Assembly: GCA_937920635.1 (NCBI GenBank) | Contig: CAKZUE010000046.1 | Coordinates: 1-64,000 of the forward strand | Reading direction: 5' to 3' | Origin: an uncultured Bryobacteraceae bacterium | GTDB taxonomy: Bacteria; Acidobacteriota; Terriglobia; Bryobacterales; Bryobacteraceae | DNA length: 64,000 bases | Translations under genes and position numbers: made by a program | Shown here: piece after piece, positions 1 through 64,000 of the stretch | How the letters are laid out: the number at the start of each line of letters is the position of its first letter | Numbering within the stretch: the first letter of the stretch is position 1 | Notes under the pieces: generated by a model | What the model saw: only the letters and a program-made list of their open reading frames with translations | Databases searched by the model: none | Told to the model about the DNA's origin: nothing

Positions 1-30
1 GCCTGTCCGGGCGCAGTGGGCGTGAGTCTG

Positions 31-543
31 TCAGAGCGCGCGGACGCGCCTGCGGCGAATGAGAGCCACGGCGCTCAATCCGATGGCAGTGAGCAGATAG
101 GACGCCGGCTCCGGGATCTCGCCGCCGCCTTCGCCGCGGACGAGGAACGTTTCCGAGGCTGCGTGGAAGCGGTGGGCGTCGTCAGGAGCGAAGGGCGAGT
201 TGTACACGTAGCCTCTCTGAAAATCGCCGAAGTCACAGTGATCGTACTGATCAGAGAAGTACGGCGAAGCGCACTTCCGGCCGGGCGTGGTGAACTGCGT
301 GTACATTGCGCTCAGATTCGAGAACGACGATGTCCACTCAGAACTCGTCGGCAGCCGGAACCCGTGATGCAGGGTGATTGTGCCGCAGCCATTGGGGGCG
401 CACGGGGCGGCGTAGACCCATTCCAGCCCTCCTGCGTAAACAATCACGTTGGAGGGCGGGTCAATGCCGATCATGCTGGCGGCGGGAGCGGTGAGGGCGG
501 CTGCAGCAAGCAGAAGCGGCGCGCCCCAAAGGGGTGATTTCAT
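31..543 (-). CDS. PEP-CTERM sorting domain surface protein
   Basis: This is a secreted protein of 170 residues. It has an N-terminal signal peptide (MKSPLWG followed by an Ala/Leu-rich core). The C-terminus carries the exosortase signal: a PEP motif (PEPASY), a hydrophobic helix and an Arg cluster (RRRR). PEP-CTERM proteins are exported and processed by exosortase, often in exopolysaccharide producers. The central part has four or more cysteines and no domain I recognise. The start at 543 is chosen because GGAGGAG lies just upstream; the longer ORF start at 600 lacks a ribosome site. No exosortase gene is in the window. Confidence 0.85.
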   Translation of the reverse strand: MKSPLWGAPLLLAAAALTAPAASMIGIDPPSNVIVYAGGLEWVYAAPCAPNGCGTITLHHGFRLPTSSEWTSSFSNLSAMYTQFTTPGRKCASPYFSDQYDHCDFGDFQRGYVYNSPFAPDDAHRFHAASETFLVRGEGGGEIPEPASYLLTAIGLSAVALIRRRRVRAL

Positions 544-627
544 GTGAGTCTCCTCCAGAGTGGCAACCCCGAGATCCATACCCGGCTCCCGGGGAGGCAA
601 GGTTCCAGTACATCCAGAACTTTTCCA

Positions 628-656
628 AGCTTACGGTACATGGCAGGATGAGTCAA
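628..656 (-). promoter_or_regulatory. candidate sigma-70 promoter of the PEP-CTERM gene
   Basis: Read on the minus strand, TTGACT and TAAGCT are separated by exactly 17 bp. Transcription would begin near 621 and leave a leader of about 78 nt before the ATG at 543. The leader contains CTGGA twice, 9 bp apart (TTCTGGATGTACTGGAA), possibly a protein-binding site. Confidence 0.45.
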
Positions 657-763
657 GGAAAAAAGTTGCGCCCGCCCGCCGCACCGGGTGCAGTGGCAAC
701 CGAGGGAGCGGCGCTCACACCCGGTGACGTGCCCGCGGGGGCCACAGGTGGAATAATGGCAGC

Positions 764-1519
764 ATGCGACTCCGGCTGTGTTTCGTGCTCCTGCTTGTGT
801 GCGTGATGGCGGCGGCGCAGGATCCGCCCTTCCTGACCCAACAGGGATGGCAGCCGCTGCTGAACGGCAAAGACCTGACCGGGTGGCGCGCGCAGGATCC
901 TTCAAAGCCCCACGAATGGATGGCGGTGCGCGGCATCCGCTTCGACCGCTGGTACGGGCCCAAGCAACTCTACGGCGTGGGCGAGGGCGGCGACCGGATT
1001 CTGAACGGCAAGAACGGGCGCACGCAGAACCTCGTCACCGAGAAGAAATTCGGCGACATCGAGCTCTATATCGAATTCATGATCCCGCGCGGGTCGAACT
1101 CGGGCGTCTATCTGCACGGGCTGTACGAGGTGCAGATCCTCGACAGCTTCGGCTACGCCGACCTGACCACGGGCGACTGCGGCGCGATTTACCACCGCTG
1201 GCTGAACAACGGGCCCGTGGGCGGCTCGCCGCCGCGGGTGAATGCGATGAAGAACGCGGGCGAGTGGCAGAGTTACCATATCTGGTTCCGCGCGCCGCGG
1301 TTCGATTCTTCGGGCAAGAAAGTGGAAAACGCGCGCATGCTGCGGGTGATGTTCAACGGCGTGATGGTGCAGGACAACGTCGAGCTCGACGGCGGCACGC
1401 GCGCGCACATGGATATTCCCGAAGCGCCCGAGAACCCGGTCATGCTCCAGGGCGACCACGGTCCGGTGGCGTTCCGCAACATCTACTGGCGCCCGCTGGG
1501 CGAGCTGCCATGGCGATGA
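764..1519 (+). CDS. DUF1080 (3-keto-disaccharide hydrolase-like) secreted protein
   Basis: A 251-residue protein with a cleavable signal peptide (ending near AAAQD) and one DUF1080 domain of concanavalin-like fold. Diagnostic stretches are LLNGKDLTGWR near residue 33, the YIEFMIPRGSNSGVYLHG block near residue 105 and YEVQILDSFG. DUF1080 proteins are common in Acidobacteria and Planctomycetes; some act as 3-keto-glycoside hydrolases, so a role in periplasmic sugar breakdown is plausible. Its TGA overlaps the ATG of the next gene (ATGA), indicating translational coupling. Confidence 0.85.
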   Translation: MRLRLCFVLLLVCVMAAAQDPPFLTQQGWQPLLNGKDLTGWRAQDPSKPHEWMAVRGIRFDRWYGPKQLYGVGEGGDRILNGKNGRTQNLVTEKKFGDIELYIEFMIPRGSNSGVYLHGLYEVQILDSFGYADLTTGDCGAIYHRWLNNGPVGGSPPRVNAMKNAGEWQSYHIWFRAPRFDSSGKKVENARMLRVMFNGVMVQDNVELDGGTRAHMDIPEAPENPVMLQGDHGPVAFRNIYWRPLGELPWR

Positions 1520-2163
1520 ACGGGGGCTGGATCGACATCAGCGTGCCGCTGCGCGCGGGGATGACCGTGTGGCCGGGCGACGGCGCGCCGGGGATCGAGC
1601 GCGCGCAGTCGTTCGAGCGGGGGGATGCGTACAACCTGACGCGGCTGGCGATCAGCGCCCACACGGGCACGCACATGGACGCGCCACTGCACTTCCTGCG
1701 CGAGGGCCGGCCGATCGACACGCTGCCGCCGGAGGTGATGATCGGGCGCGCGCTCGTCGTGCGGGCGGACGGCGATGCGGTCCGCGCCGCCGATGTCCCG
1801 GACGCTCTGGAACCGGGCGCGCGGGTGCTGTTCCGCACGCGCAACAGCGAACGGGAAATGTTCGCCGGCACATTTTTTGAGGATTACGTTTTTCTGGCCC
1901 GCGACGCGGCGGAGAAGCTCGCCCGCGCCGGCGCCGCGCTGGTAGGCATCGACGCGCTCTCGGTGAGCGGCTTTCACGAAAACCCCGCGGAGACGCACCG
2001 CGTGCTGCTGGGAGCGGGCGTATGGATCCTGGAGGGCATCTGCCTGCGCGGCGTCGAGCCGGGCGAATACGAGATGGCGTGCCTGCCGCTGCGGATCGAA
2101 GGCGCCGACGGCGCCCCGGCGCGGGCGCTCCTCAAGCCGGTTCGCCGTCCCGGTGCGCCCTGA
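1516..2163 (+). CDS. cyclase family protein (kynurenine formamidase-like)
   Basis: A 215-residue cytoplasmic protein of the cyclase/KynB metal-dependent hydrolase family. The signature HTGTHMDAP, which supplies metal ligands and the catalytic His, lies near residue 52. The N-terminus IDISVPL is typical. Members hydrolyse N-formylkynurenine or other amide and lactone substrates; the substrate here cannot be told. The start at 1516 overlaps the upstream stop; an in-frame ATG at 1510 is the alternative. The 3' end overlaps the convergent aldo/keto reductase gene by 32 bp. Confidence 0.8.
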   Translation: MNGGWIDISVPLRAGMTVWPGDGAPGIERAQSFERGDAYNLTRLAISAHTGTHMDAPLHFLREGRPIDTLPPEVMIGRALVVRADGDAVRAADVPDALEPGARVLFRTRNSEREMFAGTFFEDYVFLARDAAEKLARAGAALVGIDALSVSGFHENPAETHRVLLGAGVWILEGICLRGVEPGEYEMACLPLRIEGADGAPARALLKPVRRPGAP

Positions 2164-3091
2164 AGCAGGCGCCCTGCGGGGCGCGCTTGTAGCGCTCGAC
2201 GCCCGAACCGGTCTTGCCTTTCGCCGTGCGCTCGAGCAGGGCGCTGATTTCCTGCGGCTGCATCTTGCGGAACGCGCGCAGCGCGGCGACGTTCTGTTCG
2301 AGCTGCTCGACCGTCTCGACGCCGGAGACGAGCGTGTCGATGTCCTGGCTCCAGGCGAAGCGCAGGCAATCGGCGATGGCGGCGACGTTCTGCGCGGTGA
2401 TCTGGCCCATGGCGTTCGACTTCATGGCGATGACGCCGAGCCCGCGGCGGCGCGCTTCCGGCAGCACCTGGCGGAGGAAGCTGAGGTAGTGGGGATCGAT
2501 CAGATTGACGGGCATCTGGATGGTCTCCCACACGTCGGTGGCCTTCAGCAGCCGCAGGTGGATCTCGGGGTCGCGGTGTCCGGTGAAGCCGATGTGGCGG
2601 ACCTTGCCCTGTTTTTTCGCGAGCACGAACGCTTCCAGCGAGCCGTTGGGGCCGAGGATCTGGTCGACTTCCGTGTGCTCGCTCACCTGGTGGCACTGCC
2701 AGAGGTCGATATAGTCGGTCTTCATGCGGCGGAGCTGCTGCTCGAGCACGCGCATGGCGCCGTCGCGCGTGTAGATCTCGCACTTGGTCATGAGCAGGAC
2801 CTTCTGGCGGTCCGCGCCGGAGAAGGCCTTGCCGAGGATCTCGTCGCTGCGCCCGCCGTGATAGCCGTTGGCGCTGTCGTAGAAGTTGAGGCCGAGATCG
2901 AAGGCGCGGCGGAGGATGCGCAGGGCTTCCTCTTCGCCGCGGACGTTCATGTGATATCCGCCGACGGCGATGCGGGTGACTTTGAGGCCGCTCTTGCCGA
3001 GCGTGGCCATGGGCAGGGGGCCAGGAGTTTGCGCGGCTGCGGGCAGGACGGCGCCGAGAGCGGCTGAGGTGACGAAAGCACGGCGTTGCAT
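2132..3091 (-). CDS. aldo/keto reductase with Tat-like signal peptide
   Basis: A 319-residue NADPH-dependent oxidoreductase of (beta/alpha)8 fold. The N-terminus MQRRAFVTSAALG looks like a twin-arginine export signal. The catalytic tetrad is visible: Asp and Tyr in FYDSANGY, Lys in LLMTK and His in WQCHQ. The C-terminal part keeps the family NADP-binding helices. Exported aldo/keto reductases with RR signals are typical of Acidobacteria and Planctomycetes. A purine-rich site (GAGGTTCCC region) precedes the ATG. The substrate is unknown. Confidence 0.85.
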   Translation of the reverse strand: MQRRAFVTSAALGAVLPAAAQTPGPLPMATLGKSGLKVTRIAVGGYHMNVRGEEEALRILRRAFDLGLNFYDSANGYHGGRSDEILGKAFSGADRQKVLLMTKCEIYTRDGAMRVLEQQLRRMKTDYIDLWQCHQVSEHTEVDQILGPNGSLEAFVLAKKQGKVRHIGFTGHRDPEIHLRLLKATDVWETIQMPVNLIDPHYLSFLRQVLPEARRRGLGVIAMKSNAMGQITAQNVAAIADCLRFAWSQDIDTLVSGVETVEQLEQNVAALRAFRKMQPQEISALLERTAKGKTGSGVERYKRAPQGACFRAHRDGEPA

Positions 3092-3161
3092 GGTTTAGGG
3101 AACCTCCTCGGGAGGAATTCAACTGCCTGAGGCTAGAATAAGGCAGATCGGGGGTTGTTGC

Positions 3162-4559
3162 ATGGCTCGTTACCTGAAATCGCTTCTTTGCGTAGCGGCG
3201 TGCCTGGCGGCCGCGGGGCAGACGCAGCCGGTGCGGCTGAGCGAGCTCAGCCAGGGATTCCAGCAACTCAGCCGCCGCGTGCACGCCTCGGTGGTGAAAG
3301 TGAGCACGGTGGGCTACCGGCAACTGGAGCCGGAGGAGAGCGACGAGCCGGGCGTGGCGGCGCGGCAGCAGAGCGCGGGCTCGGGTGTGATCATCGATCC
3401 CGGCGGACTGATCGTCACCAACGCGCACGTCGTGGTGGGCGCGCAGCGCGTGCAGGTGACGCTGCCGCCGGCGCCCGCTGACCGGCAGGCAGGCGGCGGA
3501 AGAGCCAGGCCGCGGACCGTGAGGGCGGAGGTGGCGGGGCTGGATCTGGAGACCGACGTGGCGCTGTTGCGGGTTTCGGAGACAGGTCTGCCCGCGCTGG
3601 AAATGGCCGATTCGGACGCAGTGGAGCAGGGCCAGCTCGTGTTCGCGTTCGGAAGCCCGCTGGGGCTGGACAACTCGGTGACGATGGGCGTGGTGAGCGC
3701 GCCGGCGCGGCAGTTGCGGGCCGACGACCCGATGATCTACATCCAGACCGACGCGCCCATCAACCCGGGCAATTCGGGCGGCCCGCTGGTGGACACCGAG
3801 GGGCGCATCATCGGAATCAACACGATGATCCTGTCGCAGTCGGGCGGCAACGAGGGGATCGGCTTCGCCGTGCCCTCGAATCTGGTGGCGAATGTGGTGG
3901 AGCAGTTGCGCCGCACGGGGCGCGTGATCCGCGGCGAGATCGGCGTGACGGTGCAGACCATCTCCGCCGCGCTGGCCCAGGGCTGGCGGCTGCCGCGGGA
4001 GTGGGGCGTGGTGGTGGCCGATGTCGAGCCGGAAGGGCAGGGGGATGCGGCCGGGCTCCGGGTGGGCGACGTGATCGTTTCGCTGAACGGACGGGCGATG
4101 GAAGACGCGCGGCAGTTCAACGTGAGCCTGTACCGGCCGGCGGTGGGCGAGACGATTGCGCTGGAGGTGCTGCGCGGCTCGAAGAAGCTGAATGTGTCCG
4201 TGCAGGTGGCCGAGCGGCATGACGAGGCGTCGACGTATGCCGAGCTGGCCAGCCGCGAGGAGAATCTGATTCCGGAGCTGGGGATTTTTGCGGTGGATCT
4301 GACGCCTGCCTTGCGGGACCAGTTGGCGCCGGCGCGGAGCGAGTCCGGGGGCGTGCTGGTGGCGGCGCGGCACGCCGACAGCGCGGTTCTGGAGGAGGGA
4401 TTCCGCGCGGGGGATCTGATCTATGCGGTGAACCGGACGCCCGTGCGGAGCGTGTCCGATTTGCGCGAATTCGTGCGGAAGCAGAAGCCCGGCGCGGCGC
4501 TGGCGTTCCAGGTGGAGCGCAACGGGCGGCTGCGGTTTGTGAGTTTCGAGTTGCCGTGA
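3162..4559 (+). CDS. HtrA/DegP-type periplasmic serine protease with two PDZ domains
   Basis: A 465-residue exported protease for envelope protein quality control. A signal peptide (to about residue 20) precedes a trypsin-like domain with a complete catalytic triad: His89 in TNAHVV, Asp132 in ETDVALL and Ser205 in NPGNSGGP. Two PDZ domains follow, at about residues 265-350 (GLRVGDVIVSLNG) and 375-465 (GFRAGDLIYAVN). Length and order fit DegP/DegQ. It stands alone on this strand and converges on the response regulator gene, with one stem-loop repeat in the gap. A TAGAAT -10-like hexamer lies 25 bp upstream of the ATG, without a good -35. Confidence 0.9.
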   Translation: MARYLKSLLCVAACLAAAGQTQPVRLSELSQGFQQLSRRVHASVVKVSTVGYRQLEPEESDEPGVAARQQSAGSGVIIDPGGLIVTNAHVVVGAQRVQVTLPPAPADRQAGGGRARPRTVRAEVAGLDLETDVALLRVSETGLPALEMADSDAVEQGQLVFAFGSPLGLDNSVTMGVVSAPARQLRADDPMIYIQTDAPINPGNSGGPLVDTEGRIIGINTMILSQSGGNEGIGFAVPSNLVANVVEQLRRTGRVIRGEIGVTVQTISAALAQGWRLPREWGVVVADVEPEGQGDAAGLRVGDVIVSLNGRAMEDARQFNVSLYRPAVGETIALEVLRGSKKLNVSVQVAERHDEASTYAELASREENLIPELGIFAVDLTPALRDQLAPARSESGGVLVAARHADSAVLEEGFRAGDLIYAVNRTPVRSVSDLREFVRKQKPGAALAFQVERNGRLRFVSFELP

Positions 4560-4645
4560 GGGGGGCCATCGGAACCGCGCGGGAGCAGGCCGCGGGGCCG
4601 CGACCAGGCGGCCCGTCACCGTTGCAACAAGCGACGCCACCGCAG

Positions 4646-4665
4646 CCCCCGGCCAGGGCCGGGGG
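4646..4665 (+). repeat. GC-rich stem-loop repeat, copy 1 (shared terminator candidate)
   Basis: CCCCCGGCC and GGCCGGGGG form a perfect 9-bp stem with a 2-nt centre, followed by GGAA. It sits in the convergent gap between the protease and the response regulator, directly after the regulator stop codon, so it could terminate both. Near-identical copies lie at 5466 and 5507. There is no T-tract. Confidence 0.6.
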
Positions 4666-4669
4666 GAAC

Positions 4670-5383
4670 CTAGCTTGCCGCCGGTTGTTGGGCGGACTGG
4701 ACGGGATCTTCGTTGAAGGAATAGCCGAAGCCGCGGACGCTGCGGATGAAGCACAGGGACTCGTTGTCGCCTTCGAGCTTCTGGCGAAGGCGGAGGATGT
4801 AGACGTCCACGGTGCGGTCGGTGACGGCGCGGTCGTGGCCCCAGACGGCGTCCAGCAGTTGCTCGCGGCTGAAGACGACGCCAGGGCGGGACATGAGGAA
4901 CTCCAGCAGGCGGAACTCGGTGGCGGTCAACGACACGGGCTTGCCGTCGAGGGTGACGCGGCAGGTGGCGCGGTCGAGCACGAGCGGACCCGACTGGACA
5001 GGGCGAGCCGGCGGCTGCGCCTGACGGAACTGGATCTTGACGCGGGCGATCAGCTCGCGGACGAAGAACGGCTTGACGATGTAGTCGCTGGCGCCCAGCT
5101 CCAGACCCAGAATGCGGTCGGTCTCCGAGGCGCGGGCGGTGAGGAAGATGATCGGGATGTGGGCCAGTTCGGGGCGGCTGCGGATGCCTTTGCAGATGTC
5201 GAGCCCGTCGGAGTCCGGCAGCATGATATCGAGAATGATCAGATCGGGGCGTTCGCGGCGGACCAGTTCAACGGCGCCGCGACCGGTCTGGCTGCCGACC
5301 ATCAGGTAGCCTTCCTTTTCCAGGTTGTACTTCAGGAGCGCGTACAGGTCGGTATCATCTTCGATCAGAAGGATTTTCTTCAT
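4670..5383 (-). CDS. PhoB/OmpR-family response regulator
   Basis: A 237-residue two-component DNA-binding regulator. The receiver domain (residues 1-120) has the acidic pair EDD at 8-10, phosphoacceptor Asp52 in LIILDIMLP, and Lys104 in VKPF. The winged-helix effector domain (about 135-225) contains LTATEFRLLEFL and the recognition region DRTVDVYILRLRQKL. This is the PhoB/PhoP layout. No histidine kinase is next to it. Its promoter region carries 7-mers repeated every 11 bp, which resemble a Pho box and suggest autoregulation. I therefore lean to a PhoB role, but other OmpR-family functions remain possible. Confidence 0.88.
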   Translation of the reverse strand: MKKILLIEDDTDLYALLKYNLEKEGYLMVGSQTGRGAVELVRRERPDLIILDIMLPDSDGLDICKGIRSRPELAHIPIIFLTARASETDRILGLELGASDYIVKPFFVRELIARVKIQFRQAQPPARPVQSGPLVLDRATCRVTLDGKPVSLTATEFRLLEFLMSRPGVVFSREQLLDAVWGHDRAVTDRTVDVYILRLRQKLEGDNESLCFIRSVRGFGYSFNEDPVQSAQQPAAS

Positions 5384-5420
5384 TAGCTCTTGTCTCTATT
5401 GTTACAGATACAGGCCCTCG

Positions 5421-5449
5421 ATTACAGAACCATGAACTTCGCGTGACAA
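5421..5449 (-). promoter_or_regulatory. promoter and Pho-box-like repeats of the response regulator
   Basis: On the minus strand three 7-mers, TTGTCAC, AGTTCAT and CTGTAAT, are separated by 4 bp each (11-bp period), the layout of a Pho box (CTGTCAT repeats). The same bases also read as a sigma-70 promoter: TTGTCA, 17 bp, TGTAAT. If both are real, the regulator would sit directly on its own promoter. Confidence 0.45.
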
Positions 5450-5465
5450 GGCTGCAAAGTTGGAG

Positions 5466-5487
5466 CCTCCGGCCCAAAGGCTGGGGG
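5466..5487 (+). repeat. GC-rich stem-loop repeat, copy 2
   Basis: CCTCCGGCC, a CAAA loop and GGCTGGGGG pair over 9 bp including two G-U pairs, followed by GGAA. The stem is kept relative to the other copies despite base changes, which suggests selection on structure. It lies upstream of the response regulator promoter. Confidence 0.55.
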
Positions 5488-5506
5488 GAAACCGCGCTGC
5501 GGGCAG

Positions 5507-5526
5507 CCTCCGGCCAGGGCCGGGGG
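5507..5526 (+). repeat. GC-rich stem-loop repeat, copy 3
   Basis: CCTCCGGCC and GGCCGGGGG form a 9-bp stem. The context GCAGCC...GGAA is shared with copy 1 at 4646. It lies 20 bp from copy 2 in the gap between the Idh-type gene and the response regulator gene. Confidence 0.55.
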
Positions 5527-5569
5527 GAAGCCACGGGCGGGCGATCCGGTGCAAAGTCCTGTGTTTGGT

Positions 5570-6928
5570 TCACACGGACTTCGGATCCGGGTGGACCCAC
5601 GGGGCGCGGTAGGGGCGGGCGAGCAGGCGGTTCAAATCCTCGCCGCCGCGGATGCGCCCGGCGGCTGCGTCCCAATGCAGGGTCTGGTTGAGCTGGGCAG
5701 AGAGGTTGGCGAGGATGCAGGAGGCGGTGGAGATGTGGCCCTGCTCGATGTCGGCGACGGGGCGGCGGTTGTTGTCGATCGCTGACAGCAGGTCCATCAT
5801 GTGATAGCGGATGGCCGGGGCGACGTGGCGCTCGAGGCGCTCTTCGGTCTTGTCCTCGGGGAACTGCTCGAGTTCGTAGGTGACGTCCCTGTGGACGGGC
5901 TGGCCTTCGTTGGGGATGAAGTCGTAAGAGAAGACGCTGGCCTTCAGGACGCCCTTTTCGCCATAGAAAAACGCGCCCCAGGTGTACTTGGGATCCGGCG
6001 GGGGCCCCCAGGTGCGGTGGGTCCAGACGATGTCGAGATCGTCGTGGCGGAAGATGGCGGTCTGGGTGTCGCTGATGTTGCCTTTGCCCCCCTTGGTGAC
6101 GTAGATGCCGCCGGAGGAAGAGACCGACTTCGGCCAGCCAAGATCGAGCATCCAGCGGACCATGTCATACATGTGGATGCACATGTCGCCGACGATGCCG
6201 TTGGAGTATTCCATGAACTGGCGCCAGCGGCCCGGATGCACCATGGGGTTGTAGGGGCGCATGGGGGCGGGGCCGGTCCACATTTCGTAATCGAGCCAGG
6301 CGGGCGGCTGCGTGTCGGGCGGATTTTCGCGCGAGCGCATGGCGTAGTAGCAGCAGATTTCGATGTGGCCGATGCGGCCCAGCTTGCCGGAGCGGATGAT
6401 CTCGTCGCGGGCCTCGATCAGGTGCGGCGTGGAGCGGCGCTGGGTGCCGACCTGGACGACGCGGTTGTACTTGCGCGCGGCGGCGAGGATGGCCTGCCCT
6501 TCGACCACGTCGACGCTGATGGGCTTCTGGAGATAAAGGTGGCAGCCGGCGCGGAGGGCTTCGATGGCGGGCAGAGCGTGCCAGTGATCGGGCGTGTCAA
6601 TGAGAACGATGTCGAGATCGCGCTCCTTGAGCATCTCGCGGTAGTCGCGGTAGAGGCGCGGTTTCTTCTTCGAGCGCTGGCGCTGGGAGGCGAGTTCGGC
6701 CGCCTGCTCCAGCATGCGCTGGTCGACGTCGCAGAGGGAGACGACCTCGACGTTGGCGACCTGGATGAGCCGGAACAGGTCGCACTTGCCGTACCAGCCG
6801 GGGCCGATGACGCCGACGCGGCGGATCTTATCGCGGTCGTAAGGCGGATGGGGCGTCTGGGCGGAGGCGCGGGCGGAGGCCAGCAGCGCGGGGACGGACT
6901 GGACGAAAGAGCGGCGGTTCATGGGCAT
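5570..6928 (-). CDS. Gfo/Idh/MocA family oxidoreductase, Tat-exported
   Basis: A 452-residue protein with a twin-arginine-like leader (NRRSFVQ) and an N-terminal Rossmann fold (VGVIGPGWYG). The family lysine motif appears as LQKPIS, so the catalytic Lys is kept. The C-terminal alpha/beta domain carries the WTGPAP and GGDM-type (VGDMCIHMYD) blocks common in exported Planctomycete and Acidobacterial members. These act as NAD(P)-dependent sugar or inositol dehydrogenases; the substrate is unknown. The start at 6928 (MPMNRR) or 6922 (MNRR) replaces the 568-residue ORF start, whose N-terminal third is antisense to the SDR gene. Confidence 0.85.
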   Translation of the reverse strand: MPMNRRSFVQSVPALLASARASAQTPHPPYDRDKIRRVGVIGPGWYGKCDLFRLIQVANVEVVSLCDVDQRMLEQAAELASQRQRSKKKPRLYRDYREMLKERDLDIVLIDTPDHWHALPAIEALRAGCHLYLQKPISVDVVEGQAILAAARKYNRVVQVGTQRRSTPHLIEARDEIIRSGKLGRIGHIEICCYYAMRSRENPPDTQPPAWLDYEMWTGPAPMRPYNPMVHPGRWRQFMEYSNGIVGDMCIHMYDMVRWMLDLGWPKSVSSSGGIYVTKGGKGNISDTQTAIFRHDDLDIVWTHRTWGPPPDPKYTWGAFFYGEKGVLKASVFSYDFIPNEGQPVHRDVTYELEQFPEDKTEERLERHVAPAIRYHMMDLLSAIDNNRRPVADIEQGHISTASCILANLSAQLNQTLHWDAAAGRIRGGEDLNRLLARPYRAPWVHPDPKSV

Positions 6929-6986
6929 GGAAAGAGTATATCGATGGCGGGAGGCGGTGGAGTAGGATGGGGCGGCGGAGCACACG

Positions 6987-7775
6987 ATGGCAGGCATGAG
7001 ACTCACGGGCAAGGTGGCGGTGGTGACCGGCGGAGCGCAGGGCATCGGGCGCGCCTGCTGCGAGGAGCTGGCGCGGGAGGGGGCGCGAGTGGCTTTTCTG
7101 GACAGAAACGCGGAGGCGGGCGAGGCGGCGCGGCTCGGGATGGAGGAACAAGATCTGGACGTTCTGTTTTTGCAGGCCGATGTGACGCGGGAGGAGGAAG
7201 TGGCGGCGGCGTTCGCGCGGCTCCGGGAGCGATGGCAGCCGGCGGAGATCCTGGTGAACAACGCCGGCGGCAACACCTGGTACGACCCGGTGCGGATGAG
7301 CGCGGCGGAGTGGGACGCGGCGATGGCGCTGAATCTGAAGTCGGCGTGGCTGTGCGCGCGGGCGGCGCTGCCGGGGATGCTGGAGCGCGGGGCGGGGGTG
7401 ATCGTGAATGTGAGTTCGCTGCACGCGCGGATGACGGCGCGCGGGATGTTTCCTTATGCGGCGGCAAAGGCGGGGCTGGTGGGGCTGACGCGGAGCCTGG
7501 CGCTGGAGTACGGACCGGCGGGGGTGCGCGTGAACGCGGTGCTGCCGGGGTGGACGAGGACGCCGCCGGTGGAGGCGTGGCTCGGGCGCGGCGGCAATCC
7601 TGTCGAGGAAGAGAGGCGTCTGGCGGCGGTACATCCGCTGGGCAGGATTGCGGAGGCGCGGGAGGTGGCGCGGGTGGTGGTGTTTCTGGCTTCCGGCGAC
7701 GCCTCGGCGGTGACCGGGGCGGAGATCGTGGCCGACTGCGGGCTGAGCGCGAAGTACGCGGGTCAGGAGGAATAG
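6987..7775 (+). CDS. SDR family NAD(P)-dependent oxidoreductase
   Basis: A 262-residue classical short-chain dehydrogenase. It has the cofactor motif TGGAQGIG near residue 15, the NNAG stabilising motif near 90, and the catalytic Ser and YAAAK (Tyr, Lys) near 141-158. The C-terminal V(T/S)GAEIVADCG block is typical of FabG-like enzymes. Divergent from the Idh-type gene with a 58-bp gap. It may act on sugars or polyols; the exact substrate is not evident. Confidence 0.85.
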   Translation: MAGMRLTGKVAVVTGGAQGIGRACCEELAREGARVAFLDRNAEAGEAARLGMEEQDLDVLFLQADVTREEEVAAAFARLRERWQPAEILVNNAGGNTWYDPVRMSAAEWDAAMALNLKSAWLCARAALPGMLERGAGVIVNVSSLHARMTARGMFPYAAAKAGLVGLTRSLALEYGPAGVRVNAVLPGWTRTPPVEAWLGRGGNPVEEERRLAAVHPLGRIAEAREVARVVVFLASGDASAVTGAEIVADCGLSAKYAGQEE

Positions 7776-7808
7776 GCCAGCTGAACCTGCGCCGCGCGTG
7801 GAGCCGGC

Positions 7809-9170
7809 TCAGCGGAGCTGGAACTTTTTCATCTTGTAACGGAGGGTGTCGCGGGTGATCTGGAGGAGCCTGGCAGCCTGGGTCTGATTGCCGCCGGTTT
7901 TTTCGAGCGCAGCCAGGATGAGGCGGCGCTCGTTCTCTTCCAGGCCGAGCCCGGAATCGGGCAGAGGAGGCAGCGCGGTCTGGGAGGGCTGCGGCGCCGG
8001 AGGCGTGTCGATGCGGCTGATGCTCTTCGGCAGGCTTTGCGGGGTGATGTAGCTGGAGTCCTCGAGGATCATGGCCCGCTCGATGGCGTTGCGCAGCTCG
8101 CGCACATTTCCGGGCCAGTCGTGCGCCAGCAGCAGCCGCATGGCATCCGGGGAAATGCCGTCCATCTGCCGTTTGAATTTCTTGTTGTAGTGCTGGACGA
8201 AGAAATTGGCCAGGGCGGCGATGTCTTCAGGGCGCTCGCGCAGCGGGGGAATGGTGATGTGAATCACGTTGAGGCGGAAATAGAGGTCCTGCCGGAAAGC
8301 CCCTTCCTTGACCGCCTCGCGAAGGTTCTTGTTGGTGGCGGCGACGACGCGCAGGTCGAGATTGATGTCGCGCAGCCCGCCGAGGCGGCGGAAGCTCTGC
8401 TCCTCGAGGACGCGAAGGAGCTTGGCCTGCAAGGTGAGGGGGATTTCGCCGATTTCGTCGAGGAAAAGGGTGCCTTTGTCGGCCAGCTCGAAGATGCCGC
8501 GCTTCTGGGCGCGGGCGTCGGTGAAGGCGCCCTTTTCGTAACCGAACAATTCGCTTTCGAGCAGCGTTTCGGGAATCGCGGCGCAATTGATGGCGATGAA
8601 CGGCTCGGCGGCGCGCAGGCTCTGATGATGGAGAGTCTTGGCGATCAGATCCTTGCCGACGCCGTTTTCGCCCTCCAGAAGAATGGTGGAGGCCTCGCTG
8701 ATGGCCACGCGGCGGACGAAGTGGAGCACCTCGCGCATGGCCGGACTCTCGGCGATGATCTCGCGCTTCTGCGATTCGATCTCGGCGCCGACGTCCTTGA
8801 TGGCCGCGAGGAACCCTTCCAGCGAGCCGTTGCCGGAGCGGAAGGGCGTGGTCTTCAGCACCACCAGCCGCTCGAATCCGTTGGCGGTATGGAGGCGGAC
8901 GGCGCCGTTGCCGCCGTTGATCTGCACCAGTCCCGGGTGCAAGCCGCAGCCGGGCTCGCACTCCTGGCAATGGAACATCTGACGGCAGTCGCGGCCGACG
9001 AGCTCGTCGGCGGTCATGCCCAGCAACTGCTCGGCGGCGGCATTGACGCCCCGGATGACGTGGTCGCGGTCGTAGAGGATGAGGGCTTCTGAAACGGTAT
9101 CGAAGATCTGCGCGAGGAGATCGGGAGTCTGCCAGGCCGCGTTGAGCTTTGCCATTTCGCCCTTCGTCAT
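7809..9170 (-). CDS. sigma-54-dependent transcriptional activator with PAS domain
   Basis: A 453-residue bacterial enhancer-binding protein. An N-terminal PAS sensor (about 15-130) contains Cys62, Cys68, Cys71 and Cys75 in a C-x5-C-x2-C-x3-C cluster. The AAA+ domain follows with Walker A GENGVGKD (167-174), the sigma-54 contact loop as GAFTDA rather than GAFTGA (214-219) and Walker B LFLDEI (235-240). A Fis-type helix-turn-helix ends the protein (TQAARLLQITRDTLRYK). The gene diverges from a cytochrome operon with a sigma-54 promoter, which makes that operon its likely target. A TACAAT -10 at 9174-9179 would place transcription near 9167, so ATG 9155 is an alternative start. Confidence 0.92.
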   Translation of the reverse strand: MTKGEMAKLNAAWQTPDLLAQIFDTVSEALILYDRDHVIRGVNAAAEQLLGMTADELVGRDCRQMFHCQECEPGCGLHPGLVQINGGNGAVRLHTANGFERLVVLKTTPFRSGNGSLEGFLAAIKDVGAEIESQKREIIAESPAMREVLHFVRRVAISEASTILLEGENGVGKDLIAKTLHHQSLRAAEPFIAINCAAIPETLLESELFGYEKGAFTDARAQKRGIFELADKGTLFLDEIGEIPLTLQAKLLRVLEEQSFRRLGGLRDINLDLRVVAATNKNLREAVKEGAFRQDLYFRLNVIHITIPPLRERPEDIAALANFFVQHYNKKFKRQMDGISPDAMRLLLAHDWPGNVRELRNAIERAMILEDSSYITPQSLPKSISRIDTPPAPQPSQTALPPLPDSGLGLEENERRLILAALEKTGGNQTQAARLLQITRDTLRYKMKKFQLR

Positions 9171-9218
9171 CTAATTGTAGACCTTCGGGGAGAGTTTCGG
9201 CAGCGCCGGTGGGGCGGA

Positions 9219-9236
9219 CTGGGTCAATTGCCCCAG
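9219..9236. promoter_or_regulatory. palindrome, candidate enhancer site for the sigma-54 activator
   Basis: CTGGGTCAATTGCCCCAG is an 18-bp palindrome with one mismatched pair. It lies about 105 bp upstream of the -24 element, a usual distance for an activator-binding site, and about 50 bp from the activator gene start, so it could also serve autoregulation. Confidence 0.45.
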
Positions 9237-9341
9237 AGAAGGGGGGCATGGGAAGCCGAAGCGGGCCGGGGGAGGGGCACAGCGCGGCTACAACGCCTTG
9301 GAAATGGCGGAATTTCGTGGATATAGGGGCCGGGGTCAGGT

Positions 9342-9357
9342 TGGACTCTCGATTGCA
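9342..9357 (+). promoter_or_regulatory. candidate sigma-54 (-24/-12) promoter
   Basis: TGGACTCTCGATTGCA, preceded by T, matches the sigma-54 consensus YTGGCACGNNNNTTGCW at YTGG and TTGCW. The GG and GC dinucleotides are at the required 12-bp offset. The CACG part is not kept. Transcription would start near 9369, leading into the cytochrome operon. The adjacent divergent gene encodes a sigma-54 activator. Confidence 0.55.
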
Positions 9358-9503
9358 AGGGTGTGCAGCGAATGCGCGGTTTCCGGGATCCTCTGTTCCG
9401 GAGCCGGGCGTTTGGAGATAGAGTGCGCGGGAAGCGCCAGCAAAACAGCCCCGGCCCAGGCGGAAACGCGGAAGCCGGGCTGGCGCACCCTGGGATCACG
9501 GCA

Positions 9504-9866
9504 ATGGGAACGATCCAGATCAGCCTCAGCGACGGAACGCGGGCCGAGGCGCTGTGTTCGCTTCTGGAGCGGAGCACGCAGACGCCCGTGTTGCGCGCGG
9601 AGAGGCCGGATCTGGAATCGGCGTGCGTGGCTGTGCTGGACGAAGAGACATTCCAACGGCTGCCTCGGCCGATCGAGTACGCCGACCGGATTGTGTTGAT
9701 CACCCGCCATGACGCCATGCACCTGAAAGAAGCCTGGGAGGCCGGGGTTCACTCGGTGCTGTCGGAGCAGGATCCGCTCAATACGGTGGTGCTGGCGGTT
9801 CTGGCCACCTGTCTTCGTTCCGGAACCCGGAAGCCGAAGCCGGCGGCCGGTCCTCCCGGACCGTAA
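9504..9866 (+). CDS. truncated receiver-like protein, first gene of the cytochrome operon
   Basis: A 120-residue protein that looks like the core of a response-regulator receiver domain without an output domain. VAVLD (about residues 44-48) could be the phosphoacceptor strand, and IVLITRHD, the Ala-Gly turn EAGVHSVL and the last helix resemble beta4-alpha5 of NarL-type receivers. The usual N-terminal acidic pair and beta5 Lys are not clear, so phosphorylation is doubtful. The start at 9504 (MGTIQIS) is preferred over the ORF start at 9363, because the extra N-terminus has no domain-like sequence. A CGGTCC/GGACCG hairpin overlaps the stop codon. Confidence 0.6.
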   Translation: MGTIQISLSDGTRAEALCSLLERSTQTPVLRAERPDLESACVAVLDEETFQRLPRPIEYADRIVLITRHDAMHLKEAWEAGVHSVLSEQDPLNTVVLAVLATCLRSGTRKPKPAAGPPGP

Positions 9867-9911
9867 CACGGCGGGGCGCCACCGCGCCCAGAACATTGGA
9901 GGTATGGAAGC

Positions 9912-10196
9912 ATGTCGAACCTGACACCGTATGCGATTGCGTGGGGCCTGCTGGCCCTGATTGTGATCTTCCTTGCCTTCTGGCGGCGGCATGTGGCATC
10001 GCAGGAAGACGATACGCTGCACGTCACGGGGCCGGATACGGTGATTTCGCAGCAGATGACCGTGGCGCGAAAACTGGAGCTGATCGACAGGTGGGGCAAA
10101 GCCCTCACGGTGGTTCTGGCCATCACCGGCCTGATTCTGGCCGTGCTGTACGGCATGTACATTTGGGAGGCGACATCCCGCGCCGGCCTGGCGTGA
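9912..10196 (+). CDS. small two-helix membrane protein of the cytochrome operon
   Basis: A 94-residue protein with two hydrophobic helices (about residues 8-24 and 64-84) and a hydrophilic middle. A GGAGGT site precedes the ATG. No domain is recognised. Its place between the receiver-like protein and the nine-heme cytochrome suggests an accessory subunit or assembly factor of the membrane cytochrome complex, but that rests on context only. Confidence 0.7.
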   Translation: MSNLTPYAIAWGLLALIVIFLAFWRRHVASQEDDTLHVTGPDTVISQQMTVARKLELIDRWGKALTVVLAITGLILAVLYGMYIWEATSRAGLA

Positions 10197-10206
10197 ACGG
10201 CGTTTG

Positions 10207-10229
10207 CGGCGGGCGCCAGGCGCCCGCCG
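10207..10229. repeat. perfect 11-bp inverted repeat between operon genes
   Basis: CGGCGGGCGCC, a single A, then its exact reverse complement. It lies between the small membrane protein and the nine-heme cytochrome and would form a very stable RNA hairpin. There is no T-tract, so it may act as an attenuator, processing site or mRNA stabiliser rather than a simple terminator. Confidence 0.6.
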
Positions 10230-10326
10230 AGGCCGGCAGGCTGACGTGGGACAAAGTATGAAACGAGGCCGAAGCGCGTCTGTTGAGGGGCGGGCGCGCG
10301 GCGGCGCGAAACAGGATGGACTCTGC

Positions 10327-11988
10327 ATGAGGCTGGGACTCTGGGCGGCACTATTGATTTTGTCTGTGTCCGCCGGCGCACAGACGGGCAGGAAGCCCGT
10401 GCGGCCGGCGACGGTTCCCAACAGCGTCTGCGCGGACTGCCATGATCAGGAGGCGAAGCTGAAAGAGTCAGCGCACGCTTCCGTAGCGTGCTCCAGTTGC
10501 CATCTGAAGCACGAGGAGTATCCGCATCCGGAGAACACGCCGAAGCCGCAGTGCGCCACCTGCCACGCCGGCACGGTGCGCGACTACGAACAGAGCGAGC
10601 ACGCGGCGCAGATGCGGAAGGGCAACGGCAGCGCGCCGGAATGCTCCACCTGCCACGGCGACGTGCATGAATCCAAACGCGCCCTCACGCTCGAGTTCCA
10701 TCGCAGCGTGCCGGACACCTGCGGCATGTGCCACGCCAACGAGGCAGAACAATTCCAGAAGAGCGTGCATGGCAAGGCGGTCGCCGCCGGGGTGCGGGAC
10801 GCGCCGGTGTGCTCGGACTGCCACGGCGGCCACCGCGTGTTGAAGGCCAAGGATCCCAACTCCACCGTGTTCCCCAACAGCGTCCCCGACACCTGCGGCC
10901 ACTGCCACGGCGACCTGCGGCTGGCGCGGCGCTTCGGTCTGCCGCCGGACCGCCTCAACACGTTCCAGCAGAGCTTCCACGGACTGGCGCTGAAATCGGG
11001 CAATCAGAGCGTGGCCGACTGCGCCTCCTGCCACGGCTATCATGACATCCTGCCTTCCTCCGATCCGGCGTCGCGGACCCATGTCAAGAACCTGTCGGCG
11101 ACCTGCGGCGCCTGCCATCCCGGCGCGGGGAGCCGCTTCGCCCTGGGACCGATCCATGAGGTGCAGGGCGCGAAGGCGCCGGCGCCGGTGCGGTGGGCCG
11201 AGTGGTTTTATGCCATGCTCATCCCCGGCACCATCGGATTCATGCTGATGCACCACGCCGGAGACTTCATCCGCAAGCTCGCCAGCATGCGGTTCCGGGG
11301 CAGGCACGTTCCGATGCAGTTGCTGCGCCGCATCGAGCCGCACCACGAGCGCATGTACCGGATGGAACGCATCCAGCACGCGCTGCTCGCCGTCAGCTTC
11401 ATCGTGCTGGTTTACACCGGCTTCGCGCTGCATTATCCCGACGCCTGGTGGTCTTCCTGGTTCCTCCGCTGGGAGAGCCAGGTGCCGCTGCGCGGCACCG
11501 TGCACCGCATTGCCGGCGTGGTGCTGATCGGCACTTCCATCCTGCACGTCGTCACGCTGGTGGTGAACCGCCAGTTGCGCGAGCACTGGAAGGAGATGCT
11601 GCCGCGCGCGCGCGACGCGCGCGAGCTGGTGGAAGGCACGCTATGGCGGCTGGGCTTGCGGCGCGAACGCCCGCACCGCTCGCCGCACAGCTACATTGAA
11701 AAGATGGAATACTGGGCGGTGGTGTGGGGCACGGCCATCATGGCGCTGACCGGGCTGCTGCTGTGGTTCCACAACTGGAGCCTGAGCGTCATGCCCAAGG
11801 TCGTGCTCGACGTCAGCCGGGTCATCCACTTCTATGAAGCCGTGCTGGCGACGCTTTCCATCCTGGTGTGGCACTTCTACATGGTGATTTTTGATCCGGC
11901 GGTCTATCCTCTCGATACGGCGTTTCTGAAGGGCTACAGCCCGCGGGCGGAATATGTCGACGCCGATGAGGCGGCGCTGGGTGACTGA
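10327..11988 (+). CDS. nine-heme cytochrome c fused to a cytochrome b membrane domain (CbcL-like)
   Basis: A 553-residue protein. A signal peptide (to about residue 20) is followed by a periplasmic domain (35-264) with nine CxxCH heme c motifs (CADCH, CSSCH, CATCH, CSTCH, CGMCH, CSDCH, CGHCH, CASCH, CGACH). The C-terminal part (about 290-530) has five membrane helices with paired His residues (RIQHALL, HRIAG, LHVV, VIHFYE, VWHFY), as in the diheme b subunit of formate dehydrogenase or hydrogenase. This matches the layout of Geobacter CbcL, an inner-membrane quinol oxidase in metal reduction. The start at 10327 gives a normal signal peptide; ATG 10258 is the alternative. Likely paired with the next gene. 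Confidence 0.85.
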   Translation: MRLGLWAALLILSVSAGAQTGRKPVRPATVPNSVCADCHDQEAKLKESAHASVACSSCHLKHEEYPHPENTPKPQCATCHAGTVRDYEQSEHAAQMRKGNGSAPECSTCHGDVHESKRALTLEFHRSVPDTCGMCHANEAEQFQKSVHGKAVAAGVRDAPVCSDCHGGHRVLKAKDPNSTVFPNSVPDTCGHCHGDLRLARRFGLPPDRLNTFQQSFHGLALKSGNQSVADCASCHGYHDILPSSDPASRTHVKNLSATCGACHPGAGSRFALGPIHEVQGAKAPAPVRWAEWFYAMLIPGTIGFMLMHHAGDFIRKLASMRFRGRHVPMQLLRRIEPHHERMYRMERIQHALLAVSFIVLVYTGFALHYPDAWWSSWFLRWESQVPLRGTVHRIAGVVLIGTSILHVVTLVVNRQLREHWKEMLPRARDARELVEGTLWRLGLRRERPHRSPHSYIEKMEYWAVVWGTAIMALTGLLLWFHNWSLSVMPKVVLDVSRVIHFYEAVLATLSILVWHFYMVIFDPAVYPLDTAFLKGYSPRAEYVDADEAALGD

Positions 11989-12012
11989 TTGCAAGATTCT
12001 CTGGGAGCGATT

Positions 12013-13431
12013 ATGAAGAGATTCCGAGATTGGCTGAGTCCCATTGTCTATCTCTCCAGCAACTGGATCAGCCTGATAGGCGTGGTGCTGGTGACCACTG
12101 GCGGCGTTCTCTGGGTGATGCTGCTGCCGGCCACGTTCCGCACGCATTCGCAGGACCCCTACGCGGGCATTCTGCAATTCCTCTTTCTGCCGGCGATCTT
12201 TTTCTCCGGGCTGGCATTGATCCCGGTCGGCATCTGGCATGTGAAGCGGAAGGGCAAACTGCCGGAGGTTTTCCCGCCGCTTGAATTGTCCAATCCCCGT
12301 TTCCGGAAGCTGCTGGCCTTCGTGGGGGCCGCCACGGCGGCCAATCTGGTGATCGGATCCAGCCTGCTCTACGGCGCGGTGCACTACATGGAAACGGTGA
12401 GCTTCTGCGGGCAGACGTGCCATACGGTGATGAAGCCGGAGTTCACCGCCTACCAGCACTCGCCTCACTCCCGGGTGGCGTGCGTCGAGTGCCACATCGG
12501 CCCTGGGGCCAACTGGTTTGTGAAGAGCAAGATCTCCGGCTCCTGGCAGGTGGTCTCCGTCGCGTTCAATCTCTATCCGAGGCCGATCCCCACGCCGATT
12601 GAAAACCTCCGTCCGGCCCGGGAAACCTGCGAGGTTTGCCACTGGCCGCAAAAGTTCGGCGGGGACCGGCTGCGCGTCATCAACCACTACGGCGAGGACG
12701 AAAAGGTCACGCGCACGCAGACCGTGCTGCTGATGCACATCGGCGGCGGCAACGGCTACCAGGGCATCCACGGGGCGCACATGGGCCCGGGCGTGGAGAT
12801 CCGCTACGCGCACGCGGACAAGGAGAGGCAGAAAATTCCCTGGGTGGAATACACGGGCGGAGACGGCAAGCGCTACGTCTACACGGCCGAGGGCCACTCG
12901 GGCGACGGCCCGGGATCGCTCCCGGTCCGCATGATGGACTGCATCGACTGCCACAACCGCCCGTCGCACAGCTACGAGATGCCCGGCAAGGCTGTCGACC
13001 GGGCCCTCGACGAGGGGCTCATCGACCGCACCCTGCCGTTCGCCAAGAAGGCGGCGCTCGACGTGATCCAGCAGGAATATGCGGCCACGGCCGAAAGCGA
13101 GCGGGAAATTCCGAAGCGTTTTGCCGCATTTTATGAGAAGAACTACCCGGAGATTTTTGCCTCCAGGCGGCAGGATGTCGAGCGCAGCGCACGCGGCGCT
13201 CTGTCGATATACAGCCGCAATGTTTTCCCGGAAATGCGGGTGAAATGGGGTACCTATTTCAACAATATCGGGCACGTTGATTTCGATGGCTGCTTCCGCT
13301 GCCACGACTGGCGCGAATCGAAACCCGCCGGCCGCTCCATCACCCAGGACTGCGACACCTGCCACAAGACGCTGGCGCAGGAAGAGGAGAACCCGAAGGT
13401 TTTGGCCGACCTGGGCCTCTCAGGCAAATAA
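12013..13431 (+). CDS. NapC/NirT-type membrane multiheme cytochrome c (ImcH-like)
   Basis: A 472-residue protein anchored by three N-terminal helices (about residues 14-40, 55-80, 95-120) with a large periplasmic multiheme part. Heme sites are one CX3CH (CGQTCH at 132, followed by a Met) and five CxxCH (CVECH, CEVCH, CIDCH, CFRCH, CDTCH). Blocks such as CHIGPGANWFVKSK and PRPIPTPIENLRPA are, as I recall, shared with Geobacter ImcH and its relatives. The expected role is to oxidise menaquinol and pass electrons to periplasmic cytochromes. The start at 12013 has GGGAG upstream and lies 24 bp after the preceding stop. Confidence 0.82.
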   Translation: MKRFRDWLSPIVYLSSNWISLIGVVLVTTGGVLWVMLLPATFRTHSQDPYAGILQFLFLPAIFFSGLALIPVGIWHVKRKGKLPEVFPPLELSNPRFRKLLAFVGAATAANLVIGSSLLYGAVHYMETVSFCGQTCHTVMKPEFTAYQHSPHSRVACVECHIGPGANWFVKSKISGSWQVVSVAFNLYPRPIPTPIENLRPARETCEVCHWPQKFGGDRLRVINHYGEDEKVTRTQTVLLMHIGGGNGYQGIHGAHMGPGVEIRYAHADKERQKIPWVEYTGGDGKRYVYTAEGHSGDGPGSLPVRMMDCIDCHNRPSHSYEMPGKAVDRALDEGLIDRTLPFAKKAALDVIQQEYAATAESEREIPKRFAAFYEKNYPEIFASRRQDVERSARGALSIYSRNVFPEMRVKWGTYFNNIGHVDFDGCFRCHDWRESKPAGRSITQDCDTCHKTLAQEEENPKVLADLGLSGK

Positions 13432-13491
13432 CCGGGCGCGGGCGCTTGACACGCCTCCCCGGGTGCGGAAAAAGAGAAGGAGGGAGGCCCT

Positions 13492-14358
13492 ATGCCGCTC
13501 AGCCACATTCTGGCGCCCGTGGATTTTTCCGAGAAGAGCGAGTGCGCGGCGCGCTACGCCGGGGCGCTGCAGAAACGCTTCGGAAGCCGGATCACGCTGC
13601 TGCACGTGCTGCCGCCGCCGCACTACGAGTTCGGCGCCATGGAGGTGGGGGGCAGCGTGCTGGAAGAGCTGTTCCGCAGCCGCGCCGAGCAGGCGCGCAA
13701 GGACCTGGATGCCTTCCTCGCTGAGGAACTTCCCCCAGGCAGCGCCGACAGGCTGATTCTGGAGGGCGACCCGGCGGCGAAGATCGTCAGGACGGCGCAC
13801 GATCTGGGGGTGAGCCTCATCGTGATGCCCACGCACGGGTATGGAACCTTCCGGCGCTTCATCCTGGGATCGGTGACGGCCAAGGTCCTCCATGACGCCG
13901 ATTGTCCGGTCTGGACCGGCGTGCACATGGAAGCGGCTCGAGTGGAGGACGTCCGCCTGGGGAAAGTGGCCGTGGGCGTGGATCTGCGGTCGCAGTCGGA
14001 GCGCACGCTGATGTGGGCGCGGCGGTTCGCGCAGGAAGTGGGCGCTGAGGTGGCCCTGCTGCACGTTATGCCCTGCCTGGAAGGGCCCGGTGGCGAACCT
14101 GTCGACCCCGAGTGGCAGGAGCGGATGGAAGCTGCAGCGCGGGAGGAGATCCACGGGTTGATGAAGCGCCTGGGCTGGGAGGCGCCGGTTCTGGCCGGCA
14201 GCGGCGACATACCGGAAGCGGTATGCCGCCTGGCGAAGGAGTGGGAAGCGGATCTGCTGGTGATCGGGCGCGGTTCGGCGTCCGGCGTGCTCGGCCGGCT
14301 GCGGGCCAACGCCTATTCGATCATCCGGCAGTCGGATTGTCCGGTGGTCAGCGTCTGA
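13492..14358 (+). CDS. tandem universal stress protein (UspA) domains
   Basis: A 288-residue protein of two UspA domains. The first (about 1-145) keeps the ATP-binding motif as PTHGYGTFRRFILGSV; the second (about 155-288) has a weaker GRGSASG version, so only one site may bind nucleotide. A strong ribosome site (AAGGAGGGAGG) precedes the ATG. A TTGACA lies upstream at 13455 without a convincing -10. Usp proteins often accompany respiratory or low-oxygen regulons; its position after the cytochromes fits that. Confidence 0.88.
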   Translation: MPLSHILAPVDFSEKSECAARYAGALQKRFGSRITLLHVLPPPHYEFGAMEVGGSVLEELFRSRAEQARKDLDAFLAEELPPGSADRLILEGDPAAKIVRTAHDLGVSLIVMPTHGYGTFRRFILGSVTAKVLHDADCPVWTGVHMEAARVEDVRLGKVAVGVDLRSQSERTLMWARRFAQEVGAEVALLHVMPCLEGPGGEPVDPEWQERMEAAAREEIHGLMKRLGWEAPVLAGSGDIPEAVCRLAKEWEADLLVIGRGSASGVLGRLRANAYSIIRQSDCPVVSV

Positions 14359-14406
14359 GCGGGAACGTGCGCTCAATCCCAGCCGGCTTCTGCCGATGAG
14401 TCAGCA

Positions 14407-15360
14407 GTGGAACAGGCGGAGTGCAGGGCTGCGGCTGATCCTCGCGCGGCGCAGGGGCCGGTGTCCCGGCCTGCCGATTTGGCGTGGGAGACCTGGCGCG
14501 AGGCGCTGGAGCGCCACCGCCGGTGGCTGGATGGCGAGGCCGGCGGCGAAATGTGCCAGTTGCGGCATGTGAAAATCGAGGGGCTCCGCGCGCCGCATGC
14601 ACGCCTGGCGAGGGGCGCCTTTTTCAAGGTGGAGCTGCCGGCAGCGGATCTGCACGCCGCCATGCTCGACGGCAGCCAGTGGGAGGCATGCGACCTGTCG
14701 CTGGTGAACCTCTCTAGCGCCGCGCTGGACGGCGCCACGCTGGAAGAAGTCCTGCTCCATGACGCCTGCCTGGCATCGGCCAGCCTTTGTGCGGCAGTCC
14801 TTGGCGCCTGCCCTATGGAGAAGGCGCGGGCGCCGGCAAGCCGGTGGATGGAAGCGCGGCTCGGGCGGGTGGATTTTTCGGGCGCGCTGCTGCCGGATGC
14901 CTCCTTTCACAAGGCGTCATTGCTGGAGTGCCTGTTTTCGGAAACGGAATTGGCACGCTCGCTGTTTTATGGCGCCACGCTCCGCTTCTGCCGCTTCATC
15001 CGCTGCCGCGGGGAGGATCTGCGGTTCAACGGCGCGCTGTTGCAGCACTGCCACTTCGAGAAATGCAGATTGGAGCGGGCGAGGTTTCCAGGCGCGGATC
15101 TGGGCGGTTCGTGTTTCCACGACTGCCTGCTGGCGGGTTGCGATTTCCGCGGCGCCCGGCTGCGGGGCACCCAGTTCACCGGCGCCCGGCTGCAAGGGGC
15201 GCGCTTCGACGACGCATCATGCGCCGGGGCGGATTTCCGCGGCGCGAACCTCCAGGGAGCGCAGGGGATCACCCTGCATCAGTTGCTCCGGGCGCGCACG
15301 GATTCCACCACCATCCTGCCCTGGGGAACGCCCGGCCCGGCGATGCGGGGCAGCCGCTGA
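14407..15360 (+). CDS. Cys-rich pentapeptide-repeat protein
   Basis: A 317-residue protein mostly built of A(D/N)LxX-type repeats (for example LRGTQFTGARLQGARF), which fold as a right-handed quadrilateral beta-helix. The repeats run from about residue 55 to 290. An unusual number of Cys and His residues fill the outward positions (RFCRFIRC, HCHFEKC, CFHDCLLAGC). There is no signal peptide. The start is GTG at 14407. Function unknown; it follows the UspA gene by 48 bp and may be the last gene of the respiratory operon. Confidence 0.75.
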   Translation: MEQAECRAAADPRAAQGPVSRPADLAWETWREALERHRRWLDGEAGGEMCQLRHVKIEGLRAPHARLARGAFFKVELPAADLHAAMLDGSQWEACDLSLVNLSSAALDGATLEEVLLHDACLASASLCAAVLGACPMEKARAPASRWMEARLGRVDFSGALLPDASFHKASLLECLFSETELARSLFYGATLRFCRFIRCRGEDLRFNGALLQHCHFEKCRLERARFPGADLGGSCFHDCLLAGCDFRGARLRGTQFTGARLQGARFDDASCAGADFRGANLQGAQGITLHQLLRARTDSTTILPWGTPGPAMRGSR

Positions 15361-16467
15361 TCAGTCGCCAGCCTGGGGAACCGGCTGCGCCCGCCACGCG
15401 CTCCACTTCTGGCGCAGCCACACGGGCAGGCTCGGGCTGCCCTTCCAGCCAGTGCGCGCGATGCTCAGGCCCAGCATCAGCACGATCACCATCGCCGCGG
15501 CGGCTACCGTCTGCGGCACCGTGAGCGCCTCTTTCCAGCGCCAGAACCAGTTTCCGTAGACCAGCTCCGTGTGCACCCAGTACACCAGCAGCGACGTCAT
15601 GCCGAACTGCCGGAGGAAGCTCCAGCCCGTGTTGACGTAGGTCGTCCAGAGATAAGCAAAAGCGGCCACCATCAGGATGACGCCGGTCTTGATCAGGATC
15701 AGCGCGGGGCTGTTGAGCCAGAAGTCGGAGTCCGGATAGATCGAGTAGGGAAGATTGGCGAAGTAGCGCGCGCCCACCACGAGAGCCAGCCCGAACAGCG
15801 CCCACCACTCCATCATGCGTCCCATGGCGCCGGGCTCGACCACCCGCAGCAGCGAGCCGGCGGCCAGTCCGAAAGCGATGAACGCCGCCCACGGGAAAAA
15901 GCTGAAGAAATTGGGATCCGGCACGAACCAGGCCCGCGCGAACGGATGCACCCAGCTCCAGTCGGCCGAGCTGATCAGCGGGGCGGCGCCGGCGATGAAC
16001 AGCCCGCTGACGGCGCCGAAGCGGATGCGTTCGCGCGTCGTGAAAATGGCCAGCGGCGAGAGCGCGATAATGCCCAGCCCCATGCAGTTGAGAATGTCCA
16101 CCTTGAACAGGTCCGTCCACGCACTCTTGCCGAGCGAGAACGACCACATCTGGAGCCGGAACAGAAAGGCCAGCATCAGCAGATATCCGGACCGGCGCGC
16201 TGCCGACCAGGTGCGCTGCCATGCCGTGAGCCCTTTGCGCGACGTCGAATCCATCAGAAACGCCAGCGTGACGCCGGTCAGGAACAGAAAGACAGCGGGC
16301 GTGATGCCGCCGACGAACTGCGACAACACGTAGGGCCCGTCGTTGCGAAGCTCCTTGGCGGTGAAGCTGTGGAAGACGTGCCCCTGGAGCATGATCAGCG
16401 CGGCCAGCCCGCGCGTCCAATCGAGGAAGGCGAGCCGTTGCCCGCCCGTCCGGGTGGTCTGATTCAT
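15361..16467 (-). CDS. heparan-alpha-glucosaminide N-acetyltransferase-like membrane protein
   Basis: A 368-residue integral membrane protein with about ten helices. The N-terminal FLDWTRGLA block and a His in the first helix (QGHVFHSF) resemble the DUF1624/HGSNAT and acyltransferase-3 groups, which move acyl groups from acyl-CoA across the membrane onto sugars. It heads a convergent boundary with the pentapeptide gene (no gap) and lies 6 bp after the LolA-like gene on the same strand, so the three leftward genes are probably co-transcribed. Confidence 0.7.
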   Translation of the reverse strand: MNQTTRTGGQRLAFLDWTRGLAALIMLQGHVFHSFTAKELRNDGPYVLSQFVGGITPAVFLFLTGVTLAFLMDSTSRKGLTAWQRTWSAARRSGYLLMLAFLFRLQMWSFSLGKSAWTDLFKVDILNCMGLGIIALSPLAIFTTRERIRFGAVSGLFIAGAAPLISSADWSWVHPFARAWFVPDPNFFSFFPWAAFIAFGLAAGSLLRVVEPGAMGRMMEWWALFGLALVVGARYFANLPYSIYPDSDFWLNSPALILIKTGVILMVAAFAYLWTTYVNTGWSFLRQFGMTSLLVYWVHTELVYGNWFWRWKEALTVPQTVAAAAMVIVLMLGLSIARTGWKGSPSLPVWLRQKWSAWRAQPVPQAGD

Positions 16468-16473
16468 CGCAAG

Positions 16474-17151
16474 CTATCTCTGTGGCGTTTCCTTTTTGAC
16501 GCCCTTGGGCAGGTTGAGCCGGACCTGGGCCGGCGTCAACGCGGGGTTGACCTGGATGCTGGAATATGCAACCAGCACGTAATCGCGCGACGGCTGGTTC
16601 ACCTTCTGCTGGATGACCATGCCGTCGGTTTGGGAGACCCAGATCTCGACGCTCCTGACGTGGTGAGCGGCCTCCTGGGACAGCGGGGTAAGCTCGAGCC
16701 GGTCGGCGGAAACGCCGTTCACCTTTTCCTCGCCCACATGCCGGATCGAATACGCGCGGCGCAGCTCGCGCACGGGAGTCCCGAAGCCGAGCAGGAGAAA
16801 CTGATCGATGAGGCCGCCCTGCTTGCCCAGATCATATTCCTGCACTGTCATCAGCTTCGGGTAAAAGAGCTGAATCTTGCTGCCCTGGAAGGCCACCGCG
16901 CGCGGGGAGGGCTGGTCGAACTCGACCAGCATGCGAAGGTCCTTCGGCTTCGGGCGGTACAGAACGATGCGCCCGCTCTCTTCGCTGGTCTCTTTCACCA
17001 GGGCCGTGTACGAGATTTTCCGGATCTGCGCCGTCATGCCGCGGAAGCCGGTGGCGGCCTTGTCGAGCCGGGCCAGAGCGTCATCCAGTGGAGCGGCAGC
17101 AGCACCCAGACAGGCGGCCAGAAGGCAGAAGGTAAGGCGGGACTGGGTCAT
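16474..17151 (-). CDS. LolA-like outer-membrane lipoprotein carrier family protein
   Basis: A 225-residue exported protein with a signal peptide (to about residue 20) and a LolA/LolB-like half-barrel: a DDALARLDKAA start, a YRPKPKDLRMLVEF strand pair and LELTPLS. It probably carries lipid-linked cargo across the periplasm, although LolA-like paralogues often serve other glycolipid systems. The ATG overlaps the stop of the upstream small membrane protein by 4 bp. Confidence 0.7.
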   Translation of the reverse strand: MTQSRLTFCLLAACLGAAAAPLDDALARLDKAATGFRGMTAQIRKISYTALVKETSEESGRIVLYRPKPKDLRMLVEFDQPSPRAVAFQGSKIQLFYPKLMTVQEYDLGKQGGLIDQFLLLGFGTPVRELRRAYSIRHVGEEKVNGVSADRLELTPLSQEAAHHVRSVEIWVSQTDGMVIQQKVNQPSRDYVLVAYSSIQVNPALTPAQVRLNLPKGVKKETPQR

Positions 17152-17498
17152 GGCCTGGAGAGGGCAAGGTAGCCGCGGATCTCCCCCTCCGCGTCATGCA
17201 CCGGCTCGACCCGCACCACCTGGATCGACTTGCCGAGCCGTTTCCGGAGAAGTTCCGCCGCCTGCGCGGGGCGCTGTGACTCGCTGATCGAACTGAGAAG
17301 CGAAGTCTCCAGCCAGAACACCGTAACGCCGGGCTCCGATGGCATCTGCACGATGCTGGCGGGGCGAGGCTGGTCTTTGAAAAACCCGCGGGGTGTCAGG
17401 AAGATGAAGGCGAGAATCAGGGCGACGACGACGTCGTACTGCCAACTGGCGCGCGGAAACTCCCAGAAGAGAAGACTCTTCATCGCCAACAGTCCCAT
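17148..17498 (-). CDS. small single-helix membrane protein
   Basis: A 116-residue protein with one membrane helix near the N-terminus (VVVALILAFIFL) and a periplasmic or cytoplasmic tail ending GEIRGYLALSRP. No family recognised. It is translationally coupled to the LolA-like gene (4-bp overlap). An internal ATG (MKSLLFW, 17483) could be the true start. Confidence 0.65.
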   Translation of the reverse strand: MGLLAMKSLLFWEFPRASWQYDVVVALILAFIFLTPRGFFKDQPRPASIVQMPSEPGVTVFWLETSLLSSISESQRPAQAAELLRKRLGKSIQVVRVEPVHDAEGEIRGYLALSRP

Positions 17499-17555
17499 TG
17501 TAGCACCGCCCGGCGCGGCTGCCAGGCGGTTGGATGCGGCCGCGGCCGCCGCGAT

Positions 17556-18059
17556 TCAGTCTTCCCTGGCCCGCCGTGCGGGGCGCGGCCCGGGCTCCCC
17601 GCCTTCGGCCTCCTTCACCTCTTCAGCCCGCAACACCTGGCAGTGGGCGCAGTAGCCGCCGATCTCGGTCCTGGCGATCAGGATCTGGAAGCCGAACGTC
17701 TTCTCCACCTGGCGTCTCAGCTTCTGGAGCGGCTCGCCGAAAAACTCTTCCACTTTGCCGCAGCGGAGGCAGACGATGTGGGCGTGCTCCTGCTTGCGGC
17801 GGGTCTCGTAGTAATGTTGATCGCCCGCATGATGCATGAGATCCAGCTCGTCGACCAGCCCGCCCTCTTTCAGCATCTTCAGCGTGCGGTAGACGGTCAC
17901 CCGGTTCAGCTTCGGGTCTCTCTCGTGAGCGAGGCGGTACAGCGTCTCAGCGTCCAGATGCGCGCCCGTCTTGTCGAGCAGATCCAGCAGGATCTGCCGC
18001 TGGCGGGTAAGGCGGAAGCCGCGCTGTTTGAGGGTTTCGCGGGCTGCAAGCAGGGACAT
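17556..18059 (-). CDS. Fur family transcriptional regulator
   Basis: A 167-residue metal- or peroxide-sensing repressor. The N-terminal winged helix has RLTRQRQILLDLL and NRVTVYRTLKML. The dimerisation domain has the regulatory His-rich segment (HHAGDQHYYE, EHAHIVC) and two Cys pairs (CLRC, CAHC) for structural zinc. Whether it is Fur, PerR or Zur cannot be settled. The start at 18059 (MSLLAARE) follows AAGAGG; the ORF start at 18086 is GTG. Divergent from the sulfatase. Confidence 0.88.
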   Translation of the reverse strand: MSLLAARETLKQRGFRLTRQRQILLDLLDKTGAHLDAETLYRLAHERDPKLNRVTVYRTLKMLKEGGLVDELDLMHHAGDQHYYETRRKQEHAHIVCLRCGKVEEFFGEPLQKLRRQVEKTFGFQILIARTEIGGYCAHCQVLRAEEVKEAEGGEPGPRPARRARED

Positions 18060-18214
18060 GCGGGCCTCTTGTTCAGACTGTACCACGAGGGGCGGGATTC
18101 AAGCGGGCAAGGCATCCCCGCCTGCTGCCGCGCCCGGCTCTGCGCCACCCTTGCTGTCCGAGCCGCCATTCACAGAGACCTATGATAATGGTGTTCCCGA
18201 GGAGCCCTGCCATC

Positions 18215-19582
18215 ATGCCCTCTTCCATCACCCGCAGACGCGTTCTCGCCGCCGCCCCCGCCATCCGCTCTTCCGCCGCGCCGGGGCACGTCAATGTCCT
18301 CTATCTCCACTCCCACGATACCGGCCGATACGTCCAGCCTTACGGCCACGCGGTTCCCACGCCGAACTTGCAGAAGTTCGCCGCCGAATCGGTTCTGTTC
18401 CGCCAGGCGTTCGACGCCGCGCCCACCTGTTCGCCGTCGCGCGCGGCGCTGCTGACCGGCATGGCGCCGCACTCCTGCGGCATGCTCGGCCTCGCCCACC
18501 GCGGCTTTTCGCTGAACGACCCCACGCGCCACATGGCGCACTATCTCCGCTCCCAGGGCTATCTCACCGTGCTGTCCGGCGTCCAGCATGAAGCCGCCGC
18601 AGGCCGCGTGCCGGAGCTCGGCTACGAACGCATCCTGAAGACGGAGTCCAACCGCGGCCCGGCCGTGTCGCGCGCCGCCGCCGATTTTTTGGAGTCGCGC
18701 CCGAAGGAGCCCTTCTTCCTCTCCTGCGGGTTCTTTGAAACGCACCGCGAGTTCCCCGTGCCCGCTCCGCCGGACGACCCGCGCTACGTCCTGCCTCCGG
18801 CGCCGCTGCCGGACACACCGCAGACGCGGGCTGACACGGCTGCCTTCCACGCCTCGGCGCGCGTGCTCGATCAATCCATGGGGGCGGTGCTCGAAGCCCT
18901 GGAACGCGCCGGCCTCGCCGCGTCGACGCTGGTCGTTCTCACCACCGACCACGGCATCGCTTTCCCGCGCATGAAGTGCAACCTCAACGCCCACGGCATG
19001 GGCGTCATGCTCATGATGCGCGGTCCCGGCGGCTTCTCCGGCGGCAGGGTCAGCGACGCGCTGGTCTCTCAGTTGGATCTTTTCCCCACTCTCTGCGAAG
19101 CCGCTGGTCTGACGAGACCCGGCTGGCTCCAAGGGCGCTCCCTCATGCCGCTCATCCGCGGCGAGCGGGAAGAAATCCGCGACTGGCTTACCGGCGAAGT
19201 CACTTTCCACGCGGCCTATGAGCCCGCGCGCGCCATCCGCTCCAGGCGCTGGTCCTACGTCCGCCGCTTCGGACAGAGGCGCACCCCCGTGCTGCCGAAC
19301 TGCGACGATGGGCCCAGCAAGTCGGTCTGGCTCGATCACGGCTGGCGAACGGAGCAGCTCGATCCGGAATCGCTCTACGATCTCGTCTTCGATCCCGCCG
19401 AGTCGCGCAACGTGATCGCACAACATCCGAAAGAAGCCGCGCATTGGCGCAGCCTGCTCAAGCAGTGGATGCGCGACACGAATGACCCGCTGCTCGAAGG
19501 CGACGTGCCCCCGCCGCCCGGCTCGCGCGTCAACAACCCCGACGGAGTCTCGCCCCGCGAGCCCTTCATCGAGTACGACTGA
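18215..19582 (+). CDS. type I sulfatase, exported
   Basis: A 455-residue sulfatase with a twin-arginine-like leader (TRRRVLAAAPA). The formylglycine site is CSPSR with Cys72, followed by AALLTGM. Metal ligands include HDTG-type residues near the N-terminus and TTDHG near residue 247. Sulfatases of this group remove sulfate esters from polysaccharides, but arylsulfonate or phosphonate substrates are possible. The start at 18215 has GAGGAG upstream; a -10-like TATGATAAT lies at 18181. Its stop abuts that of the convergent phytase. Confidence 0.87.
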   Translation: MPSSITRRRVLAAAPAIRSSAAPGHVNVLYLHSHDTGRYVQPYGHAVPTPNLQKFAAESVLFRQAFDAAPTCSPSRAALLTGMAPHSCGMLGLAHRGFSLNDPTRHMAHYLRSQGYLTVLSGVQHEAAAGRVPELGYERILKTESNRGPAVSRAAADFLESRPKEPFFLSCGFFETHREFPVPAPPDDPRYVLPPAPLPDTPQTRADTAAFHASARVLDQSMGAVLEALERAGLAASTLVVLTTDHGIAFPRMKCNLNAHGMGVMLMMRGPGGFSGGRVSDALVSQLDLFPTLCEAAGLTRPGWLQGRSLMPLIRGEREEIRDWLTGEVTFHAAYEPARAIRSRRWSYVRRFGQRRTPVLPNCDDGPSKSVWLDHGWRTEQLDPESLYDLVFDPAESRNVIAQHPKEAAHWRSLLKQWMRDTNDPLLEGDVPPPPGSRVNNPDGVSPREPFIEYD

Positions 19583-20668
19583 TCACCGCCGCCCGAGCGC
19601 CGTCTCGACATCCGCCCAGTTGAAGAAGAAGAAGTTCTTCCCCGCGCTGTTCATCGCCGCCAGCATGCCGCGCGGAAATCCGCGCCCCAGCGGGCGCGCC
19701 GTGGCTTCGATCCCGTCGGTCGAATCCGCTCCGCCCTCGATCACCGCAACCACTTCGCTGTGATCGTGCGGGTCCGCCGCCGTTCCCTCGCGGCGGTACA
19801 GCAGATACCGGCTGTTGCCTTTGACCTGGTCGGTGGAAATCAGGTAGCCCTTGCCCTTGCCCGCCGCATAGATCGCCAGCCCCTCGCGGTTGCCCTGATA
19901 GCCCGCGCGCGCAAACAGCGCCAGTTCCTTCTGCGCCAGCGGGTGCTCGGGATCGGCATGGTACTTCCGCAACCCCGTGTCTTCGTCGGCGTAGTAGACG
20001 TATCCCAGTTCGTCGTCCACCGCCACAGCCTCGATCTCGCCCGCCCCGGAAAACGCTCCGAACTCGCGCACCTTCACGCCCTTCACCTTTCCCGTGCCGT
20101 CGTCCAGCAGCCGGTACTGCTCGAGATAACCGTCGAGAGGGCCCTCTTTCGGCGCGACGATCGCGAACACCGCGCCGTCGCGCGGGCGCCGGTAAAGCGC
20201 GATGCCCATCGGCTCGCGCCCGCGGCCTTCGCGGCCCTCGAGAACCGGAATGCCCCCGCCCGATGAAACATCTTCGAGCATTCCCGTTTTTTCGTCGATC
20301 CGGAACACGCGCAGCCGCTTCTGGAAGCGCTCCGTCGTCACGGCGATGTCGGCGCGCCGCCCGCCCAGCTTCAGGCCGTACTCCACGTCCACGTTGTTGG
20401 GGCGGTCCAGTCCCTCGATCCGCTGCCGCACCTTGCCGTCGAGACCATAGACGACCAGGGCGCCGCGCGGCGCCGCCGCCTTGTTCGTCCCGATCACCAG
20501 GCTGCGGGAAGCGTCCTTCGGGTGGATCCAGATGGCGGGATCGTCGGCGTCGTCGCCCGCGCTCTCCGTCGTCACTGCCGGTTGCACCCGCACCGGCTCA
20601 GGCAGCCACACGGCGGCGGCAGCCGCGGCCAGCGCGCAGACAGAAATCCAACGTGCCGTTTGAAACAT
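19583..20668 (-). CDS. 3-phytase (beta-propeller phytase), secreted
   Basis: A 361-residue beta-propeller phytase, which releases phosphate from phytate with calcium. A signal peptide (MFQTARWIS...) precedes DDADDPAIWIHP near residue 41, the classic calcium-site motif, then RPNNVDVEYG, EAVAVDDELGYVYYADED and DSTDGIEA. The start at 20668 follows GGAGGAAGA. It lies 92 bp downstream of a TonB receptor on the same strand, with a strong hairpin between them. Together with the Pho-box-like site upstream of the receptor, this suggests a phosphate-scavenging operon. Confidence 0.88.
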   Translation of the reverse strand: MFQTARWISVCALAAAAAAVWLPEPVRVQPAVTTESAGDDADDPAIWIHPKDASRSLVIGTNKAAAPRGALVVYGLDGKVRQRIEGLDRPNNVDVEYGLKLGGRRADIAVTTERFQKRLRVFRIDEKTGMLEDVSSGGGIPVLEGREGRGREPMGIALYRRPRDGAVFAIVAPKEGPLDGYLEQYRLLDDGTGKVKGVKVREFGAFSGAGEIEAVAVDDELGYVYYADEDTGLRKYHADPEHPLAQKELALFARAGYQGNREGLAIYAAGKGKGYLISTDQVKGNSRYLLYRREGTAADPHDHSEVVAVIEGGADSTDGIEATARPLGRGFPRGMLAAMNSAGKNFFFFNWADVETALGRR

Positions 20669-20700
20669 TCTTCCTCCATTATGAAGGGCCGGAACGCGCC

Positions 20701-20737
20701 GCGCCCGCCGGAAAGCCCGGGGCCTCCCGGCGGGCGC
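20701..20737. repeat. hairpin between TonB receptor and phytase
   Basis: GCGCCCGCCGG and its exact reverse complement CCGGCGGGCGC are separated by 15 bp. In the leftward transcript it lies between the receptor stop and the phytase ribosome site. It has no T-tract in that direction and could attenuate read-through or protect the 3' end of the receptor message. Confidence 0.55.
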
Positions 20738-20760
20738 TTTCTGCGGCAAGGGAGCAGCCG

Positions 20761-23721
20761 CTAGAAGTTCAGCCGCAGCATGAATTGCAGCATCCGGCTG
20801 GTGCCGAAGCCCGTGGCCCCGTCATTGGCCGTCGAGCGGATCTGGCCGAAGTCCGACCGCGACCAGTTGCTGACCGGCGAGCCGAACTGGGCCCGGTTGA
20901 ACACGTTGAACGCCTCAGCGCGGAAGTCGAGCGAGAACTGCTCGCCGAGCCGGGTGCGCTTGTTCAGCGCCACGTCCGCCTGCCACAGCCCGGGGGCGCG
21001 CAACAGGTTGCGCGGCGCAAAGCCCCACGTGCCCGGGGCTGGCGCCACGAATGCGGCCCGGTTCGCCCAGAGGTTAGCCGTCTTCGTGTCCGGATACAGC
21101 GGCGCGCCCGTCAGGTTGGGCCGCTGGTTGCGTGCGTTGCCGTCGGGGACGTCGCCCGAGGCGCGGTCCAGCACCACGTTCACCGGCTGTCCGGTGCGCG
21201 CCGTGAAGACCCCCGAGAGGTCCCATCCTTCCAGCACCCGCCCGGCGAAGCCCGATTTCGGACCGAACTGCCGCCCGCGGCCGAAAGGAAGCTCGTAGAC
21301 GGAGTTGATGGTCGCCGTGTGGCGGATGTCGAAGCTCGATACCGCCCGCTCGCAACGCCGGCAGGAAGCGATCATGATCTCGGCGCCGTCGCCGGAACCC
21401 GCATTGTCGTCCAGCGCCTTCGAGTACATGTACTGGAGCTGGAACAGCCAGCCGCGCGTGAAGTTCCGCTGCAACGAGTTCTGCCAGCCGTGGAAGGTGT
21501 TGTTGTTGTAGTTCACCTTGCGGTCGACGTCCGCGAACGCTGGCAGCGGGCGCACCTTCGTGCCGGGAATGTAGGTGTTCACGCGGTCGCGCCCGAACAG
21601 CTTCGAGCCGCGGTTGCCCACATACGCCGTTTGGAACACGAACGAGGCTGGCAGTTCCCGCTGGATGGACAGGCTCCACTGCTGCGAGTAGAAGTCCCGG
21701 CGGTCCCGCTGCAACGCCCGCGGCGAGAAGCCGGCCGACCGCGCCTCTCCGAAGAACGGCGTGATCGGATACGCCAGCCCCGGCCGTTGCGCCGCCGTCA
21801 ACTGCAACCGTTCCGGCTCGCTGTCCACCGCCGCCGTCACGTCGTCCTGCTGTCCGGGACCATAGTAGATGCCGTAGCCGCCGCGCACCACGGTCTTTTG
21901 CGTCACGCCCCAGGCGAAGCCGAACCGCGGCGCCAGGTTGTTCCTGTCGGGGAAGTACCACGGCGCGTCCTGCGGGCACCAGCCCGCGCAGCGGATGTCG
22001 TCGAACACGCGCCCGCGCCCGTTCACTTCCGTCATCACCGTGTAATACTCATAGCGGGCGCCCAGGCTCAGAGTCAGGTTCTTCGCCGCGCGCCATTCAT
22101 CCTGCACGTAGCCCTGCCACAACGTGCGCCGCCCGCCGAACATCGGCAGCACGCCCGCCACCTCGAAGCGGTCCACGCGGTTGTTGATGAACGCGTCGAG
22201 GCTCGCGTAGCGCACCGAGACCGAGCCGTCGTCGCCCGCGTTGAGCTGAATGCGCCGCGCTTCGCCGCCGAACTTGATTGTGTGGCGGCCAAGCTGCCAG
22301 CTCACGTTATCGCTGTAAGTCCACGAGTTCGGCTTTTCGTAGATCGCTGTCGATGCCTGCGTGCTCGTCAGCCCGGGCACGGTGAACGCTTCCGGCAGCA
22401 CGCCGGTCTGCGGACGCGTCAACGCGCTGCGGTTGAAGCCGAACTTGAAATCGTTCACGATCCGCGGAGACAGCACCGCCTGCCACTGCGCCGTCGCGTT
22501 GGTCGGGCGCACGAAGCTCTGGCGGTATTCGAGCAAGCCGGAGCGGCGGTCGTTGAAGTTGCCGTCGGTCGTGTTGAAGCGGAAGAACAGCAGGTGGTTC
22601 GAGTTCAGCCGGTGGTCGATGCGCACCGTGCCCGCATTCTCTTCCCAGCGGTTGCGGAACACACCGGTGAAGCGGTTCACCAGCGGGTCGCTGGTCGGCT
22701 CCTGACCCACGGGATACGCGTTCACCACATTGGCCAGCGCCGGCGAGGTCTGCGCCACCCGCTGCCGCAGCAGCGCGCTCGGCACCAGCCCGTTCACCGC
22801 CGCCTGACCCAGCCGCTGCTGAAGTCCTTCGTAGTTGACGAAGAAGAATGTCCGGTCGCGCACGACCGGGCCGCCCAGGTTGCCGCCGAACTGGTTCAGC
22901 CGGAAGTCCGGGTTGTCGCTCGGGTCGAACGGGCGGCGGGCGTCGAAAATATCGTTCCTGACGAACCAGAACACGCCGCCATGGAGATTGTTGGTGCCGG
23001 AGCGCGAAACCAGGTTGATCTGCGCGCCCGCGCTCGTGCCTGTCTCCGCCGTATAGCTCGAAGAGTTCACCTTGAACTCGGAGATCGAGTCCAGCGAAAT
23101 CACCAGCCGCAGCCCGCCTTCCTGCCGCGGGTCCTTGATCCCCGTGGCGTCCACTCCGTCGAAGGTCCAGTAGTTCTCATCGCGGTAACGGCCGAAAAAC
23201 CGGATCGAGTTCTGGGTCCCGTCGCCCGTGTTGATCGCCCCGGGGGCCAGCGCCATCAGGAAGCTCCAGTTGCGCCCGTTGATCGGAATGTCCTTGATCT
23301 GGCGCGCGCCCACAACCGAACCCAGATCCGCCGACGTCTGCTCCAGCGGCGTGGCATCGGCCTGGATTTCAATCTGCGTCGCCACCGTGCCCACCTGGAG
23401 GCGAAAATTCTGCGTCCGCTGCTGCCCCACCGCCAGAACCACGCCAGTGGTCCGGGCTGGCGCAAACCCGTCCTTCGCCACGGTCACTTCATAGGTGCCC
23501 ACAGGCACTGCCGCAAAGTCGTAATAGCCGTCGCTCGACGTCGTCGTCTCGCGCGAGAAACCCGTTGCCGCGTTCGCGATCTTCACCACCGCCCCGGGAA
23601 CTGATGCCCCTGACTCATCCAGAACCTGCCCGTTCAGGCGGCTCCGGTCTACTTGTCCCACCGCGGCGATGGCCAGAACACACATGGCTGCCGCCAGACG
23701 CAATCCAAGATTTATCCTCAT
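20761..23721 (-). CDS. TonB-dependent receptor with carboxypeptidase-regulatory-like domain
   Basis: A 986-residue outer-membrane receptor of the Oar-like acidobacterial group. A signal peptide (to about residue 23) precedes a CarboxypepD_reg-like domain (25-110: LNGQVLDESGASVPGAVV), a plug domain (about 115-235: IPINGRNWSFL) and a long beta-barrel ending in an aromatic residue (MLRLNF). Such receptors import siderophores, glycans or phosphate-containing ligands. The gene precedes the phytase, which suggests an inositol phosphate or related ligand, by context only. GGAGG lies only 1 nt before the ATG, an odd spacing. Confidence 0.88.
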   Translation of the reverse strand: MRINLGLRLAAAMCVLAIAAVGQVDRSRLNGQVLDESGASVPGAVVKIANAATGFSRETTTSSDGYYDFAAVPVGTYEVTVAKDGFAPARTTGVVLAVGQQRTQNFRLQVGTVATQIEIQADATPLEQTSADLGSVVGARQIKDIPINGRNWSFLMALAPGAINTGDGTQNSIRFFGRYRDENYWTFDGVDATGIKDPRQEGGLRLVISLDSISEFKVNSSSYTAETGTSAGAQINLVSRSGTNNLHGGVFWFVRNDIFDARRPFDPSDNPDFRLNQFGGNLGGPVVRDRTFFFVNYEGLQQRLGQAAVNGLVPSALLRQRVAQTSPALANVVNAYPVGQEPTSDPLVNRFTGVFRNRWEENAGTVRIDHRLNSNHLLFFRFNTTDGNFNDRRSGLLEYRQSFVRPTNATAQWQAVLSPRIVNDFKFGFNRSALTRPQTGVLPEAFTVPGLTSTQASTAIYEKPNSWTYSDNVSWQLGRHTIKFGGEARRIQLNAGDDGSVSVRYASLDAFINNRVDRFEVAGVLPMFGGRRTLWQGYVQDEWRAAKNLTLSLGARYEYYTVMTEVNGRGRVFDDIRCAGWCPQDAPWYFPDRNNLAPRFGFAWGVTQKTVVRGGYGIYYGPGQQDDVTAAVDSEPERLQLTAAQRPGLAYPITPFFGEARSAGFSPRALQRDRRDFYSQQWSLSIQRELPASFVFQTAYVGNRGSKLFGRDRVNTYIPGTKVRPLPAFADVDRKVNYNNNTFHGWQNSLQRNFTRGWLFQLQYMYSKALDDNAGSGDGAEIMIASCRRCERAVSSFDIRHTATINSVYELPFGRGRQFGPKSGFAGRVLEGWDLSGVFTARTGQPVNVVLDRASGDVPDGNARNQRPNLTGAPLYPDTKTANLWANRAAFVAPAPGTWGFAPRNLLRAPGLWQADVALNKRTRLGEQFSLDFRAEAFNVFNRAQFGSPVSNWSRSDFGQIRSTANDGATGFGTSRMLQFMLRLNF

Positions 23722-23744
23722 GCCTCCGACGCTAGCAACCGGCT

Positions 23745-23773
23745 GTCACATTGGTGTTCCAAAACTGTTACAG
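23745..23773. promoter_or_regulatory. Pho-box-like repeats upstream of the TonB receptor-phytase pair
   Basis: On the plus strand, CTGTCAC, GTGTTCC and CTGTTAC (from 23743) recur every 11 bp. On the minus strand the same region reads CTGTAAC, TTGGAAC and ATGTGAC, also every 11 bp. It starts 22 bp before the receptor ATG. The layout and CTGTCAC match Pho boxes and resemble the elements at the PhoB-like gene. The orientation is ambiguous because the site is quasi-palindromic. Confidence 0.4.
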
Positions 23774-23958
23774 GATCATGAATGGAGGAGGGTTCTTCCC
23801 CGCGCCGCCACTGGCGGCAGCTACGGGCATGGAAACTGAGCGCGGGGGGCTGGGGATTGAGGATCCTTCCATTGCCGGTCCGCGGACACGGCTGGCGAAC
23901 CCTCCGGCATTGGATGTGCCGCCTTCTTCTGGTTCGAGACTCTTCTGATCGGGCAGCG

Positions 23959-24771
23959 CTAAAACGTGATCGAGAAGAGGATCTCGTACTGATCCCGGCG
24001 GGACTGTGCGGCCCGGTTGTTGAAGATGCCGCCCAGCCAGCGGGTGTACCGGAATTCGGGAATCAGCTTGATGCCGAAGTCGTCCTTGAGGACGAGACCG
24101 ACGCCCACGACAGCGCCGAAGATATTCTTGTGAGCGGGGCTGGCAGGCGTTTCGTCGCAGCAGGTCTTTGTCCCCCTGAACTCCTTTTCCGTGGAGCTGC
24201 GGATGCCAGTGACGCGCCGCAGGACGGGACCGGCTTCGTAAAACCACTTCCAGCGGTCTTCGTAGCGGCTCTCGTTGTAACGGCGGACGAGGACGGGCAG
24301 ATCCCAGTAGCGGGCGCGCGTGTCTTCGGTGTAAAAGGTGGCGGTGCGGTCGTCGCCAGGGGTGTTGGGGTTGTCGATGCCCTCGTAGTAAGTGGTCGAC
24401 AACTTGTAGCGGGTGCGGCGGAGCTGGAGATCGGCATTGACCGCAAAGCGCTCGGTGAGGAAAAACTGCGCGGAGACGCCGCCGCCAAACAGCGTGCCCT
24501 TGTTTTCGTTTTTTGTGTCGATCTGGAGCGGCGGTGACGGGAGCGACTCCGACTGGTCGCCGCCCTTCATCAGGCCGAGCACGAGGATGCTGGCGTTGCC
24601 GCCGAGTGTGAAGCGGCGGATGTAGGGCTCGTCCTGGAAGAACGGTGCGGGGCCTTGCGCGTCCGGCTTTGGCTGGGCCGAGGCGGGAGGCTGCTGGGCC
24701 TCGGGTGCAGGCTGCTGTGCGGGACAGGCAAGGCTGAACGCCAGGAGGAGAGGCATCAAAACGAAGCGCAT
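23959..24771 (-). CDS. outer-membrane beta-barrel protein
   Basis: A 270-residue exported protein. A signal peptide (MRFVLMPLLLAFSLA) and a Pro/Gln/Ala-rich linker (about 20-45) precede alternating hydrophobic strands ending in a terminal Phe (YEILFSITF), as in OmpW/OmpA-like barrels. It has no known domain. The start at 24771 is chosen for its signal peptide; upstream ATGs at 24792 and 24810 are less likely. It lies 46 bp downstream of a TonB receptor on the same strand and may be co-transcribed. Confidence 0.7.
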   Translation of the reverse strand: MRFVLMPLLLAFSLACPAQQPAPEAQQPPASAQPKPDAQGPAPFFQDEPYIRRFTLGGNASILVLGLMKGGDQSESLPSPPLQIDTKNENKGTLFGGGVSAQFFLTERFAVNADLQLRRTRYKLSTTYYEGIDNPNTPGDDRTATFYTEDTRARYWDLPVLVRRYNESRYEDRWKWFYEAGPVLRRVTGIRSSTEKEFRGTKTCCDETPASPAHKNIFGAVVGVGLVLKDDFGIKLIPEFRYTRWLGGIFNNRAAQSRRDQYEILFSITF

Positions 24772-24817
24772 TGGTTTGGTTCTTCCGATCATTGCAGGGT
24801 GGCTGTCCATGCGCGGC

Positions 24818-27800
24818 TCAGAACTGGAAGCGCAGGGCGAGCTGGATGGAACGCGGTCCGCCCGGCGCGAAGTAGGATGTGGGATTGGGCGCGAAGGACG
24901 CGTTGAGCGACCGCACCGGGAAGCCGAACACGGGACTGCCGAGGTAGCCGCCCTCGTTGCGGTTGGGGTTGCCGAAGGCGGGCGAGTTGGTCAGGTTGAA
25001 CGCCTGGATGGCCACGTTCACGCGGAGCGATTCCGTGAACGGGATCTCCCGGCGCAGGGCGAGATCGATCTGCGCTGCGGGGCGGCCATAGAGGATGTTG
25101 CGGCCCAGATCGCCGGTCTTGTTCGCCGCCGGGGCGGTGAAGGCGGCCGGATTCAGGCGGCGCCCGCCGGCGACGTTGGGATCGGAGATCCAGATGTCGG
25201 CGCCGTTGTAGTTGGGGCGGACGAAGCCGTAGAGGCCGCGGATGAGCGGCGTCTGCACGGCGCCGGCGTCGGCCGACGGCGTCGAGTTCAGCATCACGGC
25301 GTCAAATGGGAGCCCGGTGCGGGCGGAGGCGATCCATTCCAGATGCCAGTCGCGCAGGGCGGCATGCAGGCCGCTGATGCCGGGCGCGGGAATCAGATAA
25401 GAGCCGGAGACGTTCAGCAGATGGCGGACGTCGTGATCGGCGTTGCCCTTCTCGTTGCCGAAGATGGTGGCGAAGCCGATGCCGCTGTAGTTGGCGTCGT
25501 CATCGGTGGCGTGGCCCCACGTATAGGTAGCCTGCATCTGGAGGCGGCGCGAGAGCCGGCGGCGGTATTCGGCCTGGAGGGCGCGCCAGGAGGAATCGAC
25601 CACGCTGATGACCTTCTGGAGATCCACGTAATCCGCCGTTGTGCTGCGCTCGGCCGTCGTGCGCAAGAGCCTGCGGCCCGTGGTGTTGAGATAGGAGACC
25701 GAGACGAGTTGATCCGCGCCGAGATGCTTCTCCAGCGACAGATTCAGATGCCGGATGATGGGCGACTGAAGCGCGCTGCGGTCGGGAGCGATGACGAGCC
25801 CGTACCGCTTGGCCGGCGGCATCACGGGGGCGGCGAGATCGGTGCCGACCAGCGGGAAAGGCGGCAGCGACATGGCGCGGACGTTTGAATAAGGCGCGCC
25901 GTCAAAGAAGCTCAGCACATTGCTTGCGCCGAAGGCGTGAAAGCCGCCGGCCCCCAAACGCGCGATCAGTTCGCGCCCCGGCTTGGCCGAGATGACCTGC
26001 GTGTAGCTGAAGCGGGGAGCGACGTCGGACCAGCTCCTGTCGAAGATCGCCTCGTTCTGCACAATGCGGTTGGCGAACGACGAAGCCAGCGCCGCCGGGC
26101 GCGGCCCTTTCCGCACTCCCGGAGGCGAATTGATGTCCCACCGCACGCCGAAGGCGAGGATCACGCGGGATCCGATCTTCGCCGTGTCCTGCAAAAAGAA
26201 CGAAAGGTTCTGGAAGGCGGGGTAAATCGCGTCTGAATTCGAGGACACCACCGAGGAAACAGAGCGCGAGGAGAGAAAAGTGCCGGGGACTTCCGTGCCG
26301 TCAGCCTGTATTTCTGACAGTGATTTGAAATAGGAGACGCTCGAATAAGCCGGCTTGCGGATGGTGGGCGCCACATAGCGGAAGTCGAAGCCCGCCACAT
26401 AGGAATGCGCGCCGGCGACCATGGTCACGGTATCGGTGGCGTTGATCTGCCACTGCCTGTTGGACGACTGCGGTCCGAACGAGTAGCCGGAAAGCCCGAA
26501 GACATGGAAGCCGTATTCCGAGGCCGCAGGGTTCACCGTGGCAGGAAAAATACGGGCGAAATCGGGCAGCGTCTCATGCATGAGATCGGAGAAACGGTTC
26601 TCCATATCCAAGGAAACATTCGTGTAATTGACGCGGAAATCGTTCGTCGTGCCGGGATTCAATGTGGAAACCAGGCCAAGCACAGCCGACTTGTAATCGT
26701 CTTTGTAGGACCGCATCACGTTCGGCGTCAGGAAGAGCGAACCGCGGCTGTCGGCGTCGGCCTTCGAGTAGTTCAGCCGAGCGAAGAGGGAGTGCGAGGC
26801 GCCGATCCTCTGGTCCAGCCGGACCGAGGCCGCGTCCCGGTCGTAGGGATAAGTGAAGACCTGGGTGAACGGAGCGGCATTGCCGGCGAGATTCGGGCGG
26901 TTCGGCTGCGGATAGGCGCTGACGAACGGCCGGAGGGAAGCGGGCGCTGCCTGGCGGAAGGCCAGCGACGGCACCACCGTGTAGACGGTCTGCGGGGCGT
27001 CCAGCCGGAGTCCTTCATAGGAGGCGAAGAAATGAGTCGCGCCGGGGATGAGCGGGCCTCCCACGCTTGCCCCGAACTGGTTCTGGCGGAGGCGTCCGCG
27101 CGATTGGCCGAGCGCGTTGGCGAACCAATCGTTGGCGGCGAGATTGTCCGGGCGGAAGTAGTTGTACAGCGAACCGTGAATGGCGCGCTGGCCGCGGCGG
27201 GAGACCAGGGCGATCTGCGCGCCCGGCGTGCGGCCCAGTTGCGGGACGAAGTTCTGCGTCTGGACGCGGACTTCCGTCAGGGAGTCCAGGCTGACCAGGA
27301 TGGCGGGCGCGTCTTCCGAAAGCGTGAGCGCGCGCCTGGAGAGCGGTTCACGCGGCGCATCGGCGGCGTGGCGGAGGCGGGTGAGCGGCTCGTAGAGATT
27401 TAGGCCGTCCAGCGCGAGGTAATTGAACTGGTGAGGCACGGCGAGGGCGTTGGGCTGCGCCTGGGGCGACGCGCCGGTCACCGCGGCGGGAGCGGCGGGA
27501 GCGAGGGCGAGAGCGTGCCGGCCGTTGAGCGGCAGGTGGTGCAGTTGGCCGGTATTGGCGGACACGGCCAGATGCAGATCTCCTTCGAGCCCTTCGACGG
27601 GGTCCTTCTGGGAGACGACCTTGGACGTGTCGCCCGCCGTCATGGTGAGCAGGAGAGTGCGCCGCTCACGCGCCCGCAGCACAATGCGCTCGATGCGCAG
27701 CGTCTCGAAAGCCTCCCGGGTGAGCGTGAGCTCGTACTCGCCGGGTTCCAGCAGATCGAAGGCGAATTCGCCGCCCTGATTGGCCGTCTTCTCCACGCTG

Positions 27801-27943
27801 AAGTTCGTGGCAGGCGAAGCAAGACGCAGGCGGACCACCGGAACGGGGGCGCCGGAGGAGTCCAGGATCGTGCCGGACAGCAACGCCGTGTCCTGGGCCC
27901 AGGCTGCGGGCGCGCAAAGAGCAAGCAACAGAAAGAATCGCAT
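24818..27943 (-). CDS. TonB-dependent receptor with carboxypeptidase-regulatory-like domain (second)
   Basis: A 1041-residue Oar-like receptor. A signal peptide (MRFFLLLALCAPAAWA) precedes a CarboxypepD_reg domain (LLSGTILDSSGAPVPVV, residues 20-100), a plug with LPLNGRHALALAP near 140, and a long barrel ending LALRFQF. It shares layout but little sequence with the receptor at 20761. The start at 27943 replaces a TTG start at 27991. A TAGAAT -10-like hexamer lies upstream near 28000 without a good -35, suggesting an activated promoter. The ligand is unknown. Confidence 0.87.
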   Translation of the reverse strand: MRFFLLLALCAPAAWAQDTALLSGTILDSSGAPVPVVRLRLASPATNFSVEKTANQGGEFAFDLLEPGEYELTLTREAFETLRIERIVLRARERRTLLLTMTAGDTSKVVSQKDPVEGLEGDLHLAVSANTGQLHHLPLNGRHALALAPAAPAAVTGASPQAQPNALAVPHQFNYLALDGLNLYEPLTRLRHAADAPREPLSRRALTLSEDAPAILVSLDSLTEVRVQTQNFVPQLGRTPGAQIALVSRRGQRAIHGSLYNYFRPDNLAANDWFANALGQSRGRLRQNQFGASVGGPLIPGATHFFASYEGLRLDAPQTVYTVVPSLAFRQAAPASLRPFVSAYPQPNRPNLAGNAAPFTQVFTYPYDRDAASVRLDQRIGASHSLFARLNYSKADADSRGSLFLTPNVMRSYKDDYKSAVLGLVSTLNPGTTNDFRVNYTNVSLDMENRFSDLMHETLPDFARIFPATVNPAASEYGFHVFGLSGYSFGPQSSNRQWQINATDTVTMVAGAHSYVAGFDFRYVAPTIRKPAYSSVSYFKSLSEIQADGTEVPGTFLSSRSVSSVVSSNSDAIYPAFQNLSFFLQDTAKIGSRVILAFGVRWDINSPPGVRKGPRPAALASSFANRIVQNEAIFDRSWSDVAPRFSYTQVISAKPGRELIARLGAGGFHAFGASNVLSFFDGAPYSNVRAMSLPPFPLVGTDLAAPVMPPAKRYGLVIAPDRSALQSPIIRHLNLSLEKHLGADQLVSVSYLNTTGRRLLRTTAERSTTADYVDLQKVISVVDSSWRALQAEYRRRLSRRLQMQATYTWGHATDDDANYSGIGFATIFGNEKGNADHDVRHLLNVSGSYLIPAPGISGLHAALRDWHLEWIASARTGLPFDAVMLNSTPSADAGAVQTPLIRGLYGFVRPNYNGADIWISDPNVAGGRRLNPAAFTAPAANKTGDLGRNILYGRPAAQIDLALRREIPFTESLRVNVAIQAFNLTNSPAFGNPNRNEGGYLGSPVFGFPVRSLNASFAPNPTSYFAPGGPRSIQLALRFQF

Positions 27944-28138
27944 AAGCAACTTGTTGTGGACGGTTGCGAGATGGGGCCGGTGTACGGCCAAGATTTCATT
28001 CTAGCCTGTTGCGGCGCTCCGCCGGCTTGAAAGCGCTGATCTGGTCCACAGCGGCGAGGAAGCAGTTTACAAACCTTGACATTTGCGCCGCAACCCTTTT
28101 GCGGAAACCGCCGTTCTGGAAGGAGAGGAGAAACGCCG

Positions 28139-28612
28139 ATGAAGCGAGTCGTCTATCTGGTTGGTGTGGCGGCGCTGACCGCTGCCATGGTGATGGCGCA
28201 GATGAGGGGCGGGCCCGGGGGCGCGCCACCCGACCCGGCGCGGATGGTGGAGGCGCGCGTGGCCATGCTGGCGCAGGCGCTGGGGCTGACGGAAGCCCAG
28301 AAGGCGCAGGCCCTGAAGCTCTTCACGGACGCGCAGGACGCGGGCCAGAAGTTCCGGGAAGAGATCCAGGTGGCGCGGCAGGAGATGCAGACGGCGATCA
28401 AGGCCAACGACCTTGCAGCCATCGAGCGGAATGCGCGCGAAATCGGCACGGCGACCGGAGAGATGACGGTGATCGAGGCCCGCGCGCAGGCGGCGTTCTA
28501 CGCTTCGCTCACGCCGGAGCAGAAGATGAAGTACGACCAGATGCCTGCACGCGGCTTCGGCATGGGGCCGGGCGCCATGGGGCCGGGCGGGCGCATGCGG
28601 CCCGAGCCGTAA
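28139..28612 (+). CDS. Spy/CpxP-like periplasmic protein
   Basis: A 157-residue exported protein with a signal peptide (MKRVVYLVGVAALTAAMVMA). It is helical and carries the LTxxQ motif twice (LGLTEAQKAQALKLF and LTPEQKMKY), the mark of Spy/CpxP chaperone-like proteins that respond to envelope or metal stress. The C-terminus is Gly/Met/Pro-rich. AGGAGAGGAG precedes the ATG. Upstream are TTGACA at 28076 and a CCGCAA/TTGCGG inverted repeat at 28088-28104, which could be regulatory. Confidence 0.78.
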   Translation: MKRVVYLVGVAALTAAMVMAQMRGGPGGAPPDPARMVEARVAMLAQALGLTEAQKAQALKLFTDAQDAGQKFREEIQVARQEMQTAIKANDLAAIERNAREIGTATGEMTVIEARAQAAFYASLTPEQKMKYDQMPARGFGMGPGAMGPGGRMRPEP

Positions 28613-28650
28613 TTGGCGCGCGCGGCGGGCTCGAATCCGGAGGGGAGAGC

Positions 28651-29718
28651 ATGGCGAACGCCGATGTGACTCCGGCGGCGGCCGCGCTGCCGCTTTCGTC
28701 GCGCCGCGAAAGGAAGCTGGCCGAGAGAGAGCTGGCTTGGGGGAATCTCGTTGAAGCGGGGCTGGCGTGGCAACCGGATCCCAGTCGCCAGGCGGGCGAG
28801 TGTCCGGCGATCGCACTCTCCTCGCCGTGCGAGTGGACGGCGGAACACCTGAAGGACGCGGCGCTGCACGTGCTGCGGGTGGAAGCGGCGCTGCGGGAAA
28901 CAGGCTGGACACTCGGCCTTGTGGCCAGCCACTGGGTGCAGTTTCTGGGGTGCCGTCCGGTGTGGATCAGCCAGACAGCGCTCCGGCCCCGCACGGGCGC
29001 CGCTTGGCCCGGGCGTCAGGGGTTTCAGGATGAATTTCTGACGCCGCTGCTGGAACGATCCGGCTACGGGAGCCCGGCGGGAAGATGGCTCGCATCCGTG
29101 CGGCGCGCCGCTGCGTGGATGAAAGGACGGCGCGGCCCGGAGGATCCGGTCGAATGGATCGAATTGGTGGAGAAGCTGAAGCCGCGGCGGCGGTGGTCGC
29201 CATGGACGAACTCCGTGCGGCCGCTTGAACCTTCCGGGCCGGCGGCGATCCTGGCCAAAGAGGAAGCTCGGCGGCGGGGCGCCCGCCTGATCTATGAATG
29301 GCGCGGCAGGCAGCCGGCAGCGGCGCCGCTGCGGCCCTGGCCCGGCGCCGCCTGGGTGCGCTTCCACGAAGACGAAGAAGAGGCCGCGGCCGATTATCTC
29401 GAGATGCGGGCGCTTCATGCGTGCGCCCTGCCGCTGTGGAATTCCAGCGGAGATCCCATGGCGGCCTGCCCGCGGCGCGCGCCGGCCGATCTGCTCGTCG
29501 CTGCCGGCCGGGGCAACGTGCCGCAGGACGGGCCGGGACTCGAACGGTTCACGCAGGTGATCCGCCGCATGGCCGCAACCGCACTGGTCGAATACACGGG
29601 CGCCGGGGACCGCGGCGGCTGGGATCTGTTTCTGGACACGATCAGCCCTGCATTCCGGGTGGTTCAGGTGATTGAAACGGGGGCGGGCCGGCGGGTGTGC
29701 CTGCTCGAGAGGGAGTGA
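28651..29718 (+). CDS. degenerate SAM-methyltransferase-family protein with kinase-like N-terminus
   Basis: A 355-residue cytoplasmic protein. The first half (LKDAALHVLRVEAALRETG, then HWVQFLGCRPVWI) matches, from memory, the N-terminal kinase-like part of NoeA-type methyltransferases, where D-A-S-x-x-N-x-Q-F and FIDT residues are usual. Here the Asp, Asn and FIDT residues are replaced. The second half follows the order of the methyltransferase domain but lacks the glycine-rich SAM motif. It may have lost catalysis. The start has GGAGGGG upstream. It lies 38 bp after the Spy-like gene. Confidence 0.5.
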   Translation: MANADVTPAAAALPLSSRRERKLAERELAWGNLVEAGLAWQPDPSRQAGECPAIALSSPCEWTAEHLKDAALHVLRVEAALRETGWTLGLVASHWVQFLGCRPVWISQTALRPRTGAAWPGRQGFQDEFLTPLLERSGYGSPAGRWLASVRRAAAWMKGRRGPEDPVEWIELVEKLKPRRRWSPWTNSVRPLEPSGPAAILAKEEARRRGARLIYEWRGRQPAAAPLRPWPGAAWVRFHEDEEEAAADYLEMRALHACALPLWNSSGDPMAACPRRAPADLLVAAGRGNVPQDGPGLERFTQVIRRMAATALVEYTGAGDRGGWDLFLDTISPAFRVVQVIETGAGRRVCLLERE

Positions 29719-29742
29719 AGCCGTCTGTTAGCCTGAACGGTG

Positions 29743-30738
29743 ATGGCGAAGCTCTCTCTTGCGACTGTCGGCGCGCTGCTGTCAATGCCGCTCCTGCCGC
29801 CTCTGGCAGCGCAGATCCCTCCTCCGCAAGTGCTGCTGCGGAACCGTTCCGCCACGGCCCGCCTGTACTTGCCGGATCCGCAGCGGGGCTATTACAGGGC
29901 AACCCGGTTCGACTGGTCGGGGCAGGTGTTCAGCCTGCGCACGCTGCGGCATGAGTATTTCGGGCAGTGGTTCGACCACTACGATCCGCTGCTGCACGAT
30001 TCGATCATGGGCCCCGTGGAGGAGTTCCGCACGGGGGGCGCGGCGCTGGGTTATGCCGAGGCGCCGGCCGGCGGCGAGTTTGTCCGCATCGGCGTGGGCA
30101 TTTTGCGCAAACCTGACGATGCGCCCTTCCAGACTTTCAAGACGTATGAAATCGTCGATCCGGGGCAGTGGCGGATCAGACGGGCCCGGGCGTGGGTCGA
30201 GTTCACGCATACGATCCGGCCGTCCAACGGATATGCCTACGAATACCGGAAAAAGGTGCGGCTGGTGAGGCAGAAACCGCAGATGGAGATCGAGCATACG
30301 CTCGTCAATACCGGCTCGAAAACGATCGAGACGGACCAGTATAACCACAATTTCTTTGTGATCGACGGCCTGCCCACGGGGCCGGGAGTCCGTGTGATTT
30401 TTCCGTTTGAACTGGAAACCGTGAGGAAATTCCAGGCGGATTTCGTGAAAAATCAGGGAAAACAGATTGAGTTTGCCGCGGATGTTCCTGAAGGCGCAAG
30501 CGCTATCGGGGAATTCCGCGGGTTTTCCTCCTCCTCTGCGGACTATGACATCCGGGTGGAACACGGGCCGGCGGGAGCCGGCGTGCGGATCCGCGGTTCG
30601 CTGCCGCTGGTCCGGCTGGTCTTCTGGTGCACGCGGCGCACGTTCTGTCCGGAGCCGTATGTGCGCCTGTCGGTGCCGCCCGGCAGGCGGGTCTCGTGGC
30701 GTCTGACGTACGACTTCTTCGACCTGCCGCAGCGCTGA
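29743..30738 (+). CDS. galactose-mutarotase-like secreted protein
   Basis: A 331-residue protein with a signal peptide (to about residue 22) and an all-beta carbohydrate-binding fold that resembles aldose 1-epimerase-like proteins, with HTLVNTG and TDQYNHNFFVIDG around residues 185-210. The presence of YNHNFF, instead of the usual mutarotase His-Glu pairs, makes catalysis uncertain. It is the first gene of a sugar cluster (transporter, polyol dehydrogenase, rhamnulokinase), so a role in sugar uptake or anomer conversion is likely. ATG 29743 or GTG 29740 could start it. Confidence 0.6.
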   Translation: MAKLSLATVGALLSMPLLPPLAAQIPPPQVLLRNRSATARLYLPDPQRGYYRATRFDWSGQVFSLRTLRHEYFGQWFDHYDPLLHDSIMGPVEEFRTGGAALGYAEAPAGGEFVRIGVGILRKPDDAPFQTFKTYEIVDPGQWRIRRARAWVEFTHTIRPSNGYAYEYRKKVRLVRQKPQMEIEHTLVNTGSKTIETDQYNHNFFVIDGLPTGPGVRVIFPFELETVRKFQADFVKNQGKQIEFAADVPEGASAIGEFRGFSSSSADYDIRVEHGPAGAGVRIRGSLPLVRLVFWCTRRTFCPEPYVRLSVPPGRRVSWRLTYDFFDLPQR

Positions 30739-30821
30739 AGCTGCGCGCGCCGGGCGGAACGCGATACTCTGGCTGGATCCGGACTCTTGCAGGGTCCGCC
30801 GTGCGAAGCGGGAGGTTAGGC

Positions 30822-30911
30822 TTGTTGCGCACCATTGTGACCGATGTCCAATTCTGGATTCCCGTGGCCGTGCTGCTGGCGGGCGCGGGGCTGTTGGCGG
30901 CGATGAGATGA
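30822..30911 (+). CDS. 29-residue membrane peptide coupled to the sugar transporter
   Basis: This ORF is too short for the track. It starts at TTG 30822, 6 nt after GGGAGG, and encodes a short polar N-terminus, one hydrophobic helix (FWIPVAVLLAGAGLLA) and a basic end. Its TGA overlaps the transporter ATG (ATGA), so the two are translationally coupled. It could be a small transporter subunit or a leader peptide. GTG 30801 would give a slightly longer form. Existence is inferred from ribosome site, helix and coupling. Confidence 0.5.
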   Translation: MLRTIVTDVQFWIPVAVLLAGAGLLAAMR

Positions 30912-32197
30912 CTGCTGTGCATGAAGTGCGTGATTCGCGGCTCTCGCTGCACGCCCTCGGCGTGATTTGCGGCCTCGCCGCAGGGGCATGGCTGGGCGCG
31001 GCGGAGGCGCCCACGAAGCTCGTCATGACAGGCATCTCGCCGTTCGTCATCTCCCTGGGCATGGTGGCGGGCGTGTTCGTGGCGCGGTGGACGCTTCCGG
31101 TTGCCATCAAGGGCACGTCCTATGTCTGGCTCGACCTGAAAGACAAGCCGCATCTGGCCGTCTGGGCGGTGCTGGCGGGCATGCTCTGGGCGGTGGCCAA
31201 CACGCTCACCGTGTTCGCCATCCGCAATGTAGGGCTTTCGGTGGCCTTTCCGCTGTGGAACACAAACAGCCTGGTGGGGCTGTTCTGGGGCTGGCTGTTG
31301 TTCAACGAACTGCGGGATGCCGGGCGCGCGGCGCGGGCGAAGGTGCTGGGCGGCGCGGCGGCCATCGTCGCGGGCGCGATGCTGCTGGCGTGGGCGACTT
31401 CGCATCAGCCGCCGAATCCCGAGCACTCCGCCGCGATGGGCGTGGCGGCGGCGCTGATGGCCGGTCTGTTGTGGGGCACGATGTACATTCCGTACCGCAA
31501 AGCGTATATCAGCGGCATGAACCCGCTGTCGTTTGTCACGGTCTTCACCGTGGGCGAGCTGGCCACCTGCGTGGTGCTGGCGATGGCCTTCCATGGCGGC
31601 TGGCAGCCGATGCTGGCCGAGGTTGGCCGCGTCCGCCCGGCCATGTTCTGGCTATTCCTGGGAGGCTTCTGCTGGGTGATCGGGGATCTGTTCCAGCAAT
31701 ATGCGGCCAAATACATCGGCATCGGGCGCGGCATTCCTCTCTCCAACACGAATCAGCTCTGGGGCCTCGCCTGGGGCGCTCTCGTGTTCGGCGAATTTGC
31801 CGGACTCGGAGCGGCTGCCCGGACGCTGATCATCGCGGGATCGTTCGTGATGATCGCCGGCGCCGTGGCGATCAGCGTGGCGGCCGCGCCGGAGGCGGAG
31901 CGCCACTCCTGGCGGAGAGCGATGCGCCGGGAGTGCGAGCGGTACGGGTTGAGGGAAGCCGAAGTCGAGGAGGCGCTGGCGGGCGGGGATCCGCTGGCCG
32001 AAACCGCGCCCGCACGGCGCTGGTGGGAGTTCGTTGTGGTGGCGCTGGCCGCGGGCGTATTTGTGTGGCTCGGCTGGCATGCCGAGAGGCAGCCTCTGGC
32101 GGTGGATGCATTCTGGCTCGGAGTCCTCTCGGCGCTGTCAGCTTTGACGCTTGTGATCGGGGGCTGGATGCTCTGGCGGCGGACGCGGTTTTCCTGA
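30908..32197 (+). CDS. GRP/RhaT-family sugar transporter
   Basis: A 429-residue inner-membrane transporter of the drug/metabolite superfamily with about ten helices and a C-terminal extension of two more. The two halves are homologous and each carries the family block: PLWNTNSLVGLFWGWLLFNE near residue 114 and PLSNTNQLWGLAWGALVFGE near residue 278. It probably imports a sugar by proton symport; the nearby rhamnulokinase points to L-rhamnose or a related 6-deoxy sugar. The C-terminal extension (about 330-429), with a charged loop, is unusual for the family. Confidence 0.82.
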   Translation: MTAVHEVRDSRLSLHALGVICGLAAGAWLGAAEAPTKLVMTGISPFVISLGMVAGVFVARWTLPVAIKGTSYVWLDLKDKPHLAVWAVLAGMLWAVANTLTVFAIRNVGLSVAFPLWNTNSLVGLFWGWLLFNELRDAGRAARAKVLGGAAAIVAGAMLLAWATSHQPPNPEHSAAMGVAAALMAGLLWGTMYIPYRKAYISGMNPLSFVTVFTVGELATCVVLAMAFHGGWQPMLAEVGRVRPAMFWLFLGGFCWVIGDLFQQYAAKYIGIGRGIPLSNTNQLWGLAWGALVFGEFAGLGAAARTLIIAGSFVMIAGAVAISVAAAPEAERHSWRRAMRRECERYGLREAEVEEALAGGDPLAETAPARRWWEFVVVALAAGVFVWLGWHAERQPLAVDAFWLGVLSALSALTLVIGGWMLWRRTRFS

Positions 32198-32246
32198 GCC
32201 GGCGGGCCGCTTGGCGGGCATCGGGTTGAGATATTCTGGACGCTTC

Positions 32247-33290
32247 ATGAGAAGCGTTCCTCTTGTGGCGCCGCGGCGGCTTGAGATGGTCGAAGCGCCC
32301 TTGCCGGAGGGGCCGCGCGCGGGCGAGCTGCTCTTGCGCATGCGGGCCGTCGGGCTGTGCGGCTCCGACCTGCACTGGTGGGCCGAAGGGCGGATTCATT
32401 CGACACCCGCGCGATATCCGCAGATTCTGGGGCACGAGCCGGTGGGCGAAGTGCTGGCCGTGGGCGCGGGGGTCGTCAACTTCCGTGCCGGCGACCTTGT
32501 TTCGGTGGAACCCTCGTTGACGTGCGGGCACTGCGAATTCTGCATCGCCGGGCGGCACAACCTGTGCGTGCATGCGCGCTTTCAGAGCGGCCCGGAGGCC
32601 CCGGGATTCCTGCGCGATTACGCCGTGATCCCCGCCCACAATGCGGACCGCGTGCCGGCCGGGCTGAGCGTGCATCAGGCCACGCTGATCGAGCCGCTAG
32701 CCGTGTGGGTGCATGTGTACGAGCTGGAACCCGTGCGGCTGGGCGACACGGTGGCGGTGGTGGGCGCGGGTTCCATCGGCCTGCTGGGCATCGCCATGGC
32801 GAAACAGGCGGGCGCGGAAATGGTTTTGGCCTGCGACCGCGTGCCGCACCGGCTCGAACTGGCGCGCCGCATGGGCGCCGATGAGGCAGCGCTGGCCGGA
32901 GAGCGCGATTTCCGCGAGCTGGTGATGGACCGGACACGGGGCCGCGGCGTGGACGTGGTCTTTGATGCGGCCGGCGCTCCGGAGACGATCGCGCTGGGCC
33001 TTCATTGCGTGCGGCCGGGCGGCTCGTTCGTGCTGATCGGCATTCCCGAGCCGCTTGAGTTCGCGGTGGATCTGCACGCCGCGCTGGCGAAGGAGCTGCG
33101 GATCCAGGCGATCCGCCGCTCCAATCACAAGGGGGCGCAGGCGGCGGCGCTGCTGGCGTCGGGCCGGATTTCTACGGAGTTGATTACGCACCGCCTGCCG
33201 CTCGAACGCGCGCAAGAGGGCTTTGAAATGCTCTATTCCTATAGCGGCGGCATTGGGAAACTGGTCTTCGATATGGATCTGGAAGGTTGA
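32247..33290 (+). CDS. zinc-dependent alcohol/polyol dehydrogenase
   Basis: A 347-residue medium-chain dehydrogenase of the sorbitol dehydrogenase group. Catalytic zinc ligands appear as GLCGSDLH and GHEPVGEV, the structural zinc as CGHCEFCIAGRHNLC, and the NAD site as VGAGSIG near residue 175. It oxidises a polyol or sugar; the cluster suggests a rhamnose- or fucose-like sugar. The ATG at 32247 is chosen over 32211. The gene ends 5 bp before rhamnulokinase. It is a distant paralogue of the dehydrogenase at 57731. Confidence 0.87.
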   Translation: MRSVPLVAPRRLEMVEAPLPEGPRAGELLLRMRAVGLCGSDLHWWAEGRIHSTPARYPQILGHEPVGEVLAVGAGVVNFRAGDLVSVEPSLTCGHCEFCIAGRHNLCVHARFQSGPEAPGFLRDYAVIPAHNADRVPAGLSVHQATLIEPLAVWVHVYELEPVRLGDTVAVVGAGSIGLLGIAMAKQAGAEMVLACDRVPHRLELARRMGADEAALAGERDFRELVMDRTRGRGVDVVFDAAGAPETIALGLHCVRPGGSFVLIGIPEPLEFAVDLHAALAKELRIQAIRRSNHKGAQAAALLASGRISTELITHRLPLERAQEGFEMLYSYSGGIGKLVFDMDLEG

Positions 33291-33295
33291 GAATT

Positions 33296-34765
33296 ATGTC
33301 CCGATATCTGGCATTCGATCTGGGCGCCGAGAGCGGCCGCGCCATTTTGGGCGCTCTGGAAAACGGACGTCTGGAGCTGGAGGAACTACACCGTTTTCTG
33401 AACGAGCCTGTGCGCCTCCCGGATGGCCTTTACTGGGATACGTTCCGGCTTTTTCATGACATCCGGGAAGGATTGCGCATCGCGGGCCGCGAGCGGCGGC
33501 TGAAGCTCGACGGTGTGGCCGTGGACACCTGGGGCGTCGACTTCGGGCTGGTGGATGCGAACGGCGAGATTTGCCTGAATCCGCACCACTACCGCGACTC
33601 GCGCAATCAGGGCGCCTACGAGGAAGCGCTGGCGAAGGCGGGCCGCGAAAAGATCTTCGCCGAGACAGGCATTCAGTTCATGGCGCTCAATTCGCTGTAT
33701 CAGTTGTACGCCGCGCGGCGCGCCGCTTCGCCGGGGCTGTGGTCGGCGTCCCGGCTGCTGTTCATGCCGGATCTCTTCAACTACTGGCTGTGCGGCGAGC
33801 AGGCGAACGAACTGACCATTGCGTCCACCTCGCAGTTCTTCAATCCGGCAGCCATGCGGTGGTCGCTGGCGCTGTTTGACTCGCTCGGGCTGCCCAAGGC
33901 GGTCCTGGGACGGGTTCTGCCGCCGGGACAGCGGCTCGGAATACTGCTAGATGAGATCTGTTCGACCTGCGCCCTCGATCCGGTTCCCGTGTTCACGACG
34001 GCGAGCCACGACACGGCGTCGGCGGTGGCGGCGGTACCCGCCGCCGGAGACCGTCCGTGGTGCTACATCAGCTCGGGCACATGGTCCTTGATGGGCGTGG
34101 AGGCGGACGCCCCGGTCATCAACGAAAAATCGCTGGAGATGAACCTGACCAACGAGATCGGCGTGGAGGGGAAGATCCGGCTGCTGAAGAATATCGCCGG
34201 CCTGTGGATCGTGCAGGAATGCCGGCGGCAATGGCTGCTGGAGGGCCGCGAATACAGTTATGCCGAACTCACGGAAATGGCTGCCGGAGCTCCGCCATTT
34301 GTCGCCGTGATCGATCCGGATTCTTTCATCGAACCGGGAGAAATGCCGCGGCGGATCACTGAATTCTGCCGCCGGACAGCGCAAAAAGAGCCGGAATCCC
34401 ACGCGCAATTCATCCGCGTAGCGCTGGAAAGCCTGGCCCTGAGATACCGGCAGGTGCTGGAAATGCTGGAAGAATTGACGGGCGTGCGGGTCGAGGTGAT
34501 CCACATTGTCGGCGGCGGGTCGCGCAACGGGTTGTTGAACCAGTTCGTGGCGGCGGCGACCGGCCGCACCGTCGTGGCGGGGCCTGCGGAAGCCACTGCC
34601 GCGGGCAACATCCTGGTGCAGGCGATGGGAGCCGGCGAGATCGAAGGCTTGACGGCGCTGCGCCGGGTGGTGCGGGATTCGTTTTATCTCGAGACGATCG
34701 AGCCTCGCCACGATCCGGCCTGGGACCGGGCTTATGAGGCGTTTCTGAGGATCAAAGCAGCATAG
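33296..34765 (+). CDS. rhaB: rhamnulokinase (FGGY family)
   Basis: A 489-residue carbohydrate kinase that phosphorylates L-rhamnulose. It has the FGGY/actin-like phosphate-binding strand AFDLGAESGRA at the N-terminus, the substrate segment VDTWGVDFGLVD near residue 75, HDTASAVAAVP near 235, and the second phosphate/adenosine site GGGSRNGLLNQ near 405. Length and motifs fit RhaB. GGAAGG lies upstream of ATG 33296. Rhamnose isomerase and rhamnulose-1-phosphate aldolase are not in the window, so the pathway is only part-encoded here. Confidence 0.85.
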   Translation: MSRYLAFDLGAESGRAILGALENGRLELEELHRFLNEPVRLPDGLYWDTFRLFHDIREGLRIAGRERRLKLDGVAVDTWGVDFGLVDANGEICLNPHHYRDSRNQGAYEEALAKAGREKIFAETGIQFMALNSLYQLYAARRAASPGLWSASRLLFMPDLFNYWLCGEQANELTIASTSQFFNPAAMRWSLALFDSLGLPKAVLGRVLPPGQRLGILLDEICSTCALDPVPVFTTASHDTASAVAAVPAAGDRPWCYISSGTWSLMGVEADAPVINEKSLEMNLTNEIGVEGKIRLLKNIAGLWIVQECRRQWLLEGREYSYAELTEMAAGAPPFVAVIDPDSFIEPGEMPRRITEFCRRTAQKEPESHAQFIRVALESLALRYRQVLEMLEELTGVRVEVIHIVGGGSRNGLLNQFVAAATGRTVVAGPAEATAAGNILVQAMGAGEIEGLTALRRVVRDSFYLETIEPRHDPAWDRAYEAFLRIKAA

Positions 34766-34837
34766 GACATGGTGCGAGCAGCTCCCTGCCGGAGCGGTCC
34801 GGCCCTCCGGACAGGGAGGCTCGAATCTAGCGGCCTG

Positions 34838-35464
34838 CTACTTCTCCCGCCGGGCGATGATCTTGTCCACCATGCCGTAAGCGAGCGCCTGCTCGGCTTC
34901 CATGATGTAGTCGCGGTCGACATCGCGGGCGATGCGCTCGACGGGCTGGCCCGTGGCGTCGGCGAGGATCTGGTTGAGGATCTCGCGCATCCGCAGGATC
35001 TCCTTGGCGTAGATGTCGATGTCGGTGGCCTGGCCGGCCAGTCCGCTCATCGAGGGCTGGTGGATCAGGATGCGCGAATGGGGCAGAGCGAACCGCTTGC
35101 CCTTGGAGCCGCAGGCGAGCAGCACCGCCGCCATCGACGCCGCCTGGCCTACGCAGTAGGTGACGATGTCGGGCTCGACCAGGTTCATCGTGTCGAGAAT
35201 CGCCAGCCCGGCGGTGATGGAGCCGCCCGGCGAGTTGATGTAAAGCTGGATGTCCTTCTCGGGATCCTCGGCGGCGAGAAACAGCATCTGCGCGATGACG
35301 AGGTTGGCCACCTGATCGTCGATCGGCGTGCCGAGGAAAATGATGTTCTCGCGCAGCAGCCGCGAGTAGATGTCGTAGGCGCGTTCCCCGCGCGAGGTCT
35401 GCTCCACCACCATCGGCACCAGCATGTCCACGGGCGCCGGCGCAATTCTGCTGTCGTTGGGCAT
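34838..35464 (-). CDS. clpP: ATP-dependent Clp protease proteolytic subunit
   Basis: A 208-residue ClpP peptidase. The catalytic triad is Ser110 (GQAASMAAV), His135 ([10 protein letters not shown]) and the Asp near 184 in RDVDRDYIM. The YINSPGGSI oxyanion segment is intact. A strong AAAGGAGG site precedes ATG 35464; the 286-residue ORF start is spurious. No clpX or tig is nearby; instead it follows an Rrf2 regulator by 55 bp on the same strand, so this may be an accessory ClpP copy. Confidence 0.92.
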
Positions 35465-35519
35465 TCCGCCTCCTTTGCTGTAAGCCGCCCCGCCGGGCGG
35501 CGATGGCCTCCAGCCGGGG

Positions 35520-35996
35520 TCAGGCTTGTTCGCTCTTCGAGGAGCGCTTCGCGGCCTTCTTCTGCATCCTCTCGAGGTTCCTGCGCTTCTGCTCGAACCC
35601 CTTGGCCAGATCCAGAATCGTCGTGCGCTCCAGATACTCCATGATACGATTCCGCAGGGCCTTCCAGTTGTCGTGCATGCCGCAGGGGGCGTCGTCATTG
35701 CAAACCGCCATGCCCGCGGGACAGCGTTCGAAATCGGCCAGCCCGTCCACGGCGTCGACGATGCTCAGCAGGTTGAGTTCGCCCGGCGGAATCCGCAGGC
35801 TGAATCCGCCTGTCGGTCCCTTGCTGGAGCGCAGGAAGCCTTTGCGGGCCAGTTGCTGCAGGATCTTCGCCAGGAAGTGCGCCGGGATGTCCGCCTGCTC
35901 GGCGATCTGCTTGACCATGGCGTACTTGCCTTCGGGCACCGTGGCGAGCTGGACGAAGGCCCGAATTGCGTATTCCGCCGAACGTGAGTAGATCAT
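35520..35996 (-). CDS. Rrf2/IscR-type Fe-S transcriptional regulator
   Basis: A 158-residue winged-helix regulator. The DNA-binding part (1-70) includes [13 protein letters not shown] and KGPTGGFSL. Cys92, Cys99, Cys105 and His108 match the cluster-ligand layout of IscR (C-x5/6-C-x5-C-x2-H), so it probably binds a [2Fe-2S] cluster and senses iron-sulfur or redox state. The C-terminus is Lys-rich. It has its own promoter at 36043-36070 and probably co-transcribes clpP. Confidence 0.88.
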
Positions 35997-36042
35997 GGAG
36001 ACCTCTAGAGCGCTGGGTGTTAATACACGTTTGTCCTTTAAT

Positions 36043-36070
36043 ACTATATACGAGGATGCAAGATTCGCAA
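36043..36070 (-). promoter_or_regulatory. sigma-70 promoter of the Rrf2 regulator
   Basis: On the minus strand TTGCGA and TATAGT are separated by 16 bp within an unusually A+T-rich stretch for this genome. Transcription would begin near 36036. The downstream ATTAAAGGACAAACGTGTATTAA, with two ATTAA elements, could be an operator for autoregulation. Confidence 0.5.
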
Positions 36071-36090
36071 CAGAAGATTCAGGGTTTGTT

Positions 36091-36870
36091 TCAAAGATCC
36101 AGGCCCAGGAATCCCCGGACCGCCCGCCCCAGCCCGGGCGCGTAGAGAGCCAGGCTGCCGCCGTAGATCGTGCGCCGTCCCTCGAAATCGTGCCAGACGC
36201 AGCCGGCTTCCTCGCCGATGATGGCCAGCGCAGCCACGTCCCAGGGTTTCAGCCCCGGTTCCAGATAAGCCTCGGCTTTGCCGGAAGCCACCAGCATGGC
36301 GTCCGTGGCGCCGCCCATCGAGCGGACTGCCCAGAAAGGCTCGAAGAACTCCAGCAGGCGCCCGCCCCAGGGCTCGCGGCGCGCCTGGTTCAGTTGCCCG
36401 AAACAGAGGACGGCGCGGCCGGGCTGTGCGATGGCTGAGCAGCGCAACTGTGTTTCCGTGCGCCCTTCCACGCACCAGGCGCCCTGGGCCCTGGAAGCGT
36501 AAAATACGCGGCCCTGCAAGGGAAACGACGCCACGCCCAGCACGATCTCTCCCTCCGCTTCCAGCGCCAGCAGATGGGCCCACAGGAAGGCGCCGCGGAC
36601 ATAGTCGCGCGTGCCGTCGATGGGATCGATGATCCAGCGGCGTCCGCTCGAGCCCGCGCGGCTGGCGCCCTCTTCGCCAAAGACTCCATCCGCGGGAAAC
36701 GCTTCGGCGAGCCGCGCCGCTATCAGGCGCTCGCATTCGCGGTCCGCAATCGTAACCGGCGAATCATCTGCCTTCGTCTCGGCGGCGGCGGAGCCGAAAT
36801 GCCCGAGGGCTACCGAAGCGGCAGCCCGGGCCAGTTCCAGCGCCGTTTCCAGTTCCCGTTCCCAGGCCAT
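36091..36870 (-). CDS. inositol monophosphatase-family phosphatase (HisN-like)
   Basis: A 259-residue Mg-dependent phosphatase. Metal ligands are the Glu residues in FGEEGA (near 66) and the Asp residues in IDPIDGTRDYVRG (near 81-90), with a third Asp in PWDVAA near 210. The FPADGVFGEE and DPIDGT spacing resembles histidinol-phosphatase HisN more than inositol monophosphatase, but CysQ-like or IMPase roles remain possible. It stands alone, divergent from the acyl-CoA ligase. Confidence 0.83.
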   Translation of the reverse strand: MAWERELETALELARAAASVALGHFGSAAAETKADDSPVTIADRECERLIAARLAEAFPADGVFGEEGASRAGSSGRRWIIDPIDGTRDYVRGAFLWAHLLALEAEGEIVLGVASFPLQGRVFYASRAQGAWCVEGRTETQLRCSAIAQPGRAVLCFGQLNQARREPWGGRLLEFFEPFWAVRSMGGATDAMLVASGKAEAYLEPGLKPWDVAALAIIGEEAGCVWHDFEGRRTIYGGSLALYAPGLGRAVRGFLGLDL

Positions 36871-36960
36871 CCCCTCATCTTACAGCTTCGCGATTCAGTA
36901 ACCTGATAAGAGCCGCGCCCTGCTGGCGCGCCGATCCCAACGCGAGAGGATGACGACTGC

Positions 36961-38775
36961 ATGGCGAGGATAGCGCCTGCCGTGCCCGCAGAGAAAAGAA
37001 CCGTCTACCGGATGCTGCGCGCCGCGGCAGAAACCTGGAATGGCAAAGCGGCGATGCACCAGCCAATCGGGAAGGGCGCCTACCGCGCCTGGACCTGGAA
37101 CGAGTACCTCCACACGGCGGAAAGGGCGGCCGCCGCGCTGCGCGCAGCGGGGGTCCGCAAAGGCGACGTGGTGGGGCTCGCCTCGGAAACGAGAGCGGAG
37201 TTCTATCTGGCCGATCTCGGCGTCATGACCGCCGGCGCCATAGCCGCGGCCGTTTATACGTCGCTGCCGGCGGCAGAGCAGGTCCGCACTCTGAAGGCCT
37301 GCCATCCGCGCGCCGTGTTTGTCGAGAACCCCAGGGCGTTGCGCGCCCTGGAACAGGCCGGACTCGCCGAACTGGGTGTTCCGAGGATTCTCCTCACCGG
37401 AGAAGAGGAGTCCGCGGTCTCCTTTCAGGAGTTCCTGGCCGCCGGGGATCGCGCGCTGGCAGCCGACCCGGCGCTCATCGAACACCTCCAGAGTGAGATC
37501 TCGCCCGCCGATCCGGCCATTCTCTATCTGACCTCAGGCGCGACCGGCGAGCCCAAAATGGGCCTCGTCAGCCACAACGCCATTCTGGCCAACTGCGAGT
37601 GCGGGCCGCCGGCGCTTCCGATTGGCGAGAGCGACTCGGCCCTGGTTTTTCTGCCCTCGGCTCACATCACGCAGCGGCTGGTGCTGGAGCTCCTCATGAT
37701 CCGCATGGGCGTGCCGGTGTGGTTCAGCGAGGGACTGTCGAAAATGCCGGCGGAATTACGCTCCGTGCGTCCGACATTCTTCGTTGCGCCTCCGCGCGTG
37801 TGGGAGCGTATTTACTCCAGCATTACAACAGAAATCCGCAAGAAACCCGCGGCCGTCCGCAAACTGTTTTACATGGGCCTGGGCGTGGGTTCGGAGGCCG
37901 CGCGGGCGCGGGCGCAGGGGCGCGAGCCAGCGCCGTGGGTGAAGGCGTCGCTCCGGTTTTTCGACCGGATCGTGTTCTCCAGGATCCGCGAGCGGCTCGG
38001 CGGCCGCATCCGGGTGGCGGCGAGCGGAGCGGCGCCGCTGGGCCGCGACCTGGCCGAATTCTTCTCCGCCATCGGCCTGCCGCTGATTGAAGGCTACGGC
38101 TTGACCGAGGGCGGCGTGGTCATCCTGAACCCGCTCTCCAATCCCCGCCCCGGTTCGATCGGCAAGCCGCTGAAGGGCGTCGAAGTGCGCCTGTCGGACG
38201 AAGGCGAACTTCTGTTGCGCGGGGAGATGATTTTCTCCGGCTATTACAACGATCCGGCCGCCACGGCGGCAGTGCTCCGCGACGGCTGGCTCCACACGGG
38301 CGACCTGGCCGAGATCGACGCCGACGGCTATGTCTGGATCACCGGGCGCAAGAAAGAACTGATTGTCTCCTCCAACGGGAAGAAGATCTTTCCGGCCAGG
38401 ATCGAAGGACTGTTCAAGCTGGAGCCGCTTGTCAACCAGGTGATGCTGCTCGGCGACCGCATGCCCTATGTGGCGGCCGTGCTCACCATCAACGCCGACG
38501 CCGCCGCCTCGCTTGGCCTTGTCCCCGCCGGAACGCCGCTGGCCGATGCCGCCCGCTCCCCCGCCGTGCAGGAGGAGATGCGGCGCATCGTCGCCAAAAT
38601 CAACCGCCAGCTCGCCCAGTTCGAACAGATCCGCAAGTTCAAGATTCTCGACCGCGAATTTTCCATTGAAACCGGAGAAATGACGCCAACGATGAAATTG
38701 CGACGCGGGAAAGTGATCTCCAATTTAAGTGACATTGTGCGAGAATTATACCTGGGCCGCGAAGAGCTGGAATGA
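36961..38775 (+). CDS. long-chain fatty acid-CoA ligase (AMP-binding)
   Basis: A 604-residue adenylate-forming enzyme that activates fatty acids to acyl-CoA. The AMP-binding P-loop is LTSGATGEPK near residue 188, with Ala where Thr is usual. EGYGLTEGG near 377 is the acyl-adenylate motif, GWLHTGD near 441 the ribose-binding motif, and the catalytic Lys lies in TPTMKLRR near 580. Length fits the FadD/FAA group. Its stop overlaps the next start (ATGA). Confidence 0.88.
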   Translation: MARIAPAVPAEKRTVYRMLRAAAETWNGKAAMHQPIGKGAYRAWTWNEYLHTAERAAAALRAAGVRKGDVVGLASETRAEFYLADLGVMTAGAIAAAVYTSLPAAEQVRTLKACHPRAVFVENPRALRALEQAGLAELGVPRILLTGEEESAVSFQEFLAAGDRALAADPALIEHLQSEISPADPAILYLTSGATGEPKMGLVSHNAILANCECGPPALPIGESDSALVFLPSAHITQRLVLELLMIRMGVPVWFSEGLSKMPAELRSVRPTFFVAPPRVWERIYSSITTEIRKKPAAVRKLFYMGLGVGSEAARARAQGREPAPWVKASLRFFDRIVFSRIRERLGGRIRVAASGAAPLGRDLAEFFSAIGLPLIEGYGLTEGGVVILNPLSNPRPGSIGKPLKGVEVRLSDEGELLLRGEMIFSGYYNDPAATAAVLRDGWLHTGDLAEIDADGYVWITGRKKELIVSSNGKKIFPARIEGLFKLEPLVNQVMLLGDRMPYVAAVLTINADAAASLGLVPAGTPLADAARSPAVQEEMRRIVAKINRQLAQFEQIRKFKILDREFSIETGEMTPTMKLRRGKVISNLSDIVRELYLGREELE

Positions 38776-39581
38776 CCTTTTTCGTTCTGGCGCTCCTGTG
38801 GCAGTCCGGATTCTTCTTCTCCGAAGTCCGTCCCTGGCGGTGGAGCGAGGGCCGCGGCGAGTTGATCCCGGCGCTGGCGGCCGTGCTCGACAATCAGACA
38901 GGGCAGGACTTCGCCATGGCGCGTTTTCTGGTCCGCGTGCATTGTTCAGGAGGCGGCGTGCGCGAGTATCCGGTTCTGCTGCGGGATGTCCTGATGGGCA
39001 GACAGCAGGTGGAAGTCACCGCCTACGATTCCATCGGTTCCGTCCCTTCTTGCCCGGGAACGCCGGAAGTCGTGCCGCTCGACTCGGTCCCTTATTCCGG
39101 GCAGCAACGGCCGGCATTCGTCGTCTTCGGCTTCTCCCGCCGGAACAAAGGCAATGAGGTCTCTGCCGATCTGGAAGGCATTCTGGATTACCGCCGGCAT
39201 TCGGAAGCGCATCAGACGGTCGAGTTCCGGCCCTGGCGGGGCCACGGAGCAAGGTTCACGCTTCCGGGCATGCCGGACATGGCTTTTTACATGATCCGCG
39301 TCGTCCCGGGCCGCGTGGGGCTGGCCGGCTTCGTTCTCGAGGCTTCTCCCGAACCCCGCAATGCGCTGTCCCGTTTCCTGCGCTTCTATGACGTGCCGCC
39401 CGGGGAGGCGCGCTTCCTGGGCCTCTTCGAACTCGAGCTGGACGGGCCCGGTCGGGCATCGGTCGTGCTGACGCCCGCCTCGGGGCTATTGCCGGAACTC
39501 GCGCCAATGGTGCCCAGGCCTCTGGCCGCGGCGCGCGCCACGGTTCCGCCTGCCAGCTCCACCGTAGTGGCCGAACCGTGA
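38772..39581 (+). CDS. uncharacterised exported protein
   Basis: A 269-residue protein with a short N-terminal hydrophobic segment (MTFFVLALLWQSGFFF), which is either a signal peptide or an anchor, followed by beta-rich sequence and a Pro/Ala-rich tail. I recognise no family. It is translationally coupled to the acyl-CoA ligase by a 4-bp overlap, so a link to lipid metabolism or the envelope is possible. It ends 36 bp before purE. Confidence 0.65.
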   Translation: MTFFVLALLWQSGFFFSEVRPWRWSEGRGELIPALAAVLDNQTGQDFAMARFLVRVHCSGGGVREYPVLLRDVLMGRQQVEVTAYDSIGSVPSCPGTPEVVPLDSVPYSGQQRPAFVVFGFSRRNKGNEVSADLEGILDYRRHSEAHQTVEFRPWRGHGARFTLPGMPDMAFYMIRVVPGRVGLAGFVLEASPEPRNALSRFLRFYDVPPGEARFLGLFELELDGPGRASVVLTPASGLLPELAPMVPRPLAAARATVPPASSTVVAEP

Positions 39582-39617
39582 CGCGGCCGCTCGCGGCACA
39601 TCGCTATCCTGTAAGTC

Positions 39618-40130
39618 ATGAGCACAACGCAGCCGCTGGTCGGCGTCCTCATGGGCAGCAGTTCCGACTGGGAAACCATGCAGCACGCCTGCGCCATCCT
39701 CGAGCAGTTTGGCATCCCGTACGAGAAGCGCGTAACCTCGGCCCACCGCACTCCGGAACTGACGGCGGAATACGGCCGGACCGCGCGCCAGCGCGGGCTC
39801 AAGGCGATCATCGCCGGCGCCGGCGGCGCCGCGCATCTGCCGGGAATGCTTGCCGCCTACACGACACTGCCCGTGCTGGGCGTGCCGGTCAAAGGATCTT
39901 CTCTTGAAGGGCTGGACTCGCTGCTCTCCATCGTGCAGATGCCGGCGGGCGTGCCGGTGCCGACCTTCGCCATCGGGCGCGCGGGCGCGGTGAACGCTGC
40001 TCTGACGGCCGTGGCGATCCTCGCCCTGTCCGATGCCAGCCTCGCAGCAAAGCTCGAAGAATACCGCGCGGAGCTGCGCGCCAAGGTGGAGTCCTCCACG
40101 CTCCCGGATACCGCTTCGCCGAAGTCATGA
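39618..40130 (+). CDS. purE: N5-carboxyaminoimidazole ribonucleotide mutase
   Basis: A 170-residue class I PurE, which converts N5-CAIR to CAIR in purine synthesis. The substrate-binding MGSSSDW, SAHRTPE and [12 protein letters not shown] segments are intact, and [14 protein letters not shown] is the late family block. It overlaps purK by 4 bp (ATGA), the standard purEK arrangement, which supports the class I call because purK is present. Confidence 0.95.
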
Positions 40131-41278
40131 AACGGGTTCTGCCTCCGGGCTCGGTCATCGGCGTTCTCGGCAGCGGCCAGCTTGGGCGGATGTTCGCCAT
40201 CGCCGCGCGCCGGATGGGCTACCGCGTGCACACGCTGTCGCCGGATGAAGATACACCGACAGGGCAGGTGTCCGATGTCGAGATCCGAGCCTCCTACGGC
40301 GACCTTGACGCCGTGCGCGGGTTCGCCAGCCGCGCCGATGTCGTCACGTTCGAGTTCGAGAACATCCCCACGGCTTCCATTGAAGCCTGCGCCGCGCTGG
40401 TCCCGGTCCACCCTCGGGCCGAGGTCCTGCACATCACCCAGCACCGGCTGCGGGAAAAAACATTTCTTGTGAAAAATGGTTTTCCGTGCGCCCCGTTCCG
40501 CCATGTCCGTTCAGCCGCCGAGCTGGAAACCGCGGCAGCGCAGATCGGCCTGCCCGCCGTGCTGAAGACAGCAGGCTTCGGCTACGACGGCAAGGGGCAG
40601 CGGCTGCTGAAAAGCCCGCAGGACCTGGCGCCGGCGTGGGAGTCGATCGGCGCCGCGGAGGCGGTGCTCGAGAAGTTCATCGATTTCGAGTGCGAGCTGA
40701 GCGTGGTGGCCGCGCGCGATCAGGACGGGTGCTTCGCGCCTTTCCCCGTCTGCCTCAACACCCACTCCCAGCACATTCTCGACCTGACAGTTGCTCCCGC
40801 TCCCATCGATCCCCGCATCGCCGCCCGCGCCGTCGAGATCACGCGCGGCATCCTGGAGGCTCTCGATGCCGTGGGCGTGCTTTGCGTGGAGTTCTTCCTG
40901 ACGCGCAGCGGCGAGCTGCTGGTCAATGAAATCGCCCCGCGCCCGCACAATTCCGGCCACTACAGTTTCGATGCCTGCGTCACCTCGCAGTTCGAGCAGC
41001 AGCTCCGCGCCGTCTGCGGCCTCCCTCTGGGTTCCACCGAACAGATGCGGCCCGCAGCCATGGCCAACGTCCTCGGCGATCTCTGGGCCGGGGGCGAACC
41101 GCTCTGGCGCCGCGCCGCCGCGTTTCCGGAAGTGAAGCTCCACCTCTACGGCAAACTTGAGCCGCGCCCGGGGCGCAAGATGGGCCATCTGACCGCGCTG
41201 GCGCACAGCGTGGAAGAAGCAAGCGAGCGCGTGCAGGCCGCGCGGGCTGCCCTCACGGACCGCGCCGCGGAGTCCTGA
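40127..41278 (+). CDS. purK: N5-carboxyaminoimidazole ribonucleotide synthase
   Basis: A 383-residue ATP-grasp enzyme that makes N5-CAIR from AIR, ATP and bicarbonate. It has [11 protein letters not shown] near residue 10, the ATP-grasp core [13 protein letters not shown] near 146, the [13 protein letters not shown] strand, and the metal-binding [14 protein letters not shown] near 266. Coupled to purE. It acts in de novo purine synthesis in the cytoplasm. Confidence 0.95.
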
Positions 41279-41281
41279 CCC

Positions 41282-42484
41282 ATGCCCGCGCCGCGCATCA
41301 CGGTCATCGGCGGCGGCGCCGTGGGTCTGGCTTCGGCGTTCCGGATTCTGGAGCGCCTGCCGGACGCCCGGCTCACGCTTCTCGAGAAAGAGCCGCATGT
41401 GGCCGCGCATCAGACGGGGAACAACTCGGGCGTCATGCACTGCGGCCTGGCCTACCGGCCCGGCTCGGCCAAGGCGCGGCTGGCGGTGCGCGGCATCCGG
41501 CAGCTCATCGCGTTCTGCCGGGAGCACGGCATCCCGCACGACGTCTGCGGCAAGCTGGTGGTGGCCTCGCGCGAGGACCAGGTTCCGCGGCTCCAGGACC
41601 TGCTGGAACGCGGCACGGCCAACGGGCTGCGCGGCCTCGAAATCCTGCCGCCGGAGCGCATCCGCGAATTCGAGCCCCACGCCGCCGGCGTGGCCGCGCT
41701 GCGCGTGCCCGAGGAGGGCATCGTCGACTCCCCGGCCGTCTGCGAGACGCTGGCGCGCCTCATCGAGGCCCGCGGCGGCCGCGTCGTTCTGTCAGCCGGC
41801 GTGCGGCGGCTCCGGCTGCGCGGCGAGGAATGGATCGCTGAAACAGATCAGGGTGAATTCGTTTCAGACTACCTCGTCGCCTGCGCCGGGCTTCAGGCCG
41901 ACCGGGTGGCCCGGATGGCCGGAGAGACCACCGAAATCCGCATCGTCCCCTTCCGCGGCGACTACTACCGCCTGAAGCCGGAGCGCGAATTCCTGGTGCG
42001 CAACCTGATCTATCCGGTCGCCGATCCACGCTTCCCATTTCTGGGCGTCCATTTCACGCGCATGATCCGCGGCGGCATCGAGGCGGGGCCGAATGCCGTG
42101 CTCTCGCTCGCCCGCGAAGGCTACTCGCGCACGGCGTTCCACCCGCGCGACGCCTTCGAGGCGGTTGTGTTCCCGGGGCTGTGGCGCTTCCTGGCGCGCC
42201 ACGCCTCGATGTGCTGGAGCGAGCTGCGCGGCGCCTTCTCCCGCGAACTCTTCTGCCGCTCGCTGCAAACCCTGGTGCCCGAAGTGCAGCCCGAAGACCT
42301 GGAGCCTGCCGGAGCAGGCATCCGCGCCCAGGCTATGACGCCCGACGGCCGCCTTGTGGAAGACTTCGCTTTCCTCAACCGGCGCCGCGCCGTGCATGTG
42401 CTCAACGCTCCCTCGCCCGCCGCCACCGCTTGTCTGGCCATTGGCGAGGAGGTGGCAGCACAGTGGATGCAGCAGTTCCACTAG
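41282..42484 (+). CDS. lhgO: L-2-hydroxyglutarate oxidase/dehydrogenase
   Basis: A 400-residue FAD-dependent enzyme of the DAO family. It has the dinucleotide motif VIGGGAVGLA at residue 8, the diagnostic HQTGNNSGVMHCGLAY near 42, KLVVA near 95 and the later GIEAGPNAVL near 265. LhgO oxidises L-2-hydroxyglutarate to 2-oxoglutarate and feeds electrons to the quinone pool, or repairs this by-product of malate dehydrogenase. It starts 3 bp after purK. Confidence 0.88.
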   Translation: MPAPRITVIGGGAVGLASAFRILERLPDARLTLLEKEPHVAAHQTGNNSGVMHCGLAYRPGSAKARLAVRGIRQLIAFCREHGIPHDVCGKLVVASREDQVPRLQDLLERGTANGLRGLEILPPERIREFEPHAAGVAALRVPEEGIVDSPAVCETLARLIEARGGRVVLSAGVRRLRLRGEEWIAETDQGEFVSDYLVACAGLQADRVARMAGETTEIRIVPFRGDYYRLKPEREFLVRNLIYPVADPRFPFLGVHFTRMIRGGIEAGPNAVLSLAREGYSRTAFHPRDAFEAVVFPGLWRFLARHASMCWSELRGAFSRELFCRSLQTLVPEVQPEDLEPAGAGIRAQAMTPDGRLVEDFAFLNRRRAVHVLNAPSPAATACLAIGEEVAAQWMQQFH

Positions 42485-42539
42485 CACAATTTCTGCTGTC
42501 ACGCGGATGGCCGCGGGTGTATCTTCAATACCGAAAGTT

Positions 42540-42986
42540 ATGATCAGCGCGATCATCCGTGCTTGTCCGGGCTGCGGCAAAAGCAACCGCGTGCCGCCGT
42601 CCCGGCTGGCCGATCGTGGCCGCTGCGGCGCCTGCCGGGCGCCGCTGCCGCCGCTGGGGGAACCGCTCGAAGTCACGCCGGCGGAGTTCGACGCGATCAT
42701 CTCCGCCTCGCCCGTGCCCGTGTTGGTGGACTTCTGGGCGCCGTGGTGCGGCCCCTGCCGGATGGCCGCGCCTGAGCTGGCCGCGCTCGCCCGTGAGGTG
42801 GCTGGCCGGGCGCTGGTGCTCGAAGTGAACATCGATGAGCATCCTGGTCTGGCTGCGCGCTTCGGAGTGCAGTCCATCCCGAACTTCCTCGTGTTTGCCG
42901 GGGGACGGCTGATCCTGCAGCGCGCGGGGCTGGCGCCGCGCAGCGAGATGCGCCGCTGGCTCGAAACAGGTTTCGCCGCCGCCTGA
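42540..42986 (+). CDS. trxC: thioredoxin 2 (zinc-ribbon thioredoxin)
   Basis: A 148-residue thioredoxin. An N-terminal zinc ribbon with two Cys pairs (CPGC, CGAC) precedes the thioredoxin fold, with active site WCGPC near residue 71 and the cis-Pro segment SIPNFLVF near 115. It reduces disulfides in the cytoplasm. The start at 42540 excludes an upstream extension that overlaps lhgO out of frame. The zinc ribbon distinguishes it from TrxA. Confidence 0.9.
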   Translation: MISAIIRACPGCGKSNRVPPSRLADRGRCGACRAPLPPLGEPLEVTPAEFDAIISASPVPVLVDFWAPWCGPCRMAAPELAALAREVAGRALVLEVNIDEHPGLAARFGVQSIPNFLVFAGGRLILQRAGLAPRSEMRRWLETGFAAA

Positions 42987-43029
42987 TGGCGCCCGCTGTC
43001 CGCCGGGCTACACTGGAGGCGGACGGGTC

Positions 43030-44184
43030 ATGGGGCGCGGTGCACTTTCTTTCTTGTTGCTGCTGCTGGCTCTCGGCGGCTGCCGCAGCGGCACGGAATC
43101 GTCCCTCACACGCGCCCATCGGAAAGCCACTGAGGCCGACGACGCCGCGCGTTTCCTGGCAGGATTGCCGGGACGCGGCACCAGCCCGTTCAAGATCCAT
43201 GAATCCGATCCCGCATGGCGCGAGCACAGCCGCCGCCTGGACGCCATGTTCGCCGATTTCCGCGAACGCCGCGCGCCGCAAATGCGTGAGTTCGCGCGCT
43301 TGGAGCTGAGCCGCCGCGAAGATCTGGCCTGTCCGGTGTTCTACCCGTTTTCCGGCGCCGACGCGCTCACCCTGCTCAGCTTTTTCCCCGGCCGCAAGAC
43401 GTACGTCATGGCGGCGCTGGAACCGCCGGGCCGGGTGCCGCTGGCGCGGGAGATGCCGGCTGATGCCCTGCCCCGCCTGTTGCCGCCTCTGGCTTCGACG
43501 CTGGAATCCCTGCTGCACAAAAGCTTCTTCGTCACCCGTGAAATGGACCGCCAGTTGCGCGGACAGGCTGCCGATGGCGTCGCGCAGCCGCTGTTGATCC
43601 AGTTGGCGCGCGCCGGCTACGTCATCACAGGGGTCGAATACATCACTCTCGACGGGCGCGGCAGACCGGCCTCGCGCCATCAGGACGTGCGCCGCGCCCA
43701 GGGGGGAGGAAACCGGGGCCTCCGCCTGGACCTGCTCGCACCGGACGCCGGCCGTCCGGCCGAGCTGTATTACTTCTCGCTCAACCTGGACGACGCCCAT
43801 ATGCGCCGCAATGAGGAGTTTGCCACGTTCGTATCCTCGCTTGGCCCCGTCTGCACCATGCTGAAGGCAACGTCGTACATGTTGCACGACGCGAATTTCT
43901 CCAGGATCCGCTCGCTGATCCTCGACCGGTCCGCGCTCATCCTCCAGGACGATACCGGCATCCCCTGGCGGATGCTCTCCGCGGGCAGGTTTGACGTCCA
44001 GTTGTTCGGCGATTACGAGAAGCCTTACGGCAAGCCGTTCGGGTTCCGCCTCCAGCGCGATCTGCGCGCCGCATACGACAACCCGCAGAGCCGCGTCAAG
44101 CCGCTGAAGTTCCGCATCGGGTACGGAGCCGGCAAGGTGGCTTCCAATCTTCAGCTCGCCCGCCGTAAAGGCGGCCGCTCCTGA
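43030..44184 (+). CDS. uncharacterised lipoprotein
   Basis: A 384-residue protein with a signal peptide and lipobox (LALGGC, Cys18), so probably lipid-anchored. The body contains CPVFYPFSGADALTLLSFFPGRKTYV, a block I have seen in uncharacterised acidobacterial and Bacteroidetes proteins, followed by LEPPG. No catalytic motif is visible. GGAGGCGGA precedes the ATG. It converges with a DUF4097 lipoprotein gene, with 1 bp between the stop codons. Confidence 0.7.
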   Translation: MGRGALSFLLLLLALGGCRSGTESSLTRAHRKATEADDAARFLAGLPGRGTSPFKIHESDPAWREHSRRLDAMFADFRERRAPQMREFARLELSRREDLACPVFYPFSGADALTLLSFFPGRKTYVMAALEPPGRVPLAREMPADALPRLLPPLASTLESLLHKSFFVTREMDRQLRGQAADGVAQPLLIQLARAGYVITGVEYITLDGRGRPASRHQDVRRAQGGGNRGLRLDLLAPDAGRPAELYYFSLNLDDAHMRRNEEFATFVSSLGPVCTMLKATSYMLHDANFSRIRSLILDRSALILQDDTGIPWRMLSAGRFDVQLFGDYEKPYGKPFGFRLQRDLRAAYDNPQSRVKPLKFRIGYGAGKVASNLQLARRKGGRS

Positions 44185-44185
44185 C

Positions 44186-45118
44186 TCAGCGCCGCACGAT
44201 GCGGATGGAGCCGTTCGACGACGTCAGCTCGATCCGCTCTCCGCCCGCGCCCAGCCGCCCTTCCAGGCGGTTCTTGCCGAAGTCCCGCGCCGCCACTTCG
44301 TAATCGCTGGAGACGCGCCCGTTGCTGGTGGCTGCGCGCAGGTCCGCATTCACGCCCGGCGGCAACGCCAGCGTGATGGAGGCGTTCGAGGTCGTGATGC
44401 GCAGAGGGTTCCGCGCCCAGCGGTCCATCTTCACGCTGATGGAGCCGTTGGAGCTGCGGAACACGAGCGGCGCCCCTTCCTGCGGCTCCGCGATGTCGGC
44501 GTCGATCTGGCCGTTGGAGGTCTCCACGTCGGCGGTGCCGCGCAGTCCGCTGACGCGGATGCGCCCGTTGGATGTGCGCGCCGTCATCGCGCCGCTCACT
44601 TTGTCCAGTTCCACCGCGCCATTGGAAGTGCGCGCCGCCCACTCGCCTTTCACGTCCCACGCCTGCACCTTCCCGTTGGAGGTGGTGACCTTTCCGCTGC
44701 CTTCCAGTGATTCCAGCGTCACCTGTCCGTTCGACGTCCGCGCCTCTTCCAGAATCAGCCTGTGCGGCACACGGACCGCGATGCTGGCGCCGCAGTTGCA
44801 GCTGCCTTCCGGACGCCGCACGCGCACGCGCAGCGATTGGCCGTCGGCCACCACATCCACGTCCATCCTGTCGAGCACTTCCTGCCGCGAGGCGTACTTC
44901 ACCACCTCCACGGACGCCTCTTCGCGGTCCCACCCGCGGATCTCGATGGGGCCGTTGAAAGTCTCCAGCGTCACCCGGCCGCCGCTGGCAAGCTTCTCAG
45001 TCGTCGAATAGGGCTCTTTGAAGCGCTGCATCGCGCCCCAGTCGGAAGGATCCACCCAGTCGCAGCCGGCCAGGACCATCATTCCGGCCAGCAAGGCAAT
45101 CAGGAGGCTTTTGCGCAT
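44186..45118 (-). CDS. DUF4097-family lipoprotein with TSNG repeats
   Basis: A 310-residue lipoprotein (lipobox VLAGC). From about residue 130 the sequence repeats a TSNG(x)V/I unit at intervals of about 18-25 residues at least seven times (variants SSNGSI, TSNASI), as expected for the turns of a DUF4097/DUF2807 beta-helix. It probably sits in the inner leaflet of the outer membrane; role unknown. The start at 45118 follows GAGGAG. The 769-residue ORF start runs antisense into the pyruvate carboxylase gene and is not real. Confidence 0.82.
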   Translation of the reverse strand: MRKSLLIALLAGMMVLAGCDWVDPSDWGAMQRFKEPYSTTEKLASGGRVTLETFNGPIEIRGWDREEASVEVVKYASRQEVLDRMDVDVVADGQSLRVRVRRPEGSCNCGASIAVRVPHRLILEEARTSNGQVTLESLEGSGKVTTSNGKVQAWDVKGEWAARTSNGAVELDKVSGAMTARTSNGRIRVSGLRGTADVETSNGQIDADIAEPQEGAPLVFRSSNGSISVKMDRWARNPLRITTSNASITLALPPGVNADLRAATSNGRVSSDYEVAARDFGKNRLEGRLGAGGERIELTSSNGSIRIVRR

Positions 45119-45187
45119 CAGTAACTCCTCACGAAGCCTATTACGGATCGGAATGGCCGAAAGTTCCCCCATGCTAGCCTGATTCAC

Positions 45188-48100
45188 ATGAAGAAATTGA
45201 TGGCCCTCAACCGGGGCGAGATCGCGATCCGCATTTTCCGCGCCGCCAACGAGCTGGGCCTGTCGACCGTCGCCATCTACAGCCAGGAGGACCGCCTCAG
45301 TCTCCACCGCTTCAAGGCCGATGAAGCCTACCTCGTCGGCCAGGGGCTCGGCCCCGTGCAGGCGTATCTCGACATCGGCGGCATCGTCGGGCTGGCGAAG
45401 GAGAAGGGCGTTGACGCAATCCATCCCGGCTACGGCTTCCTGAGCGAAAACCCGCAACTGGCTCGCGCCTGCGCCGCAGCGGGCATCACCTTCATCGGGC
45501 CCAGCGCGGAGCTGCTCGAGCAGCTCGGCGACAAGACCGCGGCCCGCCGCCTGGCCCGGGAGGCCCAGGTGCCCACGTTGGCCGGCACGGACCGCCCCGT
45601 GCGCACCGTCGAGCAGGCGCGCCGCGCCGCTGAAACGGCGGGCTATCCGCTGATCCTGAAAGCGGCCTTCGGCGGCGGCGGCCGCGGCATGCGGATCGTG
45701 CACCGCTCTGAAGATCTCGAACCCCGCTTCCACGAGGCCAGCCAGGAGGCTCATGCCGCCTTCGGCAACGGCGCCCTGTTCATCGAGCGCTACATCCGCC
45801 ACGCCAAGCACATCGAGGTCCAGATCCTCGGCGACACCCACGGCCATCTCGTCCACCTGTGGGAGCGCGACTGCTCCGTGCAGCGCCGCCACCAGAAAAT
45901 CGTCGAGATCGCGCCCGCCTTCAGCCTCGATCCGTCCCTCCGCCGCGAGCTCTGCGAAGCCGCCGTGCGCCTGTGCCGCCACGCCGGCTACTACTCGGCA
46001 GGCACCGTCGAGTTCCTCGTCGACGCCGATTCCGGCGAGTGGTTCTTCATCGAAGTCAATCCGCGCATCCAGGTGGAGCACACCGTCACCGAGGTCGTCA
46101 CCGGCATCGACATCGTGCGCGCGCAGATCCAGGTGGCGCAGGGGCTGGCGCTCCACAGCGCGGAGATGGCGATCCCGCCACAGGAGGAGATCCGAGTCTT
46201 CGGAGCGGCGCTCCAGTGCCGCATCACCACCGAAGATCCATCGAAAAACTTCCTCCCCGACTACGGCCGCATCACCACCTACCGCTCCCCTGCCGGTTTC
46301 GGCATCCGGCTCGACGGCGCATCCGCCTACGGCGGCGCGGTGATCACTCCCTACTACGATTCGCTGCTTGTCAAGATCACCGCCTGGGGCAACGACTTCC
46401 GCACGGCCTGCCAGCGCATGGACCGTTGCTTGCGGGAATTCCGCATCCGCGGCGTCAAAACCAATATTCCGTTTCTGGAAAACGTGGTCAATCATCCAGC
46501 TTTTCAGACGGGAAAAGCGACCACCACTTTTCTTGAAAATGCGCCGGAATTATTCCGCTTCCGGCTGCGCCAGGACCGCGCCACACGCCTGCTCGGCTAC
46601 CTGGCCGAGACCGCCGTCAACGGCAATCCGGAGATGGCGCGGCGCCGCCCGCCGGACTCCGTCCGCCAGCCGCCGCTGCCCCCGCACAACCCGGCGCCGC
46701 CGCCGCCCGGCACGCGCCAGAAGCTGCTCGAGCTGGGGCCGGAAGCCTTCGCGCAATGGGTGCTGAAGCAGAAGCGGCTGCTGCTGACCGACACGACGAT
46801 GCGCGACGCCCATCAGTCGTTGATGGCGACGCGGATGCGCACCTATGACATGCTCGCCATCGCGAACTTCTACTCTCACTCGCTCGCCGGCCTGTTTTCG
46901 CTCGAGATGTGGGGCGGCGCCACGTTCGACGTCGCCATGCGCTTCCTGCTGGAAGATCCGTGGGTGCGGCTGCAAAAGCTCCGCCGCGAGATCCCGAACA
47001 TCTGCCTCCAGATGCTTCTCCGGGCCTCGAACGCTGTCGGCTACACGGCGTATCCGGACAACGCCGTGCGGCGATTTGTGGAGGTTGCGGCGCAGGAGGG
47101 CATCGACATCTTCCGCATCTTCGATTCGCTGAACTGGCTGCCCAACATGAAAGTGGCGATGGAGGCCGTGCGGCGGACGAATGCCGTCTGCGAGGCCGCC
47201 ATCTGCTACACGGGCGACATCCTCGACCCCCGCCGCGACAAGTATCCTCTGGGCTATTACACCCGCCTGGCGAAAGAACTGGAAAAGATGGGCGCGCACA
47301 TGCTCGCCATCAAGGACATGGCCGGCCTCGTCAAGCCCTATGCCGCCTACAAGCTGGTCAAGGCCCTGAAGGAGGAGACGGGGCTCCCCATCCATTTCCA
47401 TACGCACGACACCTCGGGACTCAACGCCGCCTCCATCCTCAAGGCCGCCGAGGCGGGCGCCGACATCGCCGACGCCGCCATTTCGTCGATGAGCGGCTCG
47501 ACGTCGCAGCCAAACCTGAATTCCCTTGTGGCTGCGCTCCAGCACGACCCTCGCCGCGCCACGGGCCTCGATTTCGACGCCCTGAACCGTTGCTCTGACT
47601 ACTGGGAACAGGTGCGCCTGAACTATGCGCCCTTCGATACCGCGCCCCGCTCCGGCACGGCCGACGTCTACCTGCACGAGATGCCCGGCGGACAGTACAC
47701 CAACCTGCGCGAGCAGGCAGAAAGCCTCGGCCTCGGCCACCGCTGGCCCGAGATCGCGCGGATGTACGCCGACGTCAACCACGCCTTTGGCGACATCGTC
47801 AAGGTGACCCCGTCCTCGAAAGTGGTCGGCGACATGGCGCTGTTTCTGATTCAACACGGCATGACGGTGAAGGAATTCGAAAATCTTGGGCCGAATCACT
47901 CGCTGAACATCCCGAATTCCGTCGTGGAAATGTTCGAGGGCGCGCTCGGCGAGCCGGAAGGCGGGTGGCCGCCGAAGATCGCATCCGTGATTCTCAAAGG
48001 CAGGAAGCCGCGGCGCGGGCGCCCCGGCGCACGCCTCAAGCCGGTCGACTGGGAGGAAACACGCGCGGCGATCGAAAAAAAGACGGGCCACAAGCCCTCA

Positions 48101-48637
48101 GAGACCGACCTGCTCAGCTATGTGATGTACCCGGACGTGTACCTGAAGTTCGACAAGGCGCGCGCCGCTTACGGCGATCTCACCGTGCTGCCCTCGCCTG
48201 CGTTTTTCTATGGCCTCAAACCGGGCGAAGAGATCACCGTGGACATCGAGCCGGGCAAGGCGCTGGTCATCAAGTACACCGCCACCGGCGACCCTCACCC
48301 GGATGGCACCCGCACGGTCTTCTTCGAACTCAACGGCCAGCCGCGCGAGATCACCGTGCGCGACCGCCACATCAAGGCGGAGGGCAAGGCCCAGCCCAAG
48401 GCCGATCCGGCCAAAGAGGGCCACGTCGGCGCCCCCATCCCCGGCGCCGTCACGTCGATCGCCGTCGAACTGAACCAGGCGGTGAAAAAGGGCGACAAGC
48501 TGCTCGTGCTGGAGGCGATGAAGATGCAGACCACCGTTTACGCTCCCATCGCCGGCAAGGTGGCCGAGCGCCACGTCAGCCTCGGCCAGACCGTCGAGCC
48601 GAAGGATCTCCTGCTGGTCATCACTCCGGTATCCTGA
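45188..48637 (+). CDS. pyc: pyruvate carboxylase
   Basis: A 1149-residue single-chain enzyme, which makes oxaloacetate from pyruvate. Biotin carboxylase occupies about residues 1-450 (LKAAFGGGGRGMR, EVNPRIQVEHTVTE). Carboxyltransferase runs from about 530 to 1000 (TTMRDAHQSLMATRMR, FHTHDTSGLN). The biotinyl domain ends the protein with LEAMKMQT, the Lys being the biotin site. Length and order match the alpha4-type Pyc. It gives the organism an anaplerotic route. Confidence 0.95.
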   Translation: MKKLMALNRGEIAIRIFRAANELGLSTVAIYSQEDRLSLHRFKADEAYLVGQGLGPVQAYLDIGGIVGLAKEKGVDAIHPGYGFLSENPQLARACAAAGITFIGPSAELLEQLGDKTAARRLAREAQVPTLAGTDRPVRTVEQARRAAETAGYPLILKAAFGGGGRGMRIVHRSEDLEPRFHEASQEAHAAFGNGALFIERYIRHAKHIEVQILGDTHGHLVHLWERDCSVQRRHQKIVEIAPAFSLDPSLRRELCEAAVRLCRHAGYYSAGTVEFLVDADSGEWFFIEVNPRIQVEHTVTEVVTGIDIVRAQIQVAQGLALHSAEMAIPPQEEIRVFGAALQCRITTEDPSKNFLPDYGRITTYRSPAGFGIRLDGASAYGGAVITPYYDSLLVKITAWGNDFRTACQRMDRCLREFRIRGVKTNIPFLENVVNHPAFQTGKATTTFLENAPELFRFRLRQDRATRLLGYLAETAVNGNPEMARRRPPDSVRQPPLPPHNPAPPPPGTRQKLLELGPEAFAQWVLKQKRLLLTDTTMRDAHQSLMATRMRTYDMLAIANFYSHSLAGLFSLEMWGGATFDVAMRFLLEDPWVRLQKLRREIPNICLQMLLRASNAVGYTAYPDNAVRRFVEVAAQEGIDIFRIFDSLNWLPNMKVAMEAVRRTNAVCEAAICYTGDILDPRRDKYPLGYYTRLAKELEKMGAHMLAIKDMAGLVKPYAAYKLVKALKEETGLPIHFHTHDTSGLNAASILKAAEAGADIADAAISSMSGSTSQPNLNSLVAALQHDPRRATGLDFDALNRCSDYWEQVRLNYAPFDTAPRSGTADVYLHEMPGGQYTNLREQAESLGLGHRWPEIARMYADVNHAFGDIVKVTPSSKVVGDMALFLIQHGMTVKEFENLGPNHSLNIPNSVVEMFEGALGEPEGGWPPKIASVILKGRKPRRGRPGARLKPVDWEETRAAIEKKTGHKPSETDLLSYVMYPDVYLKFDKARAAYGDLTVLPSPAFFYGLKPGEEITVDIEPGKALVIKYTATGDPHPDGTRTVFFELNGQPREITVRDRHIKAEGKAQPKADPAKEGHVGAPIPGAVTSIAVELNQAVKKGDKLLVLEAMKMQTTVYAPIAGKVAERHVSLGQTVEPKDLLLVITPVS

Positions 48638-48645
48638 TAGGCGCC

Positions 48646-49917
48646 ATGCGCGCCACCAGACGTTTCTTCCTCAGCGCGGCCGCCGCCGGCCTGGCTGCCG
48701 CCCGCGCACAGACCGCGCCCAGCGACCGCATCCGCGTCGGCTTCATCGGCTGCGGCGGCATGGGTTCGGGCCGCATCCGCCACTTTCTCGGTCATCCCGA
48801 TGTCGAGGCCGCCGCGGTCTGCGACGTCGACCGCACTCATCTGGACCGCGCCGCCGCGCTTGTGGAATCGCTGCGCGGCCGCAAGCCGGAGACCTACGGC
48901 GATTTCCGCCGGGTGCTCGACCGCAACGATATCGATGCTGTGATGATCGCCACCCCCGATCACTGGCACGCCCTGCCGGCCATTCTCGCCTGCCAGGCGG
49001 GCAAGGACGTCTTCGTCGAAAAACCGTTCTCCTATTCGATTGGCGAAGGGCGCCGGATGGTGGAGGCCGCGCGCCGCCACGCGCGCGTCACCCAGATGGG
49101 CAACCATATTCACAACGACCTGCCCAATTACCGGCGGGTGGTGGAACTGGTCCGGTCGGGAAATCTCGGCAAAATCGCGCGCGTGCATTGCGGCCTGCGC
49201 TCGAACGAGAAATCCATCGGTTCGCCCCCCGACGGGCCGCCCCCGCCGGAACTGGACTACGATTTCTGGCTCGGGCCGGCGCCGAAGCGGCCCTATAATC
49301 CCAACCGGTCGCACCTTCGTTTCCGCTATTTCTGGGACTATTCCGGCGGTGTTTTTGCCGATTTCTGGTGCCATTTCGCCGATGTGGCGTACTGGGCCCT
49401 GGACCTTCGCGCGCCGCGCTCGGTGAGCGCCGCCGGGGGCCGCTGGCTCGCGGAAGACAACGCCGAGACGCCGGATGTCTTCGAAGCCGTGTTCGAATAC
49501 CCAGGTCCCGTGCTGCTCACCTGGACGCAACACCCGCAGGGCCGGCCGGGCTTCGAGCACATGGGCAGTTGCGTCATCTTCGAGGGCACGGAGGCGACGC
49601 TCGTGACCAACTACTCGAAGCACGAGGTGTGGGTGAAGGGCAGGCTCGCCCCTGATTTTCCCCGTCCCGAGCCGTCCATTCCCGACTCGCCCGGCCACAT
49701 CCGCGAGTTTCTCGACGCCATCCGTTCGCGCAACACGCAGACAACTTGCAACTTTGAGTACTCCCACCGCCTGAACAAGGGTGCGATGCTGGCCAACATC
49801 GCCTTCCGAACCGGCGCGCGGCTGGAGTGGGACGACGGGCGGGAGCGGATCACCAACCACAAAGCGGCCAACGGCTTCCTCACGCGGCGCTACCGGAAGC
49901 CCTGGAAGCTCGCCTGA
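48646..49917 (+). CDS. Gfo/Idh/MocA family oxidoreductase, Tat-exported (second)
   Basis: A 423-residue protein with a twin-arginine-like leader (TRRFFLSAAAAG), a Rossmann motif (VGFIGCGGMGSG) near residue 30, and an intact EKP motif (FVEKPFSY) near 125. The FWLGPAP and DFWCHFADV blocks place it with exported Planctomycete/Acidobacterial members. The substrate is probably a sugar or inositol. It begins 8 bp after pyc, so read-through is likely although the functions look unrelated. Confidence 0.87.
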   Translation: MRATRRFFLSAAAAGLAAARAQTAPSDRIRVGFIGCGGMGSGRIRHFLGHPDVEAAAVCDVDRTHLDRAAALVESLRGRKPETYGDFRRVLDRNDIDAVMIATPDHWHALPAILACQAGKDVFVEKPFSYSIGEGRRMVEAARRHARVTQMGNHIHNDLPNYRRVVELVRSGNLGKIARVHCGLRSNEKSIGSPPDGPPPPELDYDFWLGPAPKRPYNPNRSHLRFRYFWDYSGGVFADFWCHFADVAYWALDLRAPRSVSAAGGRWLAEDNAETPDVFEAVFEYPGPVLLTWTQHPQGRPGFEHMGSCVIFEGTEATLVTNYSKHEVWVKGRLAPDFPRPEPSIPDSPGHIREFLDAIRSRNTQTTCNFEYSHRLNKGAMLANIAFRTGARLEWDDGRERITNHKAANGFLTRRYRKPWKLA

Positions 49918-49977
49918 CTGCGTTTCTCCTCAAATCTTCATTCCGCGGCCCGATATGAAGCGTGAGGTCGCAACCGT

Positions 49978-50382
49978 ATGGCTTTTGTCGATTGGAAACC
50001 CGAATACAGCGTCGGTCACATGGAGATCGACCAACAGCACCGGAAACTGGTGGACATCATCAATCACCTGCATGATTCGATGAAGCTCGGCGGCAAGCCC
50101 GAGGATCTGATGCGGATCATGAACGATCTGGTGAATTACACCCGGTATCACTTCGCCCATGAAGAGAAGCTGATGCAGCAGGCGGGCTACCCCGACCTCG
50201 CCAATCACCAGCGGGTGCACCGGGCGATGGTGGAGCAGGTGGAGAAATTCCGCCGCGAAGCCGGCAACACGCGCACGGGCTTTTCGATCAAGCTGATGGG
50301 CTTTCTGAAAAACTGGCTCACCGATCACATCATGGGCACGGACCAGAAATACGCGCCCACTCTGAAATCCGTGAAGGTCTGA
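49978..50382 (+). CDS. bacteriohemerythrin
   Basis: A 134-residue four-helix oxygen-binding protein. The diiron ligands are all visible: His in SVGHMEID, His in QQHRKL, His and Glu in HFAHEEKLM, His in NHQRVHRAM and His/Asp in DHIMGTDQ. Such proteins bind or sense oxygen in microaerobic bacteria. The ATG at 49978 lacks a strong ribosome site. It stands alone between the Idh-type and hydrolase genes. Confidence 0.92.
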   Translation: MAFVDWKPEYSVGHMEIDQQHRKLVDIINHLHDSMKLGGKPEDLMRIMNDLVNYTRYHFAHEEKLMQQAGYPDLANHQRVHRAMVEQVEKFRREAGNTRTGFSIKLMGFLKNWLTDHIMGTDQKYAPTLKSVKV

Positions 50383-50470
50383 CGCCGGGCGATCGGGCGC
50401 CGCCGCAAAGCCGTCCGGAATTGACGCAAGGAAGAGCCGCTGCCGTGCTGCGGGAGACCCGGAAAGGCCA

Positions 50471-50500
50471 AAACGTCTGGCAGGATGGGAAACGTCTGGC
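50471..50500. repeat. 11-bp direct repeat upstream of the hydrolase gene
   Basis: AAACGTCTGGC occurs at 50471-50481 and again at 50490-50500, offset by 19 bp, nearly two helical turns. It lies about 70-100 bp upstream of the hydrolase start and could be an operator. Confidence 0.4.
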
Positions 50501-50568
50501 CAGCAAAAGTCATCCTATAGGCAATGGCTCTTTCCGGCGCCGCCGATTCCCTGGAGTCCGCCTCGCAG

Positions 50569-52395
50569 ATGCGCCGGTTTTCCCGCATCCTGGCAGGCTG
50601 TTCTGGGGCGCTTGTCCTGCTGGCTGCGCTGCCGGTTTTCGCCGCCTCTGCGCCTCCTGACCCGCGGGACTCGATCAACATCCACTCCAAGACGCAGTTC
50701 ACGCCGCGGCTGTACATGGATCGAACAATATGGGAGTCGCGCAAGGAGGCGCTGCGACGGCAGATCCTGGTCTCCGCGGGGCTTTGGCCCATGCAGCCGC
50801 GCGGACCGGTGCCCGTGCACCGGTTTGGGAGAACCGCCAAGGGACCCTACATTGTGGAGAAGATCGCTCTGGAGACGCTGCCGGGCTTCCTGGTCGGCGC
50901 GAACCTCTATATGCCCGCGAAACTCCAGCGGTCCGCTCCCGCTGTGCTGGTGGCGCACGGGCACTGGAGGTACGGGCGGACGCACCATGCCGAAGACTAT
51001 TCCGTGCCGGCGCTGTGCGCCAACCTCGCCGCGCAGGGTTTCGTCGTGCTCGCCTGGGACATGGTGGGCTACGAAGACACCCGGCAATTGCCTCACAATT
51101 TCGGCGATGCGGCGGAAGAATTGGCGTGGCTTTTTACGCCTTTCAGCCTGCAATTATGGAATGCGATCCGCGCCCTGGACTTTGTGGAATCGCTCCCCGA
51201 GGTGAACCGGTTCCAGATCGGCATGACCGGAACCTCCGGGGGCGGCACGCAGACGTATCTGCTAGCCGCGGTTGACGAGCGGATCCGCGCCGCCGCACCA
51301 GGCGGGATGGTCTCGGCCACGTTTCAGGGCGACGATGTCTGCGAGATGGCGCCCGGGCTGCGCGTCGGCACCAACAACCTGGAGCTGACTTCGCTGATCG
51401 CGCCGCGCCATCTGCAGTTGGTGGCGGCGACAGGCGACTGGACCCGCAACACGCTCAAAGTGGAGCTGCCCGCGATCCGCTCGGTCTACGCATTGTACCG
51501 GCAGGAGCGCCGCGCGTCGGCGGCGATGATCAACGCCGGCCACAATTGCAACCGCGAGAGCCGCGAGGCGGTCTATGCGTTCTTCCACCGCACGCTGGCG
51601 CGGCGGTTCCTGTACGCAGCCGCGCCGCGCGAAAGCGACACGCTGGCTCTGCCGTCGCGCGACGAACTGCTGATCGGCGCCGCCATGCGCGAGAAGGCGT
51701 CAGCCTCCCGGGACGGGATCTTCGCCGCATGGAAGGAGATGGCGATCGCGCGCACCGCCTCCATGAAGCTGGAGGAATTGCGGGAACGGATGGCAGCCAT
51801 GTTCAACGTATCGATGCCCGCTCAGGTGACCGCGCCGGAGATTATGCCCGAGCTGGTGCTGCTGCGCACGGACACAGGCACGCCGGTCCGGGCGAGGTGG
51901 GTGGCTCCGCCTGCTGCCGAAACGGCTGAATTTGAGATCGCCGTCAGCCCGGAGGGGCTGGCTTGCGCCGACTGCCAGCGGGTGCAGCAAAGCGAGCAGG
52001 CGTCCACCGCCCGGCTCCGGGTGGAGGTCTACCGGGCAGGGGCGCCGCCGCAGCCCTTCCATCTGGAGCGGGCCACGTTCCACCGCACCCCCTTCGCCGA
52101 GCGGGTACAGGACATCCTGGCCTCCATTCGCTACGTCTCCGGCTTCGCCGGAGAAAGGCCGGTCAGGCTCGCCTGCACGGGACTGGCCCGGGCGTGGTGC
52201 CTGCTGGCGGCGGCCGCCGCCCCGCCGGCGATGAACCTCGAGCTGGAGGGCGGCGTTGATGCGAACGCGGCCGCGGGATTGACGGACTATCTCAACCGTC
52301 CCGGCATCGCTTACGCCGGAGGGCTGCCCGTGTTGTTCCGGCTCGCGTCCCGCAACGGTGTGGTGCAGGAACCGGCCGTTACAATGGGGAAGTGA
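50569..52395 (+). CDS. exported alpha/beta hydrolase (acetyl xylan esterase-like)
   Basis: A 608-residue protein with a signal peptide (to about residue 28). The hydrolase core (about 90-370) has VLVAHGHWRYG, the nucleophile elbow GTSGGG with Ser near 228, an Asp candidate in ATGDW and His in NAGHNC. Such large exported hydrolases of the AXE1/dienelactone hydrolase type in Acidobacteria are thought to remove ester groups from plant glycans. The C-terminal 230 residues have no recognised domain. ATG 50524 would add 15 residues. Its TGA overlaps the next GTG start. Confidence 0.78.
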   Translation: MRRFSRILAGCSGALVLLAALPVFAASAPPDPRDSINIHSKTQFTPRLYMDRTIWESRKEALRRQILVSAGLWPMQPRGPVPVHRFGRTAKGPYIVEKIALETLPGFLVGANLYMPAKLQRSAPAVLVAHGHWRYGRTHHAEDYSVPALCANLAAQGFVVLAWDMVGYEDTRQLPHNFGDAAEELAWLFTPFSLQLWNAIRALDFVESLPEVNRFQIGMTGTSGGGTQTYLLAAVDERIRAAAPGGMVSATFQGDDVCEMAPGLRVGTNNLELTSLIAPRHLQLVAATGDWTRNTLKVELPAIRSVYALYRQERRASAAMINAGHNCNRESREAVYAFFHRTLARRFLYAAAPRESDTLALPSRDELLIGAAMREKASASRDGIFAAWKEMAIARTASMKLEELRERMAAMFNVSMPAQVTAPEIMPELVLLRTDTGTPVRARWVAPPAAETAEFEIAVSPEGLACADCQRVQQSEQASTARLRVEVYRAGAPPQPFHLERATFHRTPFAERVQDILASIRYVSGFAGERPVRLACTGLARAWCLLAAAAAPPAMNLELEGGVDANAAAGLTDYLNRPGIAYAGGLPVLFRLASRNGVVQEPAVTMGK

Positions 52396-53003
52396 TCCGC
52401 ACGCTGATCTTCGATCTCGGCCGGGTGATCGTGCCCTTCGATTTCCGCCTCGGCTACGCGCGCATGGCGGAACGGTGCGGCCTGGAGCCCGATGAGGTCC
52501 GGGCCCGCCTCAAGTCCGATGGGCTGGTGCGTTCGTTTGAATCGGGCGGCATCGGTCCCCATGAATTCCACCGCCAGGTGACGCAGCTTTTGGGAACCGA
52601 GGTCCCCTACGACGAGTTCCGCGAGATCTGGTTCAGCATTTTCCTGCCGGAAACGCTGGTTTCTGATGCGCTGCTGGCTGCACTCCATGCGCGCCACCGG
52701 CTGGTGCTGCTGTCGAACACGAATCAGATCCACTTTGAAATGATCCGCGAGCGCTATCCGATCCTGCGCCACTTCGACGCGTTCGTTCTCTCCTATGAAG
52801 CGGGCGCGATGAAGCCCGAGCCGCGCATCTATGCGGCGGCGGTCGAAGCGGCGCGGTGCGCGCCGCAGGAGTGCTTCTTCACCGACGACATCCCGGAGTA
52901 TGTCGAAGGCGCGCGGCAGGCGGGCATCGACGCTGTGGTGTTTGAAGGCCAGGAGGCGCTGGAACGCGAGCTGCGGGCGCGCGGCGTTGTTTGGGATCAG
53001 TAG
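52392..53003 (+). CDS. HAD-family phosphatase (YihX-like)
   Basis: A 203-residue haloacid dehalogenase-like hydrolase. Motif I is [12 protein letters not shown] (nucleophile Asp8, with the D-L-G form of YihX-like enzymes), motif II is LLSNTN near residue 107, Lys lies in GAMKPEP and motif IV is FFTDD. It may dephosphorylate sugar phosphates. It starts at GTG within the upstream stop and overlaps the convergent E1 gene by 7 bp. Confidence 0.85.
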
Positions 53004-55102
53004 GCCAGCAGCCGTTCGGCCTCGCGCTGGATGTCCTGCGTCTGCGGCAGGATGGCATCTTCCAGATCCGGGTGGTAGCCCACCCAGGTGTCCTGCGCGG
53101 CGACGCGCGCCACAGGCGCGTCCAGATGCTCGAACAGTTCGCCGGCGATGCGCGCCGCGATCTCGGCGCCGTAGCCGAAGCTCAGCATGTCTTCGTGAAC
53201 CACGAGCGCGCGGCTGGTCTTGCGCACGCTGTGAGCGATGGCCTCCCAGTCGTACGGCGCCAGCGTGCGCAGATCGAGGATTTCGATCGACAGATCCGGC
53301 CTTTTTTGTTCGATCCACGAAGCGGCCACCAGCGACTTCTGCACCGTCATGCCATACGTGATGATCGTGAGGTTGCTGCCGGGCTTCACCACGCGCGCCT
53401 TGCCGAAGGGGATGGTGAAATCGGGGCCCGGATGCGGGCTGCGGTTGTAAGGCTCGCGATAGAGGCGTTTGTGCTCGAGGAAGAGCACGGGATCATCGCA
53501 GCGGATGGCCGTGCGCAGCAGCCCGCAGGCGTCGAGCGCATTCGAGGGAAAGACGACGCGCAGGCCCGGGATGTGGGTGAAGGCAACTTCGCCGCACTGG
53601 CTGTGGTAAATGGCGCCGCCATTGAGATAGCCGCCAATGGCCACGCGGATGACGGCGGGCGCTTTCCAGGCGTTGTTCGAGCGCCAGCGGATGTTGGCCA
53701 GCTCGCCGCGGATCTGCATCATCGCGGGCCAGATGTAGTCGAAGAACTGGATCTCGACCACGGGTTTCATGCCGCGGCTGGCCATGCCGATGGCGCGGCC
53801 GACGATGGCCGCCTCGGCGATGGGCGCGTTGAAGACGCGGCGCGAGCCGAAGCGCTTCTGCAACCCGTGGGTGGCCTTGAACACTCCGCCCTTGCCCTTC
53901 ACCTCGCGCAGATTGTCTTCGCGGCTGCAATCGGCCACGTCCTCGCCGAAGACGACGATGTTCGGGTTGCGCTCCATCTCTTCGGCGAGCGTCAGGTTGA
54001 TCTCTTCCACCATGGTGCGGGGCTCGCCCTCCCAGTGTGGCTCCGCTTCCAGCTCGGGCGAGCAGGGATCGAAATCAGGCGAATACAGGAAATCGAGCGC
54101 GCTGGAGGCTGCCGGCGGCTCCGCCTTCAGCACCTGCTCGGTGACCTGCGCGATCTCCAGATCCACCTCATGGCAGATGCGCTTGTAGGAGACCTCTTCC
54201 AGGAGGTTTTCGGCGATCAGCCAGCGCGGGAATTGAATGACCGGGTCGCGGGCGGCTTCGGCGGCGCGCTCGGCTTCGGTCTTGTACAGCCGCTCGTCGT
54301 CGCTGAGCGAATGCGAGTAGGGGCGGATGCAATGGGCGTGGACCAGCGCGGGGCCTTCGCCGGCGCGCGCATGGGCGGCAGCCTCGGTCATCGCCCGGTA
54401 GGAGGCGAGGAAGTCCGTGCCGTCGCACTCGAGGATCTTCAGATGAGGGAAGCCGGTCACGAGCCGTGAGATGCTGCCGCCGGGCGTCTGCCTTTCGACG
54501 GGCACGGAGATGGCCCAGCCGTTGTCCTGAATCAGAAAGATCACGGGAAGGCGGTTGAGGCAGGCGGCGTTGAGCGCCTCCCAGAACTCGCCTTCGCTGG
54601 TCGAGCCCTCGCCGCCGCTGGCCAGCGTCACTTCATCGGAGTCAGGACGGAGATAGCGCGAGGCTTCGGCGCAGCCGGCAGCGTGGAGAAACTGCGTGCC
54701 GGTGGGAGACGAGCCGGTGAAGATGTGCAGCTCGGGAGACGACCAGTGGGAGGGCATCTGCCTGCCGCCGGACGCAGGGCCCGCGGCGGCGCCGACGCTT
54801 TCGAGCAGCATGTCCTCGGCGGTGACTCCGAGCGCGAGGGCCAGGGCGCGGTCGCGGTAGTAGAGATGGAACCAGTCGTGGCCGGGCCGCAGCGCCATTC
54901 CCGCCGCGGTCTGGATGGCCTCGTGCCCCGCGCCGCTGATCTGGAAGTAGATGCGGTTCTGCCGCTTCAGCATCACCTCGCGGTCGTCGAGCCGCCGCGA
55001 CATCTGCATGATGCGGAAGGCGCGCTGGAATGCTTCGCGGTCCAGCCCGCAATAGTCGGGGCCCGGCGGCACGGGCACGGTGACAGTCTTGGCGGTCGCC
55101 AT
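52997..55102 (-). CDS. fused alpha/beta 2-oxoacid dehydrogenase E1 component
   Basis: A 701-residue thiamine-diphosphate enzyme that fuses the E1 alpha subunit (about 1-330, TPP motif [11 protein letters not shown]...Asn) to the E1 beta subunit (about 365-701, [40 protein letters not shown]). It decarboxylates a branched-chain 2-oxoacid or pyruvate and passes the acyl group to an E2 lipoyl protein. No E2 or E3 gene is in the window. The start at 55102 (MATAKTV) has AGGGAAG upstream and is better than the 55183 ORF start. Confidence 0.88.
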
Positions 55103-55181
55103 CGGCTTGCTTCCCTTTCCCTCAGTGTACCCGCTCGCCGGGAGCTGCCCATCCAGCCGAAACGGTACAATGTGAGGTTCC

Positions 55182-56465
55182 ATGCACGATCTTGGCTATT
55201 TTAGAGCGAATCTGGACGCCATCGCGGCCCGGCTGGCCGGCCGCGGTTTTACGCTCGACGTCGAAGAATTCCGCTCGTTGGATGCGCGCCGGCGCGCTGC
55301 GGTCACAGAGGCGGAAGAACTTCGCGCGCGGCGCAACGCCGAAAGCCAGGAGATCGGCAGGCGGAAAAAGGCCGGCGAGGACACCTCCACGCTCCAGGCG
55401 GAAGTGCGGGCGTTGGGAGACCGCATCGCCGAACTGGAAGAGCAGGTGAAGGCGCTCGACGAAGATTTCCGCTCGCGGCTGGCGTCAATCCCCAATGTGC
55501 CGCACGAGAGCGTCCCCGCTGGAGCGTCCAGCGAAGACAACGTCGAGATCAAGCGCTGGGGCGAGCCGCGCGCGTTTTCCTTCCCGCCCAAGGCCCACTG
55601 GGATCTGGGGCCGCAGCTCGGCATTCTGGATTTCGAACGCGCCGCCAGGATCACGGGCGCGCGCTTCGCGGTTTACATGGGCGCGGGCGCCAGGCTCGAG
55701 CGCGCGCTCATCAACTTCATGCTCGATCTGCACACGCGCGAGCACGGCTACACGGAAGTGCTGCCGCCCTTCATGGTCAATTCCGCGTCGCTGTACGGCA
55801 CCGGCCAGTTGCCCAAGTTCGCCGCCGACCTGTTCAAGTGCGAGAACTTCGACTTCTGGCTCATTCCCACCGCCGAGGTGCCGGTCACCAACCTGCACCG
55901 CGACGAGACGCTCGAGGGCGACGCGCTGCCCATCCGCTATTGCGCCTTCACGCCGTGCTTCCGCAGCGAGGCGGGCTCCTACGGGCGCGACGTGCGCGGC
56001 ATCATCCGCCAGCACCAGTTCCAGAAGGTCGAGCTGGTCAACTTCACGCGTCCCGACCAGAGCTATGAAGCGCTGGAGCGGTTGACCGAAAGCGCCGAGC
56101 ACGTGCTGGAAAAGCTCGGCCTGCCTTACCGCCGCGTGGTACTGTGCACGGGCGACATGGGTTTTGCCTCGGCCAAGACCTACGACCTGGAAGTGTGGAT
56201 GCCGGGGCAGCAGGCGTTCCGCGAGATCTCGTCTTGCTCGAATTTTGAGAGCTTCCAGGCGCGCCGCGCGGGCATCCGCTTCCGCACGGGGAAGGGCAAG
56301 GCGGAGTTCGTGCACACGCTGAACGGCAGCGGGCTGGCCGTGGGCCGGACGTGGGTGGCAGTGGTCGAGAACTGCCAGCAGGAAGATGGCTCTGTGGTGC
56401 TGCCCGAGGCGCTGCGCCCGTACCTCAACGCGGAAGTGATCAACGCGCAAGGCCAGCTCCGCTGA
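55182..56465 (+). CDS. serS: seryl-tRNA synthetase
   Basis: A 427-residue class II synthetase that charges tRNA-Ser. The N-terminal coiled coil (about 30-110) is Glu/Arg-rich. Motif 2 is [22 protein letters not shown] near residue 263, and motif 3 is [18 protein letters not shown] near 383. Length fits bacterial SerS. It diverges from the E1 gene with a 79-bp gap that should contain both promoters. Confidence 0.96.
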
Positions 56466-56475
56466 GCCGCCCGGA

Positions 56476-57645
56476 TCAACCGATCTGCGGGACTTTCAGC
56501 CGCTCGCCGCCGCGCAGAGCCGACTGGTGGGCGATGATTCCCGGCAGCGTGTAGGCCACGGCCTCCTCGATGCCGATCGCGGGTTTGCGCCCGGCGCGGA
56601 CCGCCTCGACGAATTCGTGTGTCAGAAACGTGTGAGACCCTTCGTGACCGCTGTCGTGGCGCAGCGGCTCGGGCAGCATCTCGGTGGCCCACCATTGCAC
56701 TTGTTTGTACGGCTCCAGCACCGCCCGCTGGCGCGCGAAACCGGCGCTGTCCTTCTCCTTCTCCACGCTCCACCGCACGATCGCCGGCCCCAGGCCGTTA
56801 GGGTGCTCGAAGAAGAAGCTCATCCTGTCGCCAAAGAACTGCGCGCGCTCCGTGCCCCGGTGGGCGCCCTTCCACCACACGGCGACGCGGAACGCCGTTC
56901 CCCGGTCGGTCTGGAACAGCGCCGTCTCGTTCCAGAACGGGTTGCCATACGGGTTGTCCCGCAATATCGGGTCGGAGTCGCCCCAGCCGATGCAGGCGGC
57001 GTGCGTGATCCGCTCGCCCGTGATGCCGAGCAGGTGCGCCGTGCAATGCGTCGGATAATGCATCGGCGGAAAGCCGTAGCGCCAGGTCCGCTGTCCGTTT
57101 TCGACGAACAGCGATTCCAGCCCCGCGTGGTGGTACTCGCTCTCGCAGGCGAAGATCCGCCCGAACTCGCCCGCCTCATAGAAGCGGCGCGCGGAGATCG
57201 TTGGCTGCTGGTAGTAGCTGGTCTCGGCCATCATGTAGACGAGTCCGGAGCGCCTGACCGCCTCGGTCAGCTTCTGGCACTCCTCCAGCGACATCGCCGC
57301 GGGCACGGCGCACAGGACGTGTTTGCCCGCCGCCAGCGATGCCAGCACATGCGCCGCATGATCGGGGGCGGGCGTGAACAGCGCTACGGCGTCCACGCTC
57401 CGGTCTTTCAGCAATTCCACAAGAGACACATAGGCCTTCCGGCAGCCGTAAGTCTGCTGAAGCGCGGCCCGCCTGTCCTGGCGCAGATCCGCCACCGCCT
57501 CCACCACTGCATGCGGGTGCTCGTGAAAATAGAACTGCGTCCCAAACCGCCCGCCCACCACACCGACCCTGATTCTTCTCTCCCGGGCTGAAGCCGCCGT
57601 GGCGGCCATCAGGGCGGCAAACCGCCTGCGCGTGTGCGTGTTCAT
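56476..57645 (-). CDS. Gfo/Idh/MocA-family protein lacking the usual EKP lysine
   Basis: A 389-residue protein with a twin-arginine-like leader (TRRRFAALMAATAAS) and a Rossmann motif (VGVVGGRFGTQF). At the position of the family EKP motif it has VLCAVPAAMS, so the catalytic lysine is missing. Later blocks (ESEYHHAGLE, GFPPMHYPTHCTAHLLG) are typical of exported acidobacterial members. It may bind sugars or NAD without oxidising them. It converges with serS. Confidence 0.8.
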   Translation of the reverse strand: MNTHTRRRFAALMAATAASARERRIRVGVVGGRFGTQFYFHEHPHAVVEAVADLRQDRRAALQQTYGCRKAYVSLVELLKDRSVDAVALFTPAPDHAAHVLASLAAGKHVLCAVPAAMSLEECQKLTEAVRRSGLVYMMAETSYYQQPTISARRFYEAGEFGRIFACESEYHHAGLESLFVENGQRTWRYGFPPMHYPTHCTAHLLGITGERITHAACIGWGDSDPILRDNPYGNPFWNETALFQTDRGTAFRVAVWWKGAHRGTERAQFFGDRMSFFFEHPNGLGPAIVRWSVEKEKDSAGFARQRAVLEPYKQVQWWATEMLPEPLRHDSGHEGSHTFLTHEFVEAVRAGRKPAIGIEEAVAYTLPGIIAHQSALRGGERLKVPQIG

Positions 57646-57730
57646 CGGACGATCCCTCCCGGTGCTGTTCCAGCGCCAAGCAGTGTATCACCGCCGTGCG
57701 CGGCTTCAGTGCGCGGCGCCGGAGTTCCGG

Positions 57731-58762
57731 TCAGGGCAGCAGCACCATCTTGCCGACGCCGTCGGCGTAGGCTTCCAGCGTTTCGAAAGCCTGCTGTGTG
57801 CGCTCGAGCGGCCAGCGGTGGGTGACCATGGGGGCGAAGCGCGAAGCGTGCCCGGTCAGCAGCCTGAGGGCGAGTTCGCTGCGGTGATTGGACCGGCGCA
57901 CGGGGAAAAACCACTGCTCCTTGCGGCGCAGCGTGAAGAAGTCGACCGGGAGACGGTCTTCGCTGGGCAGCGCAGTGATCACGATCCGCGCCGCCGGCGC
58001 GCCCATATGGATCGCCTGATTGTGCGAATCGGCTTTGCCCGCGCAATCGAAAACCATGTCCACGCCGCGCCCGCCGGTGTCGCGGAGCACTTCTTTCACC
58101 GGGTCCACAGCCGCCGGGTCGATCACGGCATCGGCGCCCGCCAGACGCGCCAGCTCTCGCCGGTGCGGCACGGGTTCGACAGCCCAGATGCGCGCCACGC
58201 CGGCCAGCCGCAGGCAGGCGATGGTGGTCAGACCGATGGGCCCTGCGCCAATCACCGCGGCGGTCTCGCCGAGCTTTGGCGCGCCAAAGCGGAAGGACTG
58301 CAGCGCGATGGCGATGGGCTCGAACAGCGTGCCCTCGGCCATGCCGAGCCCCGCGGGCAGCGGCAGCAGGTTGACGGCGGGCAGGTTCACATGATCACGG
58401 AAGAAGCCCGGCTCGCCCGGATTGGAAAGGAATCGGACGTGGTGGCAGAGGTTGTGCCGCCCGCTCAGGCAGAACTCGCAGTGATAGCAGTAGAGCGGCG
58501 CTTCCAGCGCCACGCGGTCGCCGGGGCTCCACTGGGTGACGCCCGCGCCCACGGCGCTGACCACGCCTGTGGGCTCGTGGCCCAGCACCATCGGGTAGAG
58601 GCACGGCATGCCGCCGATGCTGCCTTCAGAAAAGTTGTGCAGATCGCTGCCGCAGACGCCGACGGCGGCCACGCGCACCTGCACTTCGCCAGGGCCGGGC
58701 GGCTCGGGTTCGTAAGGGCGGAGCTCGAACGTCCGAAGGCGCGTCAGCAGAGCAACAGCCAT
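57731..58762 (-). CDS. zinc-dependent polyol/alcohol dehydrogenase
   Basis: A 343-residue medium-chain dehydrogenase of the sorbitol dehydrogenase group. It has catalytic zinc ligands in GVCGSDLH and LGHEPTG, structural zinc CYHCEFCLSGRHNLC, and NAD motif IGAGPIG near residue 167. The start at 58762 (MAVALLTRL) avoids overlap with the zinc-ribbon gene, whose stop lies 13 bp upstream. The pair are probably co-transcribed. The substrate is unknown. Confidence 0.88.
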   Translation of the reverse strand: MAVALLTRLRTFELRPYEPEPPGPGEVQVRVAAVGVCGSDLHNFSEGSIGGMPCLYPMVLGHEPTGVVSAVGAGVTQWSPGDRVALEAPLYCYHCEFCLSGRHNLCHHVRFLSNPGEPGFFRDHVNLPAVNLLPLPAGLGMAEGTLFEPIAIALQSFRFGAPKLGETAAVIGAGPIGLTTIACLRLAGVARIWAVEPVPHRRELARLAGADAVIDPAAVDPVKEVLRDTGGRGVDMVFDCAGKADSHNQAIHMGAPAARIVITALPSEDRLPVDFFTLRRKEQWFFPVRRSNHRSELALRLLTGHASRFAPMVTHRWPLERTQQAFETLEAYADGVGKMVLLP

Positions 58763-58775
58763 GGGGGCAGGGAGC

Positions 58776-59261
58776 CTACTTCTTGAAGAGCCGGTCGAAA
58801 GCGAGCCTCGCATCGGCCGCGCTCTTGGGCGCGGCGATGTCCGGCCGTCCGTCCGTGCGGATCACCGATGAGGGCGGGGCGCTGTCGCGGGCGACGGTCA
58901 CGCGCGGGCGGAAGAACGTGCAGTCGTTGGCCTTGTCCTTGTAAGGAATGCGCGCCGGAATCGGCTTGGTGCACTGGAAGCGGGTGGAGGGCTCGAAATA
59001 CGCGCACTGCTTGCAGCAGTGCAGTTCGGCCCCGCACTTCGGGCAAACGCCCGAGAAGTCCATGTCCGGCGGGAACGCCGTGGCGCAGTTGTAACAGCGC
59101 GCGGCGGTGACGGTTTCCACCATGCGCGGCAGGCGCGGCCCGGTGATGTCGATGGGCGGCCTGGGGCCTCTGGGCTTCGGCCGTTCGCGTTCGCGCTCTT
59201 CGCCCGAGGGGGCTTCATAGTCCATGTAGCCCCGTTGCTTGTACTTGCGGTCGCCTTCCAT
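58776..59261 (-). CDS. uncharacterised zinc-ribbon protein
   Basis: A 161-residue soluble protein. The N-terminal half is charged and Arg/Pro-rich (ERERERPKPRGPRPP). The middle has two Cys pairs (CYNC, CPKC) and then CCKQC with further Cys (FQC, DC), consistent with one or two zinc sites. The C-terminus ends ARLAFDRLFKK. I recall similar uncharacterised proteins in Acidobacteria. The start at 59261 (MEGDRKYKQ) has AAAGGAG upstream; an ORF from 59369 would add a CLNC pair and is the alternative. Confidence 0.65.
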   Translation of the reverse strand: MEGDRKYKQRGYMDYEAPSGEERERERPKPRGPRPPIDITGPRLPRMVETVTAARCYNCATAFPPDMDFSGVCPKCGAELHCCKQCAYFEPSTRFQCTKPIPARIPYKDKANDCTFFRPRVTVARDSAPPSSVIRTDGRPDIAAPKSAADARLAFDRLFKK

Positions 59262-59519
59262 GCGGGAGAGTGCTCCTTTGGTGGCTTGGTCGATTTTCAG
59301 GCAGTTCAGACAGTGCGGATCGTATTCCTGAACAGGCTCGTGTGAGTCTGGTTCCTGACGGGAACCCATGCGGATGGATCACGCCGCGAGGAAGGAGAAT
59401 CGCACCAGCCTATGCGCCGTTTCCACCGCCCGCCGAAGCATCCCCGCTTCGCCGCGCGGCCGCTCACCCGGCACACCCCATACATATCATGCTTCCGCGC
59501 CGGAATCCAGCCCCTTTGG

Positions 59520-62072
59520 TTAATTCCGCAAGGTCCATTTGACGGGCAGATGGCAGGGGCGGGTGACGGGGTCCTCGCTGCGGTTCGGACTGATGCGCAG
59601 CGTGTAGCCGATCCGTCCGGTCTGGTGCGGCACAAACTCCCGCCCAAACAAATACCGCCCGTCCTGTTGTTGCAGGAACGGCAGGCTGATCACGGTGGTG
59701 TCGTACAGGTCGCCGTCCGGGTTCACGCGGCCCACCACCGCTTCCACGCGCACGTCGCCCGGTTCCAGGCCGGCCAGGTGCACGGAGGCGCGGAGCTGGA
59801 TGGCCGCGCCGGTGACAATGGAACGTCCGACGGAGCTGGAGACATCCTCGATCGTCACGCCGGGCCAGGCATGGTCCACCTTGTGGTTCCACTGAGCCTT
59901 TTCACGCGCCCACTGATAGTTCTGCTGTTGCGCCCGGAGGCCGGCCAGATGCGCGGGTTCGTACATCCGTTCGACGTAGTCCCGCACCATGCGCTGGCAG
60001 TTGAACAGCGGGCTGAGGTTCATGATGGATGTCTTGACGCGCTTCATCCACGCCGCCGGCACGCCCTCTTCCCGGTTGCGGTAGAACATCGGCACGATTT
60101 CCGTTTCCAGCAGCGAGTAGATCGAAGAGGCGTGCACTTCGTCGAGGTCCGGCGTGTAGGGGTCGCGGTCGCCGATCGCCCAGCCGCCGGACACCTCATA
60201 GGCTTCGTCGAACCAGCCGTCGAGGATCGAGAGGTTGAGCGTGCCGTTGATGGCGGCTTTCATGCCGCTGGTGCCGCAGGCTTCCTCGCCACGGCGCGGG
60301 TTGTTGAGCCACAGGTCCACCCCCTGCACCAGCTCGCGGCCCACTTCGATGTCGTAGTCCTCGACAAAGACGATGTGGCGCGCGAGTTCAGGATCGCGCG
60401 CGAACTGGATGATCTCCCGGATCAGTTGCTTGCCGGGGGTGTCCTTGGGATGCGCCTTGCCGGCGATGACGAGCTGCACGGGCATCTGCGGGTTGGTAAG
60501 GATTTTCTTCAGCCGGGCGAGGTCGCGGAAAATCAGCGTGGCGCGCTTGTAGGTGGCGAAGCGGCGCGAGAAGCCGATGGTGAACACTTCGGGATCGAAG
60601 ATTTCGGCGAGCCGCTTCTGCTCGGTGCTGGGCGCGTGCCGTTCCTGGGCGCGCCGGAGGAGCCTTTCGCGGATGAAGGCGATCAGGCGGCGCTTGCGCC
60701 GGCGCCGGATCTCCCACAGCTCCTCGTCCGGGATGTCCTCCACCTGCGCCCAGATGGCCGGGTCCACGTATTGCTCCCGCCAGCCTGGCGCCAGATACTG
60801 GTCGAACAGATTGGCCAGATCCGGATGCAGCCACGTGGGCAGGTGCACGCCGTTGGTGATCGGGAAGATGGGGACTTCGTGTTCGGGGAAGTCCGGCCAC
60901 AGGCGGCTGAACATCTGCCGGCTCACCTCGGAATGCAGGCGGCTGACCGCATTGCGGTAGGCCGACATCTTCAGGGCCAGCACCGCCATCGAGAAGCGGT
61001 CGCCCTGTTCCGCGGTCCCGCCCTGCCCGAGGGCGAGGAAGCGGTCGAAGGGAACATTGTTGCGCTCGCAGTAGGCGTGGAAGTACTCGTAGATGAGCCC
61101 CGGGTCGAACATGTCGATGCCGGCCGGCACGGGCGTGTGCGTGGTGAACGTGTTGTTGGCCCGGGCCGCCTCCAGCGCCTCATCCCAGCTCAGGCTGTGC
61201 TCCTGCATCAGCAGCCGCACGCGTTCCAGCGCCAGAAACGCCGAGTGGCCCTCGTTCATGTGGAACACAGTTGGTTCCATGCCGAGCCGCTTCAGCGCGC
61301 GCAAACCGCCCACGGCCAGCACGAACTCCTGCTGGATTCGGGTCACCGTGTCGCCGCCGTACAACTGGTCGGTGATGTCGCGGTACTCGTCGATGGTGTT
61401 TTCCGGGATGTTGGTGTCGAGCAGGATCAGGGGCACGCGGCCCACCTGCATCTTCCAGGCCTTCACGTAACAGTTGCCGCGCGGCAGGCGGAGTTCGACC
61501 ACGATCTCGTTGCCTTCGGCGTCGAGCGCCGGCGCTACAGGCCAGGTGAAGAAGTCGTTCACCGGATACTTCTCCACCTGCCAGCCGTCCGGATTCAGGT
61601 GCTGTTCCAGATAGCCCTTCTGGTACAAGAGACCGACGCCGACCAGGCCGAGGTTGGCGTCGCTGGCGGCTTTCAGATAGTCGCCGGAGAGGATGCCCAG
61701 CCCTCCGGAGTAGATCTGCACCGATTCCAGCAGTCCGTACTCCATGCTGAAGTAGGCCACCTTCATTCCATCCGGCGGAGGCTGGACTTTCATGTAGTCG
61801 TCAAACTCGCGGCAGGCGGCCTGATACAGGGCCACATAGCGCGGGTCGGCCGCCGCCTTCTGCAAAGTCTCCTGAGGGATGCGGCCCAGCAGGAGAACCG
61901 GATTGCGCCGGCATTCCTTCCACAACACCGGATCCAGCCTGCGGAACACAGGGCGGATGTTCTGTTTCCAGCTCCAGAGGAAATTCAGAGCCAGCTCGCC
62001 CAGCCGCGACAGCTCAGGCGGCAGCGCGGGGGTGACGAGAAACTCTTTGACGGGATGGATGCGATGGGCCAT
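59520..62072 (-). CDS. glgP: alpha-glucan (glycogen) phosphorylase
   Basis: An 850-residue phosphorylase that releases glucose-1-phosphate from glycogen or maltodextrin. The N-terminal DUF3417 region (about 1-115) precedes the catalytic fold. Key blocks are FHMNEGHSAF near 258, FATYKRATLIF near 510 and EEACGTSGMKAAINGTLN near 595; the last holds residues that bind substrate and the pyridoxal phosphate cofactor. The C-terminal extension (about 740-850) is beta-rich. The start is 62072 (MAHRIHPV); ATG 62099 is an alternative. Divergent from an Rrf2 gene. Confidence 0.9.
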   Translation of the reverse strand: MAHRIHPVKEFLVTPALPPELSRLGELALNFLWSWKQNIRPVFRRLDPVLWKECRRNPVLLLGRIPQETLQKAAADPRYVALYQAACREFDDYMKVQPPPDGMKVAYFSMEYGLLESVQIYSGGLGILSGDYLKAASDANLGLVGVGLLYQKGYLEQHLNPDGWQVEKYPVNDFFTWPVAPALDAEGNEIVVELRLPRGNCYVKAWKMQVGRVPLILLDTNIPENTIDEYRDITDQLYGGDTVTRIQQEFVLAVGGLRALKRLGMEPTVFHMNEGHSAFLALERVRLLMQEHSLSWDEALEAARANNTFTTHTPVPAGIDMFDPGLIYEYFHAYCERNNVPFDRFLALGQGGTAEQGDRFSMAVLALKMSAYRNAVSRLHSEVSRQMFSRLWPDFPEHEVPIFPITNGVHLPTWLHPDLANLFDQYLAPGWREQYVDPAIWAQVEDIPDEELWEIRRRRKRRLIAFIRERLLRRAQERHAPSTEQKRLAEIFDPEVFTIGFSRRFATYKRATLIFRDLARLKKILTNPQMPVQLVIAGKAHPKDTPGKQLIREIIQFARDPELARHIVFVEDYDIEVGRELVQGVDLWLNNPRRGEEACGTSGMKAAINGTLNLSILDGWFDEAYEVSGGWAIGDRDPYTPDLDEVHASSIYSLLETEIVPMFYRNREEGVPAAWMKRVKTSIMNLSPLFNCQRMVRDYVERMYEPAHLAGLRAQQQNYQWAREKAQWNHKVDHAWPGVTIEDVSSSVGRSIVTGAAIQLRASVHLAGLEPGDVRVEAVVGRVNPDGDLYDTTVISLPFLQQQDGRYLFGREFVPHQTGRIGYTLRISPNRSEDPVTRPCHLPVKWTLRN

Positions 62073-62258
62073 AGAGACGAAAATTGCTCCCTGTTCCAAG
62101 TTAGCAGAGAGATGCTGGACCGCCCGTCGTGGCGGATGGCGTTACGGGATGCTCCTGCCTTTGGTTAGATGCGCCGGTCCAGCGGAACGAACCGCAATTC
62201 TGCCAGTGTTCCCAGCGGCCCCTGAATCAGGAACAACCGGGTTTGTCATCCTTTTGTC

Positions 62259-62285
62259 TTGATTTTCTCCATCTTGACGTACAAT
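62259..62285 (+). promoter_or_regulatory. promoter of the second Rrf2 gene, possibly leaderless
   Basis: TTGATT and TACAAT are separated by 15 bp, slightly short, in an A+T-rich stretch. Transcription from this -10 would begin at about 62291-62292, which is the ATG of the gene, so the mRNA would have almost no leader. Confidence 0.35.
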
Positions 62286-62291
62286 GAAAGC

Positions 62292-62792
62292 ATGAAGTTG
62301 AGCGCCCAGGAAGAGTATGGGCTGAGGTGTCTCCTCCATATGGCCCGCAATGGCGAGGACCGCAGCCACAGCATTCCGGAAATCAGCCGCGCGGAGGGCC
62401 TTTCCGTCCCCAACGTGGCCAAACTGATGCGCATTCTGCGGCTCGGAGGACTGGTGCAGAGCGTGCGGGGACAGGCTGGCGGGTACACGCTGGCCAAGCC
62501 GGCAGCCGAAATCACGGTCTCGGAAGTGCTGGGGCTGCTGGGAGGCAGCTTCTTCAACTCCCATTTCTGCGACCGGCACGCCGGACTGGAGCGCAGTTGC
62601 GCGCACAGCCAGGACTGTTCGCTCCGCACCCTGTGGGGCGCGGTGCAGAAGAGCCTGGACGCAATTCTCACCCGCACCACGCTGCGCGACCTGCTCCGCA
62701 ACGAGCAGGAAGTGGCGGCGCTTCTGCGGGAGAGAGCCTCGGCGGCGCTGCTGGAGGCTGCCGAATCCGGCGCGCGGCCACGCGCTTGCTGA
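62292..62792 (+). CDS. Rrf2 family transcriptional regulator (second)
   Basis: A 166-residue winged-helix regulator: EEYGLRCLLHMA, SVPNVAKLMRILRLGG (recognition region) and SVRGQAGGYTLAKP (wing). Three Cys follow (FCDRH, ERSCAHSQDCS), which could ligate an Fe-S cluster, but the spacing (C-x9-C-x5-C) differs from IscR and from the first Rrf2 protein here. Targets unknown; it diverges from glgP. The start at 62292 (MKLSAQ) is the family-typical N-terminus. Confidence 0.85.
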   Translation: MKLSAQEEYGLRCLLHMARNGEDRSHSIPEISRAEGLSVPNVAKLMRILRLGGLVQSVRGQAGGYTLAKPAAEITVSEVLGLLGGSFFNSHFCDRHAGLERSCAHSQDCSLRTLWGAVQKSLDAILTRTTLRDLLRNEQEVAALLRERASAALLEAAESGARPRAC

Positions 62793-62846
62793 GCCCTTGC
62801 CGCCGGATGGCAGCAGGCCCTCCCGGCCGCCCGATATGCTGAAAGG

Positions 62847-63746
62847 GTGGCGTCCGCGGACGTCCGCGCCATTTCCATGCGGGATCGGAATTCTGCCGGA
62901 AGCATCGTTGTCACCAGTGTGACCGCGGGAGCGGGCAAGACTCATTTGGCCTGCGCCCTGGCCCGGTGGCTGGCCAATCAGGGCTACCACCCGGTTCCTC
63001 TTCACCTGTCCCTCCCTCCAGCCGGCCGTGTGGCCTGTCCGGGAGGGGGGACCGTTTCCCGGTCCGCGGCCCTGCTGGCCGAGGCCTGCCGGTTGCAGCC
63101 GGACCCGTTGTTTGAGTCCTCCTGGGCCAGGCTGGGGGAAGTGGCCGCGCACGGCGACGCGGTGATCGTGGAGGCGCCGTGGCAGGAGGCGCAATCGAGC
63201 GGCCTGCCGTTGATCCGCGTGGAACGGACGGCGGGAGGCGTCTCGGTGAACGGCTTTCCGCTTCCGCTTTTCCCGTCCGTGCTGACGCATGCCGAACCGC
63301 CGGAACTGGAAGCCCTGCCGGAGTGGGACTGGGCAACGCGGCCCCGCACCGGCATCGTCAGCCTGCCGCACCTGCTCGATTTCCGCGACCTCGCGCTGCT
63401 GCGCGGCGCGGAGTGGCTGGCCGCGGCCGGCATCGGGCAATTCGAGTTCCTTTTCGTGCCTGCCACCTCCAACGGGCCGCACGACGCCGCATGGCTCGAA
63501 GAGACCGGATTGTTGCCCTGGCTCGAACAGCAGGCGCGCGGCGGCGCCCGAGTGGTGAGTTGCGGCTGGCAGGTGGGCGGAGCGCGAGTGGTGGAGCGCG
63601 CCGACCTGACCGATTACCGCCGGCTCTCGCTGCTGCTGGGCCGGAGGCTGCCGCCGCCGATGCCGGACGACGCCGTCTTCGACGAGATGGCCGGCTGGGC
63701 CACGCCGTGGGCGCTTCAGGAGACTCTGCTGGAGGCGCTCTTGTGA
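62847..63746 (+). CDS. compact CobQ/CbiP-like cobalamin-related protein
   Basis: A 299-residue protein. A P-loop (TAGAGKTH, near residue 26) and DRS-type segment (SRSAALLAEACRL) resemble the synthetase half of cobyric acid synthase. The second half (RTGIVSLPHLLDF, FLFVPATSN, WLEETGL, VVSCGWQVGG) follows the order of the CobQ glutamine amidotransferase domain, including a Cys. True CobQ has about 480-500 residues, so this is much shorter. The next gene looks like CobD, supporting a corrinoid link. Start is GTG 62847 or ATG 62877. Confidence 0.55.
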   Translation: MASADVRAISMRDRNSAGSIVVTSVTAGAGKTHLACALARWLANQGYHPVPLHLSLPPAGRVACPGGGTVSRSAALLAEACRLQPDPLFESSWARLGEVAAHGDAVIVEAPWQEAQSSGLPLIRVERTAGGVSVNGFPLPLFPSVLTHAEPPELEALPEWDWATRPRTGIVSLPHLLDFRDLALLRGAEWLAAAGIGQFEFLFVPATSNGPHDAAWLEETGLLPWLEQQARGGARVVSCGWQVGGARVVERADLTDYRRLSLLLGRRLPPPMPDDAVFDEMAGWATPWALQETLLEALL

Positions 63747-63897
63747 CGGATTCAGCCCGCTGCGGCCGGGGACGTAGTAGATTAAGATCTGAGCAGCCCG
63801 GGAGCGCCGCGCTTTCAGGGCCGCACGGGGGTGGGCCGGGACGCAAGACCGGAGCGGGCGGCATGCCGCGGCCGGTGCGGCTGCGGGGAGGCAGAGA

Positions 63898-64000
63898 TTG
63901 ACCATCACACACGGTGGAAACGTGTTTGCCGTTGCGCGGGAACGCGGTTGGGACTGGCGCGAGATTCTGGATCTGAGCGCGAGCATCAATCCGCTGGGCC
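63898..64000 (+). CDS. CobD-like threonine-phosphate decarboxylase/aminotransferase, 5' fragment
   Basis: Only about 34 codons lie in the window. From TTG 63898, 6 nt after GGGGAGGC, the peptide reads THGGN near the start and LDLSASINPLG at the edge. HGGN and D-x-S-x-N-I-N-P-L-G are the N-terminal signature of CobD/CobC-type PLP enzymes in cobalamin synthesis. The gene is cut by the window end. It follows the CobQ-like gene by 151 bp. Confidence 0.65.
   Translation, partial: MTITHGGNVFAVARERGWDWREILDLSASINPLG

Follow-up and report, generated by a model that had tools for sequence, protein, structure and literature searches.

Does the sigma-54 activator encoded beside a multiheme cytochrome operon in an uncultured member of the Bryobacteraceae control that operon, and through which DNA elements would it do so? 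Little is known about the control of respiratory electron transport in Acidobacteriota. The locus lies in a 64,000-nucleotide stretch (the window) of a 4.15 Mb genome, for which the original prediction proposed a local sigma-54 circuit controlling the cytochrome operon. That proposal is supported by synteny, by a conserved promoter footprint, by the uniqueness of the operator, by the presence of rpoN and by the promoters of split clusters in related genomes. We consider it highly probable that the activator, the operator and the -24/-12 promoter before the cytochrome operon constitute a dedicated circuit with a single target. The elements of the locus are listed below.

7809..9155, minus strand: activator (bacterial enhancer-binding protein), 448 aa, with PAS, AAA+ sigma-54 activation and Fis-type helix-turn-helix domains (Pfam)
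9174..9179, minus strand: TACAAT, probable sigma-70-type -10 of the activator promoter, predicted start ~9167
9219..9236, no strand assigned: operator (putative upstream activator site) CTGGGTCAATTGCCCCAG, conserved, with the family core TGGGNNAATTNNCCCA at 9220-9235
9341..9357, plus strand: predicted -24/-12 sigma-54 promoter TTGGACTCTCGATTGCA, GG at 9343-9344 and GC at 9355-9356
9504..9866, plus strand: first gene of the operon, encoding a receiver-fold protein of 120 aa; relatives share both its start and its sequence
9912..10196, plus strand: small membrane protein of 94 aa with two hydrophobic stretches; a conserved member of the operon
10327..11988, plus strand: membrane bc cytochrome, nine CXXCH motifs followed by a cytochrome b561/formate-dehydrogenase-gamma-like membrane domain
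12013..13431, plus strand: membrane-anchored NapC/NrfH-like multiheme cytochrome, five CXXCH motifs (Pfam/NCBIfam)
13492..14358, plus strand: gene for a double universal stress protein, separated from the cytochromes by 60 bp and probably part of the operon
14407..15360, plus strand: pentapeptide-repeat protein (Pfam), 48 bp after the stress-protein gene, possible last operon gene

Gene content of the locus

The divergent gene does encode a sigma-54 activator, as had been predicted. Pfam searches resolved a PAS domain, a sigma-54 interaction AAA+ domain (PF00158, 3.3e-69) together with its lid domain, and a C-terminal Fis-type helix-turn-helix (PF02954, 1.8e-17). The divergent arrangement with the cytochrome operon also stood, but the gene next to the activator is not a cytochrome gene: the operon begins at 9504 with a receiver-like protein, and the cytochromes follow from about 10327. 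This first protein matched nothing in Pfam or NCBIfam, and a profile search of the PDB returned no usable sequence relative for it or for the bc cytochrome. Its AlphaFold2 model (pLDDT 88.5), however, matched the receivers of VanR, DesR and PhoB in Foldseek. Among relatives Asp46 is near-invariant and residue 67 is mostly Thr, while Ser/Glu or Phe takes the place of the Lys expected ahead of the last helix. Lacking the second acid and the usual Lys, the protein has an incomplete phosphorylation site and is best described as an atypical receiver.

The reading frame at 9896-10261 proved to be the wrong frame, the conserved gene being the small membrane protein at 9912-10196. For the NapC/NrfH-like gene the frame can open at 11989, but relatives align from residue 9, and the most likely start is 12013. 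Inclusion of the pentapeptide-repeat gene in the operon is possible, judging from spacing only. Gene content varies among relatives. For example, in a sister clade (L050, L060 and L110) a secreted protein of ~72 aa with a single CXXCH is encoded directly behind the promoter and before the receiver-like gene; no such monoheme protein was seen in the 135-nt leader of the window. Sister-clade loci such as L214 (7198-7545) and L208 (7243-7590) carry a conserved cysteine-rich protein of ~116 aa with repeated CxxC between the receiver-like and small membrane genes, which is absent from the window.

Conservation of the predicted -24/-12 promoter

The TTGG and TTGCA that had been pointed out as a correctly spaced -24/-12 element can be read directly from the sequence at 9341-9344 and 9353-9357, and the GG and GC of TTGGACTCTCGATTGCA are 10 bases apart, which is the canonical spacing. 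From this position the operon transcript is predicted to start at ~9368, in agreement with the start near 9369 proposed earlier. The genome also encodes rpoN (3.6e-59), a gene whose absence had been named as evidence that would count against the circuit. A genome scan with the generic pattern TGGCACGN4TTGCW, allowing two mismatches at most, had no power, since it returned 469 matches as compared to 588 for the backwards control. The generic motif is thus inseparable from background in one genome, and we therefore turned to relatives.

Approximately 100 loci of relatives were fetched, and 51, including the window, were kept on the criterion that they contain the activator gene in divergent order with the first gene of the operon. 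This order is kept across many genera in the synteny comparison. A relative of the second cytochrome is encoded in 155 of 200 Bryobacteraceae genomes, and is present in 96 of 100 activator-bearing genomes of the family as compared to 59 of 100 without the activator. Four loci (L177, L225, L236 and L242) are labelled Arcobacter, Acidimicrobiia, Bacillota and Woeseiaceae, respectively; their genes are near those of Acidobacteriota and the bins are probably mislabelled.

The 51 gaps between activator and operon were searched with dinucleotide shuffles and the reverse strand as controls. TGG-N7-ATTGC[A/T] was present on the operon strand in 49 of the 51, whereas shuffled gaps gave a mean of 0.18 matches and a maximum of 2, and the reverse strand of the 51 gaps gave 0. 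Across the 49 loci the TGG and ATTGC are invariant and the intervening bases variable, as predicted if functional constraint acts on two contact points. The -24 block fits the general consensus only in its TGG; the CACG that follows in the consensus is not kept.

These data bear directly on the possibility that a sigma-70-family or ECF promoter drives most transcription of the operon, the -24/-12 motif being incidental, a reading that draws on the inability of single-genome motif scans to separate the site from background. However, TGG and TTGC are held at fixed spacing in all but two of the gaps, and no sigma-70-like site passed a scan of 9120-9520 on both strands. We accordingly regard a promoter of that kind as exceedingly improbable. 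Sigma-54 control of the operon is very likely from the pattern of conservation. Any one of the elements, taken alone in a single sequence, is nearly compatible with chance, and it is the comparison among relatives that provides the decisive evidence for a sigma-54 circuit.

A conserved operator and a probable promoter of the activator

The near-perfect 18-bp palindrome that had been described at 9219-9236 was recovered at that position. Eight of the nine pairs of CTGGGTCAATTGCCCCAG match, T9224/C9231 being the sole mismatch, and the palindrome is separated from the TGG of the promoter by 105 bp, which is the distance that had been estimated. Its centre lies ~140 bp upstream of the predicted +1, a position that is conserved and within the range of ~80-200 bp for dyad operators. 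With a position weight matrix built by leaving out the scored locus, the palindrome reached 26.6 bits as compared to -1.5 +/- 4.5 for shuffled sequences, and a strong operator was found by this matrix in nearly all loci. Inspection by eye revealed no convincing IHF site between operator and promoter.

The core TGGGNNAATTNNCCCA occurs as a single copy in the window genome. Of the 36 relatives searched, 24 likewise have exactly one copy, located in the gap between activator and operon in 21 of them; the core is absent from the four activator-lacking genomes that were checked. A few sites elsewhere were set aside as chance: exact operators outside the locus in G015, G026 and G073, and one-mismatch sites in the window genome, have no -24/-12 element nearby and mostly lie inside reading frames. 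In the clade of the window one strong operator is detectable. In the sister clade there are two, 31 bp or three helical turns apart, as expected for an activator that binds as dimers and forms a ring. Many sigma-54 activators use two operators. The comparison of sequences shows how the genes are arranged and that three DNA elements, one operator per genome and the domains of the activator have been conserved, and it argues strongly that this activator binds this operator.

The third conserved element is a TACAAT- or TATAAT-like hexamer, found on the minus strand 5-40 nt upstream of the activator start in 46 of the 51 loci, and probably serves as the -10 for transcription of the activator itself. 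It also helps to place the activator start. The activator frame can open at 9170, but relatives start at the next methionine with a conserved MAKL or MSKL, and the predicted transcription start (~9167) lies downstream of the ATG at 9170. The activator therefore most likely starts at 9155, where the ATG would be preceded by a 12-nt leader containing AAGGG.

The proximity of this promoter raises the question of what the palindrome is for. Even with a real and activator-driven -24/-12 promoter, the palindrome might serve mainly for autoregulation of the activator, through repression or activation of the TACAAT promoter, or might belong to another regulator. Indeed, within the gap it lies toward the activator, nearer to the activator -10 than to the -24, and in the sister clade an operator lies ~10 bp from the activator -10 and over the -35 region, making autoregulation likely there. 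However, the palindrome tracks the activator gene, occurring once per genome and adjoining it, its distance to the -24 is ~90-116 bp in most loci, as is usual for upstream activator sites, and the sister clade has a second operator nearer the promoter. A palindrome serving mainly these other purposes is therefore improbable in our estimation, and because dual use of the site is likely, autoregulation is more a complement than an alternative to activation of the operon.

Promoters in split clusters

Relatives in which the cluster has been broken up retain the promoter. Where the second cytochrome stands alone (L068, L070 and L158), a -24/-12 site is found 50-64 bp upstream of it. Similarly, in L061 and L122 the activator has moved elsewhere and a -24/-12 site is retained before the first operon gene. 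The unlinked activator in L166, L167, L169 and L175 still faces a -24/-12 site, positioned before other genes of the operon. The genes that face an unlinked activator are those for the receiver-like, small membrane or stress protein, and in four genomes the stress-protein gene faces it either directly or within a short operon.

The sensor domain of the activator

The PAS domain carries four cysteines in the arrangement C-x5-C-x2-C-x3-C (C57, C63, C66 and C70), which we found in 49 of 49 orthologues examined. The same 49 have GAFTDA rather than GAFTGA in the AAA+ loop, and for Desulfovibrio vulgaris GAFTDA is listed among the loop variants that still allow activation (PMC4641369). An AlphaFold2 model of the whole activator was of low confidence (pLDDT 55), too poor to judge whether the cysteines cluster. 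Their invariance suggests an Fe-S cluster, zinc or a thiol switch, and we have moderate confidence that redox is the signal to which the activator responds.

A different reading leaves the action of the activator on the operon genes intact and removes its redox response: the Cys4 PAS would hold structural zinc, and the signal would come from a different ligand or from a partner, for instance the receiver-like protein. Zinc binding by a PAS domain with a regulatory effect is known from WalK of S. aureus (PMC6624279), and in the window the operon opens with the gene for a receiver-fold protein that could feed back. On the other hand, a redox role would be natural for a regulator that is tied to electron-transport genes and has four invariant cysteines. 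We give the structural-zinc reading a substantial chance, somewhat below even. A bolder form of the redox reading, which we put forward tentatively and think rather unlikely, is that the Cys4 PAS directly detects an Fe-S cluster or the redox state and that the operon's atypical receiver feeds back on the activator. The activator would then represent a new, redox-gated class among enhancer-binding proteins, and would determine at what point Acidobacteriota bring a CbcL-like respiratory branch of low potential into use.

In another family of the same class (L171-L174), orthologues of the activator with 58-59% identity also have the Cys4 arrangement. No GAFT-D/G-A loop was matched in these proteins, and no -24/-12 site was found upstream.

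A model for control of the cytochrome operon

In the model that we favour, the divergent activator would be made from its own TACAAT-type promoter and would bind the palindrome as a dimer at its position upstream of the predicted start. Once the Cys4 PAS reports the right redox or metal state, the activator would assemble into an AAA+ ring and loop onto sigma-54 polymerase at TTGGACTCTCGATTGCA, where ATP hydrolysis would open the promoter. The receiver-like, small membrane, nine-heme bc and NapC/NrfH-like proteins would then be expressed, probably along with the stress protein, and the operon product would serve to move electrons out of the quinone pool to acceptors in the periplasm or outside the cell. 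Quinol oxidation toward low-potential acceptors is the natural reading of the gene content, and one that we hold with moderate confidence.

Relation to known systems

In mechanism the locus conforms to one-component sigma-54 regulons of the ordinary kind; its novelty lies in the target, the phylum, the operator and the Cys4 sensor. As in the local regulons of one-component PAS-AAA+-Fis activators of Desulfovibrio vulgaris, where enhancer-binding proteins are co-localised with their operons (PMC4641369), the activator adjoins its target, a palindromic site lies upstream of a -24/-12 promoter, and each regulator has one operon; the GAFTDA variant is likewise shared. Unlike those regulons, the window has a bc/NapC-type multiheme cytochrome operon as the target, in an acidobacterium, with the operator TGGGNNAATTNNCCCA and a Cys4 PAS. 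A comparative survey of sigma-54 regulons mentions neither Acidobacteriota nor cytochromes (PMC12316311).

Two cytochromes of Geobacter invite comparison. CbcL of Geobacter sulfurreducens (GSU0274) joins a periplasmic domain with nine c-type hemes to a membrane domain of six helices that holds two b hemes (PMC9129911). The bc cytochrome of the window resembles it in architecture, with nine CXXCH motifs and a b561/HydC/FdnI-like domain in one chain, whereas its operon differs in including a NapC/NrfH-like cytochrome. The original prediction took Geobacter cbcL to depend on a sigma-54 activator. We could not confirm this: the RpoN-regulon paper is without GSU0274, GSU0593, GSU0594 and GSU0598, and sigma-54 control of cbcL was not found in the papers that we consulted on CbcL and CbcBA.

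The Geobacter operon that reportedly has a sigma-54-type regulator (BccR), in work ascribed to Joshi et al. in 2021, is cbcBA. Like cbcBA with its reported regulator, the window pairs an inner-membrane bc cytochrome with a dedicated regulator, although the cytochrome is of other architecture and the phylum is another. Induction of CbcBA occurs when more easily used acceptors are lacking, as redox potential falls (PMC12307469). The locus described here offers an independent case to set beside the regulated inner-membrane cytochromes of Geobacter, and a direct handle on when bacteria that are abundant in soil and groundwater switch to other electron acceptors.

The unit of regulator, operator, promoter and operon is concrete and recurs in many genera, including an Fe(III) reducer, and is thereby directly testable. 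In the cultured Paludibaculum fermentans P105T, for which dissimilatory Fe(III) reduction is documented, the activator, the operator and a promoter, TGGCCTTTTGATTGCA, at ~1,687,775-1,687,790 of the chromosome, occur in the same order as in the window. Relatives of the bc cytochrome with 40-45% identity are also encoded in contigs labelled Deltaproteobacteria, Ignavibacteria and Omnitrophota.
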